In this document: in pieces, positions 1-46,790 of the stretch
Layout: each line of letters opens with the position of its first letter
How positions within the stretch are numbered: the stretch's first letter is position 1
Source: Sphingobium sp.
Lineage (GTDB): Bacteria; Pseudomonadota; Alphaproteobacteria; Sphingomonadales; Sphingomonadaceae
DNA: 46,790 nt
Assembly (NCBI GenBank): GCA_013911745.1
Contig: JACESO010000011.1
Location: 1 to 46,790 of the forward strand
Direction: 5' to 3'
Notes under the pieces: generated by a model
The model's database searches: none
The model's input: the letters and a program-made list of their open reading frames with translations, nothing else
What the model was told of the DNA's origin: nothing
Translations under genes and position numbers: made by a program

Positions 1-30
1 GAGATTCCGGCTGAGCCGAACGAAGGATAA
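1..30 (+). CDS. C-terminal tail of an upstream gene (partial)
   Basis: The first 27 bases read as nine codons (ending Glu-Pro-Asn-Glu-Gly) followed by TAA at 28-30, nine bases before the next start. In many proteobacteria a TPR protein of the YfgM type lies directly upstream of bamB, so this could be its last residues, but nine residues cannot identify a family. The GAAGGA at 21-26 that overlaps this tail could serve as ribosome binding site for bamB. Confidence 0.3.
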   Translation, partial: EIPAEPNEG

Positions 31-38
31 TCGAGCGG

Positions 39-1388
39 ATGGTGAGCATGAAGAGCCTGTCGCCTCTGGGGCGCAGCGTGACGGCAGCGGCGATGATCGC
101 GCTGCTGGCCGGGTGCGGCATCGTCGGCGGCAAGAAGGGCGGCCCCAAGACCCCGGTCGTGGGCAACCGCGTTTCGATCCTCAACAATGAACAGGGGGTC
201 GAGGCGGACCCGACCCTGGCGGATGTGCCGGTCAGCCTGCCCGCGCCCTACGTCAATGAAGAATGGTCGCAGCCCGGCGGCGGCCCGTCCAAGGCGATGG
301 GCCATGTCTCGCTCGGCGGATCGCCGGCGCAGATCTGGACGGCCTCGATCGAGGGCAGCACCCCGCAGGCACGCCTCGCTGCTTCGCCCGTCGTGTCGGG
401 CGGGAAGCTGTTCGTGATCGACAGCGGTGCCCATGTCATTGCCTTCGATGCGGCAAGCGGGTCGAAGCTGTGGCAGACCAGCCTGCCAGCCGATGGCAAG
501 GGCAATGGCCGCGCGCTGTTCGGCGGCGGCGTCAGCGTTCTTGGCGATCGCCTCTTCGCCAGCACGGGCATCGGCGACGTCGCCGCGCTGGAGGCGGCGA
601 CCGGCAAGATCATCTGGAAAAAGCATCTGGGCGGCCCGTTGCGCGGCGCGCCGACGCTGGAAAACGGCCACGTCTATGTGATGGGCCAGGACAACCAGGT
701 GTTCGCGCTGAACCAGAGCGACGGCGAAACCCAGTGGACCGATAGCGGCACGCTGCAGGTCACCGGCATCTTCGGCGTCGCCGCGCCGGCCGCGGCGCAG
801 GGCACCGTGATCGCGGGCTACAGCTCGGGCGAAATCAGCGCCTATCGCTATGAAAACGGCCGCAGCCTATGGGGCGACGCGCTGTCGCGCACCAGCATCT
901 CGACCGCGGTGGCGACGCTGACCGATATCGACGCCGATCCGGTGATCGATCGCGGGCGCGTGTTCGCCATCGGCCAGGGCGGCCGCATGGCCTCCTATGA
1001 ACTGACCAGCGGCCAGCGCCTGTGGGAAATCAACATCGCCGGGATCTCCACGCCGTGGGTCGCGGGCGAATGGGTGTTCGCCGTCACCAGCGACGCGCGC
1101 CTGCTCTGCGTCGCGCGCGCCACCGGCAAGATCCGCTGGGTCAGCCAGCTGCGCCGCTGGCAGAAGGAAAAGAAGAAGGACAAGGCGATCCGCTGGACCG
1201 GTCCCGTTCTCGCGGGCGGCAAACTGATCGTGGTGTCGACCCGGGGCGAGATGGTCTATGCCGATCCCGCCACCGGCGCGGTGCAATCGACGCAGGATCT
1301 AGACCGGTCCATGTCGCTGTCGCCCATCGTCGCCAACAACATCCTTTACGTCCTGGCCGACGACGGGAAGCTGACGGCGTTCCGCTAA
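39..1388 (+). CDS. bamB: BamB-like outer membrane assembly lipoprotein (PQQ-type beta-propeller)
   Basis: A 449-residue periplasmic lipoprotein of the BAM complex, which folds beta-barrel proteins into the outer membrane. The N-terminus has a short basic stretch, a hydrophobic core and the lipobox LAGC (cysteine about residue 26), so it should be cleaved by signal peptidase II and lipidated. The rest consists of repeated blade motifs of the PQQ-like propeller, for example AFDAASGSKLWQ, ALEAATGKIIWKK, ALNQSDGETQW and CVARATGKIRWV. The start is ATG at 39; an in-frame ATG at 48 (MKSLSP) is equally possible and leaves the signal peptide intact. It is followed by a strong hairpin terminator and then der, the usual proteobacterial order. 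Family assignment is firm; partner interactions are inferred from the family. Confidence 0.9.
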   Translation: MVSMKSLSPLGRSVTAAAMIALLAGCGIVGGKKGGPKTPVVGNRVSILNNEQGVEADPTLADVPVSLPAPYVNEEWSQPGGGPSKAMGHVSLGGSPAQIWTASIEGSTPQARLAASPVVSGGKLFVIDSGAHVIAFDAASGSKLWQTSLPADGKGNGRALFGGGVSVLGDRLFASTGIGDVAALEAATGKIIWKKHLGGPLRGAPTLENGHVYVMGQDNQVFALNQSDGETQWTDSGTLQVTGIFGVAAPAAAQGTVIAGYSSGEISAYRYENGRSLWGDALSRTSISTAVATLTDIDADPVIDRGRVFAIGQGGRMASYELTSGQRLWEINIAGISTPWVAGEWVFAVTSDARLLCVARATGKIRWVSQLRRWQKEKKKDKAIRWTGPVLAGGKLIVVSTRGEMVYADPATGAVQSTQDLDRSMSLSPIVANNILYVLADDGKLTAFR

Positions 1389-1408
1389 CGCCCCCGATAT
1401 GTTATGCG

Positions 1409-1448
1409 GCGCACCCGCGCAGGCCCGGCCTGCGCGGGTGCGCTGTTT
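1409..1448 (+). terminator. Rho-independent terminator after bamB
   Basis: A perfect 15-bp GC-rich stem (arms 1409-1423 and 1429-1443) with a 5-nt loop is followed by TGTTTT. It lies 20 bases after the bamB stop and 33 bases before the der start, so it probably separates or attenuates transcription between them. Confidence 0.8.
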
Positions 1449-1480
1449 TGATGACGTGATGATTTTGGAAGGAAACGGGC

Positions 1481-2845
1481 ATGCTGCCCACGGTAGCCAT
1501 CGTCGGACGCCCCAATGTGGGCAAGTCCACCCTGTTCAACCGGTTGGTCGGCAAGAAGCTGGCACTGGTGGACGACCAGCCCGGCGTGACCCGCGACCGG
1601 CGGGAGGGCGAGGCACACCTTCTTGGCGTCGACTTCACCATCATCGACACCGCCGGTTACGAGGATGAAGACCCCCAATCCCTGCCCGGCCGGATGCGCA
1701 TCCAGACCGAAGCGGCGGTCGACAATTGCGATGTCGCGCTGTTCATGATCGACGCGCGGGCGGGCATCACCCCGCTGGACGAGGAAATCGCCCGCTGGCT
1801 GCGCGCCAATGACGCGCCGGTGGTGCTGGTCGCCAACAAGGCGGAGGGCAAGGCGGCAGACCCCGGCGTCATGGAGGCGTTCGGCCTCGGCCTTGGCGAA
1901 CCCATCCCCTTTTCCGCCGAACATGGACAGGGTCTTGCCGACCTGTTCCAGGCGCTGCTGCCGCATCTGGAGCGAGAGGATGCGGAGGAGGAGAAGGAAT
2001 TTTACGAGGATGACGAAAGCGCGCCACTTAAGCTCGCGATCGTCGGCCGCCCTAACGCGGGCAAGTCGACGCTCATCAATCGGCTGCTGGGCGAAAACCG
2101 GCTGCTGACCGGCCCGGAAGCCGGCATCACGCGCGACAGCATCGCCGTCGACTGGTCCTGGACCAGCCGGGAGGGGGTCGAGCGCCCCGTCCGCCTGATC
2201 GACACTGCGGGCATGCGCAAGCGCGCCAAGGTGCAGGACAAGCTGGAAAAGCTCGCCGTCAGCGATGGCCTGAACGCCGTGAACTTCGCCGAAGTCGTCG
2301 TGCTGCTGCTCGATTCGACGCGCGGGCTGGAGGCGCAGGATCTGCGCATCGCGGACAAGGTGCTGGAGGAAGGGCGCGCGCTCGTGATCGCGCTCAACAA
2401 ATGGGACACGGTCGAAAACGGGTCGGCGCTCTATCAGGGCATCAAGAAGGCGCTGGACGATGGCCTGGCGCAGGTGCGCGGGGTGCCGATCATGACCGTC
2501 TCCGCCGCCACCGGCAAGGGTCTGGACGACCTGATCCACGTTGCCTTCGAAACCCGCACCGCCTGGTCGCAGCGCATCTCGACCGGCGTCCTCAACCGCT
2601 GGTTCGAGCGCGCGCTGGAAGCAAATCCCCCGCCTGCTCCTGGCGGCAAGCGGATCAAGCTGCGCTACATTACCCAGAACAAGACCCGTCCGCCGACCTT
2701 CGTGCTGTTCGGCACGCGGCTCGACGAACTGCCCGAAAGCTATCGCCGCTATCTGGTGAACGGCATCCGCAAGGAACTGGGCTTCGGTGCGGTGCCGGTG
2801 CGCCTGACGCTGCGCAGCGCCAAGAACCCCTATGGCAACAAGTGA
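1481..2845 (+). CDS. der: Ribosome-associated GTPase Der (EngA)
   Basis: An essential tandem GTPase needed for maturation of the 50S ribosomal subunit. Two complete G domains are visible: GRPNVGKS at residues 9-16 with DTAG and NKAE, and GRPNAGKS at 189-196 with DTAG and NKWD, joined by an acidic linker (about 165-182). The C-terminal region (about 365-454) fits the KH-like domain that is unique to this family, and the 454-residue length is normal. The start is supported by GGAAGGA about 8 bases upstream. The 3' end overlaps the next gene by 14 bases, which suggests cotranscription. Confidence 0.97.
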   Translation: MLPTVAIVGRPNVGKSTLFNRLVGKKLALVDDQPGVTRDRREGEAHLLGVDFTIIDTAGYEDEDPQSLPGRMRIQTEAAVDNCDVALFMIDARAGITPLDEEIARWLRANDAPVVLVANKAEGKAADPGVMEAFGLGLGEPIPFSAEHGQGLADLFQALLPHLEREDAEEEKEFYEDDESAPLKLAIVGRPNAGKSTLINRLLGENRLLTGPEAGITRDSIAVDWSWTSREGVERPVRLIDTAGMRKRAKVQDKLEKLAVSDGLNAVNFAEVVVLLLDSTRGLEAQDLRIADKVLEEGRALVIALNKWDTVENGSALYQGIKKALDDGLAQVRGVPIMTVSAATGKGLDDLIHVAFETRTAWSQRISTGVLNRWFERALEANPPPAPGGKRIKLRYITQNKTRPPTFVLFGTRLDELPESYRRYLVNGIRKELGFGAVPVRLTLRSAKNPYGNK

Positions 2846-3068
2846 CGCCGCTCCGCTCATCGTCAACGCGCGGGGGATGAAATGCCCCTGGCCGGCGTTG
2901 CGGGCGGCCCGCGCCCTTCGTGAGGTAGCGGCCATCGTGATCGAGGCGGACGATCCTGTCGCCCCGACCGAGCTTGAGGCGCTGGCCGCCTCGCAGGGCT
3001 GGACCCTCAACCGGCTCGACGAACACCGCTTTTCGCTCGCCCGTCCCGATGGATCGCCCGCGCCTTAA
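2832..3068 (+). CDS. TusA/SirA-family sulfurtransferase-like protein
   Basis: A 78-residue protein of the TusA fold. The family hallmark CPxP is present as CPWP with the reactive cysteine at residue 18, preceded by the usual N-A-R-G-M-K segment. TusA proteins carry persulfide sulfur to tRNA thiolation or other sulfur pathways; the specific acceptor cannot be told from this sequence. The reading frame begins inside the end of der (14-bp overlap), so it is probably translated from the same message. The C-terminus is slightly long and ends in a low-complexity Ser-Pro-Ala-Pro. Confidence 0.85.
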   Translation: MATSDAAPLIVNARGMKCPWPALRAARALREVAAIVIEADDPVAPTELEALAASQGWTLNRLDEHRFSLARPDGSPAP

Positions 3069-3124
3069 CCGCCTGTTTACGCGCAGCAGCTATTTTCGAC
3101 GCTGGAGTGTGAAGGAGCGCGCGG

Positions 3125-3565
3125 GTGTCCCACCAAGATACCGAACTGGTTAATGTCAGCCATTTGTTGAGGAGCCGGGCGGAGCTTGGCACTGCATTTC
3201 CGCGCATCCTGGGCTATTTCCGCGAGGACGGCGTCAAGTCCATTCACGCGATCGAGGAAGCCTTCCGCACCCGCAACTCCGCCGCGCTGGTCAGCCCGGC
3301 CCACACGCTGAAGGGCGAATCCGCGCAATTCGGCGCCTATCGGCTCAGCGCCATGGCGGAGCAGATCGAGATGACGGCCCGCCGCTGCGTGGAAACGCGG
3401 GAAGGGCCGGACGAGCTTATCGAGACCGTCGTCGCCTTGCGTCCCTGCTTTTCCGAGACGATGGCCATGCTCGACCGGGATGCCAGCCCGCTCGCCGTGC
3501 GCCGTCCTGCCACGTTCGGCCGCCGCGCGGAAACGCCGGTCCCGGGTTTCGGCCGCGCTAACTGA
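3125..3565 (+). CDS. Hpt-domain phosphotransfer protein
   Basis: A 146-residue histidine phosphotransfer protein that begins with GTG and is preceded by GAAGGAG at 3111-3117. The Hpt motif A-H-T-L-K-G-E-S places the phosphorylatable histidine at residue 60 in a predicted four-helix bundle (about 10-110), followed by an Arg-rich disordered tail. Such proteins relay phosphate between hybrid kinases and response regulators. No kinase or regulator gene is adjacent, so its partners must lie elsewhere. It follows the TusA-like gene in the same direction with a 56-base gap. Confidence 0.85.
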   Translation: MSHQDTELVNVSHLLRSRAELGTAFPRILGYFREDGVKSIHAIEEAFRTRNSAALVSPAHTLKGESAQFGAYRLSAMAEQIEMTARRCVETREGPDELIETVVALRPCFSETMAMLDRDASPLAVRRPATFGRRAETPVPGFGRAN

Positions 3566-3600
3566 TTTCCGTCTTGAAGTAAAACCCATCATGTCCCCAT

Positions 3601-4614
3601 ATGACGGGCATGGCATTTTTTTCCCTGCTCGACCTCGTCCCCGTTCGCGAAGGACAGGATAACGCATCCGCCCTCGCCGATGCGGCCGACCTTGCCGTCC
3701 ATGCGGAGGTCCTGGGTTATCACCGCTATTGGGTCGCCGAACATCATGGCATGCCGGGCATCGCGTCCGCGGCGACGGCGGTCGTGCTGGCGCATATAGG
3801 CCATGCGACATCAACCATCCGCATCGGCGCGGGCGGCATCATGCTGCCCAACCATGCCCCGCTGGTGATCGCGGAGCAGTTCGGCACGCTTGAGGCCCTC
3901 TTCCCTGGCCGCATCGATCTCGGCCTTGGCCGCGCGCCGGGGTCCGACCAGCGTGTGGCGCAGGCGATCCGCCGCAACCTGTCGGGCGGCCCCGACCATT
4001 TCCCGCGCGACGTCATGGAGCTTCAGGCTTTCTTTGCGGGCGACGACCGGCTCGGCATCCAGGCGACGCCGGGTGCCGGCGCCGACGTGCCGCTCTGGAT
4101 TCTTGGTTCCAGCCTCTATGGCGCGCAACTCGCGGCAGCGCTCGGTCTGCCCTACGCCTTCGCGTCGCACTTCGCCCCGGCGGCGCTGGACGAGGCGATC
4201 GCCATCTACCGCCGCGACTTCCGCCCGTCGGCACATCTCAAATATCCCTATGTGATGGCGGGCTATAATGTCTTTGCCGCCGACGATGCGGAGGAGGCGC
4301 AGCTACTGGCGAGTTCGATGCAGCAGGCGTTCGTGCGCTTGCGCACCGGCCAGCCGGGCAAGCTGCAGCCCCCGCTAGCCGGCTATTATGATAGCCTGCC
4401 GATGCAGGCTCAGGCGATGCTGGCCGATGTGCTCAGCGTTTCCAGCATCGGGACGCAGGCGGATGTGGAACGCGACATTGCCGCCTTCCTGCGCAGGACG
4501 CAGGCGGACGAGCTGATCCTGACCGGCCAGATTTTCGATCATCAGGCGCGCAAGCGCAGCTTCGCCATCGCTATGGCGGCGGCTCAGGCGGTGGCGGCGC
4601 ACGAGCCGGCCTGA
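3601..4614 (+). CDS. LLM-class (luciferase-like) flavin-dependent oxidoreductase
   Basis: A 337-residue member of the bacterial luciferase-like monooxygenase family, TIM-barrel enzymes that use FMNH2 from a separate reductase. Diagnostic segments are the N-terminal [10 protein letters not shown], the [10 protein letters not shown] motif near residues 43-52, and [10 protein letters not shown] near 103-112, which match the subgroup often annotated as alkanal-monooxygenase-like. The substrate is unknown. The start is either ATG 3601 or ATG 3610 (MAFFSLLD); the second fits family N-termini slightly better. Its last 31 bases overlap the 3' end of the convergent acyltransferase gene. Confidence 0.85.
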
Positions 4615-5756
4615 CGCCGACGCGGCTGCTTTTCGTCACTTGGACGGCCGCCCCGCAGCCTGCCGCCGCTCAGCACTGCCGCGGCGCGCGGCGCGATCCG
4701 CTGCAACGCTAGGCCCATCACCATGACGCTCGCCAGCACCAGCAGCGGCTGCAGGATCAGATAGAGCGGGTAGAGCGGGCTGCCCATCCTGCCGAACAGC
4801 TTGCCGAGCAGCGGTCCGCCCAGCCAGATCAGGATGAGGTGCGCGCAGAACAGAAAGAAGGCGTAGGGCTCGATCCTGAGCATCATGCTTCGCGCGCGGC
4901 CACCCGCCAGCGCCCAAGCGATGCGCCAGAAGGCCGCCGCCGCCCCGATACGAACCGCAAGGTCCAGCGCCGCCTGCGACGTGGCCGACCCGGCGTCCCC
5001 GACCATGATGGCACGATAGAGTTGCGCGCCCATCAGCAGGATGAACGGCATCACCGCCACCGGCAACGGCGGCCGCGCGATGCTGTCGGCCCATCCATGG
5101 CGGCGGGCCAAGATGCCAGCGGCGAAGAAGAAGAGGATCGACGCGCGCATCAGCACCGGCGGTCCCCAGCCCATGATATGGCAGGCGCCCGCCGCTGCGA
5201 TCACCGCCGCCAGCCCCCATGTCGGCAGCCGTACCAGCAACGGCGCGGCGACCATGCACAGGAACAGGTCGCGTAGGAACGGCATCTGGACATTGATATC
5301 GGGATTGCGGGTCAGGATGAAGATTTCCTGCGCCACCCACATGGGCGATTGCGGCACAGGTGCTTGCAGCCCGGCCAGCAGCGCCGCGCCGGATACCAGC
5401 AGGATCGCCAGCATGTTCCAAAGGATCATGGGCAGCAGGATGGTGCGGGCCTTGCGCCGGACATGCCCGCCCCAGTCACCGACCCCGCTGGATCCGGCGA
5501 CCAACCAGCCGGAAACAAGGCCGAGCAGCGGCACCGCGCTGCGCCCGAACGCCTCCATCAGCAGCCAGCGCAGATTGTCCTGCCCCGTCCCGCGCAGGTC
5601 CGCCAGCGCCTCTCCATTGAGGCCGGTCCAGGCATGGACATAGACGACGCCCAATATGCAGATCACCCGCGCTATCGCGATGGCGTCGGACCGGCGGGCG
5701 GTGTCGGTGGGCAGGGCAAGGGACAAGCGGACATCCTGTTGGTTGCATGACGACAA
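4584..5756 (-). CDS. Acyltransferase-3 family integral membrane protein
   Basis: About 390 residues with roughly ten hydrophobic segments. The N-terminal motif ([20 protein letters not shown], with the conserved His at its end) is typical of acyltransferase family 3 proteins, which transfer acetyl or other acyl groups to surface sugars such as exopolysaccharide or O-antigen. The start taken here is TTG at 5756; no good ribosome binding site decides it, and the true start could lie slightly downstream. There is no polysaccharide cluster next to it, so the acceptor is unknown. It is convergent with and overlaps the LLM oxidoreductase. Confidence 0.75.
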
Positions 5757-5961
5757 TGCCGAGCGGATGTTCCATGTTCCCGTCGCGGCATCATCCGATC
5801 CGAAACGGACCTCGCATAACCGCAGCTTAACCGGCCAGTCGTCATCCTGCCGGAACGGGCCGGCCGTGCCGGAAGCGAGCTAAGCCAATCTTTACCTTCC
5901 GCCGTTACCTGTCTCCTGTTGGCCGGCGTCCGTGGCGCCGGCGCAGGGACGATGAAAGTTT

Positions 5962-7611
5962 ATGAGCCATATGCCGGGGGCCCACGAGTTTTCCGCCGCA
6001 GCCGCGTCGCCGGCCGCGCCGCACGCGATGGGAATGGTGTTCCAGATCGCGGGGTCGAGTTCCAAAGTGCTGATCGACGCGCATCGCCTTGCCCTGCTGG
6101 GCCAGGATGACGATCCCTGCGTCGCCATGGCGGGGCAGGTCGGCAGCCAGGTCAAGATGCGCGTCGGGGAAACCTGGCTCTTCGCCAATGTCCGCGCCGT
6201 GACGCTGGACCAGGCCACCCAGGCCATCGTCGCCGACATCGACTTTCTGGGCGAAGGTGACGAGGAAAGGCAGACCGGCACCATCCAACGCTTCCGCCGG
6301 GGCGTGACGCGCTATCCCACGCCCGGCACCGACATATTCCCGGTGTCGAGCCACGACATGCAGCAGATCTACGCCGCCGACGACCGGGCGCATGTGCAGA
6401 TCGGCACCGTCTATCCCACCGCCGACACGCGCGCCGCCCTCTACGTCGATTCCATGCTGGGCAAGCATTTCGCGCTGCTCGGTTCCACCGGCACCGGCAA
6501 GTCGACCAGCGCCGCGCTCATCCTCCACCGCATCTGCGACCTGTCGCCACAGGGCCATATCGTCATGATCGACCCGCATGGCGAATATGGCGCAGCCTTC
6601 GCCGGCAACGGCGCCGTCTATGACGTGAACAACATCGCCCTCCCCTATTGGCTGATGAATTTCGAGGAGCATTGCGAGGTTTTCGTCACCTCATCCGGCT
6701 CGGAGCGCACGGTCGATTGCGACATCCTCGCCAAATGCCTGCTTGCCGCCCGGTCCAGGAACCGGCTGGCGGAGAGCATCGGCCGGCTGACCGTGGATTC
6801 GCCCGTTCCCTATCTCCTCTCCGACCTCACCACCATCCTGCAGAACGAGATGGGGAAGCTCGACAAGGGCACCGGGTCATTGCCCTATATGCGGCTCAAG
6901 ACCAAGATCGACGAGATCAGGGCCGACCCGCGCTACAGCTTCATGTTCTCGGGCATGCTGGTCGCCGACACGATGCAGCAGTTCATTGCCAAGATTTTCC
7001 GCCTGCCATCCGATGGAAAGCCGATTTCCATCATCGATGTGTCGGCCATGCCATCGGACATCACGTCGACGGTGGTGTCGGTGCTTTCCCGCCTCGTCTT
7101 CGACTATGCCATCTGGGCGCGCGACGAGCCGCAGCGCCCGATCCTGCTCGTCTGTGAAGAGGCGCATCGCTATATCCCCAGCTCGACCGTGGGTGGCGGC
7201 CAGGCAGTGCGCAAGATCCTGGAGCGGATCGCCAAGGAAGGCCGCAAATATGGCGTCAGCCTGGGCCTCATCACCCAGCGACCCTCGGACCTGGCCGAAG
7301 GCGTGCTGTCGCAATGCGGCACGATCATCTCGATGCGGCTCAACAACGACCGCGACCAGGCGTTCGTGAAGGCCGCCATGCCTGAGGGCGCGCGCGGCTT
7401 CCTCGATTCCATCCCTGCCCTGCGCAACCGGGAAGCGATCATCTGTGGTGAGGGCGTCGCCGTGCCGATCCGCGTCGCGCTCGACAATCTAGAGGAGCAT
7501 CGCCGGCCTGCGTCCAGCGACCCCAGCTTCACGCAACTCTGGCGGCAGAGCGGGCACGAAGCCGACATTCTCGACCGCACGATCACGCGCTGGCGCAATC
7601 AGGGCCGCTGA
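5962..7611 (+). CDS. HerA-like ATPase (DUF87 helicase/translocase family)
   Basis: A 549-residue FtsK/HerA-type ATPase. An N-terminal beta-barrel (HAS-barrel-like, about residues 25-125) is followed by Walker A GSTGTGKS at 174-181, an IDPHGEY motif at about 203-209, Walker B PILLVCEE at 393-400, and an arginine-containing C-terminal region with LITQRPSDL. Archaeal and some bacterial HerA proteins act with the nuclease NurA on DNA ends, and other members belong to phage-defence modules. Here no nuclease gene is adjacent: an acyltransferase lies upstream (divergent) and a MATE transporter downstream (convergent), so it appears solitary and its role is open. Confidence 0.85.
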   Translation: MSHMPGAHEFSAAAASPAAPHAMGMVFQIAGSSSKVLIDAHRLALLGQDDDPCVAMAGQVGSQVKMRVGETWLFANVRAVTLDQATQAIVADIDFLGEGDEERQTGTIQRFRRGVTRYPTPGTDIFPVSSHDMQQIYAADDRAHVQIGTVYPTADTRAALYVDSMLGKHFALLGSTGTGKSTSAALILHRICDLSPQGHIVMIDPHGEYGAAFAGNGAVYDVNNIALPYWLMNFEEHCEVFVTSSGSERTVDCDILAKCLLAARSRNRLAESIGRLTVDSPVPYLLSDLTTILQNEMGKLDKGTGSLPYMRLKTKIDEIRADPRYSFMFSGMLVADTMQQFIAKIFRLPSDGKPISIIDVSAMPSDITSTVVSVLSRLVFDYAIWARDEPQRPILLVCEEAHRYIPSSTVGGGQAVRKILERIAKEGRKYGVSLGLITQRPSDLAEGVLSQCGTIISMRLNNDRDQAFVKAAMPEGARGFLDSIPALRNREAIICGEGVAVPIRVALDNLEEHRRPASSDPSFTQLWRQSGHEADILDRTITRWRNQGR

Positions 7612-7617
7612 TGCGCG

Positions 7618-9070
7618 TCAGCCGGCCGGCGCGATCCGACCGGCCGGTTCCGTTTCGCTCTGCACGCTTTCGCGGCATTCGTCCTCATGCACGGGCGTCA
7701 TCAGCCGCGCCTTGCGCCAGCCGCCATGCAGATAGAGGGCGGCGGCCAGCGCCAGGGACACGACCGATCCCGCCGGGAAGCTAAGCCACAGCGCATTGGC
7801 GCCCAGCGGCGGATAGGCCAGGTGATAGAAGCCCAGCCGTACGCCGAACAGCGTGAAGACAAGGATCAGCAGCGGCGCGACCACCACCCCGTTCGCCCGC
7901 ATTACGCCGAACAGGATCATCATGCATCCGAACATCAGGAAGCTCCATGTGGCGAGCAACTGCATGTTCCACGCAGCGTCGATCGCCGCCCGGTCGGTGC
8001 CAAGGAACAGCGACAGCAGCGCTTCGTGAAACAGCAGGATGACGCCGATCATCGTTCCGGTGATCGCAAGTTGATACCCCAGACCATAGCCGGTGATCCG
8101 CCCGATCCGGTCCCACCGGCCCGCACCCACATTCTGCGCCGCCATGGCGCTCACCGCCGCACCCATCGCCATCGCCGGCATCTGGAGATAGGTCCACACC
8201 TGCTGCGCCGCACCATAAGCCGCCGTGACCATCAACCCTTCCCGGTTGACCAGGCCGATCATGACCAGGCCCGACGCCGACATGACGATCATCTGCAGCC
8301 CCATCGGCAGCCCCTTGGCCGTCAATATGCGCAGTTGGTCGGGCGCGGGCCAAAGCCAGCGCAACTCGCCCCCTCGCAGGCGCAGCGGCAAGTCTTTGAC
8401 GTATATGTAAGCGATCACGCCGGTCAGGCTGACGAAGCCCGCCGCTGCCGTTGCCGCGGCCGATCCGGCGATGCCGAACGCCGGCACCGGCCCCAGCCCC
8501 AGGATCAGCACGGGATTGAGGATCAGGTCGATCGCGACGCTGACGATCATGAAGATGAGCGGTGTGCGCGCATCCCCCGCCCCGCGCAGCCCCATCATGA
8601 TCATCAGCGCGAGCAGCGAGGCGGGCATCGCGATGAAGATGACGCGCAGATAGACGAGCGCCATGGCATAGGCGCCCTCCGGCGTCGCCAGCAGACGCAG
8701 CAAGGCGGGCGCCCCGATCCACCCCGCCGTCGCGACGCCGATCCCCAGCATCGAACAAAAGCCGATGGCCGAGCCGAACGCCCGCCGCGCCGCTTCCATT
8801 TCGCGCCGTCCGACCGCCTGGCCAATCACGACCGTCGACGCCATGCCGAACCCGAACACGACCGAAAACATGAGGAACATGATGAGGTTGGCGTTCGCCG
8901 TAGCCGCCAGCGCCCTGCGCGCCCAGGAAACGGCCGACCCAGATCGCGTTGATCGATCCGTTGAGCGACTGAAGGATATTGGACAGGAGCGTCGGGACGG
9001 CGAACAGCAGCAACGCCGATGCGATCGGCGCCTGCGTCAGGTCTCTTGTGCCTGGTGCTGGTCCGCTCAT
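7618..9070 (-). pseudogene. MATE-family efflux transporter, interrupted by a +1 frameshift
   Basis: The gene encodes a multidrug and toxin extrusion (MATE) transporter of about 483 residues, but no single frame spans it. From ATG at 9070 the reading is MSGPAPGTRDLTQAPIA and on to WVGRFLGAQ; family-like reading then continues in another frame as ALAATANANLIMFLMF to the stop at 7618. The break is at about 8913-8915, where CCC on the plus strand (GGG on the coding strand) would restore one frame if it were CC. The N-terminal piece alone reads into unrelated residues. Either this is a recent inactivating insertion or a homopolymer sequencing error. Both halves otherwise look well conserved, with about twelve membrane segments. 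Confidence 0.85.
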
Positions 9071-9091
9071 TCCCTGTTTTCCCTGACGTGT

Positions 9092-9158
9092 TCCTGCGCA
9101 GGCAGGAGCCCAGGGTGGAACGGCATGACCTCGCACCTGGGCTCCTGCTTTTGCAGGA
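9092..9158. repeat. REP-like palindromic intergenic element
   Basis: Two 23-base arms (9092-9114 and 9136-9158) are inverted copies matching at 20 of 23 positions, separated by 21 bases. The inner 13 bp are perfect, and the right arm contains TTTT. It lies between the MATE start and the valS stop. It resembles the dispersed intergenic palindromes of sphingomonads and could also act as terminator for valS. Confidence 0.65.
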
Positions 9159-9178
9159 GCATGCTGATCCTAGCTCGG

Positions 9179-11860
9179 CTACCCCAACCGCTCCAGCGCC
9201 GCCTTCAGCCGCTCGGCCTCGGCGCTCTTTTCCGCATGGTCCTCGCGCGCCTTGGCGACGGCTTCGGGCTTGGCCTTCTCGACGAAGGCGGGGTTGGACA
9301 GGCGGCCGCCCAGCGAGTCCCGCTCCTTCTCCGCCGCGGCCAGAGCCTTCGCCAGCCGCGCCTTTTCGGCCGCGATGTCGATCACGCCTTCCAGCGGCAG
9401 GATGAAGGTCGCCTCGTCGATCACGATCTGCGCCGCGCCGCCGGGCGGAACATCGCCGAAACTCAGGCTTTCCACCCGACCCAGCCGCGCCAGCGCCGCG
9501 CCCTGCCGGTCGAGCCGCCGATGCGTCTCTTCCGATCCGTCGTGCACCACCATGGGCAGCTTCGCGCCCGGCGGCACGTTGAGTTCGGTCCGTGCGGTGC
9601 GGATCGCGCTCACCAGCCGGATCAGCCAGTCAATCTCCGCCTGCGCTTCCTGGTCCACAGCCGCCAAGGCAACCGGCCAGCGGGCGACGATCAGTTCATT
9701 GTCCCGCGCCCCGGTAAGGTTCCATAACTCTTCCGTTATGAACGGCATGAACGGGTGAAGCATGACGAGGATCTGGTCGAACGCCCATCCCGCGACGGCG
9801 CACGTCTCTTCGTCCATCGATCCTTTCGTCAGCTCGATATACCAGTCGCAAAACTGGTCCCAGACGAAGTGATAGATGGCGTTGGCCGCCGCGTCGAAGC
9901 GCAGTTCCGCCATCGCCATGTCGATCGCCTGCACGGTGGCGACGGTTTCTGCGATGATCCAGCGGTTGACCGGCAGCGCAGCGTGCGGGGCTTCATGGCT
10001 GGTCGAGGCGGCGACGCCGTTCGCCTGAAGGAAGCGCGCCGCGTTCCACAGCTTCGTCGCGAAGTTGCGATAGCCCTCGACCCGCTTCTCATCCATCTTC
10101 ACGTCGCGGCCCTGGCTTTCCATCGCCGCCATGAAGAAGCGCAGCGCGTCCGCGCCATAGGTGTCTATCAGGCCCAGCGGATCGACGACATTGCCCTTGG
10201 ACTTGGACATTTTCTGCCCGTCCGCCGCGCGCACGAGCCCGTGGAGATAGAGCGTCTTCCATGGGACTTCACCCATGAACTCTTGTCCCATCATCGCCAT
10301 CCGCGCGTCCCAGAAGAACAGGATGTCGAACCCGGAAATCAGCAGGTCGTTGGGATAGTGTTTGGCAAGCAGGTCGGTCTGCTCCGGCCAGCCCAGCGTC
10401 CCGAACGGCCACAGCGCCGAGGAGAACCAGGTGTCGAGCACGTCAGGATCGCGCTCCAGCTTCTTGTTTCCCGCCTGCGCCTGCGCTTCCTCTTCGGTCT
10501 CGGCGACATAGGCATTGCCGTCCTCGTCGAACCACGCCGGTATCCGGTGCCCCCACCAGAGCTGCCGCGACACGCACCAGGGCTGGATATTCTCCATCCA
10601 GTTGAAGAAGGTCTTTTCCCACGTCTTGGGCACGATCTCGATGCGGCCGTCACGGACCGCCTGCGTCGGCGCGACCGCCAGCTTCGCCGCGTCGACATAC
10701 CATTGGTCGGTCAGCCACGGCTCGATCACCACACCCGACCGGTCGCCATAGGGGGTCTGGATCGTGCGCGGTTCGAAGTCGGCTTGGACCTCCTCGCCTT
10801 CCTTGTTCTTCGTGACATGGGGCACGAGGAAGCCGAGCGCCTTCATTTCCTCGACCACCGCCTTGCGCGCCTCGAACCTGTCCAGCGCCAGATATGCTTC
10901 CGGCACCAGCCCGTCGGCGGTCTGCACCACCTTCGCGTCGGCGTCGAACATGTTGAGCATCTGCCCTGCGGCGATCCCTGCCCGCTTGCCCACCTCGAAA
11001 TCGTTGAAGTCGTGCCCCGGCGTGATCTTGACCGCGCCCGATCCCAGTTCCGGGTCGGCATGGTCGTCCGCCACGACCTTGAACCGCCGCCCGGTGATCG
11101 GCTGGAGGATGTCCTTGCCGATGACACTTTGGTAGCGCGGATCGTCGGGATGCACCGCCACCGCCATGTCGGCCAGCATCGTCTCGGGCCGCGTGGTCGC
11201 GACGACGATATGGTCGCTCCCGTCCGCGAGCCGCACCCCGTCCGCCAGCGGATAGCGGAAGCGCCAGAAGCCGCCCTGCGTCTCCTTCGTCTCGACCTCA
11301 AGGTCGGAAATGGCCGAGCGGAAATGCGGATCCCAGTTCACCAGCCGCTTGTCGCGATACAGCAGCCCGCGCCTGTGCAGTTCCACGAACACCTTGACCA
11401 CGGCCTTGGAAAAGCCCTCGTCCATGGTGAAGCGCTCGTTCGCCCAGTCCATCGAGCAGCCCAGCCGCCGCAGCTGCCGCGTGATCGCGCCGCCGCTTTC
11501 GGCCTTCCACTCCCACACCTTCGCGACGAAATCCTCGCGCGTGTAGTCAGTGCGCTTCTGCCCAAGCGCATTCATCTGCCGCTCGACCACCATCTGCGTC
11601 GCGATGCCGGCATGGTCGGTGCCCACGACCCACAGCGCATCCTTGCCGCGCAGCCGCTCGTAGCGCACGACGATGTCCTGCAACGTATTGTCGAGCGCAT
11701 GGCCGATATGCAGGCTGCCCGTCACGTTTGGCGGCGGGTTGACGATGGTGAAGGGCATGGCGTCGGGCCGGTCCGGGCGGAACAGGCCGTTCGCCTCCCA
11801 ATGCGCGTACCAGCGGGCCTCGATGTCGGCGGGGTCGAAAGTCTTGGGCAGTTCGGTCAT
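9179..11860 (-). CDS. valS: Valyl-tRNA synthetase
   Basis: An 893-residue class I aminoacyl-tRNA synthetase that charges tRNA-Val with valine. The ATP-binding HIGH motif is at residues 51-54 within [15 protein letters not shown], and KMSKSKGNV is at about 549-557. The CP1 editing domain lies between them with its TTRPET motif. The C-terminus carries the anticodon-binding domain and the Val-specific coiled coil (about 830-890, rich in Ala, Glu, Lys and Arg), so the enzyme is full length. It is the last gene of the minus-strand run pcm, tolC, DUF2497, valS, separated from the DUF2497 gene by 122 bases. Confidence 0.98.
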
Positions 11861-11982
11861 GAACGCGCTTTAGCGCCTGCCGCCCGCCGCGCAAGCCGTG
11901 GCAGCGATCGGATCGGACCGGTCATGATGTCTCGCCGATGCAGCGAAGGCGATGCCGCCCTCGCCCGAGCGCAGGCGGTCGT

Positions 11983-12486
11983 TCAGCGCGCCCCGGTTAT
12001 GCGGGCGATTTCCTTCGCCACCATATCCTCGACCAGTGCGGGGAGCCGCGCGTCGAGCCACTCCTTGAGCAGCGGCTTGAGCATCTCGCGCACCAGCCCT
12101 TCGAGCGTATTGTCCTGCCCCGCCGCCGGCGTGACCAGCATGGAGGACAGGGCCGAAAGCGAGTGACGCGCGGCGACTTCGCTTTCCACCGACAGGATCG
12201 ATTCCTCCGACGCCCCAGGCGCGGCAGCGACAGGAGCGGCGGCGGGCTTGGGCGCGGCTTTGGGAGCAGGCATGGGTTCCTCCGCAATCTCGTCGGTCAG
12301 TTCCAGCACTTCTTCCGCCTCCGCGGGCTGCTGCTGCATCTGCGCTGCCTGAGCCGCGGCCCGGACTTCCGCGCGCGAACGGCGCAGCGGGGTGGCCTGC
12401 ACCGCTTCCTCGCCTTCTTCGGCGATGATCCGTTTGATCGACGAGAGGATTTCCTCCATCGACGGCTCCTTGGTCATGTCACCCAT
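11983..12486 (-). CDS. PopZ-like / DUF2497 domain protein
   Basis: About 167 residues. The N-terminus, TKEPSMEEILSSIKRIIAEE, is the conserved DUF2497/PopZ helix; a Pro/Ala-rich and acidic linker follows; the C-terminus (LEGLVREMLKPLLKEWLDAR) matches the PopZ oligomerisation helices. In Caulobacter, PopZ forms the polar matrix that anchors the chromosome origin; the role in sphingomonads is presumed similar but not shown here. The start is ATG 12486, preceded by GGGGA six bases upstream; ATG 12477 is an alternative. It lies between tolC and valS on the same strand. Confidence 0.8.
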   Translation of the reverse strand: MGDMTKEPSMEEILSSIKRIIAEEGEEAVQATPLRRSRAEVRAAAQAAQMQQQPAEAEEVLELTDEIAEEPMPAPKAAPKPAAAPVAAAPGASEESILSVESEVAARHSLSALSSMLVTPAAGQDNTLEGLVREMLKPLLKEWLDARLPALVEDMVAKEIARITGAR

Positions 12487-12558
12487 CGATAGTCCCCGTC
12501 CAGAAACCATTTCGCACCCTTTACGCTCTGACAATTACCCGAACGGGTTAACAAGCGG

Positions 12559-14052
12559 TTAAGGCTGCTGCATGCTCGCGGCGGGAACATTGGCGTTTTG
12601 GGCGGGCGAGTCAATGGTGCGCGTGGCGGTCGGCTTCGGCGCGGGATCGAAGTCCCAGTCGAACCACTTGCCCCGGACCCGCTTGTAATTGTCCATGGGA
12701 TCATACAGCGCGCCGCCATTCAGGCCCAGATCGTCCGCCTCGGCATGGCCCATCGCCGCCAGCAGGCTGAAGCCCGCGACATAGGCGTTGCGCCGCGCCG
12801 ATACGAGCTGCACCCGCGCCCGCAACGATTCCTGCTCGGCATCCAGGATGTCGAGGATGGTGCGGCTGCCGACCGAATTTTCCGCTCGCACGCCTTCCAG
12901 CGACAGGCCCGAAGCCGACACCGCGTTTTCCGCCGACTTGATCGTCTCCAGCGACGCCTGCCAGCTGGCGTAGGAGGCGCGGGTCTGGGCGATCACGCCG
13001 CGCTCGGTCTCGATCGCCTGCTCGATCGCCTGCGATTCGAGCGCCTGGCTCTGCCGCACCTGCGCCGCCGGGCGCCCCCCCTGATAGAGGGGGATGTTGA
13101 TCTGCACGCCGGCCGCCGCCTGCTTGTTGATCTGCGGTCCTTCGACGACGTTGCCGTTGCTGTCCTGCGCGCTGCTGTTGAGCGAGTGGAGATAGTTGGT
13201 GTAGCCCGCCTGGGTGAAGGCCGACACGGTGGGCAGCACGGACGCTTTCGCCGCCTTCACGTCATAGGCCCGCGCCTCGCGCACCTTGTTGGCGGCCATG
13301 ATGTCGGGATTGTCGCGCAGCGCCACCTGCACCGCCGCGTCGGGATTTTCCGGCAGGCCCGGCAATTGCGGCGGCGGCTCCAGATTGTCCGGCGCCTCGC
13401 CCACCAGCGCGATGTAATTTTCGCGGCTGGTGATGAGGTTCGCCTGCGCCGTCTGCAAATCCGACCGGGCGAGCGCCAGGCGAGATTGCGACTGGGCCAC
13501 GTCCGTCCGCGTCAGGTCGCCCACCTCGAACCGGTCGTTCGTCGCCTGCAGGTTGACTTCCAGCACGTTCACATTGGCAAGGTTCAGCGACACGATGGCC
13601 GTATCGCGTATCACGTCCATATAGGCGGCGACCGTCTGCGAAAAGACGCTCATCTCGGTGCCGCGCAGCTGCGCCTGCCCCGCCTCGACGCGGGTCTTAG
13701 CCGCCTTGACGCCGTTGCGCACCGCGCCGCCCTGATAGATGGGGACACTGAGCTGCGTCTGGGCGTTGAGGGTCCGCTGCGGCGAGGTGAAGCTGATGGT
13801 GGGCTTGAGGATGCTCTCGGTATAGCTGCCCGACACGTCGAGCGCCGGACGCCCGCTGGCCTTCTGGATCGCGACTCCTTCGTCGGTCGCCCGTTGGCCG
13901 GCGCGCGCGCCCGTCAGCGTCGGGTTGGACGCATAGGCCTTGGCCAGCGCCCCCTGCAGCGTTTCCGCCTGCACCGGCGTCGTCAGCGCGGAAGTCAGCA
14001 ACAAAAGGGCGGCTGCGGCGCGATGCCGTCCGAAAATGCGCTTTGCCGTCAT
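12559..14052 (-). CDS. tolC: TolC-family outer membrane channel protein
   Basis: A 497-residue outer membrane efflux/secretion channel. A signal peptide (about residues 1-29, cleavage after Val-Gln-Ala) is followed by two internally repeated OEP domains: residues about 30-240 (with PTLTGARAGQRA) and about 240-450 (NPDIMAANKVREARAYDVKAA). Each forms part of the twelve-strand barrel and helical tunnel in the TolC trimer. A short Pro-rich tail ends the protein. It follows pcm by 19 bases and is probably cotranscribed with it. As the chromosomal TolC it should serve several inner-membrane pumps, and it is clearly distinct from the island-borne channel at 17413. Confidence 0.92.
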   Translation of the reverse strand: MTAKRIFGRHRAAAALLLLTSALTTPVQAETLQGALAKAYASNPTLTGARAGQRATDEGVAIQKASGRPALDVSGSYTESILKPTISFTSPQRTLNAQTQLSVPIYQGGAVRNGVKAAKTRVEAGQAQLRGTEMSVFSQTVAAYMDVIRDTAIVSLNLANVNVLEVNLQATNDRFEVGDLTRTDVAQSQSRLALARSDLQTAQANLITSRENYIALVGEAPDNLEPPPQLPGLPENPDAAVQVALRDNPDIMAANKVREARAYDVKAAKASVLPTVSAFTQAGYTNYLHSLNSSAQDSNGNVVEGPQINKQAAAGVQINIPLYQGGRPAAQVRQSQALESQAIEQAIETERGVIAQTRASYASWQASLETIKSAENAVSASGLSLEGVRAENSVGSRTILDILDAEQESLRARVQLVSARRNAYVAGFSLLAAMGHAEADDLGLNGGALYDPMDNYKRVRGKWFDWDFDPAPKPTATRTIDSPAQNANVPAASMQQP

Positions 14053-14071
14053 GTCCCCCCGCCTGTCATCG

Positions 14072-14704
14072 TCAGAATGTAAATGCCTTGGGCGCGCTGA
14101 AACCGGGCAGCACCACCATCTCGATATCGGTCAGCCTGTTCAGCCCGACCAGCCCGTCAGCAACCCGGCCGCTGCACAGGCGCGTTACGCCCTTGTCGAC
14201 GATGCCGGTCACGACCCTTGCGCCGTCGGCAAGCTGCTGAACGATTGCGGCGGGGACTTCCTCCACCGCGCCGTCGATGAACAGCAGGTCATAGGGAGCG
14301 CCCGCCGGCGCGCCGGCGTTCAGCGGACCGCGCACTAGGCTGACGCCAGTCGCTGCGATCTCGCCCAGGCCGTCTTCCTCGACCGCGGTCACAGCCGCGC
14401 CCAGCGCGGTCAACAGCGCCGCGGCATAGCCGGTCGCCGCGCCGATCAGCAGCACCTTGTCCCCCGCTTCGACCTGCGCTTCCTTGAGCAGCCGGCCAGT
14501 CACCAGCGGCGGATTGAGCGCGCGACCAGCGCCCAGCGGGATCGGCCGGTCGATATAGGCCATCGCCCTGCGATCCGCCGGGACGAAATCCTCGCGCGGC
14601 ACCCGGGCCATCACCGCGATCACGCGCGGGTCGTCCACGTCGCTGGTGCGCAACTGGCTTTCGACCATGGCGGTCCGCATCGAAGAAAAATTCTGCTCGG
14701 TCAC
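14072..14704 (-). CDS. pcm: Protein-L-isoaspartate O-methyltransferase-like protein
   Basis: About 210 residues with a SAM-dependent Rossmann methyltransferase fold. MVESQLRTSDVDDPRVI near the start and the VPREDFVP segment are typical of the PIMT family, and VLLIGAATGYAAALL is motif I. PIMT repairs isoaspartyl residues in aged proteins, but in alphaproteobacterial tolC operons the member is often divergent and its true substrate is unproven. The start chosen is GTG 14704, with AGGA seven bases upstream; a longer frame opens at 14737 but lacks support. It begins the pcm-tolC transcription unit, with a palindrome 23 bases upstream. Confidence 0.88.
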   Translation of the reverse strand: MTEQNFSSMRTAMVESQLRTSDVDDPRVIAVMARVPREDFVPADRRAMAYIDRPIPLGAGRALNPPLVTGRLLKEAQVEAGDKVLLIGAATGYAAALLTALGAAVTAVEEDGLGEIAATGVSLVRGPLNAGAPAGAPYDLLFIDGAVEEVPAAIVQQLADGARVVTGIVDKGVTRLCSGRVADGLVGLNRLTDIEMVVLPGFSAPKAFTF

Positions 14705-14726
14705 GACAGTCCTCGCTTGGCACAAC

Positions 14727-14746
14727 TGTATTGGCAATGCAATACA
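14727..14746. promoter_or_regulatory. Palindromic candidate operator upstream of pcm-tolC
   Basis: TGTATTG (14727-14733) and CAATACA (14740-14746) form a perfect inverted repeat with a 6-base spacer, 23 bases before the pcm start. The spacing and AT-rich arms fit a dimeric repressor site overlapping the promoter of the operon. No cognate regulator is visible nearby. Confidence 0.45.
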
Positions 14747-14894
14747 CTAAGGAGATTATCGGACCTCTAAATCAGCGGACAGCCCGCGCCAAGCGGCTTT
14801 GCGTCCGCGCGGCCAAGATTCTTGGGGTGGCGGGCCGATCCCCGGCTTGACTTTGCCGCCAAAGCCGCACATTTGCGGCCACCCCACATGCCGA

Positions 14895-14968
14895 GGCCCG
14901 ATGGCGGAGTGGTTACGCAGAGGACTGCAAATCCTTGCACGCCGGTTCGATTCCGGCTCGGGCCTCCA
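14895..14968 (+). tRNA. tRNA-Cys (anticodon GCA)
   Basis: A complete 74-nt cloverleaf including encoded CCA. The acceptor stem GGCCCGA (14895-14901) pairs with TCGGGCC (14958-14964). The D arm is GGCGGAGTGG-like, the anticodon loop has GCA flanked by CT and AA (GCA reads Cys codons), and the T arm contains GGTTCGATTCC. The discriminator base T is the one expected for tRNA-Cys. Its 3' end is the attachment site of the island that follows. Confidence 0.95.
14949..14968 (+). other. attL: tRNA-proximal attachment site of the island
   Basis: The last 20 bases of tRNA-Cys (GATTCCGGCTCGGGCCTCCA) recur at 24528-24546 with one G missing. P4-type integrases commonly recombine in the T arm/3' end of tRNA genes, and an integrase starts 165 bases further on, so this is the tRNA-side junction. 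Confidence 0.75.
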
Positions 14969-15132
14969 TTTCTCCGTTTGAAGACGTCCGGCAGCGTCCA
15001 TCAAACGGCTGTTTTCCATCACTTTTTCTGGTATGATCGCCCGCAGCGGTTCGGACGGTTCCACCTGCATCCGGGTACAATGATGGTACGGATGATGGAT
15101 CGGACCCCGAGCATGAATGCGGAGGTCCATCA

Positions 15133-16383
15133 ATGTCGGACGGTGCGAAACGCAAGACGGGCTTGACCGCCAACGCGGTGAAGCACGCCAGACCCCGAGA
15201 AAAAGATTACAAGCTGTCGGATCGCGACGGCCTGTACCTGCTCGTGAAGACCACTGGTATCCGATACTGGCGCATGAACTACCGCTTCGGTGGACAGCAA
15301 CGGACGTTGTCGTTCGGGCGCTGGCCGGAGATTCTGCTGGGCGATGCGCGCGAGCTGCTGCTCGAAGCGCGCCGCAAGCTCGCCAAGGGACTTGACCCGC
15401 TTGAACAGGCGAAGTTGGACAAGATCGCCAAATCGATCGCTGCTACCAACACGTTTCAGGCCGTGGCGGAAGAATGGCTAGAGAAGATCGAGAAGGAGGG
15501 TCTCGCCGCCATTACCCTAAAGAAAGCCCGCTGGCTGCTGGCGCAAACCTACCCGGCCTTGGGCAAACGTCCGATTTCCGAAATCACTGCCCACGAATTG
15601 CTGCTTGTTCTCAAGAAGGTCGAGGCGTCGAAGCGGTACGACACCGCTAATCGGATCCGCAGCACGTGCAGCCAAGTGTTCCGCTATGCCATCGCCACGG
15701 CACGGGCCGAGCGCGATATCTGCTCCGATCTGCGCGGTGCGCTCGTCACGCCGCGCACCACTCACCGCGCCGCGATCACGACTCCAACGGAAGCCGGCGG
15801 ACTGCTTCGCGCGGTCGAGGACTATGACGGCAACGACCTGACGCGGATTGCGCTCCGGCTGCTGCCTCACTTGTTCGTCCGTCCCGGCGAGCTGCGCTGG
15901 GCGGAATGGAGCGAGTTCGATTTCGACAAGGCGGTCTGGACGATCCCCGACCACAAGATGAAAATGCGACGCCCTCACGCCGTGCCGCTTTCACGGCAGG
16001 CCTTGGCGATCATCGGTGAAATCGAACACGACGCCGGCTACAGCGCTTTCTTGTTTCCGTCGCTGCGGGCGCTCGACCGCCCGATGTCGGACAACACGAT
16101 CAATGCCGCACTACGTCGGCTGGGTTTCAGCAAGGATCAGATGACCGGTCACGGCTTTCGCGCCATGGCCGCCACCTTGCTCAACGAGATGGGCATCTGG
16201 AACCCCGATGCCATCGAGCGCCAACTTGCCCACGCGGACGGCAACTCGATCCGCCGCGCTTACGCCCGTGGCCAGTATTGGGAAGAGCGGGTGCGCATGA
16301 TGCAGCACTGGTCCGACTACATCGATCAGTTGCGCGACGGCGCGACCATCCTGCGCCCCAAGTTCGGCCACAGCGCATCATAA
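15133..16383 (+). CDS. P4-type tyrosine integrase
   Basis: A 416-residue site-specific recombinase that integrates and excises the island at tRNA-Cys. The N-terminal arm-binding domain (DUF4102-like) occupies about residues 8-100, a SAM-like core-binding domain about 105-200, and the catalytic domain about 215-390. Catalytic residues visible are Arg250 (VRPGELRWAEW), His340-x-x-Arg343 (GHGFR), His367 and the nucleophile Tyr377 (RRAYARGQY), so it looks active. GGAGGT at 15121-15126 sits six bases before ATG. It lies 164 bases from the tRNA, as usual for such islands, and its 3' end overlaps the convergent excisionase gene by 6 bases. Confidence 0.95.
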   Translation: MSDGAKRKTGLTANAVKHARPREKDYKLSDRDGLYLLVKTTGIRYWRMNYRFGGQQRTLSFGRWPEILLGDARELLLEARRKLAKGLDPLEQAKLDKIAKSIAATNTFQAVAEEWLEKIEKEGLAAITLKKARWLLAQTYPALGKRPISEITAHELLLVLKKVEASKRYDTANRIRSTCSQVFRYAIATARAERDICSDLRGALVTPRTTHRAAITTPTEAGGLLRAVEDYDGNDLTRIALRLLPHLFVRPGELRWAEWSEFDFDKAVWTIPDHKMKMRRPHAVPLSRQALAIIGEIEHDAGYSAFLFPSLRALDRPMSDNTINAALRRLGFSKDQMTGHGFRAMAATLLNEMGIWNPDAIERQLAHADGNSIRRAYARGQYWEERVRMMQHWSDYIDQLRDGATILRPKFGHSAS

Positions 16384-16641
16384 CAGCCCTTGCCTCGCGC
16401 GCTCGATCAGAGCGTGCAGGCTGGCTACCGGGACCAGAGTGCACCGCCCGATTTTGACCGTCTCCAAATCACCAGAAGCAATCAGTTCATAGAGCTTGGA
16501 TCGCCGGATACCGGTCAACCGAATGGCATCCGCGATCCGGACGGAGATTGGCTCGAGTGTGGTTTCTGTCACAGCGGGCTTGCCGAATGGCAGCGCAAGC
16601 TTCTCGCTATCGCGCAACATTGATCCTACGCGCCGGATCAT
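16378..16641 (-). CDS. Excisionase-like helix-turn-helix protein
   Basis: An 87-residue small DNA-binding protein. The segment RIADAIRLTGIRRSKLYELI, followed by G-D-L-E-T-V-K-I-G-R-C and V-P-V-A-S-L, is the MerR/AlpA-type winged helix of the excisionase family, which directs integrases toward excision or controls integrase expression. It starts at ATG 16641, overlapping the upstream gene's TGA as ATGA, so translation is coupled; an internal ATG at 16620 is an alternative. It is convergent with the integrase and ends inside that gene's last codons. Confidence 0.8.
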   Translation of the reverse strand: MIRRVGSMLRDSEKLALPFGKPAVTETTLEPISVRIADAIRLTGIRRSKLYELIASGDLETVKIGRCTLVPVASLHALIERARQGLL

Positions 16642-16946
16642 CGCCTCTGCTCCGAATCGGCCTCTGTTACCTTGCGCCGGTGAGCTTCGTGCACCCGGCC
16701 GCGAAGGGACTTGTCCGGATGTTCCAGAAGCAGGCCATCAAGCGCCACGGCAATGAACGTCAACTGCCGCTTGATATGCTCGACATTCCTGCGGCCCTCC
16801 TCCCGAAACTCTTGGCCCTGAAACAGATCGGTGACGATAGCGCCGATCCACTGGCTGCGGCTCTGCTTGGCGCGGGTGGCCTCATCCTGAACCCAGGCAG
16901 CGACATGCTTGGGCAGGTAGGTTTGGATGGAAACGTTGCGTGTCAT
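16638..16946 (-). CDS. Small ribbon-helix-helix-like DNA-binding protein
   Basis: About 102 residues. The N-terminal pattern NVSIQTYLP (short strand) followed by a helix and KQSRSQWIGAIVTDLF fits a ribbon-helix-helix (CopG/MobC-like) fold; the C-terminal half is a charged helix. Similar proteins regulate or help mobilise integrative elements. The start is ATG 16946, with GGAG six bases upstream; an upstream ATG at 16958 lacks a ribosome binding site. Its stop overlaps the excisionase start (ATGA). No specific family name can be given. Confidence 0.6.
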   Translation of the reverse strand: MTRNVSIQTYLPKHVAAWVQDEATRAKQSRSQWIGAIVTDLFQGQEFREEGRRNVEHIKRQLTFIAVALDGLLLEHPDKSLRGRVHEAHRRKVTEADSEQRR

Positions 16947-17412
16947 ACTGGACTCCATGGTGGTGGAGCCTGGAACACACTGCGAAAGGCAAGTTTGTTC
17001 TACTTATGTTCCGATTGGGCGTCAAGAGACTGGCGATTGCCGGAAGTCCGCTATTTCCTCGACCAATTGATTTGCCACAGAAGGCTGGATGCACGGCAAG
17101 TCAGATTCGACTGAGAAGCTGCCATATTGAATAAATGGCATATTATGACATTATTTCATAGTTTTAGCCGCTGCGATTTGTCGCGTACGGTGTGTATTGA
17201 ACTGTACCCAACTTTGGGGCCGGGGCCAGCCTATGCAGTCCTATTTCGCACACGGCATCTGCGCTTTTGTATCGTTTGGGCGAGCAAGCATCTGTGGCGA
17301 TTGAACCGACCGAAATCGACCAAAGTCGGTCGTTCGCAAAAAAGGATATCTGCGGCCGCTTTGGCGAAAACCTGCCTTTCCCTTCGGTGTCAATTCTCCA
17401 AATGCCGCGTGA
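16947..17412. other. AT-rich intergenic region within the island
   Basis: There are 466 bases between the RHH gene start and the channel gene stop. It should hold the promoter of the RHH-excisionase pair (minus strand). A 6-bp inverted repeat, GACCGA/TCGGTC (17308-17313 and 17326-17331), is visible. A 101-codon plus-strand frame (17127-17432) runs into the channel gene, has no ribosome binding site and shows no recognisable domain, so it is not called. I see no RNA gene here. Confidence 0.5.
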
Positions 17413-18879
17413 TTAATCTGGTCCAGAAATAGGGGTTAGCCCCAAGGCATCTTCATCTGCAGTCGCGGCGGCCAGTTCGGCTCTGGCAGCGGCAATGCGT
17501 GCCTGTGCTTCAATAAGCTTTACCTCGGCATTGGTTGCACTTTCCTCGCGCTGATTGACTAGGAAGAAGTCGCTCGATCCCAACTCAAACCGCCGCCGTT
17601 CGGCTGCCGCCAGCCGCTGGGCCAGTATGCGTTCCTTATCCGTCGTTGCCACCAACTGATTAGCTGCATCAACCTCAAGGCTGATCGCAGTGACTTCGGC
17701 GCGGATTTTTTCCGCGAGAAACTGCTGCTTGACCGTCAGTTCATCGATCTTGGCCTGCGTTTCAGCCAGCTTGCCTTTGGCCTTTCGGTTTTGCAGCGGT
17801 ATTTTGAACGTCACGCCGACGATCATTTCGAGCGGCGTACGGCTCGATCCGCCCAAGCCGGTCGGGCCGACGTCCTTGGCGACTTCCCCACCAACCTCCA
17901 GCCGCGGTAGCAGGTCGTTGCGGGCAAGAGCGAGCTTGACCGTCGCCTTGTCTATCTCTTGGAGCATAATGGCGAAATCGGGCCGGCCTTCCAGATTGAA
18001 GGCAGAATTCGTCCTGATCCCATCAAGAGCTGCGGCATCGGCCGGCAACCGCATTTCATCGACAACGACCGGCGCGCCATTGGCGTCTCGATAGTAGAGC
18101 GACAGCTTGACGGCTGCGGCACGGAAATCCTGCCGCGCCTCCACGACATAGGCCTGTCGCCTCACAAGATTGACGTCATTCTCGGTCAGCAGAATATCGG
18201 GCTTGGCACCAAGCTGGACCTGACGTTCTATCCCTTTCGTGCGCCCTCCGGCCAGCGCCAGCAGCGCCTCGTAGGCCTTGAGCTTCAGTCCTGCGGCCAC
18301 CCATTTCTGATATGCCTCCACCGCGCGGGCCTGCACGCCTATGCTTGCAGCCTTCGTTTCGAACCGGGCGATGTCGATGTTGTTGGTTGCCAGCCGAAAC
18401 TCGGACCGGCGGGCGTCGATCAGCCTGTCGCGCAGCAGCGAATAAAGCGCCCCAACCTTCAGTTCTCCCAGCCGGTTCGTGTATGATTTGTCTTCATAGA
18501 CAGGGAAATCACCCCTCGACGCCCGATATTGCCCATATAGATAGCCGCCATTGTTGCTCAGTGGCTGTTCGGCCTTTGCCGCAATTTCCGTACCGTCATA
18601 ATAGCCCGCGACTCGGCTCCGCCCCTCCACGGCGAACACGGTGTCGAACGCCCCTTGCGCAGTCAGCGCGCGCGCTTCGGCTTGCCGGTTGCGTGCAAGC
18701 GCGGCTATGATGTCGGGAGCGGATCGGGCGGACGACTGCAACACCTCTTGCAGCGTCAACGGACCATTGCTGGCTGCGGCGGCAACCGTCGGTGGAATGC
18801 TCTGGGCCTGCGCCTGTGCCGTCAGGATCCGGGCAGCGGCCACCAGACAGGCGATGCCGATCACAGTCCGGGTCTTCAC
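17413..18879 (-). CDS. TolC-like outer membrane channel of the island cassette
   Basis: About 488 residues. A hydrophobic signal peptide (TRTVIGIACLVAAARILTAQ, cleavage near AQAQA-QS) is followed by two OEP/TolC repeats with long coiled-coil helices, for example the segments around AVEAYQKWVAAGLKLKAYE and TATDKE/AEVKLIEAQARIAAARAEL. GTG 18879 overlaps the TGA of the upstream adaptor gene (GTGA), which indicates coupled translation and sets the start; the frame is open further upstream but lies inside that gene. It would be the outer-membrane exit duct for the ABC/HlyD pair. It shows little visible similarity to the chromosomal TolC at 12559 beyond the fold. Confidence 0.85.
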   Translation of the reverse strand: MKTRTVIGIACLVAAARILTAQAQAQSIPPTVAAAASNGPLTLQEVLQSSARSAPDIIAALARNRQAEARALTAQGAFDTVFAVEGRSRVAGYYDGTEIAAKAEQPLSNNGGYLYGQYRASRGDFPVYEDKSYTNRLGELKVGALYSLLRDRLIDARRSEFRLATNNIDIARFETKAASIGVQARAVEAYQKWVAAGLKLKAYEALLALAGGRTKGIERQVQLGAKPDILLTENDVNLVRRQAYVVEARQDFRAAAVKLSLYYRDANGAPVVVDEMRLPADAAALDGIRTNSAFNLEGRPDFAIMLQEIDKATVKLALARNDLLPRLEVGGEVAKDVGPTGLGGSSRTPLEMIVGVTFKIPLQNRKAKGKLAETQAKIDELTVKQQFLAEKIRAEVTAISLEVDAANQLVATTDKERILAQRLAAAERRRFELGSSDFFLVNQREESATNAEVKLIEAQARIAAARAELAAATADEDALGLTPISGPD

Positions 18880-19940
18880 TTCTTTTTCTTTTCGATCGAG
18901 CTCTTGTCGGCTTTCTCCTGAGCTTTTTGAGCGACCTGATCCTGCCCGAAGTTGAGCGGGAAGTCGTTGAGCTGTCGCCACAGTTCATAGCCGACGGTGA
19001 CGTTGTCGCCTTGTATCCAGCCCAGCACCTTCCCACCTTGGCGCACGAAGCGGCTGGCGGGCCAGACAGGTTTGCCGGGCGCCGGCTCCACGAGAACCCG
19101 GAACAGGCCGTCGGCACGCGGCGCCGGGTCCACGGAGCGGACCTGTCCGTCGTAAATGCCGATGGCGAAGGCTGGCCAGCCGCTAAACTGAAATGCGGGG
19201 AACCCCTCAAACTCAAGCCGAACCGGACGCCCGCGCTCGACCAAGGGGATGTCCCGCCCGTCAACGAACAATTCCACTGCACGTTCGATTTGTTCGGGAG
19301 TAACAGTCGCAAGCACTGTGCCGGCAGAAATCAGGGCACCGCCCGCAGCCGCATTGAGGTTCTGTATCCGGCCATCCCTCGGCGCAGTGACGAGTTGCGC
19401 GGACTCCCGCATTTGCTTGACCTCGATCTGCTTCAACTTCGCACGAGCCTCGGCTAGCTTGGCGTTGGCGTCGGCGACCTTGATCTGGGTCTGCTCAAAG
19501 TCACGCCGCGCAGCCAAACCTTCCCTGAAGAGCTGCGCGGTGCGGGAGACGTCGATCGCAGCAACCGCGCGCGCTTGCTCGATGGCAGCGATCTGCGCCT
19601 CGACTTCCGACTTTTCGGCAGCCAGGCGATCCAGAAAATTCGGATCGACATCCACGACTTTGGCGATCGGATCGCCAGCTCTTACAAGCGCGCCATCCTG
19701 AACAAAAAAGCGATCCACCCGCCCATCCACCAACGATGACACCTGTTGCGACCGATCGCTCGCATCGAGGGACGTAACTTGGCCTCCGCCCTGTGCGGTC
19801 TGCCGCCAAGGCACAAACAGAATGGCGACAGCCACGCCGAGGCCGATCAGGATCAACCAGGAAACCACGACGATGGCGCGCGGCGGGTTCAGCGAAGCAA
19901 GGGAGCGGAAATGCGCCAACTGAGTCGCGCTGATCGTCAC
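18876..19940 (-). CDS. HlyD-family periplasmic adaptor protein
   Basis: A 354-residue membrane fusion protein. A cytoplasmic N-terminus (about 1-22) and one membrane helix (about 23-44, IVVVSWLILIGLGVAVAILF) are followed by a biotinyl-lipoyl-like half motif (VDGRVDRFFVQDGALVRAGD), a coiled-coil hairpin (about 100-180, rich in Ala, Glu and Lys), the second lipoyl half (TAPRDGRIQNLNAAAGGALI) and a beta-barrel region. The tail is strongly basic (K-S-S-I-E-K-K-K-K). It bridges inner-membrane transporter and outer-membrane channel in type I secretion and efflux. ATG 19940 overlaps the stop of the ABC gene by four bases (ATGA). Confidence 0.9.
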   Translation of the reverse strand: MTISATQLAHFRSLASLNPPRAIVVVSWLILIGLGVAVAILFVPWRQTAQGGGQVTSLDASDRSQQVSSLVDGRVDRFFVQDGALVRAGDPIAKVVDVDPNFLDRLAAEKSEVEAQIAAIEQARAVAAIDVSRTAQLFREGLAARRDFEQTQIKVADANAKLAEARAKLKQIEVKQMRESAQLVTAPRDGRIQNLNAAAGGALISAGTVLATVTPEQIERAVELFVDGRDIPLVERGRPVRLEFEGFPAFQFSGWPAFAIGIYDGQVRSVDPAPRADGLFRVLVEPAPGKPVWPASRFVRQGGKVLGWIQGDNVTVGYELWRQLNDFPLNFGQDQVAQKAQEKADKSSIEKKKK

Positions 19941-21664
19941 GACCGAACCTCCCTCGTGGCGAGAAATTGAGACAATGCGGCATTGTCCCCGAAACGACGT
20001 TGCGCCTGCGTCCCCAGCCAGAGACAGCAGTCCAGATTCAGCGCTTCGGGCCTTCCCGTAAATAAAAATATCGTCGTTTCTTTCTCCCGAAGCATCTTCA
20101 ATGTGGCTTGGAGCGCATCAGCGGGCATCATGTCGTAAAGTTGGGAAAGCAACAGCACCTTTGGCTGGCTTATCAGCGCGGCGGCCGCCTTGAGCTGCAT
20201 GACTTCCACGATGGACAGGGGAGAACCCGAACTTGCCAGCTGCGTATCAAGGCCCTGCCGCAGGCTGGATATGCGGGTAGCGAGACCGACGACAGCGAGC
20301 ACCTTCATGGAAAGCGCGCTGTCCGCATTACCGCCCGCGGCCATGTTCAGATATTCGCGGATGGTGACGTCAACAATGGTGGGCCGGTTGAGCACCACGA
20401 CTTCTGAGCGCAGCAAATACATATCGAAGCTGCCCAGATCGCTGCCGCCGATCGTCAGCAACCCGCGTTCCGGATTTACGTGGCGCTTAAGCAGCAGCGC
20501 TATCTGATTCTCTACACCCGGATCCGCGACGACAACTGCCTGCTCCCCACTGTCGAGCAGGAAATCGAACCGCGACTCGCCTAGCTCGACGGTGCGGAAC
20601 CGGACCGATCCGTTCGAGGGCGCCTGACCGCTGAGGCCCAAAGGCTCCTGAGGGATCGCGAAGATCTGCGACAGTTCCTCCGAACTGGCGACCAGATCGT
20701 AGAATGTGTCGAGATACCAGCCCAGTTGTGCGATGCCGTAGAACACGCCGGAGAGGATGAGTTCTGCCGCGACAAGCTGGCCGATCGAGAGCTGCCCTGC
20801 GAGAATGAGATTTCCGCCAAGGGCCAGCAGGGCTGAGGCCGCGAAGGCATAAACCAGGAAATAGGCCAGCGCCTGCGCAAAGCTGTACCGAAAATATCGA
20901 CGATGCGCGCGAATGTAATTTGCTGTCACCGCCTCCGAGCGATCCATGGCGAAATCAAGATGTCGGGCCGATTTGTAGAAGCCATTCGAAGCTCCCACGC
21001 TTTCAAGCCACTGCGCCGCTTCATGCTTGGCATGGGAAACCCCTATGGCGCCCGTGATTGCGCCATGGCGCCACAGCATCCAGATCAGCAGGCATATCAC
21101 CACGAGAATGATGTTAAAGGCGAGAAAGAAGGGGTGATAAAAGCTTGTGACTACCAGGCCTACCGCGCCCTGAAGAATAATGGTGAATGCACCGATGACA
21201 AGGCTTGGGACGGACTTCTGGACGACGACCATGTCGAAATAGCGGTTGAACAGACTGCCCCGGCTTTCGTCAGCGAAGAAAGGGTTCTGAGCGTGAACCG
21301 CCCTTACCGTGACTTCCGCCACCACGCGCGCAAATAGGCGACGCTCAAACATGGTCAGCAAGTAAAGCCGCAAGGCGCTGAGGCAAGCGACCATGAGCAG
21401 CAGTACCAGCATGACGCCCGATAATATCCAAAGCGGCGCGACTAGTGCCGTCCGGGCGACCGAGTTTATCAGAAGTTGAACGGAAATCGGTGTTGCCAAC
21501 GAGAGAAGCGTTATCGCGAGCGTATAGATAATGCCGACATTGACGTAGCCCTTGTCCGGGCCAACAATCTCTCCCACCCACGCGGCAGCATGCCGCAGAC
21601 CGAACTGCTCGCCAGCCAATTTGAACCCCTCGAATTTCTGCGGTCGGTTCAATAGCCAACCCAT
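19937..21664 (-). CDS. ABC transporter-like protein with degenerate nucleotide-binding domain
   Basis: A 575-residue fusion of a six-helix exporter membrane domain (helices at about 44-66, 78-100, 153-175, 180-200, 264-288 and 294-316) and a C-terminal ABC ATPase-like domain (about 352-560), in the layout of HlyB-type exporters but without an N-terminal peptidase domain. The ATPase motifs are lost. The Walker A position reads ADPGVENQI (380-388) and has no Lys-Ser/Thr. The Q-loop Gln is Asn426. The signature reads LSIVE (483-487) instead of LSGGQ. Walker B reads VLLLSQ (503-508), with Ser and Gln in place of Asp and Glu. The H-loop His is Gly537. Structural strands such as LLTIGGSDL remain. 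The frame is intact and coupled to the HlyD gene by ATGA. Hydrolysis of ATP by this subunit alone is very unlikely; it may pair with an active ABC half encoded elsewhere. Confidence 0.85.
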   Translation of the reverse strand: MGWLLNRPQKFEGFKLAGEQFGLRHAAAWVGEIVGPDKGYVNVGIIYTLAITLLSLATPISVQLLINSVARTALVAPLWILSGVMLVLLLMVACLSALRLYLLTMFERRLFARVVAEVTVRAVHAQNPFFADESRGSLFNRYFDMVVVQKSVPSLVIGAFTIILQGAVGLVVTSFYHPFFLAFNIILVVICLLIWMLWRHGAITGAIGVSHAKHEAAQWLESVGASNGFYKSARHLDFAMDRSEAVTANYIRAHRRYFRYSFAQALAYFLVYAFAASALLALGGNLILAGQLSIGQLVAAELILSGVFYGIAQLGWYLDTFYDLVASSEELSQIFAIPQEPLGLSGQAPSNGSVRFRTVELGESRFDFLLDSGEQAVVVADPGVENQIALLLKRHVNPERGLLTIGGSDLGSFDMYLLRSEVVVLNRPTIVDVTIREYLNMAAGGNADSALSMKVLAVVGLATRISSLRQGLDTQLASSGSPLSIVEVMQLKAAAALISQPKVLLLSQLYDMMPADALQATLKMLREKETTIFLFTGRPEALNLDCCLWLGTQAQRRFGDNAALSQFLATREVRS

Positions 21665-22111
21665 ACTAAATCCGGCAAGAAGTCAATGCTGCATGGCAAC
21701 ATTTGCTTACATTAGAGCCATAACGTCAGCAGAAGAATTTGGCGATATAGAGCTTTGGGACGGATGCGCCAAAAGCCGCCGTTCGCCGAAGCAAGCGCGA
21801 ACGGCAAAAATGTCGAAGGGTTTCGGGCGCCGGCAGGCGTACGAAAGTCTTACAAGTACGACCCGCGGGGAGGCTCGCCCTGGTCTATGGGTAAAAGGGC
21901 TTTGGTGTGGATTGGGGTGACTGAAGCAAGCTTACCGGCCAGCGCGTGATGAGCGGCACAGCATAGAAGTCATATGGCCATTGTGCTCGAAGCGCCCCTG
22001 ATCCTGCTGGCAATGAACCCAGTTTTGAGTGTGCTGGCGGCGTCGACACACCTATCCCCATGGGCCGAGGGATAGTGTCCGCGGCCATCATGCAGGGTAA
22101 GCCATGCCGGA
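21665..22111. other. Intergenic region between the ABC cassette and the IS91-type unit
   Basis: These 447 bases contain the promoter region of the cassette (minus strand; no convincing -35/-10 pair identified), a 9-bp perfect inverted repeat (21778-21805) and the 3' flank of the IS91 transposase. A 75-codon plus-strand frame (21693-21920) starts ATFAYIRAITSAEEF but has no ribosome binding site and matches nothing I recognise; it is not called as a gene. Confidence 0.5.
21778..21805. repeat. Perfect 9-bp inverted repeat upstream of the ABC cassette
   Basis: GCCGTTCGC (21778-21786) and GCGAACGGC (21797-21805) are separated by 10 bases, about 115 bases before the ABC start. Read on the minus strand the stem is followed by GGCTTTTGG, so it could stop read-through from the IS unit; it could equally be an operator. 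Confidence 0.4.
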
Positions 22112-23311
22112 TCATGGCGTGTTCTTCCGGGTCGGCGGCGCCGATTGCGGTGGAGCGCGGGGCTGGCACCATCGGGCGAAGGCCTCAATGATCGTCATAT
22201 GCCCGCCGCAGCAAGGGCATGGCGGGCGATGATCGGGCGGGTCGTCGAGTTTGGTGTCGGTCTCCTCAATCGGCGCGGCGACGCCAAGCAGCCTGCGGGC
22301 CAGCGCCATGGCCTCCTTGTGCGTCGAACTGGCAAGCAGGCCATAATGCCGGATGCGATGAAAGCCGCGCGGCAGGACATGGATCAGGAAGCGGCGGATG
22401 AACTCGTCGGTGGTCAGCGTCATGACCTGCTGGCGTTCGCCACCGTCGCGGCGATAATCCTTGTACCGGTACGTCACCCCAGTCTCGTCGAAGGCAATGA
22501 GGCGCCGGTTCGAGATGGCAACACGGTGCGTGTAGCGCGAGAGATAAGCCAGCACCGCCTGCGGGCCGGCAAAGGGTGGCTTGGCATAGACCACCCAGCG
22601 CGTCTTCCGGATGGGCGACAGATGCCGTAGGAGGGCCTTGCGCTGTGCAAGGCCAGCCAAGGTGCTGAAGAAGGCCAGCTTGCCGGCGTCGAACAGCGCC
22701 AGCAGGCGGGCGAGGAACAGCCGGCGGAACAATGCACCCAGCACACGCACCGGCAGCAGGAACGCGGGGCGCGACGAGATCCAGCGCGTACCGTCGAGCG
22801 CGATGCCGCCGCCAGGTACGATCATGTGCACGTGAGGGTGGTGGGTCAGTGCAGAGCCCCATGTGTGGAGCACGGCGGTGATGCCGATGCGCGCGCCGAG
22901 GTGCTTGGGATCGGCCGCGATGGTCAGCATCGTGTCTGCGGCGGCGCGGAACAGCAGGTCATAGACCACCGCCTTGTTCTGCCAGGCGATGTCGGCGATC
23001 TGGGCAGGCACCGTGAACACAACGTGGAAGTAGCCGACCGGCAACAGATCGGCCTCACGCGCGGCCAACCAGGTCCGCGCGGCAGCGCCCTGGCACTTGG
23101 GACAATGCCGGTTGCGGCAGGAGTTGTAGGCGATCCGCCAGTGCCCGCAGTCGTCGCAGGCCTCGACGTGACCTCCCAGCGCAGCGGTGCGGCAATTCTC
23201 GATCGCCGTCATGGCCTTGAGCTGGCCGAGGCTCAGATGCCCGGCGTGGGCCGCGCGATACGCGGGCCCGGCGCTACGGAAGATATCGGCGACCTCGAGC
23301 GAGGCGCGCAC
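22112..23311 (-). CDS. IS91-family transposase (HUH, Y2 rolling-circle type)
   Basis: A 399-residue transposase. An N-terminal zinc-binding domain shows CDDC (52-55), Cys65 and CPKC (70-73). The HUH metal-binding motif is HPHVH at 158-162. The catalytic tyrosine motif YLSRYTHRVAI places Tyr256 and Tyr260 as the two nucleophiles. A second cysteine pair (CPCC) lies near the C-terminus, before a Pro-rich tail. It nicks and transfers single strands in rolling-circle transposition. It starts with GTG 23311, four bases after the stop of the upstream recombinase. All catalytic residues are present, so it may be active. Confidence 0.93.
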   Translation of the reverse strand: MRASLEVADIFRSAGPAYRAAHAGHLSLGQLKAMTAIENCRTAALGGHVEACDDCGHWRIAYNSCRNRHCPKCQGAAARTWLAAREADLLPVGYFHVVFTVPAQIADIAWQNKAVVYDLLFRAAADTMLTIAADPKHLGARIGITAVLHTWGSALTHHPHVHMIVPGGGIALDGTRWISSRPAFLLPVRVLGALFRRLFLARLLALFDAGKLAFFSTLAGLAQRKALLRHLSPIRKTRWVVYAKPPFAGPQAVLAYLSRYTHRVAISNRRLIAFDETGVTYRYKDYRRDGGERQQVMTLTTDEFIRRFLIHVLPRGFHRIRHYGLLASSTHKEAMALARRLLGVAAPIEETDTKLDDPPDHRPPCPCCGGHMTIIEAFARWCQPRAPPQSAPPTRKNTP

Positions 23312-23315
23312 CGGC

Positions 23316-24224
23316 TCAGCCTGGAGGAGCCACCTGCGCCTCGAGCAGTGTCGTCAACTTGTCCAGTGGACTGATGACTGCGCGCACGGTTCGAGTGGCG
23401 ACCGTGGTGTAGAAAGCGGTTGTCTCGAGGTTGGCGTGTCCGAGCAGCGCCTGGATGATCCGGATATCGACGCCGTCTTCAAGCAGATGTGTCGCGAAGC
23501 TGTGCCGCAGAGTGTGTGGGCCGACGCGTTTTTTGATACCCGCAGCCTCGGCAGCATCGACGACGATGCGATGGAGCTGCCTGGTACTAAGCGGCTTGAG
23601 ATAGTGCATTCCCGGGAACAGCCAGCCATCGGCGTGCATGACGCCCTGCTTGCGGCCAACCGTCCACCACTCGCGCAAAAGAGCAAGAAGGTCAGCGGGC
23701 AGGAGCGCATTGCGATATCGCCCGCCTTTACCGCGTTCCACTCGCAGGAGCATGCGCTTGCTGTCGACATCACGGACCTTCAGCATCGTCACTTCGGCGG
23801 CGCGCAAGCCAGCGCCATACGCAACGGACAGTGCAGCCTTGTGCTTCAGGCAGTTGGTCGCACCGAGTAGGAGCACAACTTCGTCGCGGCTGAGGACAAC
23901 GGGCAAGGAGCGCGGATTCTTGACCGTATAGAGCTTGCGGGAGAGATCCGGGCGATCAATGGTGTGCGTGAAAAAGAACCGCAGCGCAGAAACGATGCTG
24001 TTCATGGTCGGGATCCCGATGCCCGCCTCGCGCTGTTCGACCTGAAATTGCCGGAGCTCTTCTACGGTCGCAGTATCGGGAGGGCGCCCAAGATATGTGG
24101 CGAACCGCGCGACGTGGCGCACATAGTCGAACTGGGTCTTCCGCGTGAACCGGCGCATGTTCATGTCTTCGATCATGCGCTGACGCAGCGAAGTGGCGGG
24201 GGCATCGGACAGAACGGTGGTCAT
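23316..24224 (-). CDS. Tyrosine recombinase accompanying the IS91-type transposase
   Basis: A 302-residue phage-integrase-type recombinase. The SAM-like N-terminal domain (about 12-100) includes MRRFTRKTQFDYVRHVARF; the catalytic domain shows Arg141 (GAGLRAAEV), His237-x-x-Arg240 (PHTLRHSFATHLL), His263 (LLGHANLETT) and the nucleophile Tyr272. It is unrelated in domain layout to the P4-type integrase at 15133. Such recombinases frequently precede IS91-like transposases as a pair, possibly to resolve or promote transposition. The catalytic set is complete. Confidence 0.92.
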   Translation of the reverse strand: MTTVLSDAPATSLRQRMIEDMNMRRFTRKTQFDYVRHVARFATYLGRPPDTATVEELRQFQVEQREAGIGIPTMNSIVSALRFFFTHTIDRPDLSRKLYTVKNPRSLPVVLSRDEVVLLLGATNCLKHKAALSVAYGAGLRAAEVTMLKVRDVDSKRMLLRVERGKGGRYRNALLPADLLALLREWWTVGRKQGVMHADGWLFPGMHYLKPLSTRQLHRIVVDAAEAAGIKKRVGPHTLRHSFATHLLEDGVDIRIIQALLGHANLETTAFYTTVATRTVRAVISPLDKLTTLLEAQVAPPG

Positions 24225-24576
24225 GGTACGACTCCTTGGCTGAAAGGAGCCGCGATCGTCTGCCTACTTCGCCCAGACCTCAACTTACGCTCAGGCCGCC
24301 GATCACTGGCCAGACCTCAAAACAAGCGCCACTCCCGCGCCAGCGGGTTCGTACATGTCCCAAGATCTGCCCATGCGCGAGGTGATTCGGCTAGGGGTGC
24401 GCCATTCTCGATTCCGGCTTTGGGAATTGAACCCATTTTGAATTCAGCCGTGATGGACCGATTGATGGATTGGCGCTCCAACTGCCCAACAAAATATAAG
24501 ACATTCAGACTATTGCTTCACCAATTGGATTCCGGCTCGGCCTCCAAAATCCGGTCTTCCGGCCAGCCAGCGCTGC
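24225..24576. other. Intergenic region at the distal end of the island
   Basis: These 352 bases hold the upstream region of the recombinase gene, the right short repeat of the IS unit (24428-24441), a 10-base partial copy of the att core (GATTCCGGCT, 24410-24419) and attR (24528-24546). No coding frame or RNA gene is recognisable in it. Confidence 0.5.
24528..24546 (+). other. attR: distal attachment site of the island
   Basis: GATTCCGGCTCGGCCTCCA repeats the last 20 bases of tRNA-Cys (14949-14968) in the same orientation with one G of the GGG run missing. Backbone genes resume 31 bases later, so this marks the far junction of the island. Confidence 0.75.
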
Positions 24577-25194
24577 TCAGCTACATCCCTCCACATAGGC
24601 CAGCACCGGCATCGTGCCGACATGCATCATCGCGACCTTGCCGTCCCGGCCGATCTCGAAGCGCAGCGCCGCGTCGCCGCGCGCTGCATTGGGCGCGGTC
24701 AGATATTTGGCCGGTGCTTCCTCATACTTATGCGGCTCGGACCGGAAACCGGGAAAAGCGCCGACCACATCCGCCTCGCTCGATCCCACGCCGATCCCTT
24801 CGACCAGCTTCACGTCCGACCGCGTGCCCACGGTGATGCGGCGCACCTTGCCGCCCCCGACGATCGCATAGACGCCGGGATAGGCGGGCGAGCTGACGGT
24901 TCGGCAGGTGTCACCCGTCTGCGCGCCGCGCTCGGCCCAGCCGCTGTCCTTCGGCACTGGCGCGCCGATGCGCAACGTGCCCAGTCCCTCCAGCCCTAAC
25001 ATCTGCGACGCGGGGGAGGGCTGCGCCGCATTGGGCGCGGCGACATTATCCGGCTCGGGCAACGCCTTGTTCTCCACGGCATTGCCAGTCGCGACAGGCT
25101 GCGCCACGTTGGACTGCGGGGACCGATCCTGCTGCGAACAGGCGCAAAGCGAAAGCGCGCCGGCCACGGCGCAAAGGGCGATGGATATCTTCAT
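24577..25194 (-). CDS. Putative lipoprotein of unknown function
   Basis: About 205 residues. The N-terminus MKISIALCAVAGALSLCAC carries a lipobox (LCAC), so it is probably an outer-membrane or periplasmic lipoprotein. A low-complexity Asn/Ala/Pro linker follows (about 20-65). The globular C-terminal part has LGTLRIGAPVPKDSGW and a Gly-rich GGGKVRRITVG segment, and ends with a cysteine two residues from the end that may pair with the cysteine in TGDTCRTV. I do not recognise the family. The start is ATG 25194; a GTG at 25212 in the same frame is possible. It is the first backbone gene after the island. Confidence 0.7.
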   Translation of the reverse strand: MKISIALCAVAGALSLCACSQQDRSPQSNVAQPVATGNAVENKALPEPDNVAAPNAAQPSPASQMLGLEGLGTLRIGAPVPKDSGWAERGAQTGDTCRTVSSPAYPGVYAIVGGGKVRRITVGTRSDVKLVEGIGVGSSEADVVGAFPGFRSEPHKYEEAPAKYLTAPNAARGDAALRFEIGRDGKVAMMHVGTMPVLAYVEGCS

Positions 25195-25236
25195 GCCGCA
25201 ACAACGATCCACATCTCCGGCGGCTCCCTAGCCTCT

Positions 25237-26097
25237 TCACTCCTCCAGCAGCGCACGCATCTCCGGAGACACAGGGGCACCCGTGCGCCCCAATTCCCCA
25301 AGCGTCGCCAGCGCCATCGCCCGATAGGGCGGCAGCAGGTCGGGGCAATCGCGCCCCATCGCCGCCAGATGATCGGCGATGGTAGCCACGTCGCCGCGCA
25401 GCAACGGCCCCGACAGGCCGGCAAGCCCCCGTTGCAGGCTGTTGTCCAGCGAAGCGCGCACCAGCGGAGCCATCAGCAACCCCGGCTCCGCCACGCCCGC
25501 CCGCGCCAGCGCTTCGCCCGCCCCGGCGATCAGAGTGACCAGATGGTTGGCCGCATGGCACAGCGCCGCATGGTAAAGACTGCGCTGCGCCTCGGCCACG
25601 GGCACCGCCACGCCGCCCAGCGCCGCCACCACCGCCAGCGCCATAGCCATTGCATCGTCCTCCGCTGCGGTCACCGCAAATCGCGCGCCGGCCATGCGGG
25701 CGACTTCCGCCGCCGGATCGCCGGTGAAGGTCATCGCCGGGTGGATCGCCGCCGTCAGCGCGCCATGCCCCGCCAGCGGCGACAGGATCGCCGCCCCGCT
25801 TCGCCCGCTGACATGAAAGACGAAACAGCCCGGCCGCACATGGGCGGCCAGCGCCTCCGCCACTGCCCCCACCGCATCGTCCGACGCCGCCAGCACGATC
25901 ATCCCGCATTGCCGCGCCAGCGCATCCATGCCCGACGCGATCTCGATGCCTGCCACGCGCACCGCCGCCGCTTCCACCCGCGCCGCATCCCGCCCCCACA
26001 GCATCGGCGGCCCTGCCGAAGCCTGCGCAAGGCCCAGCGCCATCGCCTGCGCCACCCGCCCCGATCCGATGACGCCCACGCGCCGGTCTTTCACCAT
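25237..26097 (-). CDS. Rossmann-fold / DUF2520 domain protein
   Basis: About 286 residues. An N-terminal dinucleotide-binding motif (VGVIGSGRVAQAMALGL) begins a Rossmann domain (to about 150), with a VFHVSGRSG and HPAMTF pair typical of the DUF2520 group. The C-terminal helical domain (about 160-280) resembles the dimerisation domain of 6-phosphogluconate-dehydrogenase-like and pyrroline-carboxylate-reductase-like enzymes. Probably an NAD(P)-dependent oxidoreductase of unknown substrate. ATG 26097 is chosen; GTG 26106 is also in frame. Confidence 0.8.
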   Translation of the reverse strand: MVKDRRVGVIGSGRVAQAMALGLAQASAGPPMLWGRDAARVEAAAVRVAGIEIASGMDALARQCGMIVLAASDDAVGAVAEALAAHVRPGCFVFHVSGRSGAAILSPLAGHGALTAAIHPAMTFTGDPAAEVARMAGARFAVTAAEDDAMAMALAVVAALGGVAVPVAEAQRSLYHAALCHAANHLVTLIAGAGEALARAGVAEPGLLMAPLVRASLDNSLQRGLAGLSGPLLRGDVATIADHLAAMGRDCPDLLPPYRAMALATLGELGRTGAPVSPEMRALLEE

Positions 26098-26205
26098 GCT
26101 GCTCACCCGCCCGGTCTAGCGCGCCCGCCCCTTTCCGGCCAGCCGCGCCGCAATTGTGCCTTCGCTCTCGACTTGTGCCGCGTGCCCCGTCTAAGCTGCG
26201 GCCCC

Positions 26206-26880
26206 ATGATGAAGCTCTTTATCGGCAACAAGGCCTATTCCAGCTGGTCGCTGCGCGGCTGGCTCGCCTGCAAGCTCTCGGGCCTCCCGTTCGAGGAGGT
26301 GGTCGTTCCCCTCTATGACGAGGCGTGGGAGAAACGGCGCGAGGGCGACGAATTCGCGCCTTCCTCGGGCAAGGTGCCGATCCTGTGGGACGGCGACGAC
26401 ATCGTCGTGTGGGACAGCCTGGCCATCGTCGAATATCTGAATGAGAAGACCGGCGGCGATCGGTTCTGGCCGACCGATCCTGCGGCGCGCGCCATGGCCC
26501 GGTCGATGGCGGCGGAGATGCATTCGAGCTTCGCCGCACTCCGCCGCGAGCACAGCATGAACATCCGCCGCATCTTCGACGCGGTGCCGCCGTCGCAAGC
26601 GGTCGCCCAGGATCTGGCGCGCCTGATGCAGCTCTGGGCGCAGGCGCGGGCCCGCCATGGCGGCGACGGCGAATTTCTGTTCGGCCAGTTCGGCGCGGCC
26701 GACGTGATGTTCGCGCCGGTCGTCACCCGCCTCATCAGCTATCAGCTGCCCGTCGCGCGCTTTGCCGAAGCCTATATGCGCGCGATCATCGCCCATCCCT
26801 GGATGCAGGAATGGATCGGCGGCGCGCAGGCGGAGGATTGGGTGATCGACCGGTTCGAGATGCCGCCCCAGACTGCGTGA
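26206..26880 (+). CDS. Glutathione S-transferase family protein
   Basis: A 224-residue cytosolic GST. The N-terminal thioredoxin-like domain (1-80) has the NKAYSSWSLRGWLA segment, with serines near the usual catalytic position, and the glutathione-binding GKVPILWDGD and WDSLAIVEYLNEK (the SNAIL/TRAIL-equivalent). The alpha-helical C-terminal domain (about 90-220) includes FGAADVMFAPVVTRL. Substrate unknown. The start is the first of two consecutive ATGs at 26206. A one-helix hypothetical gene follows 17 bases later on the same strand, probably in one transcript. Confidence 0.9.
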   Translation: MMKLFIGNKAYSSWSLRGWLACKLSGLPFEEVVVPLYDEAWEKRREGDEFAPSSGKVPILWDGDDIVVWDSLAIVEYLNEKTGGDRFWPTDPAARAMARSMAAEMHSSFAALRREHSMNIRRIFDAVPPSQAVAQDLARLMQLWAQARARHGGDGEFLFGQFGAADVMFAPVVTRLISYQLPVARFAEAYMRAIIAHPWMQEWIGGAQAEDWVIDRFEMPPQTA

Positions 26881-26897
26881 CAGGAAGACCGTCTGAC

Positions 26898-27542
26898 GTG
26901 AACGATCCAGCCCCCCAGTCGAAGGAAAGCCAAGCGGCGGAGGCCGCCGCCATCCGCCGCCGCTGGATCAGCCTTGGCGAAGGCGTGGCGGTGCTGGCGG
27001 TGCTGATCTCGGCTCTCACCCTCTACCTCAACTGGGCCGACAGGCGCGAGGAGCGCACGGAAAAGGCGGCGGAAAGCAGCAAGGCGTCCGCCCGCGCCGC
27101 GTCCCTCGTCCTGCGCGCCACTTCGGTGAAGGACGACCGCATCGCCATTGCGCCTGGAGACTCGGCGCAGATCATCCAGAGCCAGACCATCCTCTTCCCC
27201 ACGCCGCTTGGCCTGGCACCTGTGGATACGAGCGGCGACGCACGGATCGAGGCCGACTGGTTCGACGGCGCGCTCAAAAAGGCGCGCGATCGCGCGAAAC
27301 TGCCCGACGAGAGCGTCGGCGACGACAAGCTGCCGGTCGCCATCACCACCCGCTTCACCGCCGGCGGCGAGATGCATGAAAGCGTCGCGCTGTACGACAT
27401 CGGCTATGGCATAGCGGGCGGCTGGATCGCCGGGCACAGCCTGTCGCTGCGCGGCCTCTCGCGGGTGGAAACGCTCAGTCGTAGTACCGCCCAATCGGCC
27501 ATCGATGGCCGTTGGGCGCGGCTCGTAGCAAAACGGCCCTAG
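26898..27542 (+). CDS. Hypothetical single-pass membrane protein
   Basis: 214 residues beginning with GTG 26898, with AGGAAG about ten bases upstream. An acidic/Ala-rich N-terminus is followed by a basic patch (IRRRW), one membrane helix at about 34-52 (VAVLAVLISALTLYLNW) and a periplasmic beta-rich domain with a Gly-rich end (DIGYGIAGGWIAGHSLSL). No family is recognised. The frame is open upstream inside the GST gene, but that extension is only the GST sequence in another frame. Confidence 0.7.
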   Translation: MNDPAPQSKESQAAEAAAIRRRWISLGEGVAVLAVLISALTLYLNWADRREERTEKAAESSKASARAASLVLRATSVKDDRIAIAPGDSAQIIQSQTILFPTPLGLAPVDTSGDARIEADWFDGALKKARDRAKLPDESVGDDKLPVAITTRFTAGGEMHESVALYDIGYGIAGGWIAGHSLSLRGLSRVETLSRSTAQSAIDGRWARLVAKRP

Positions 27543-27609
27543 CCCTGCTTCTTCGCCTGAAACCTAAAAGCGTTTTGTTTCGGCTGCGGCCATGCCCGAA
27601 GGAAGGATC

Positions 27610-28461
27610 ATGAACGCGCTCGGATCGATCGACCTCTTTCACGCCGTCGCCGGCCTGCTTGTGGGGACGCTCGTCGGGCTGACGGGCGTGGGCGGCGGAT
27701 CGCTGATGACGCCGCTGCTCGTCCTCTTCTTCGGTTTTTCCGCCAAGACGGCGGTCGGCACCGACCTGCTCTTCGCCGCCATTACGAAGATCGCGGGATC
27801 GGCCGTCCATGGCTCGCGCGAGACGGTGGACTGGCGCATCGTGCGGCGCATGGCGATGGGCAGCGTGCCCGCCGCCATCATCGCCCTCATCCTGCTGCGC
27901 CATGTGGGCGAAGTCGGCCAGTCCACCGAAAGGATCATCCTCCTGTCGCTCGCCAGCCTGCTGGCGCTGACGGCGGTCGGGGTGATCGGCCGCAAATGGC
28001 TGTTCCGCCACCGCGACGTACTTGAAACACCCAGGTCGCGGGGCGCAATCGTCGCCAGCACCGTAATACTGGGCGCGCTGATCGGCGCGGCGGTGACCGT
28101 CTCCTCCGTGGGCGCAGGCGCGATCGGCGTCACCGTGCTGCTGGTCCTCTATCCCCGGCTCCCGGTGTCGCGGATCGTGGGGTCGGACATCGCCCATGCC
28201 GTGCCGCTGGCGCTGATCGCCGGGACCGGCCACTGGCTGATGGGCGACGTCAATGGGACGTTGCTCACCAACCTGCTGATCGGATCGATCCCCGGCGTGA
28301 TCGTCGGCAGCTATCTGTCTTCCCACGCGCCCGACCGCGTGCTCCAGCCCCTGCTGGCTGTGGTGCTCGCCGTCTCGTCCTGGCAATTGTTCGTGAAGGC
28401 GCGCGCCACGCCGGACGCCCCCGCCATCCACGCCGCCGCGCCGCGCTCCACCCATAGCTGA
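27610..28461 (+). CDS. TauE/SafE-family sulfite exporter-like permease
   Basis: About 283 residues with roughly eight membrane segments and the family's internal repeat: GLTGVGGGSLMTPLLVLFFG near the N-terminus and the corresponding VSSVGAGAIGVTVLLVLYP half-way. Family members export sulfite, sulfoacetate or related organosulfur anions; the substrate here is unknown. ATG 27610 has GAAGGAAGG just upstream and is preferred over ATG 27592. A strong bidirectional terminator follows. Confidence 0.88.
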   Translation: MNALGSIDLFHAVAGLLVGTLVGLTGVGGGSLMTPLLVLFFGFSAKTAVGTDLLFAAITKIAGSAVHGSRETVDWRIVRRMAMGSVPAAIIALILLRHVGEVGQSTERIILLSLASLLALTAVGVIGRKWLFRHRDVLETPRSRGAIVASTVILGALIGAAVTVSSVGAGAIGVTVLLVLYPRLPVSRIVGSDIAHAVPLALIAGTGHWLMGDVNGTLLTNLLIGSIPGVIVGSYLSSHAPDRVLQPLLAVVLAVSSWQLFVKARATPDAPAIHAAAPRSTHS

Positions 28462-28465
28462 CGGC

Positions 28466-28503
28466 AAAAGGCCCGGCCGCTCCATCGGAGCGCCGGGCCT
28501 TTT
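28466..28503. terminator. Bidirectional rho-independent terminator
   Basis: The arms at 28466-28483 and 28487-28503 pair along 17 bp with one bulged C and a 3-base loop; the stem starts with AAAA and ends with TTTT. It lies between convergent tauE-like and ndk genes and should work for both. Confidence 0.9.
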
Positions 28504-28527
28504 CAACTTGCCTTCGATGGCGGCTGT

Positions 28528-28950
28528 TTAGCCGACGATTTCTTCGGGCTTGAAGAAATAGGCGATCTCGGTCGCGGCATTTTCCTCGCTGTCCGAACCA
28601 TGGACCGAATTGGCCTCGATCGATTCCGCCAGCTCCTTGCGGATCGTGCCGGCGTCGGCGTTGGCGGGGTTGGTCGCACCCATGATGTCGCGGTTGCGCT
28701 TCACGGCGTCCTCGCCTTCCAGCACCTGCACGACGACCGGGCCGGAGATCATGAAGGCGACGAGGTCGGCGAAGAAGGGGCGTTCCTTGTGCACGGCGTA
28801 GAAGCCTTCGGCCTGTTCGCGGCTCATGCGGATGCGCTTGGACGCGACGACGCGCAGGCCCGCTTCCTCCAGCATCTTGGTGACCGCGCCGGTCAGGTTG
28901 CGACGGGTGGCGTCGGGCTTGATGATCGAAAAGGTGCGCGTGACGGCCAT
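28528..28950 (-). CDS. ndk: Nucleoside diphosphate kinase
   Basis: A 140-residue enzyme that transfers the gamma phosphate from ATP to other nucleoside diphosphates through a phosphohistidine. The N-terminal [13 protein letters not shown], the [11 protein letters not shown] motif and the active site NSVHGSDS (His117) are all present, and the length is canonical. ATG 28950 matches family N-termini ([12 protein letters not shown]); the frame is open further upstream but without homology. Confidence 0.97.
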
Positions 28951-29090
28951 GGCCCTCAATACTCCGGACTGTTGGAAAGTTGCGCGCCCTTTAGACGCGG
29001 GACGGCCAGGCCGCAAGGGGGGTGCCGAGAGTGCGGCTGCGCGGGGCTGCATAATGGCTGGAACGGGTGGCTTCCCGCCATCGCCATGAT

Positions 29091-29181
29091 CGTCACCCTG
29101 AACTTGTTTCAGAGTCTATTTCTCCGGATCACGCTTTGGCTCATTGGGAGAAATGGATGTTGAAACAAGTTCAGCATGACG
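29091..29181. repeat. REP-like inverted repeat between ndk and holC
   Basis: 21-base arms at 29091-29111 and 29161-29181 (core TGAACTTGTTTCA/TGAAACAAGTTCA) are inverted copies with two mismatches and a 49-base spacer. The core is of a type I recall as frequent in sphingomonad intergenic regions. The gap between the ndk start and the holC stop (280 bases) holds nothing else recognisable apart from the ndk promoter region. Confidence 0.65.
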
Positions 29182-29230
29182 AATGAGGTTAGGACAGCCC
29201 TTGCCAACGTCGATGGTTAGTTAACCAACC

Positions 29231-29668
29231 CTAAGGCCCCTGCACCCACTTCCGTCCCTCCTGTCGCCAGAACCTCGGCTCCACCCCTTCCGCCTTGCTC
29301 AGCGTGCGCCAGTTCGTCCGCGCGCCGTCGATCGTGTCGGCGTCGAAGAAGTAGAAGGCGCGCTCGAAGCCCAGTGCCTCGTCACGCCATACCCCGTCCG
29401 CCAGCGCCACATGCCGCGCGCCGTTCGCCGCGTCGCAGCTTTCGCTCAGGAGGATCGGCTGGTTGCTCTCGCCACCCTCGCCCGCGCGGCCATGCGCCAG
29501 GAAGCTCTCCGGCGGCCCGGCCCACAGTCCTTCGGAAATGCGCGCCAACCGATCGGGCTCCCCCGCCACCACCAGCAGCCGCGCGCCCAGCCCCAGGATG
29601 CGGCCCGCAATGGCGGGCAGCACCTGTTCCACCGGATCGCGGCTCAACTGGTAGAAATCGACCTGCAT
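29231..29668 (-). CDS. holC: DNA polymerase III chi subunit
   Basis: A 145-residue protein. MQVDFYQLSRDPVEQVLPAIAGRIL at the N-terminus and the YFFDADTIDGARTNWRTLSK segment near the C-terminus are typical of HolC, which links the clamp loader to single-strand-binding protein. The start ATG 29668 overlaps the pepA stop by one base (TGATG), so it is translated from the pepA message; the pepA-holC pair is a widespread arrangement. Confidence 0.9.
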   Translation of the reverse strand: MQVDFYQLSRDPVEQVLPAIAGRILGLGARLLVVAGEPDRLARISEGLWAGPPESFLAHGRAGEGGESNQPILLSESCDAANGARHVALADGVWRDEALGFERAFYFFDADTIDGARTNWRTLSKAEGVEPRFWRQEGRKWVQGP

Positions 29669-31113
29669 CAGCGTTCGTAATGATCCGCCACGAACCGGTC
29701 GATCAGGCGCACGCCGTAACCGGTCGCGCCCTTGTCCCAGGTGCCGCCCGGCTTGTCCGCCCACACCATGCCGGCGATGTCGAGATGCGCCCATTTGACG
29801 CCATCCTCGATGAAGCGCTTCAGGAACTGCGCCGCCGTGATCGACCCGGCATAGCGCGGCCCGATATTCTTCATGTCTGCGATGGGGCTGTCGATCAGCT
29901 TGTCATAGGCGGCCGACAGCGGAAAGCGCCACAGCGGATCGCCTACCGCCTGCCCCGCCGCGATCAGGTCGGCCGCAAGGCCATCGTCATTGGAGAAGAT
30001 GCCCGCATATTCATTGCCCAGCGACACGATCATCGCGCCCGTCAGCGTGGCGAGATCGACGATCACCTCCGGGTTGTAGGTCCGCTGCGCCCAGGTCAGC
30101 GCGTCGCACAGCACCAGCCGCCCTTCCGCGTCGGTGTTCAGCACCTCGATCGTCTGCCCCGACATGGAGGTGACGATGTCGCCCGGGCGCTGCGCATTGC
30201 CGTCCGGCATATTTTCAACAAGGCCGCAAATGCCCACGACCCGAGCCTTGGCCTTGCGCCCGGCCAGCGCCTTCATCGCGCCCGCGACCGCGCCCGCGCC
30301 GCCCATGTCCCACTTCATGTCCTCCATGCCCGCCGCCGGCTTGATGGAGATGCCGCCGGTGTCGAAGGTCACGCCCTTGCCCACGAACACCACCGGCTTT
30401 TCCGCCGCGCCGTTGGTGCCGTCCCATTCCATCGCCAGCAGCCGTGCCTCGCGAGGTGACCCCTGCGCCACGCCCAGCAGCGATCCCATGCCCAGCTCCT
30501 CCATCGCCGCCTTGTCCAGCACGGTGATCTTGACGCCCAGGTCGGCGAGATGCCGGCACCGCTCGACGAAGCTTTCGGGATAGAGGATGTTCGCCGGCTC
30601 CGACACCAGTTCGCGGGTGAAGGCGACGCCGTCCGCGATCGCCGCCTGCGCCTGCCATGCGCTGTCGGCGCCCTCCGTCACGATCGTCAGCGTCTTGAGC
30701 GTGGGCTTCGCCTTCTCGCTCTGGCGCGTGCGATAGGTGTCGATGCGCCAGCCGCGCAGCCGCGCGCCGAACGCCAGCGCCGCCGCAACCTCCGCGCTCG
30801 CGCCGCCGACGAACTCGACCGCCGCATGGGCCGCCCCGCTGGTCGCCAGCTTCGCCGTCAGCGCCGCGCCGGCCTTCTCCGCGTCCTGCGCGCCGCCGCC
30901 GCCGGTGCCGAGCAACAGCACGCGCAGCGTCTGTTCGCCTTCCGCGACGAAGCTCTCGAAGCTCGTCCCCGCCTCGCCCGTGAAGCGCGAAGCGGCCGCG
31001 CCCGCCGCCAGCGTCGCCGCCGCGCTCAGCGGCAGCGCATCAAAACCCCCCTTCTGCACGGCAAGGACCAGCGTGTCTGCGTCGGGGCGGGTCGGGCTGA
31101 ACTGAATATCCAT
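29668..31113 (-). CDS. pepA: Leucyl aminopeptidase (cytosol aminopeptidase, M17)
   Basis: A 481-residue dinuclear metal exopeptidase. The N-terminal macro-like domain (about 1-160) precedes the catalytic domain, which shows VGKGVTFDTGGIS (metal-binding Lys/Asp), the MKWDMGGAGAV segment and the family signature NTDAEGRL with catalytic Arg and metal-binding Asp/Glu. ATG 31113 is preceded by AGAGG. The E. coli relative also binds DNA in plasmid-dimer resolution and gene regulation; whether this one does is unknown. It heads the pepA-holC unit, divergent from lptD with a 164-base spacer. Confidence 0.96.
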   Translation of the reverse strand: MDIQFSPTRPDADTLVLAVQKGGFDALPLSAAATLAAGAAASRFTGEAGTSFESFVAEGEQTLRVLLLGTGGGGAQDAEKAGAALTAKLATSGAAHAAVEFVGGASAEVAAALAFGARLRGWRIDTYRTRQSEKAKPTLKTLTIVTEGADSAWQAQAAIADGVAFTRELVSEPANILYPESFVERCRHLADLGVKITVLDKAAMEELGMGSLLGVAQGSPREARLLAMEWDGTNGAAEKPVVFVGKGVTFDTGGISIKPAAGMEDMKWDMGGAGAVAGAMKALAGRKAKARVVGICGLVENMPDGNAQRPGDIVTSMSGQTIEVLNTDAEGRLVLCDALTWAQRTYNPEVIVDLATLTGAMIVSLGNEYAGIFSNDDGLAADLIAAGQAVGDPLWRFPLSAAYDKLIDSPIADMKNIGPRYAGSITAAQFLKRFIEDGVKWAHLDIAGMVWADKPGGTWDKGATGYGVRLIDRFVADHYER

Positions 31114-31277
31114 CGGGGCTCTTTTTCCTCTTGTCGGGCCAGCGGCGGGAACCGCCTTGCTGTCTGCCAGATAGTGCGCTTTCGCAGGGAGGCAAAGCCG
31201 TTCGACCGATTTTGCTGACCGTGCCGGTGCGGCAGCGATTGCGGACGGGCCGGCTCTGCGATAGGCGGGAAGGCCAG

Positions 31278-33587
31278 ATGCGCCCGTCGATAAGGCCCAA
31301 CCGCTTGTCCCACGTCCCCTTTCCCCGATGCCTTGGCTCATCCGCCCGCGCGGCGCTGCTGGGTGGCGTCGCACTGCTCGCGATCCCGCATGCGCTCGCG
31401 CAGGATGCGCCCGAACCTCGCTTCAACGAGCCGCAGGCCCCCGTCAGCGCGCCCGACGCGCCCGTTCCGGCGAGCGACGATCAGATCGGCTTTGCCGCCG
31501 ATACCCTGGAATATGACAGCAATAGCGAGGTCGTGACCGCCAGCGGCCATGTGCAGCTGGTGCGCGATGGCAATCGCCTGCGCGCCGACCGGGTGGTGTG
31601 GAACCGCACCAGCGGCAAGGTGGAGGCGCAGGGCAATGTCTCCGTCACCGATCCCGAAGGCAACACCGCCTATGGCGACCGCTTCGACGTCACCGATACG
31701 CTGAAGGACGGGGCGGTCGACAATATGCTGCTGGTGCTGCAGACCGGCGGCCGGCTGGCGGCGGTGAAGGGCGAGCGGACGAACGGCGTCTACACGCTGC
31801 ACCGTGCCGCCTATACCGGCTGTTCGGTGGAGGATGGCGACGGCTGTCCCAAGGAACCCACCTGGCAGATCAACGCCGTCAAGGTCGTGTACGATCCCAC
31901 GCGCGAGCGGGTGACCTACACCAACGCCAATGTCGAACTGTTCGGTCTGCCGCTCATTCCGCTGCCCGGCCTGTCCCACCCGGTCGGCGACGATGGCGGC
32001 AGCGGCCTCCTGGTCCCCAACCTGCGCTACGACCGCAACAACGGGTTCGAAGTCGCGCTGCCCTATTATTTCAAGCTCGCGCCGAACCGCGACCTGACGG
32101 TCACGCCGCACATCTATTCCAACGTTCTCCCCATGCTGGAAACAAACTACCGGCACCTGTGGGATCGCGGCGCTTATCAGGTGACGGGCTATGTCACCTA
32201 CGGCCGGCGCGTCGGCACGGGCGAGATCGACACCACGCTGCCCGTCAACTCGCAGAAGGACCTGCGCGGCTATCTCGACGCCAGCGGCGCCATGCAACTG
32301 ACCCCGGAATGGAGCGTCGACGGCTCGGTCCGCGTGACCACCGACCGTACCTTCCTGCGCCGCTACGACGTCAGCCGCGACGACCGGCTGCGCTCGACCA
32401 TCGGCGCGCAGCGGATCGGCGACAACAGCTATTTCTCGCTGCGCGGCTGGGCGGTGCAGACGCTGCGCCAGGGCGATTCGCAGGGGCAGCAGCCGATCGC
32501 CCTTCCCGTGCTCGACTATCGGTATCGCGTCAAAGATCCGTTGCTGGGCGGCGTGCTCCAGCTTCAGGCGAACAGCCTCGCCATCACCCGCACGAACGGG
32601 CAGGATACGCAGCGCGCCTTCGCCGGCGCGGAATGGAACCTGCGGACGCTGACCGGCCTCGGCCAGGAAGTGACCTTCACCGGCTATCTGCGCGGCGACG
32701 TCTATCACAGCAACGACCGGCTGCTGAACCCGATCCCGCGCTATGCGGGCGATGCCGGCTGGCAGGCGCGCGGCATCGCGGCGGCGGCGATCGATATGCG
32801 CTGGCCTTTCATGGGCGAGGCGCTGGGCGGCGTGCAGCGCATCGCACCGCGCATCCAGCTCGTCGCCGCGCCGCATCTCGCCAACCTGTCGCTGCCCAAC
32901 GAGGACGCCCGCGCCGTCGACCTGGAAGACAGCAACCTCTTCGCGCTGAACCGCTTCGCCGGCTACGATCGGTTCGAAGACAGCTCTCGCGTCACCTATG
33001 GCCTTGAATATGGCCTGGAAATCCCGAACATCTCGATCCAGGCGAATATCGGCCAAAGCTATCGGCTCGACCGCCGGCCCAGCATCCTGCCCGACGGCAC
33101 CGGCCTGTCGGGCCGCCTGTCCGACATCGTCGGCCGCACCACCATCCGTTACAAGGATTTCGTGTCGCTCACCCACCGCTATCGCCTCGACAAGGACAGC
33201 CTGGCCGTCCGCCGCAACGAGATCGACGCGACCATCGGCAGCAAGTCGACCTATGCGATGGCGAGCTATCTGCGCCTCAACCGCAACGCCGTCGCGGGGG
33301 TGGAGGATTTGCAGGACCGGGAAGAGCTGCGGCTCGGCGGCCGGGTGCAGTTCGCGCGCTTCTGGTCCGTCTTCGGCTCGACGGTCATCAACCTCACCGA
33401 CGCGCGCGAGGATCCGACCAGCATGTCGGACGGCTACCAGCCGGTTCGCCACCGCCTCGGCATCGCCTATGAGGATGACTGCCTGACGCTGGGTTTCACC
33501 TGGCGGCGCGACTACCAGGCCAATGGCGACGCGCGAAAGGGCAACGGCTTCCAGCTTCGTCTAGCTTTCCGCAATATTGGCATATAA
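31278..33587 (+). CDS. lptD: LPS-assembly protein LptD
   Basis: A 769-residue outer-membrane protein that inserts lipopolysaccharide or glycosphingolipid-type lipids into the outer leaflet. The signal peptide ends near PHALAQ (about residue 42). An N-terminal OstA/LptA-like beta-jellyroll (about 65-180, with DTLEYDSNSEVVTASGHVQL) precedes the large C-terminal barrel with many alternating strands, ending in Phe-Arg-Asn-Ile-Gly-Ile. ATG 31278 has GGAAGG upstream. Some sphingomonads replace LPS with glycosphingolipids, so the exact lipid cargo is uncertain. It begins the lptD-surA-pdxA-rsmA cluster. Confidence 0.95.
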   Translation: MRPSIRPNRLSHVPFPRCLGSSARAALLGGVALLAIPHALAQDAPEPRFNEPQAPVSAPDAPVPASDDQIGFAADTLEYDSNSEVVTASGHVQLVRDGNRLRADRVVWNRTSGKVEAQGNVSVTDPEGNTAYGDRFDVTDTLKDGAVDNMLLVLQTGGRLAAVKGERTNGVYTLHRAAYTGCSVEDGDGCPKEPTWQINAVKVVYDPTRERVTYTNANVELFGLPLIPLPGLSHPVGDDGGSGLLVPNLRYDRNNGFEVALPYYFKLAPNRDLTVTPHIYSNVLPMLETNYRHLWDRGAYQVTGYVTYGRRVGTGEIDTTLPVNSQKDLRGYLDASGAMQLTPEWSVDGSVRVTTDRTFLRRYDVSRDDRLRSTIGAQRIGDNSYFSLRGWAVQTLRQGDSQGQQPIALPVLDYRYRVKDPLLGGVLQLQANSLAITRTNGQDTQRAFAGAEWNLRTLTGLGQEVTFTGYLRGDVYHSNDRLLNPIPRYAGDAGWQARGIAAAAIDMRWPFMGEALGGVQRIAPRIQLVAAPHLANLSLPNEDARAVDLEDSNLFALNRFAGYDRFEDSSRVTYGLEYGLEIPNISIQANIGQSYRLDRRPSILPDGTGLSGRLSDIVGRTTIRYKDFVSLTHRYRLDKDSLAVRRNEIDATIGSKSTYAMASYLRLNRNAVAGVEDLQDREELRLGGRVQFARFWSVFGSTVINLTDAREDPTSMSDGYQPVRHRLGIAYEDDCLTLGFTWRRDYQANGDARKGNGFQLRLAFRNIGI

Positions 33588-33673
33588 GGAACAGGCTCCC
33601 GCGATCCTGTCAGGGCCGGTTAAGGCGCGACGGAGCATCACGCTCCGTACCGTAGTGGAGATTGTTGCCGACG

Positions 33674-35092
33674 ATGTTGCCTGTGGTTTCCCCCACCCGC
33701 GTTTCCCAGACCCGCGTATCGCTGCCCGCTCGCCTGTTGCGGGGCATCCGCCCCTGCCTGTCGGGCCTGTGCCTCTCCACCGCGCTGGCCGCCACCGTCG
33801 TTCAGCCGCTCGGCGCGCAGACGGTCGATGAGGATGCCATGGACGTTCAGTCTCAGGGCCTCAACCTGCCCAAGGATCTGACCGTCTTCGGCAAGAGCGA
33901 TCCCAACGTGCGCAAGGCGACGGCCATCGTCAACGGCCGCATCATCACCGGGACCGACGTCGACCAGCGGCTCGCCCTCATCATCACCGCGAACGGGGGC
34001 AAGGTGTCGGAGGAGGAAAGGGAGCGGCTGCGCGTGCAGGTGCTGCGCAACCTGATCGACGAAACGCTGGAGATTCAGGAAGCCGCCGCCAACGACATCA
34101 AGATTTCCCCCGAAGAGGTGAACCAGAGCTATGAGCGGGTCGCGGGCAATTTCCGGCGTTCGCCCGCGCAGTTCGACGAATATCTTCGCAGCCAGGGCAG
34201 CAGCGCCGCCAGCATCAAGCGCCAGATCGAGGGCGAACTGGCGTGGAGCCGCCTCCAGCGGCGCAACATCCAGCCTTTCGTCAATGTGTCGGAAGAAGAA
34301 GTGAAGGCGGTGGTCGATCGCCTGAACGCCGCCAAGGGCAGCGATGAATTCCGCCTTGGCGAAATCTACCTGTCGGCGACGCCCGAAAACCGCGAGCAGA
34401 TCATCGCCAACGCACGCAACATCATCGAGCAGATTCGCAAGGGCGGCAGCTTCCAGGCCTATGCCCGGCAGTTTTCCGAAGCGTCCACGGCGGCGGTCGG
34501 CGGCGACCTCGGCTGGATTCGCCCGGCCCAGCTTCCCGCCGAACTGGCGCAGGCCGCGACCGAGATGCAGGTCGGCCAGATCGCCGGTCCCATCGAAACG
34601 GTCGGGGGCGTTTCGATCCTTTACGTCATCGACAAGCGCAAGGTGCTGACCGCCGATCCGCGTGATTCGCTGCTCAGCCTCAAGCAGCTGTCGGTCCTCT
34701 TCCCGCAGGGCACGACCAAGGAACAGGCGAGCGCCAAGGCCGCCAGCTTCGCCGCCGCGGTCAAGGAGATCAAGGGCTGCGGCCAGGCGAACGAAATCGG
34801 CGCGCGCGTCGGCGCCGACGTGGTCGACAATGACAATGTGAAGGTGCGCGACCTGCCGCCGCAGCTTCAGGACATCCTCATCAACCTTCAGGTCGGCGAG
34901 ACGACGCCTCCCTTCGGCTCGATTACCGATGGCGTGCGCGTGCTCGTGGTGTGCGGCCGCGACGATCCGCAGTCGGCGGGTGCGCCCAACGCCGAACAGA
35001 TCCAGGCGCAGCTGGAGGAAGAACGAGTCAACAAGCGGGCGCGCATCTACCTGCGCGATCTTCGCCGCGATGCCGTCATTGAATATAACTGA
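33674..35092 (+). CDS. surA: SurA-like periplasmic chaperone / peptidyl-prolyl isomerase
   Basis: About 472 residues. A long signal region (to about residue 45, ending VVQPLGAQ) is followed by the SurA N-terminal helical domain with IVNGRIITGTDVDQRLALI, and a parvulin-type domain (about 215-310) with EIYLSATPENREQI and FSEASTAAVGGDLGWI; a second, more divergent parvulin-like region follows (about 320-420). It escorts outer-membrane proteins, including LptD, to the BAM complex, in keeping with its place directly after lptD. The start is ATG 33674; a TTG at 33662 is also in frame. Confidence 0.9.
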   Translation: MLPVVSPTRVSQTRVSLPARLLRGIRPCLSGLCLSTALAATVVQPLGAQTVDEDAMDVQSQGLNLPKDLTVFGKSDPNVRKATAIVNGRIITGTDVDQRLALIITANGGKVSEEERERLRVQVLRNLIDETLEIQEAAANDIKISPEEVNQSYERVAGNFRRSPAQFDEYLRSQGSSAASIKRQIEGELAWSRLQRRNIQPFVNVSEEEVKAVVDRLNAAKGSDEFRLGEIYLSATPENREQIIANARNIIEQIRKGGSFQAYARQFSEASTAAVGGDLGWIRPAQLPAELAQAATEMQVGQIAGPIETVGGVSILYVIDKRKVLTADPRDSLLSLKQLSVLFPQGTTKEQASAKAASFAAAVKEIKGCGQANEIGARVGADVVDNDNVKVRDLPPQLQDILINLQVGETTPPFGSITDGVRVLVVCGRDDPQSAGAPNAEQIQAQLEEERVNKRARIYLRDLRRDAVIEYN

Positions 35093-36092
35093 CGCGCCCC
35101 TGCCCGTGCCCTTCGCCGTTTCGCTTGGCGATCCGGCGGGCATAGGTTCGGAAATCGTCGCCAAAAGCTGGGTAATGCGCGAAGCGCGCGGGCTGCCGCC
35201 CTTCTTCGCGGTGGGCGATCCTGCTTCGCTGCGCGCGGTCTGGCTCGGCCCGATCCAGCCGATCGCCGCACCGGAAGAGGCAGCGGGCGTCTTCGCTTCC
35301 GCCTTGCCCTGCCTTCAGGTCGCCGACGCCGGACCTATCACCCCCGGCAGTCCTACCATCGACGGCGCGCGCACCGCGCTTGAGGCGCTGGAGGTGTCGG
35401 TCGGCCTCGCCCGCTCCGGGTCCGCCGCCGGCATCGTCACCGCGCCGGTGGGCAAGGAACAGCTCTACAGCGTCGGCTTCACCCATCCCGGCCAGACCGA
35501 ATTCATCGCGGAACGCTGCGGCGTCGCCCCGCACAATGCGGTGATGATGCTCGCCGGCCCCTCGCTCCGGGTCGTGCCGATCACCATCCATATCCCGCTT
35601 GCGGAGGTGTCGGCCGCGCTCAGCATCGACCTGATCCGGGCGCGCGCGCTCACTACGGCCAAGGGGCTGCAACGCAGCTTCGGCATCGCCCGCCCCCGCC
35701 TCGTGGTCGCCGGGCTCAATCCCCATGCCGGCGAAAATGGCGCGCTGGGCCGGGAAGAGATCGACGTGATCCGCCCTGCGATCGCGCTCTTGCAGGAAGA
35801 CGGGCTGGACATTGTCGGCCCGCTCGCCGCCGACGCCATGTTCCACGCCCGCGCGCGGGAAAATTACGACGCGGCGCTCTGCATGTATCACGATCAGGCG
35901 CTGATCCCGATCAAGACGCTGAATTTCGACGAGGGCGTCAACATGACGCTTGGCCTGCCGATCGTGCGCACCTCGCCCGACCATGGCACTGCCTTCGGCA
36001 TCGCGGGCAAGGACGTCGCCAATCCCGGCGCGATGATCGCCGCGCTCAAGATGGCGGCTGAATCCGCCCGCGCCCGTCTCGCCCATGGCTGA
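35070..36092 (+). CDS. pdxA: 4-hydroxythreonine-4-phosphate dehydrogenase
   Basis: A 340-residue enzyme of the DXP-dependent vitamin B6 pathway: it oxidises 4-phospho-hydroxy-L-threonine before condensation by PdxJ. Family motifs are [12 protein letters not shown] near the N-terminus, [33 protein letters not shown] and [10 protein letters not shown]; histidines in these segments bind the metal. It starts at ATG 35070 within the last 23 bases of surA and ends 8 bases inside rsmA, so the three genes are tightly coupled. Confidence 0.96.
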
Positions 36093-36933
36093 CACGCCCT
36101 CGGCGCAACGGCCGGCGCTGCCGCCGCTGCGCGACGTCATAGCGCGCCACGGCCTCGCGGCCAGCAAGGCGCTGGGGCAGAATTTCCTGCTCGACGAACA
36201 GCTGCTCGACCGTATCGCCGCCATTCCCGGTCCGCTAAAAGATGCGCCCGCTTTCGAGGTCGGTCCCGGTCCCGGCGGCCTCACCCGCGCGATCCTGCGC
36301 GCCGGCGCGCGATTGGTCGCGGTGGAACGCGACGACCGCTGCCTGCCCGCGCTCGCAGAAGTGCAGGAGGCCTTTCCCGGACAGCTTCGCGTCATCGCGG
36401 GCGACGCGATGCAGGTCGATGCGCGCGCGGAAGCGGGCGAGGGCGCGCACATCATCGCCAACCTGCCCTACAATGTCGGCACGCCCCTGCTGGTCGGCTG
36501 GCTCTCCGCCGACTGGTCGCCGCTTCCCTGGTGGAGCAGCCTGACGCTTATGTTCCAGATGGAGGTTGCCGAACGCATCGTCGCGAAGCCCGGAACGGAC
36601 CATTATGGCCGCCTTGCCGTCCTCTCCCAGTGGCGCAGCGATGCGCGCGTTGCGATGAAGGTCCATCGCAGCGCCTTCACCCCGCCGCCCAAGGTCATGT
36701 CGGCGGTCGTCCACCTGACGCCCAAGCCCGCGCCCGAAGGCGTCGCCCTCAAGCATCTCGAACGCGTCACCGCCGCCGCCTTCGGCCAGCGCCGCAAGAT
36801 GCTGCGTCAGAGCCTCAAGGGTCTGCCCGGCGCATTGGACGCGCTGGCCCAACTCGGCGTCGATCCGCAGCGTCGCGCGGAAACGCTGAGCGTCGCGGAT
36901 TTCGTCAACGTCGCCCGCATCCTGAGCGCCTGA
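36085..36933 (+). CDS. rsmA: 16S rRNA adenine dimethyltransferase RsmA (KsgA)
   Basis: A 282-residue SAM-dependent enzyme that dimethylates A1518 and A1519 in helix 45 of 16S r[11 protein letters not shown] (30-37), SAM motif [15 protein letters not shown] (58-71) and the catalytic NLPYN (126-130) are present, together with the C-terminal domain. Loss of such enzymes gives kasugamycin resistance in other bacteria. It overlaps the end of pdxA by 8 bases and closes the lptD cluster. Confidence 0.97.
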
Positions 36934-37085
36934 CGTGCGCCAACGTCACTAATGACTGCGATTGCGACCAACAATTCAGCAATTGCCAAAACCGTTTACC
37001 TGTCCACATCGCTGTCTCACTTTGCACCCATTGCGCGCTGCCCGCTCGACTTTCCGCCGAGCGACCCGCTACAGGATGGCAGCCC

Positions 37086-37634
37086 ATGTCCCGCCTGATC
37101 CTCTTCAACAAACCCTATGACATGCTGTCCCAGTTCACCGACCGGAACAGCCCGACCACGCGCGCCACCCTGTCGGATCGCATCGCCATTCCGCGCGTCT
37201 ATCCCGCCGGCCGGCTGGACCGCGACAGCGAAGGGCTGCTGCTGCTGACCGACGACGGCCGGCTCCAGGCGCGCATCGCGGACCCGAAGTTCAAGCTGCC
37301 CAAAACCTATCTGGTTCAGGTGGAGGGGGAAGTGAGCGACGACGCGCTCACCTCCCTGCGCAGCGGCGTCCTGCTGAAGGACGGGATGACCCGGCCGGCG
37401 CAGGCGGAGCGGATCGACCCGCCGGATATCTGGCCCCGCGACCCGCCGATCCGGGTGCGCCAGACCGTGCCCGACTGCTGGGTCCGCCTTACCATCCGCG
37501 AAGGCCGCAACCGGCAGGTGCGCCACATGACCGCCGCCGTCGGCCACCCCACGCTGCGGCTGGTGCGCTGGTCGATCGGAGACTGGACGCTCGAAGGCCT
37601 ATCGCCGGGCCAGTGGCGGGAAATCCAGGTCTGA
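37086..37634 (+). CDS. rluE: RluE/RsuA-family pseudouridine synthase
   Basis: A 182-residue single-domain enzyme of the RsuA/RluB/E/F family without the N-terminal S4 domain. The catalytic motif is [14 protein letters not shown] with Asp at about residue 41, and [21 protein letters not shown] is the conserved C-terminal signature. The lack of an S4 domain and the small size fit RluE, which makes pseudouridine 2457 in 23S rRNA. It starts at ATG 37086, after a 152-base spacer that holds nothing else recognisable. Confidence 0.88.
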
Positions 37635-37649
37635 CTCCTAATAGAAGTC

Positions 37650-37676
37650 CGTTCGGGCTGAGCCTGTCGAAGCCCC
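37650..37676. repeat. Half-copy of a sphingomonad REP-type sequence
   Basis: The 27 bases contain GTTCGGGCTGAGCCTGTCGA, a core I recall as recurring, with its inverted partner, between sphingomonad genes. Only one arm is clear here, between rluE and the TPR gene. Confidence 0.45.
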
Positions 37677-37691
37677 TTCTCGAGCCTGCCC

Positions 37692-38210
37692 TTACGGCCG
37701 CTCAGTCTGCGCCTTGTTCGGAGCGGGCACGGCGGACTTGTCGGTCATCGCCACGGCCGGCGGCCCCTTCTGGATTGCGGCGGACAGCTTCGTCACCGGC
37801 ACGCAGTCGGCCTTGCATAGCTTCTGCGCCTGCGCCAGCACCTCCTTCGCCCGCGCAACCGCCCCCTTCTCCATCATCGCCTCGCCCTGCCCCGCCAGCG
37901 CCACGACATCGGTGGGATCGAGCAGCAGCGCTTCCTTGTAGAGGCGGATCGCCTTGCCCTGCAGCCCTTGCGCACGCGCGACTTCGGCCAGTTCGACATA
38001 GGCGGCGCGATTGCGCGGATCGACCGCCAGCGCACTTTCCAGCGCGTCGGTCGCGCCATTGAGGTTGCCGGCCCGACGCGCCGCCTCGCCCGCCTTCTGC
38101 CATTCGATCGACTGCGGATTGATCTGATTATCGGGCTTCTGGCTGAGGCCGACGCTGGACACGGTGGCCAGAACGGCGGCAAGGGCAATCGAGGCAGGGG
38201 TAAAACGCAT
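37692..38210 (-). CDS. Secreted TPR-repeat protein
   Basis: About 172 residues. The signal peptide [24 protein letters not shown] is followed by three tetratricopeptide-like units between about residues 30 and 130 (for example [21 protein letters not shown] and [20 protein letters not shown]). A Pro/Ala-rich tail ends it. Such proteins act as periplasmic scaffolds; the partner is unknown. ATG 38210 has GGAG six bases upstream, which selects it over an earlier ATG at 38276. Confidence 0.8.
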
Positions 38211-38282
38211 CACTAACTCCGGCCATGTTTCAGGCGTTGATTCCCGATCCTCGCGATTTTGCAGCCGCTTGTCCATGGCCGA

Positions 38283-39461
38283 TTATGACGGCTTCCGGCG
38301 CATCCGCGCGAAGAAGAAACCGTCCGTCCCGTCATGTCCGGGCGTCAGCAGCCATCCCGGCCCATGCGCCCGCCCGACCGGCATGTCCGCCGGTTCAGCC
38401 GTCCAACCCACGTTGCGGCTCATGAAAGCGTCCACCTGATCGCGCCCCTCCCGATCCGTCAGTGCGCAGGTTGCATAGACCAGCGCGCCGCCCGGCGCCA
38501 CCAGCGGCGCTGCGAAATCCAATATCCGCGCCTGCTCCGCCACCAGACGGTCGAGCCGCGCCGGGGTCAGCCGCCAGCGCGCCTCTGGATTGCGCCGCCA
38601 TGTCCCCGTGCCCGAACAGGGTGCGTCGACCAGCACCATGTCCGCGTGTCCGGTCAGCCGTTCCAGCCCCCGCGCCTCATGATTCTGGTCCAGCAGCAGC
38701 GTCTCGATGAAGGTCGCCCCCGCCCGCTGCGCCCGCGGTTCCAGCCGGGCGAGCCGCGACCGGATCGTGTCGGCGGCAATCAGCCTGCCGCCTCCCTGCA
38801 TCGCAGCGGCCAGCGCCAGTGTCTTGCCCCCCGCGCCGGCGCACAGGTCGATGGCCATCATGCCGGGCCGGGCCGCGCATGCCGCCACGATCAGCTGGCT
38901 GCCCGCGTCCTGCACCTCGACAAGCCCGTCCTTCCACGCCGTCGATTGCTCGACGGGAAAACCCTCGGGCAGGCGCAGCGCGTCGGACACGCCGTCAACT
39001 GCTTCTGCCTCCGGCAACAATGGCCGAACGGCTGCAACCTCCGCCTTCAATCGATTGACGCGCAGATCCACCGGCGCACGGCCCAGCAGCGCGTCTTGCT
39101 CGACCGGCTCCGCTATCAACGGCGCGATCCAGCCGGGCACCGCCCCTGCGGCAGCGCCTACCTCGCCCGGCTCGATCGGCAGCGGCGCATGGGCCGATCC
39201 GTCGAACAAGGCGGCGATTTCGGTGCGCTCGCCCGCCAGTCCGATCATCGCCGCGCGCCCTGTTTCCGGCCGCTCGCCCGCGCGGCGGATGGCGTCATAG
39301 ACATGGTTGCGCACCGCCCGCCGGTCGCGCGACCCGGCATAGCGCCGCTCCTTGAAATAGCGCGCGATCAGCGTGTCCGCCGCCGGCCCGCCATCGCGCG
39401 CCGAGGCAATGATCGCGTCCAGCAAATCAATCGCGGCCTGGATGCGGGCGGAAGGTGTCAA
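38283..39461 (-). CDS. rsmB: RsmB-like rRNA (cytosine-C5) methyltransferase
   Basis: A 392-residue RsmB/NOP2-family enzyme that methylates cytosine C5 in rRNA (C967 of 16S in E. coli). An N-terminal NusB-like helical region (about 1-70) precedes the Rossmann domain with SAM motif DLCAGAGGKT (205-214), PCSGTG with Cys282 and the catalytic YATC with Cys332. The apparent start is TTG 39461, with GGAG about nine bases upstream, part of a purine-rich tract; no ATG is near in frame. Confidence 0.88.
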   Translation of the reverse strand: MTPSARIQAAIDLLDAIIASARDGGPAADTLIARYFKERRYAGSRDRRAVRNHVYDAIRRAGERPETGRAAMIGLAGERTEIAALFDGSAHAPLPIEPGEVGAAAGAVPGWIAPLIAEPVEQDALLGRAPVDLRVNRLKAEVAAVRPLLPEAEAVDGVSDALRLPEGFPVEQSTAWKDGLVEVQDAGSQLIVAACAARPGMMAIDLCAGAGGKTLALAAAMQGGGRLIAADTIRSRLARLEPRAQRAGATFIETLLLDQNHEARGLERLTGHADMVLVDAPCSGTGTWRRNPEARWRLTPARLDRLVAEQARILDFAAPLVAPGGALVYATCALTDREGRDQVDAFMSRNVGWTAEPADMPVGRAHGPGWLLTPGHDGTDGFFFARMRRKPS

Positions 39462-39472
39462 TCAGTATCTCC

Positions 39473-39493
39473 CCCCTCCCTTTCAGGGAGGGG
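39473..39493. terminator. Hairpin between guaB and rsmB
   Basis: CCCCTCCC (39473-39480) pairs with GGGAGGGG (39486-39493) around a 5-base loop. It follows guaB (minus strand) and overlaps the purine-rich leader of rsmB, so it could attenuate read-through or modulate rsmB translation. No T-run follows it on the minus strand, so classic termination is doubtful. Confidence 0.5.
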
Positions 39494-39505
39494 AATAATA
39501 TTAGA

Positions 39506-41134
<1,629 letters not shown>

Positions 41135-41602
41135 TCAGGCGATCGCCGCGGACGTCTCGCACAGCGCCTTGAACTGCGCCATCATCTCTCCCCAGCCGGC
41201 CTCGAAGCCCATCTCCTGGTGCCGTGACTTGCCCTCCGCGTCCCAGTGCCGCGCGGTCGCTGTGAAGCGGGTGCCGTCCTCCTGCGCCGCAAAGTCCCAG
41301 ATCGCGGTCAGAAAAGGCGTCTGCGGTATCCAGCCCGCGCGGAAGGCGTCGGTCGTCACCACCCGGCGGCCCGGCAGCACCTCCAGGAACACGCCCTCCA
41401 TCGGGCCGGTCTCCTCGCCGTCGGGGCCGAACATCTGCACCGCGCTGCGGCCGCCCGGTCGCATATCCTCCTCGATCACCTCGGCCCGCCAGGGTTTGGG
41501 GCAGAACCATTGATCTTTTAGGTCCGTCCACACCTTCCAGCAGATTTCGGGCGGCGCGGCGATGAGGCAGCTTACCGACAGTTCATGGATTTCGTCGCTC
41601 AT
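41135..41602 (-). CDS. SRPBCC / AHSA1-like domain protein
   Basis: 155 residues forming a START-like hydrophobic-ligand fold. The N-terminus SCLIAAPPEICWKVWTDLKDQWFCP and the C-terminal MGFEAGWGEMMAQFKALCE match the bacterial branch of the AHA1/SRPBCC group, small ligand-binding or stress-related proteins of mostly unknown substrate. It starts with ATG overlapping the upstream VOC stop (ATGA) and is the last gene of a five-gene operon. Confidence 0.82.
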   Translation of the reverse strand: MSDEIHELSVSCLIAAPPEICWKVWTDLKDQWFCPKPWRAEVIEEDMRPGGRSAVQMFGPDGEETGPMEGVFLEVLPGRRVVTTDAFRAGWIPQTPFLTAIWDFAAQEDGTRFTATARHWDAEGKSRHQEMGFEAGWGEMMAQFKALCETSAAIA

Positions 41603-42093
41603 ACGCTCTCTCCCTCGAACGCCGCCTGCATGGCGGCGCTATCCAGCTTCTGCATCGTCATCATGACTTTCATCATCCGCGCGATGCCCGCCCGGTCGCC
41701 GGTCCGGTAATTGGCCAGAATCCCGCGCGTCACCAGCTGCCAGGACAGGCCATATCTGTCCTTCACCCATCCGCACGGCCCCGGCGACCCGCCATCGGCG
41801 GTCAGCGCGTCGAAATAGCGGTCCAGTTCGGCCTGATCCTCGCAGGCGACGGACAGCGACACCGCTTCGTTGAAGCTGAAGTCGGGCCCGCCGTTCAGCG
41901 CCTGATAGCTCTGGCTGCCCAGCGTGAATTCGACCAGCAGCACCCTATCCTCCGGCACGGGCGCAGGCGTCGGATTATCTTGCGGATAGTAACTGACATG
42001 GTCCACCGACCCGCCGAACACCGACACGTAAAAGCGCGCCGCTTCCTCCGCCTGTCCGTCGAACCAGAGGCAGGGCACGATCCTGTCGGTCAT
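41599..42093 (-). CDS. VOC-family protein (PhnB/3-demethylubiquinone methyltransferase-like)
   Basis: 164 residues of one glyoxalase-like betaalphabetabetabeta unit: IVPCLWFDGQAEEAARFYVSVFGG, then LNGGPDFSFNEAVSLSVACE, and CGWVKDRYGLSWQLV at the end. This is the PhnB-type branch, whose members are often named after 3-demethylubiquinone methyltransferase without evidence of that activity. ATG 42093 overlaps the stop of the upstream gene (ATGA). Confidence 0.85.
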   Translation of the reverse strand: MTDRIVPCLWFDGQAEEAARFYVSVFGGSVDHVSYYPQDNPTPAPVPEDRVLLVEFTLGSQSYQALNGGPDFSFNEAVSLSVACEDQAELDRYFDALTADGGSPGPCGWVKDRYGLSWQLVTRGILANYRTGDRAGIARMMKVMMTMQKLDSAAMQAAFEGESV

Positions 42094-42890
42094 GCCGCGC
42101 TCCTTCCACCGACCAGCGCGAACATCGCACCCTGCGGATCGGTCGCCTGGATGATCCATCCGCCGCCCGGCACCTCCATCGGTCCGTTCAGCACCTGGCC
42201 GCCGCCCGCCTGCACCTTGGCGACTGCTTCGTCGATGTCGCGCACCACGAAGTAGAACAGCCAAACAGGCACCGGCACTTCCCTGGGCCGGGGCATGATG
42301 CCGCCGGTCATGCTCTGGAAATCGGTGCCGCCGGTCTGGGACACGAGCTGGTAGGAACCCATTTCTCCCATGTCCATCGCGTCGCCGGTCGTCCAGCCAA
42401 GCTGTCCGGTATAGAAAGCCAGGTCGCGGTCGAAATCGCCGCTATAGAGTTCATGCCAGCCGACATGCCCCTGCGCCATTGGCGGAGCCGGCTCCATCCC
42501 GTCCGGGCTGCTGCCCTTCAGCAGCATGAAGACCGCGCCGCCCGGATCGCTCATCACGGCAAAGCGCCCCACGCCCGGAATATCCTCGGGATCGCGCATC
42601 ACCTTGCCGCCCGCCGCGCTCAGCCGCGCCGCGTCGGCGTCCACGTCCGCCGATCCGACATAGCCGCCCCACCAGGGGGACATGCCGCAATCCTTCGCCT
42701 CCGCCGGGATCGCCATCACTCCGCCCATCGCGCCCGCGCTGCCGGACACGACATGATAGGGGTCGTCCATCCCCTCCCCGCCGAAGGGCTGCGACGTCCA
42801 GCCAAGCACATCGCCATAGAAAGCGAGCGCCGCCTGCGGATCGCTGGTCATCAGTTCGTACCAGAAGAATTTGCCTGTCATATCGGCCAT
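42090..42890 (-). CDS. Two-domain VOC (glyoxalase/bleomycin-resistance) protein
   Basis: 266 residues made of two VOC modules in tandem, about 6-126 (FFWYELMTSDPQAALAFYGDVLGW) and about 140-262 (GWHELYSGDFDRDLAFYTGQLGW), each ending in an F-x-x-x-x-DPxG-A-x-F segment. Such proteins bind or convert small hydrophobic or toxic metabolites through metal ions. The specific ligand is unknown. It is the third gene of the operon, 18 bases after the DUF1428 gene, and overlaps the next by four bases. Confidence 0.87.
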   Translation of the reverse strand: MADMTGKFFWYELMTSDPQAALAFYGDVLGWTSQPFGGEGMDDPYHVVSGSAGAMGGVMAIPAEAKDCGMSPWWGGYVGSADVDADAARLSAAGGKVMRDPEDIPGVGRFAVMSDPGGAVFMLLKGSSPDGMEPAPPMAQGHVGWHELYSGDFDRDLAFYTGQLGWTTGDAMDMGEMGSYQLVSQTGGTDFQSMTGGIMPRPREVPVPVWLFYFVVRDIDEAVAKVQAGGGQVLNGPMEVPGGGWIIQATDPQGAMFALVGGRSAA

Positions 42891-42908
42891 CGCTGCTCTC
42901 CCTTCCTG

Positions 42909-43271
42909 TCAGGCGCTGGCGTCGACCAGCACCTCGAAACCGCCATAGATCAGCCGCGCGCCCACGAAGGGCATGTCCTCGCCCTCCTTGGGCTGCATCC
43001 GGGGATCGGCCATCACCTTCGCCGAACCGGCGTCGCGCGTCTCCTTGTCGGGCCATTCGATCCAGGAAAAGACGACCTCCTCACCCTCTTCCGCGATCAC
43101 CGCGGTGCGGAAGTCGTTGACCTTGCCCGGCTTGAGGTCGTTGGCCCAGCATTCGACCACGCGGGTCGCGCCATGCTCGATGAAGATCGGCGCGGCATAG
43201 GCCGCCAGTTCCCTGTACCGATCCTTGTTGCCCGCAGGCACCGGGATCACGAATCCGTCCATATAGGCCAT
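42909..43271 (-). CDS. DUF1428 family protein (YbaA-like)
   Basis: 120 residues. MAYMDGFVIPVPAGNKDRYRELA and VVFSWIEWPDKETRDA are characteristic of DUF1428, a dimeric alpha-beta ferredoxin-like fold without assigned enzyme activity. ATG 43271 fits family N-termini; the frame extends upstream without homology. It is 16 bases after the first VOC gene and belongs to the same operon. Confidence 0.88.
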   Translation of the reverse strand: MAYMDGFVIPVPAGNKDRYRELAAYAAPIFIEHGATRVVECWANDLKPGKVNDFRTAVIAEEGEEVVFSWIEWPDKETRDAGSAKVMADPRMQPKEGEDMPFVGARLIYGGFEVLVDASA

Positions 43272-43287
43272 TGCGCCTCTCCTCTTG

Positions 43288-43731
43288 TCAGGCGGCGGCC
43301 GTCGCGGCCCGGTTCGCCTCGGTCGCCGCCGCCACGTCCATCCAGCAGAAATCCCACATATGCCCGTCCGGATCGGCAAAGCCGCGTCCGTACATATAGC
43401 CATGATCCTGCACCGGATTGGGCTCCGTGCCGCCCGCCGCCAGCGCGCGCGCCATCACCGCATCCACCGCCTCGCGACTGTCCTCCGTCAGGCACAGGCC
43501 CAGCTGCACGACCTCTCGCGCATCGGCGATCGGCCGCTCGGTAAAGGTCGCAAAGCGCTCGCGCGTCAGCAGCATCGCGTGGATCGTGTCGGAAAAGCTG
43601 ACCATCTGCGCGCTGTCGTCCGCGAAATCATCGTTCCGCACCGCGCCCACCGCTTCATAGAAGGCGATGGAGGCCGGCAGGTCGCGCACCGGCACATTGA
43701 CGAACATCATCTTTGGCGTCTGGTTCGACAT
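43288..43731 (-). CDS. VOC-family glyoxalase-like protein
   Basis: 147 residues of one VOC module: KMMFVNVPVRDLPASIAFYEAVGA at the start and GFADPDGHMWDFCWMD at the end, which carries the usual metal-binding or structural positions. It resembles the group often annotated as lactoylglutathione lyase-like. It is the promoter-proximal gene of the minus-strand operon, divergent from the HxlR-SCP2 regulator at 43851. Confidence 0.87.
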   Translation of the reverse strand: MSNQTPKMMFVNVPVRDLPASIAFYEAVGAVRNDDFADDSAQMVSFSDTIHAMLLTRERFATFTERPIADAREVVQLGLCLTEDSREAVDAVMARALAAGGTEPNPVQDHGYMYGRGFADPDGHMWDFCWMDVAAATEANRAATAAA

Positions 43732-43826
43732 TCGATCTCTCCCTTCGAATGGCTGCTGTGGTCGCGCGTCCCTTGCCCGACTCACCGCTTGAACTTTGTG
43801 GGCCTTCAGATTATTTAAAGCAACAG

Positions 43827-43849
43827 TTAAGTTAGAAAAGATAACTAAT
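43827..43849. promoter_or_regulatory. Candidate HxlR operator between VOC operon and its regulator
   Basis: TTAAGTTA (43827-43834) and TAACTAAT (43842-43849) form an imperfect inverted repeat (six of eight positions) with a 7-base spacer, ending one base before the GTG start of the regulator. HxlR proteins bind such AT-rich dyads in their own divergent promoters, so autoregulation and control of the VOC operon are inferred. Confidence 0.5.
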
Positions 43850-43850
43850 A

Positions 43851-44531
43851 GTGACCCAGACCCGCAAACGCGCCTATCAGGACGGCTGCGCCGTCGCTCA
43901 CGCGCTCGACATCATCGGCGACCGCTGGGCCATGCCCATCATGCGCGAATTGATGCTGGGGCCAAAGCGCTTCACCGACCTGCGCGCCGGCCTGCCCGGA
44001 ATCAGCGCCAATGTACTGACGCAGCGGCTGGAGGAGTTGGAGGCGGCGAGCGTCCTGGTCCGCCGCCGCCTGCCGCCCCCCGCCGCCAGCCGCATCTACG
44101 AGTTGACGCCCTGGGGCCGTGAGTCGGAAATCCTGTTTCAGGTGCTGGGTCGCTGGGCCTGCCGGTCCCCGACGATGGAGCCGGGCAAGCCGATGAGCCA
44201 GGCGTCGGTCGTGCTGTCGATGCGCACCATGATCGCGCGCGACCGCATCGGGGATATGGACGCGACCATCGGCTTCCGCTTCGGCGAGGAGGAATTTCGC
44301 GCCACGGTCCGAGATGGCGACTTCCACATGGATCGCGGGGAAGCGGCCGGCACGGACCTGCTTTTCGCCGGCGACCAGAACGCGCTGGCGGCCTTGCTCT
44401 ACGGCGGCGCGTCGCTCGACGATCTCAAGGGCGTACTGACGGTCGAAGGGGACAGGGACTTGGCCGAACGCTTCGCCCGGCTCTTCCCCCTGCCCCCGAA
44501 GGCGCCGTCGACGGTCAGTGCTGCTGATTGA
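43851..44531 (+). CDS. HxlR-type regulator with C-terminal SCP2-like domain
   Basis: 226 residues beginning with GTG. The N-terminal winged helix (about 8-105) has the HxlR features DGCAVAHALDIIGDRWAMPIM, with the conserved cysteine (Cys13) that acts as sensor in related regulators, and GISANVLTQRLEELEAASVL as recognition helix. The C-terminal part (about 135-215) resembles the sterol-carrier SCP2 fold and could bind a hydrophobic effector. Divergent transcription suggests it controls the VOC operon. Its end overlaps the SDR gene by 17 bases (convergent). Confidence 0.85.
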   Translation: MTQTRKRAYQDGCAVAHALDIIGDRWAMPIMRELMLGPKRFTDLRAGLPGISANVLTQRLEELEAASVLVRRRLPPPAASRIYELTPWGRESEILFQVLGRWACRSPTMEPGKPMSQASVVLSMRTMIARDRIGDMDATIGFRFGEEEFRATVRDGDFHMDRGEAAGTDLLFAGDQNALAALLYGGASLDDLKGVLTVEGDRDLAERFARLFPLPPKAPSTVSAAD

Positions 44532-45252
44532 GCGCCGCGAAGACCTGATTGAAATCGCCGCGCTTGGTGGCCTCGCTCAGGAACTTGACCCGCTCGACAT
44601 GGATTTCCGCCGGCGTTGGCTGCTGCCGCAGCAGCGCCATCGTCTCGGCGATATAATCGTCCAGCTTCATCATGTCGGGATTTTCAGCATGGCCTGGCAT
44701 CAGGTCGGTCTGCACGCCCGGCGGCACGATCTCGATCACATCGACCCGGCCCTTGAGCTGCGCGCGCATCGACAGCGACCAGCTGTGGATCGCCGCCTTG
44801 GTCGCGCTGTAAGTCGGCGTCGCCGCGAGCGGGACGAAGGCCAGCCCGGACGATACCGTCAGGATCGTCGCATTCGCCTGCGCCTCCAGTTGCGGCAGCA
44901 GGGCATGGGCCAGGCGGATCGGCCCCAGCAGGTTCGTCGCGACGGTCGCCTCCGCGACGTCCAAGTCGATGCCCTGCTCGGCCACCATGATCCCCGCGTT
45001 CAGCAGCACGGCGTTGAGCGCCGGAAACTGCTCGACGATCCTGTCCGCGAACGCCGTGATGTCGCCCGCGTCCGTCATGTCCAGCGTCATCGTCGCCATG
45101 CCGGGATGGTCGGCCGCCATGGCATCCAGCGCGGCCTGCCGCCGCCCTGCGATGATGACCTGATTGCCGGCCGCATGGAATTCATGCGCCAGCGCAGCGC
45201 CGATGCCAGATCCGCCGCCGGTGACTAGGATGGTGTTGCCTGAATTCTGCAT
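44515..45252 (-). CDS. Short-chain dehydrogenase/reductase (SDR)
   Basis: 245 residues of the classical SDR fold. The cofactor motif is TGGGSGIG (about 11-18), followed by LLNAGIM (the NNAG equivalent), the catalytic Ser in TVSSG, and YSATK with Tyr and Lys. A helix-rich C-terminus ends it. It resembles DltE-like or putative oxidoreductases; the substrate is unknown. It is divergent from a second HxlR regulator, so it is probably induced by a specific compound. Confidence 0.9.
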   Translation of the reverse strand: MQNSGNTILVTGGGSGIGAALAHEFHAAGNQVIIAGRRQAALDAMAADHPGMATMTLDMTDAGDITAFADRIVEQFPALNAVLLNAGIMVAEQGIDLDVAEATVATNLLGPIRLAHALLPQLEAQANATILTVSSGLAFVPLAATPTYSATKAAIHSWSLSMRAQLKGRVDVIEIVPPGVQTDLMPGHAENPDMMKLDDYIAETMALLRQQPTPAEIHVERVKFLSEATKRGDFNQVFAALNQQH

Positions 45253-45314
45253 GGGAAAGCTCCTTTCTTCTGGCTTCCCCGCCTATCTAGCGTTACGCTC
45301 TCTTTTCGGAAGAA

Positions 45315-45349
45315 GGCACCGCAAAGTGCCATAGGCACTGGAAAGTGAC
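45315..45349. promoter_or_regulatory. Tandem palindromic operators for the second HxlR regulator
   Basis: Two units of GGCAC-N6-GTGnC occur 19 bases apart: 45315-45330 (GGCACCGCAAAGTGCC) and 45334-45349, the second with one mismatch. The central part AGTGCC-ATA-GGCACT (45325-45339) is itself a perfect palindrome. The units lie just before the regulator start and in the divergent promoter with the SDR gene, as expected for HxlR sites. Confidence 0.6.
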
Positions 45350-45351
45350 CA

Positions 45352-45783
45352 ATGCAGAAATCCGTCAAAAATCTTTTCAGTGCCGGCAAAATAAATCAGG
45401 CGAACGCCTATCTGGATCATCCCGGAGACGCCAGTGATCCGCGGATCGAGCGACTCGTTAACGACCTGATCGGCCGGGTCGCGGACAAATGGACGCTGCT
45501 GGTGCTGGAGGAGCTGGAGGAGCGCGGCACGCTGCGCTTCACCGAAATCGGCCGGGCGGTGGACGGCATCAGCCAGAAGATGCTGACGCAGACGTTGCGC
45601 CAGATGGAGCGGGACGGGCTGCTGACCCGCACGGTCCATCCGGTCGTGCCGCCGCGCGTCGATTATGCGCTGACCCCGCTCGGCAACAGCCTCAGCGCCG
45701 CGTTTTGCGGGGTGTGGATGTGGGCCGAACGCCACCTGGAGCAGGTGGAAGCCGCGCGCACCGCCTTCGACGCGCGCGACTGA
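45352..45783 (+). CDS. HxlR-family transcriptional regulator
   Basis: 143 residues, one winged-helix domain: LIGRVADKWTLLVLEEL, RFTEIGRAVDGISQKMLTQTLRQMERDGLL as recognition and dimer helices, and VDYALTPLGNSL in the wing. Unlike the regulator at 43851 it has no cysteine in the usual sensor position and no C-terminal extra domain. It probably controls the divergent SDR gene through the palindromes just upstream. Its start is ATG 45352. Confidence 0.92.
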   Translation: MQKSVKNLFSAGKINQANAYLDHPGDASDPRIERLVNDLIGRVADKWTLLVLEELEERGTLRFTEIGRAVDGISQKMLTQTLRQMERDGLLTRTVHPVVPPRVDYALTPLGNSLSAAFCGVWMWAERHLEQVEAARTAFDARD

Positions 45784-45792
45784 TCCGCCCGC

Positions 45793-46790
45793 TTATTCGC
45801 TGTCCGCCGGTACTGGCTGCACCACCAGCTTGGGCGCGCTGTTGTCCGGCAGGGTGCGGCTGACGGGCGGCGGTCCGAATGGCACCGTGCCCGGCGTCGT
45901 CGGCGCCGGATTGGCCGGCGTGGGGGCAGTCGGAACGGAGGGTGAAGGAGCGGCCGGAGCGGAAGGCGCAGGAGCACCGCCCGGAACACCCTGCACCGTC
46001 GCACCCGAACCGACAGGCGGTGGGGGCACGGGCGCAGCCGGGGCCGGAACGCCAGTGGGCGGCACATTGGCTGGCGGGACGTTGGCGGGCGCGCCGCTCG
46101 TCATGCTGCTCGGCGTCGGCATCCCCGGCTTCCACCCGGCCGGCGCTTCGCCCGGCGGCACCGGCGGCGGCGGCAGCGGCGTGGGCGACAGCCGCAACGT
46201 CACCGTCCCGCCGAAGCGCGACTGCCATTCGGCCAGGCGGCGCAGATAGTCCGCATAGGCGGCGTAAAATTCCTGAAACGGCTTTTCCAGCTCCGCCAGC
46301 CATTGCGGCGCGTTCAGCAGAAGCTGGGACGATGGCGTCGAAAGCACCTTGGCGCCAACCGTCACCGCGACCGGGCAGAAATGCTTGATCACCGGCGGCA
46401 GCGCGAAGAAATTATAGACGACGGTGTTCAACCGTTCGCGTGTCCCTACCGCCGACCGGCCATAGGCGACGGTATAGTTGCGGTCCACCGCGTCATTGGC
46501 ACTGTCCAATATGTCCCGATGCACCGACAGGATCTGATTATATTGAAGCCGCGCGGTCGATCCATATTTGTCGCAGTTGAGCGCCGCGACGTTCAACGCC
46601 ATGCGCACATGCCATAGCGCCGTGTTCGACGTGACGCCGCGATTGGCGGTCTGATATTTGCCGTCCGCGTCCTTCTCCGGAATGCTCATTCCCTCGACCG
46701 CATTGTCCGGCGGCATCGGGCGGATGGTCGGCACCACCGGCGGCGGGGGTGTCGGCGGTGGTGCCGACCATCCGCCCGATGCCGCCGGAC
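45793..46790 (-). CDS. Proline-rich secreted-type protein, 5' end missing (partial)
   Basis: A frame open from the window edge to TGA at 45793 (at least 331 residues). A GTG at 46737 could start it, but the frame stays open to the edge, where it encodes further Pro-rich residues, so the true N-terminus is probably outside. The globular part (about residues 20-165 from 46737) has SNTALWHVRMALNVAALNCD and an FQEFYAAYADYLRRLAEW helix; the last 130 residues are Pro/Ala/Val-rich and disordered. No family name is recognised. It is plausibly periplasmic or surface-exposed because of the Pro-rich tail. Confidence 0.6.
   Translation of the reverse strand, partial: PAASGGWSAPPPTPPPPVVPTIRPMPPDNAVEGMSIPEKDADGKYQTANRGVTSNTALWHVRMALNVAALNCDKYGSTARLQYNQILSVHRDILDSANDAVDRNYTVAYGRSAVGTRERLNTVVYNFFALPPVIKHFCPVAVTVGAKVLSTPSSQLLLNAPQWLAELEKPFQEFYAAYADYLRRLAEWQSRFGGTVTLRLSPTPLPPPPVPPGEAPAGWKPGMPTPSSMTSGAPANVPPANVPPTGVPAPAAPVPPPPVGSGATVQGVPGGAPAPSAPAAPSPSVPTAPTPANPAPTTPGTVPFGPPPVSRTLPDNSAPKLVVQPVPADSE
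46705..46790. repeat. Perfect 35-bp inverted repeat at the window edge
   Basis: Bases 46705-46739 and 46756-46790 are exact reverse complements with a 16-base loop, inside the Pro-rich gene. The right arm ends on the very last base of the window. It is either a natural strong hairpin or a fold-back produced in sequencing or assembly. Confidence 0.8.

What the first reader, a model, noticed from the sequence alone, without database searches (positions are those of the whole stretch)
19937..21664. Exporter-type ABC protein with every ATPase motif lost but an intact frame
The membrane domain and the outline of the nucleotide-binding domain are preserved, yet Walker A (ADPGVENQI, 380-388), the Q-loop (Asn426), the signature (LSIVE, 483-487), Walker B (VLLLSQ, 503-508) and the H-loop (Gly537) all lack their catalytic residues. 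There is no stop codon or frameshift, and the gene is coupled to its HlyD partner by ATGA. This points to a selected pseudo-ATPase rather than decay: either a non-hydrolysing half of a heterodimer, or a scaffold that recruits another energy source.
Basis: partly seen in the sequence, partly recalled or inferred. Interest (0 to 1): 0.8.

Follow-up and report, generated by a model that had tools for sequence, protein, structure and literature searches.

The report
Exporter family with a dead motor
A bacterial pump that looks like an ATP-driven exporter has lost the working parts of its ATP-burning engine but is carefully preserved with its partner proteins in many species, so it probably runs on something else.

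Summary
The gene (minus strand) encodes an ABC-exporter-type protein with no catalytic residue left in Walker A, Q-loop, signature, Walker B or H-loop, and it is not decaying. It belongs to a family found in Sphingomonadales, another class of the same phylum, and Persicobacter (Bacteroidota). Of 117 distinct members, 0 have the signature GG (35 keep the second G), 0 the Q-loop Gln, 22 the Walker A Lys, 24 the Walker B Asp, 4 the catalytic Glu, and 1 has Lys, Asp and Glu together; 117 have a glutamate in transmembrane helix 6 that 42 intact exporters lack. HlyD follows in 91 of 91 loci, TolC in 87. Selection is purifying and strongest on the membrane domain, the reverse of most intact exporters compared. 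The ABC-ATPase fold is still predicted.

A heterodimer with an active half is weakened, not excluded. Most likely this is a self-contained tripartite exporter not driven by its own ATP hydrolysis, perhaps by the proton-motive force, as SbmA is. Substrate, energy source and any partner are untested.

The parts
19937..21664 (-). Pseudo-ATPase ABC exporter, 575 aa from the ATG; likely true start TTG at 21619 (560 aa)
20660..21559 (-). Membrane domain, residues 36-335 (boundaries approximate)
   Evidence: Pfam ABC_membrane match 43-197; alignment A2; model helices
20762..20764 (-). Codon of Glu301, TM6, invariant in the family
   Evidence: 117 of 117 members; 0 of 13 and 0 of 29 intact exporters
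19979..20629 (-). Pseudo nucleotide-binding domain, residues 346-562
   Evidence: model pLDDT blocks 76-94 for residues 351-570; TAP1 NBD 2ixe Z 24.1, rmsd 2.5, 229 aligned
20501..20527 (-). Former Walker A, ADPGVENQI (380-388)
20387..20389 (-). Former Q-loop position, Asn426
20204..20218 (-). Former signature, LSIVE (483-487)
20141..20158 (-). Former Walker B, VLLLSQ (503-508)
20054..20056 (-). Former H-loop position, Gly537 (alignment uncertain by one column)
18876..19940 (-). HlyD-type periplasmic adaptor, 354 aa, GTG start overlapping the ABC stop
17413..18879 (-). TolC-type outer membrane channel, 488 aa from the GTG overlapping the HlyD stop

Best explanation
SHOWN by sequence: the protein is one member of a conserved family of ABC-exporter-fold membrane proteins whose nucleotide-binding domain has lost catalytic residues, encoded in one operon with a HlyD-type adaptor and, in most loci, a TolC-type channel. 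INFERRED: the three make a tripartite exporter spanning both membranes. The membrane domain, as a dimer, does alternating access without ATP hydrolysis by its own cassette. The dead cassette is kept as a dimerising and coupling scaffold. The most likely energy source is the proton- or ion-motive force, with the family-specific Glu301, about seven residues from the start of the modelled TM6 helix, as the leading candidate for the coupling carboxylate. The substrate is probably a small molecule or short peptide; a LysR-type regulator lies divergently upstream in 32 of 82 loci. The gradient among relatives (Lys, Asp and Glu kept; then Lys and Asp; then nothing; then a barely recognisable cassette) suggests that signature and Q-loop went first and nucleotide binding later.
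For: Losses shared by all 117 distinct members: no signature GG, no Q-loop Gln. Strong purifying selection, with the altered motif columns at dN/dS 0.013-0.141. Membrane domain more conserved than the cassette: mean identity 37% against 25% in the family, 33% against 49% in 12 intact exporters; all 10 invariant columns of 41 rows lie in the membrane domain. Glu301 in 117 of 117, 0 of 13 and 0 of 29 intact exporters. HlyD follows in 82 of 82 loci and TolC in 81 of 82; in a second set HlyD in 9 of 9, TolC in 6 of 9. The operon also lies on plasmids. Precedents: SbmA-like transporters are proton-driven and proposed to derive from full ABC exporters (PMC13316013, passages); the LmrA membrane domain is described as a secondary-active translocator that needs a TM6 glutamate (PMC6155054, passages).
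Against: No transport, ATPase or binding data exist here. Glu301 is not the LmrA site: it lies 92-98 residues before the Walker A lysine against 74 in LmrA (that K388 is the Walker A lysine is recalled). SbmA uses a ladder of glutamates; only one acidic residue is both invariant in the membrane domain here and absent from the intact exporters. In the LmrA paper some ion currents needed ATP binding and were not seen with the NBD-less form, so ion coupling without nucleotide is not a given. SbmA has lost the NBD, whereas this family keeps the fold under selection, which suggests a remaining role. 35 of 117 keep one signature glycine and 22 the Walker A lysine, so some members may still bind nucleotide.
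Confidence: 0.42

Rival explanations
1. It is the silent half of a heterodimer with an active ABC half encoded elsewhere in the genome, which supplies the ATP hydrolysis.
For: Heterodimers with one degenerate site are well known, such as TM287/288, BmrCD and TmrAB (PMC8277102, passages). The window genome has two other exporter-type ABC genes, so a partner is possible.
Against: By the usual rule (recalled) the degenerate half lends its intact signature to the active site; 0 of 117 members have the GG. No second ABC gene was seen in the operon; similarity hits lie 2.5-7.3 kb away in 3 of 82 loci and 1.7 kb upstream, two genes away, in 1 of 9 (L213), not examined further. In G1254, a single-contig genome with a member, PF00664 finds MsbA, CydD and a 551-aa neighbour of CydD (taken as CydC from its position); in G896 MsbA and one unnamed exporter besides the member. 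PF00664 missed the G1254 member itself, so such scans can miss degenerate genes.
Confidence: 0.15
2. It is an ATP-independent gate or docking platform: the ABC dimer holds HlyD and TolC and lets a substrate pass down its own gradient, or hands the duct to an unlinked MFS or RND transporter.
For: Operon conservation with adaptor and channel; invariant columns cluster at the TM5-TM6 turn near the periplasmic side, where a partner might bind. HlyB and HlyD are reported as three HlyB dimers with six HlyD (PMC11026475, passage).
Against: No conserved second transporter gene next door; a conserved membrane carboxylate is not needed for a passive gate.
Confidence: 0.22
3. The cassette is a nucleotide-sensing switch: it still binds ATP or another ligand weakly and opens or closes the transporter without a hydrolysis cycle.
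For: 22 of 117 members keep the Walker A lysine and 24 the Walker B aspartate; the cassette fold is predicted with good confidence.
Against: 95 of 117, the window protein included, lack the Walker A lysine; the motif columns of the window clade are conserved in altered form.
Confidence: 0.1
4. It is a decaying gene.
For: A few members elsewhere are broken: two overlapping pieces in G005, and single in-frame stops in three members of the second class. An IS91-type element upstream in the window could affect its promoter.
Against: Intact frame and dN/dS well below one in the ABC, HlyD and TolC genes; the losses are shared across the family.
Confidence: 0.02

Closest known systems
HlyB/PCAT-type ABC exporters of type I secretion (HlyB-HlyD-TolC)
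   Same: Same gene set and fold: best Foldseek match of the model is HlyB in the HlyB/D complex; best NCBIfam model is type_I_sec_HlyB.
   Different: No working ATPase motifs, 91 bits against a cut-off of 726, no N-terminal C39-like domain matched, and no RTX substrate gene looked for or seen.
SbmA-like peptide transporters (SLiPT)
   Same: Conceptually closest: ABC-type membrane domain that, in SbmA, runs on protons, derived from full ABC exporters (PMC13316013, passages).
   Different: SLiPTs have no NBD and no coupling helices and import peptides; this family keeps an NBD fold and is coupled to an export adaptor and channel.
Heterodimeric ABC exporters with a degenerate site (TM287/288, TmrAB, BmrCD)
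   Same: One NBD with altered catalytic residues; fold matches among the best rows.
   Different: There an intact partner completes one site (PMC8277102, passages); here all motifs including the signature are lost and no partner is linked.
Blastomonas fulva T2 HlyBD2-OMP2 locus (PMC9505733)
   Same: A sphingomonad hlyB (1659 bp), hlyD2, omp2 locus; hlyB 51.8% similar to a Novosphingobium aromaticivorans DSM 12444 protein (passages). That strain carries a family member on a plasmid. It may be this family.
   Different: Described there as an ABC-type efflux pump; the passages I saw say nothing of lost ATPase motifs. Its sequence was not checked.

Membership tests
ABC exporter (fold) | Exporter-type membrane domain fused to an ABC-ATPase-fold domain | tested here: met
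   Pfam ABC_membrane over its cut-off; NBD match to TAP1 2ixe Z 24.1, rmsd 2.5 over 229. The membrane part of the model is of low confidence.
ATP-driven ABC exporter | Walker A, Walker B, signature, Q-loop and H-loop with catalytic residues | tested here: not met
   All absent in the window protein; controls intact.
Type I secretion system | ABC gene with HlyD and TolC partner genes | tested here: met
Type I secretion system | ABC protein scores as a T1SS permease/ATPase | tested here: not met
   Best T1SS model 91.3 bits, curated cut-off 725.55.
Type I secretion system | Secreted protein substrate with C-terminal signal | not tested
   No search for RTX-type substrates was made.
SbmA-like peptide transporter | No NBD | tested here: not met
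   An NBD-fold domain is present.
SbmA-like peptide transporter | Proton-coupled transport | not testable with these tools
   Needs transport assays.
Degenerate half of a heterodimeric ABC exporter | Intact signature to complete the partner's site (recalled rule) | tested here: not met
   0 of 117 with GG; 35 of 117 with the second G only.
Degenerate half of a heterodimeric ABC exporter | A partner gene, usually adjacent | tested here: inconclusive
   None seen inside the operon in 82 plus 9 loci; an unlinked partner cannot be excluded.

The most novel reading that the evidence does not exclude
A second, independent route from ATP-driven ABC exporter to ion-driven transporter, this time in export and in tripartite form: the motor died in steps still visible in living relatives, while a new membrane glutamate took over coupling. 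It would be a tripartite pump with an ABC-type membrane domain that does not run on ATP.
Probability: 0.33. Interest if true: 0.9.

Novelty: new variant of a known kind. Interest (0 to 1): 0.76.

Why it matters
ABC exporters are defined by their ATPase. A family that keeps the architecture and the secretion partners while discarding catalysis makes an open question testable: can the membrane domain of an ABC exporter do directional transport without ATP, as work on LmrA and SbmA suggests? The family holds graded intermediates, from a cassette with Lys, Asp and Glu to one barely recognisable, so the order of loss can be studied. Some members are annotated as 'ABC transporter ATP-binding protein', which is misleading.

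Tried and rejected
Alignment slip or decay: rejected by controls and selection. Active ABC partner in the operon: none seen, by similarity to the family only. Shared neighbour genes that would name a substrate: apart from LysR only groups of three loci; a DUF2309 gene 44 bp upstream on one plasmid had no similar ORF in the other loci. Defence system: no PADLOC match for the three proteins. Glu301 as the equivalent of LmrA E314: rejected by distance to Walker A. Literature: searches returned no papers; I saw no description of this family in the listings (searches listed 10 of 13 and 10 of 16). The library holds open-licence papers only.

Limits. The nearest ATP-driven sister was not found: the tree holds 13 intact exporters, all from the window's own order. 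dS is near or above 1 in most pairs, so dN/dS values are rough. began from 163 records and kept 117 as distinct by their central 240 residues; fragments were not removed. The 41 rows hold one gene twice (L102 and L165). The dN/dS pairs are 10 window comparisons and 6 pairs among 15 sequences chosen by me. One search used the 30 fetched exporter loci out of the longer list; L197 is a family member and was set aside. Absence of Glu at the 301 column was read by eye from the printed alignment. The H-loop column is uncertain by one position: His occurs in 2, 3 and 5 of 117 members in three neighbouring columns. Of the papers, passages only were seen for PMC6155054, PMC13316013, PMC8277102, PMC11026475, PMC9505733 and PMC12487129; the others as search listings.

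Full report
What is there. The ORF at 19937-21664 lies on the minus strand and is open for 575 codons. Pfam finds the exporter membrane domain and no ABC_tran match up to E 0.1. The C-terminal part still aligns with the nucleotide-binding domains of ABCB1 and HlyB. The ABC stop overlaps the HlyD start as GTGA, and the HlyD stop overlaps the TolC start as GTGA, so the three genes form one tight operon. The real ABC start is probably the TTG at 21619, and that of TolC the GTG at 18879.

It is a family. A scan of species genomes gave 56 loci, all with sphingomonad names and all with the motif losses. Among relatives, counting matches of at least 35% identity, 27 of the 99 other genomes have a member, two of them in pieces. 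In plasmids 16 records hold a match over at least 80% of the query: 14 sphingomonad records at 52-84% identity and two Persicobacter records at 24%. A profile found 3 of 385 genomes in the class and 11 of 398 in the phylum, the own genome counted in both. A search around the distant member G804 found 21 of 149 genomes, and a profile search of its class 14 of 369, G804 counted in both. Persicobacter psychrovividus, a Bacteroidota, has a member with HlyD and TolC.

The motor is dead by degrees. Over 117 distinct members none has both glycines of the signature (35 keep the second), and none a glutamine in the Q-loop; 22 keep the Walker A lysine, 24 the Walker B aspartate, 4 the catalytic glutamate, and one, L167, all three. 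One distant clade mostly keeps Walker A and the Walker B aspartate, with Gly in place of most catalytic glutamates and Thr or Arg where the H-loop His would be. The window's clade keeps nothing, and L173-L175 barely resemble a cassette. As controls, 12 intact exporters from the same order and 29 from genomes with a member have the motifs; a few of the former have LSAGE or LSVGE as signature.

The membrane domain is what selection holds most. In 41 rows the 10 invariant columns are all in the membrane domain: P59, R141, Y176, G283, L286, G295, Q296, A299, E301, Y322; L286, Q296, E301 and Y322 occur in none of the 12 intact exporters there. E301 is present in 117 of 117 members and in 0 of 13 and 0 of 29 intact exporters. 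Mean pairwise identity is 37% in the membrane domain and 25% in the cassette; in the 12 intact exporters it is 33% and 49%. dN/dS is 0.022-0.122 in the membrane domain, 0.057-0.256 in the cassette and 0.013-0.141 in the altered motif columns. The NBD/TMD ratio of dN, worked out, is 1.7-4.3; it is 0.61-0.94 in 21 pairs of one intact exporter group, but 1.04-1.63 in three pairs of another, so the reversal is clear against the first and weaker against the second. HlyD (0.054-0.275) and TolC (0.073-0.245) are under purifying selection too. FastTree puts the family apart from 13 intact exporters with support 0.915, but those come from one order.

Fold. The AlphaFold2 model has mean pLDDT 70.4 and pTM 0.56; blocks of the cassette are at 76-94, parts of the membrane domain below 50. 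The cassette matches the TAP1 NBD with Z 24.1, rmsd 2.5 over 229 residues; the best Foldseek hit of the whole model is HlyB/D. So the fold is predicted to be kept although the active site is gone.

Surroundings. HlyD follows in 82 of 82 loci and TolC in 81 of 82, the exception ending at a contig end. In nine further loci HlyD follows in 9 and TolC in 6; of the three without, one is a contig end and two (L206, L214) have other genes after HlyD, in L206 gatCAB. A LysR-type gene lies upstream on the opposite strand within about 600 bases in 32 of 82 loci by my count, found by similarity to five LysR queries; the window's close clade (L031-L045) is not among them. Pfam confirms LysR for L061, L098, L106 and L212. 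No second ABC gene was seen inside the operon; similarity hits to the family lie 2.5-7.3 kb away in L077, L080 and L100 and 1.7 kb upstream in L213. In the window an IS91-type transposase and a tyrosine recombinase lie upstream; in Sphingobium terrigena (L041) the operon has the same further neighbours in the same order without that stretch matching.

How it may work. A heterodimer with an unlinked active half is the textbook expectation, but the degenerate half would have to lend an intact signature (recalled rule), and none of 117 has one. G1254 (single contig, 99% complete) has a member and, by PF00664, MsbA, CydD and a 551-aa neighbour of CydD; G896 (1.3 Mb, single contig) has MsbA and one unnamed exporter. 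The window genome, 81% complete, has two other exporters. That points to transport without ATP hydrolysis by this protein. Two precedents make an ion-driven mechanism reasonable: SbmA-like transporters are proton-driven and proposed to derive from full ABC exporters (PMC13316013, passages), and the LmrA membrane domain is described as a secondary-active translocator with an essential TM6 glutamate (PMC6155054, passages); the same paper also reports currents that needed ATP binding. E301 is the obvious candidate here, but it is not at the LmrA position, and there is no glutamate ladder. A gate or platform role is the next best reading. I give the ion-coupled exporter 0.42.

Relation to what is known. 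By fold and gene set it resembles type I secretion and tripartite ABC efflux; it fails the defining test of an ATP-driven ABC transporter and scores far below the T1SS models. If I am right it works like SbmA, but it is not a member of that family because it has an NBD. A Blastomonas fulva locus described as HlyBD2-OMP2 may belong here. My searches showed no paper that describes the family, within an open-licence library.

Noticed in passing
window 22112-24224 (-): IS91-family transposase and an XerC-like tyrosine recombinase lie just upstream of the ABC operon and may have separated it from its ancestral neighbours or promoter.
   Followed up: partly
window 14895-16383 (+): tRNA-Cys followed by a phage-type integrase gene, a likely integration site beside the operon. 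No long direct repeat was found in the quick test.
   Followed up: partly
window 12559-14052 (-): A second, better-scoring TolC-type OEP gene next to a valyl-tRNA synthetase-like gene.
   Followed up: no
window 30941-31019 (-): ARAGORN calls a tRNA-Val inside the leucyl aminopeptidase-like ORF; perhaps a false call.
   Followed up: no
L143 1362-13032: On Sphingobium plasmid pHAL16 the operon starts 44 bp after a DUF2309 gene, and a carbonic anhydrase gene lies nearby.
   Followed up: partly
L134, L142, L207: These distant members have N-terminal extensions of about 150-220 residues without a Pfam match.
   Followed up: partly
L206, L214: Two genomes of one group have ABC-HlyD without a following TolC gene; members of that group have the most degenerate cassettes of the family.
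   Followed up: partly
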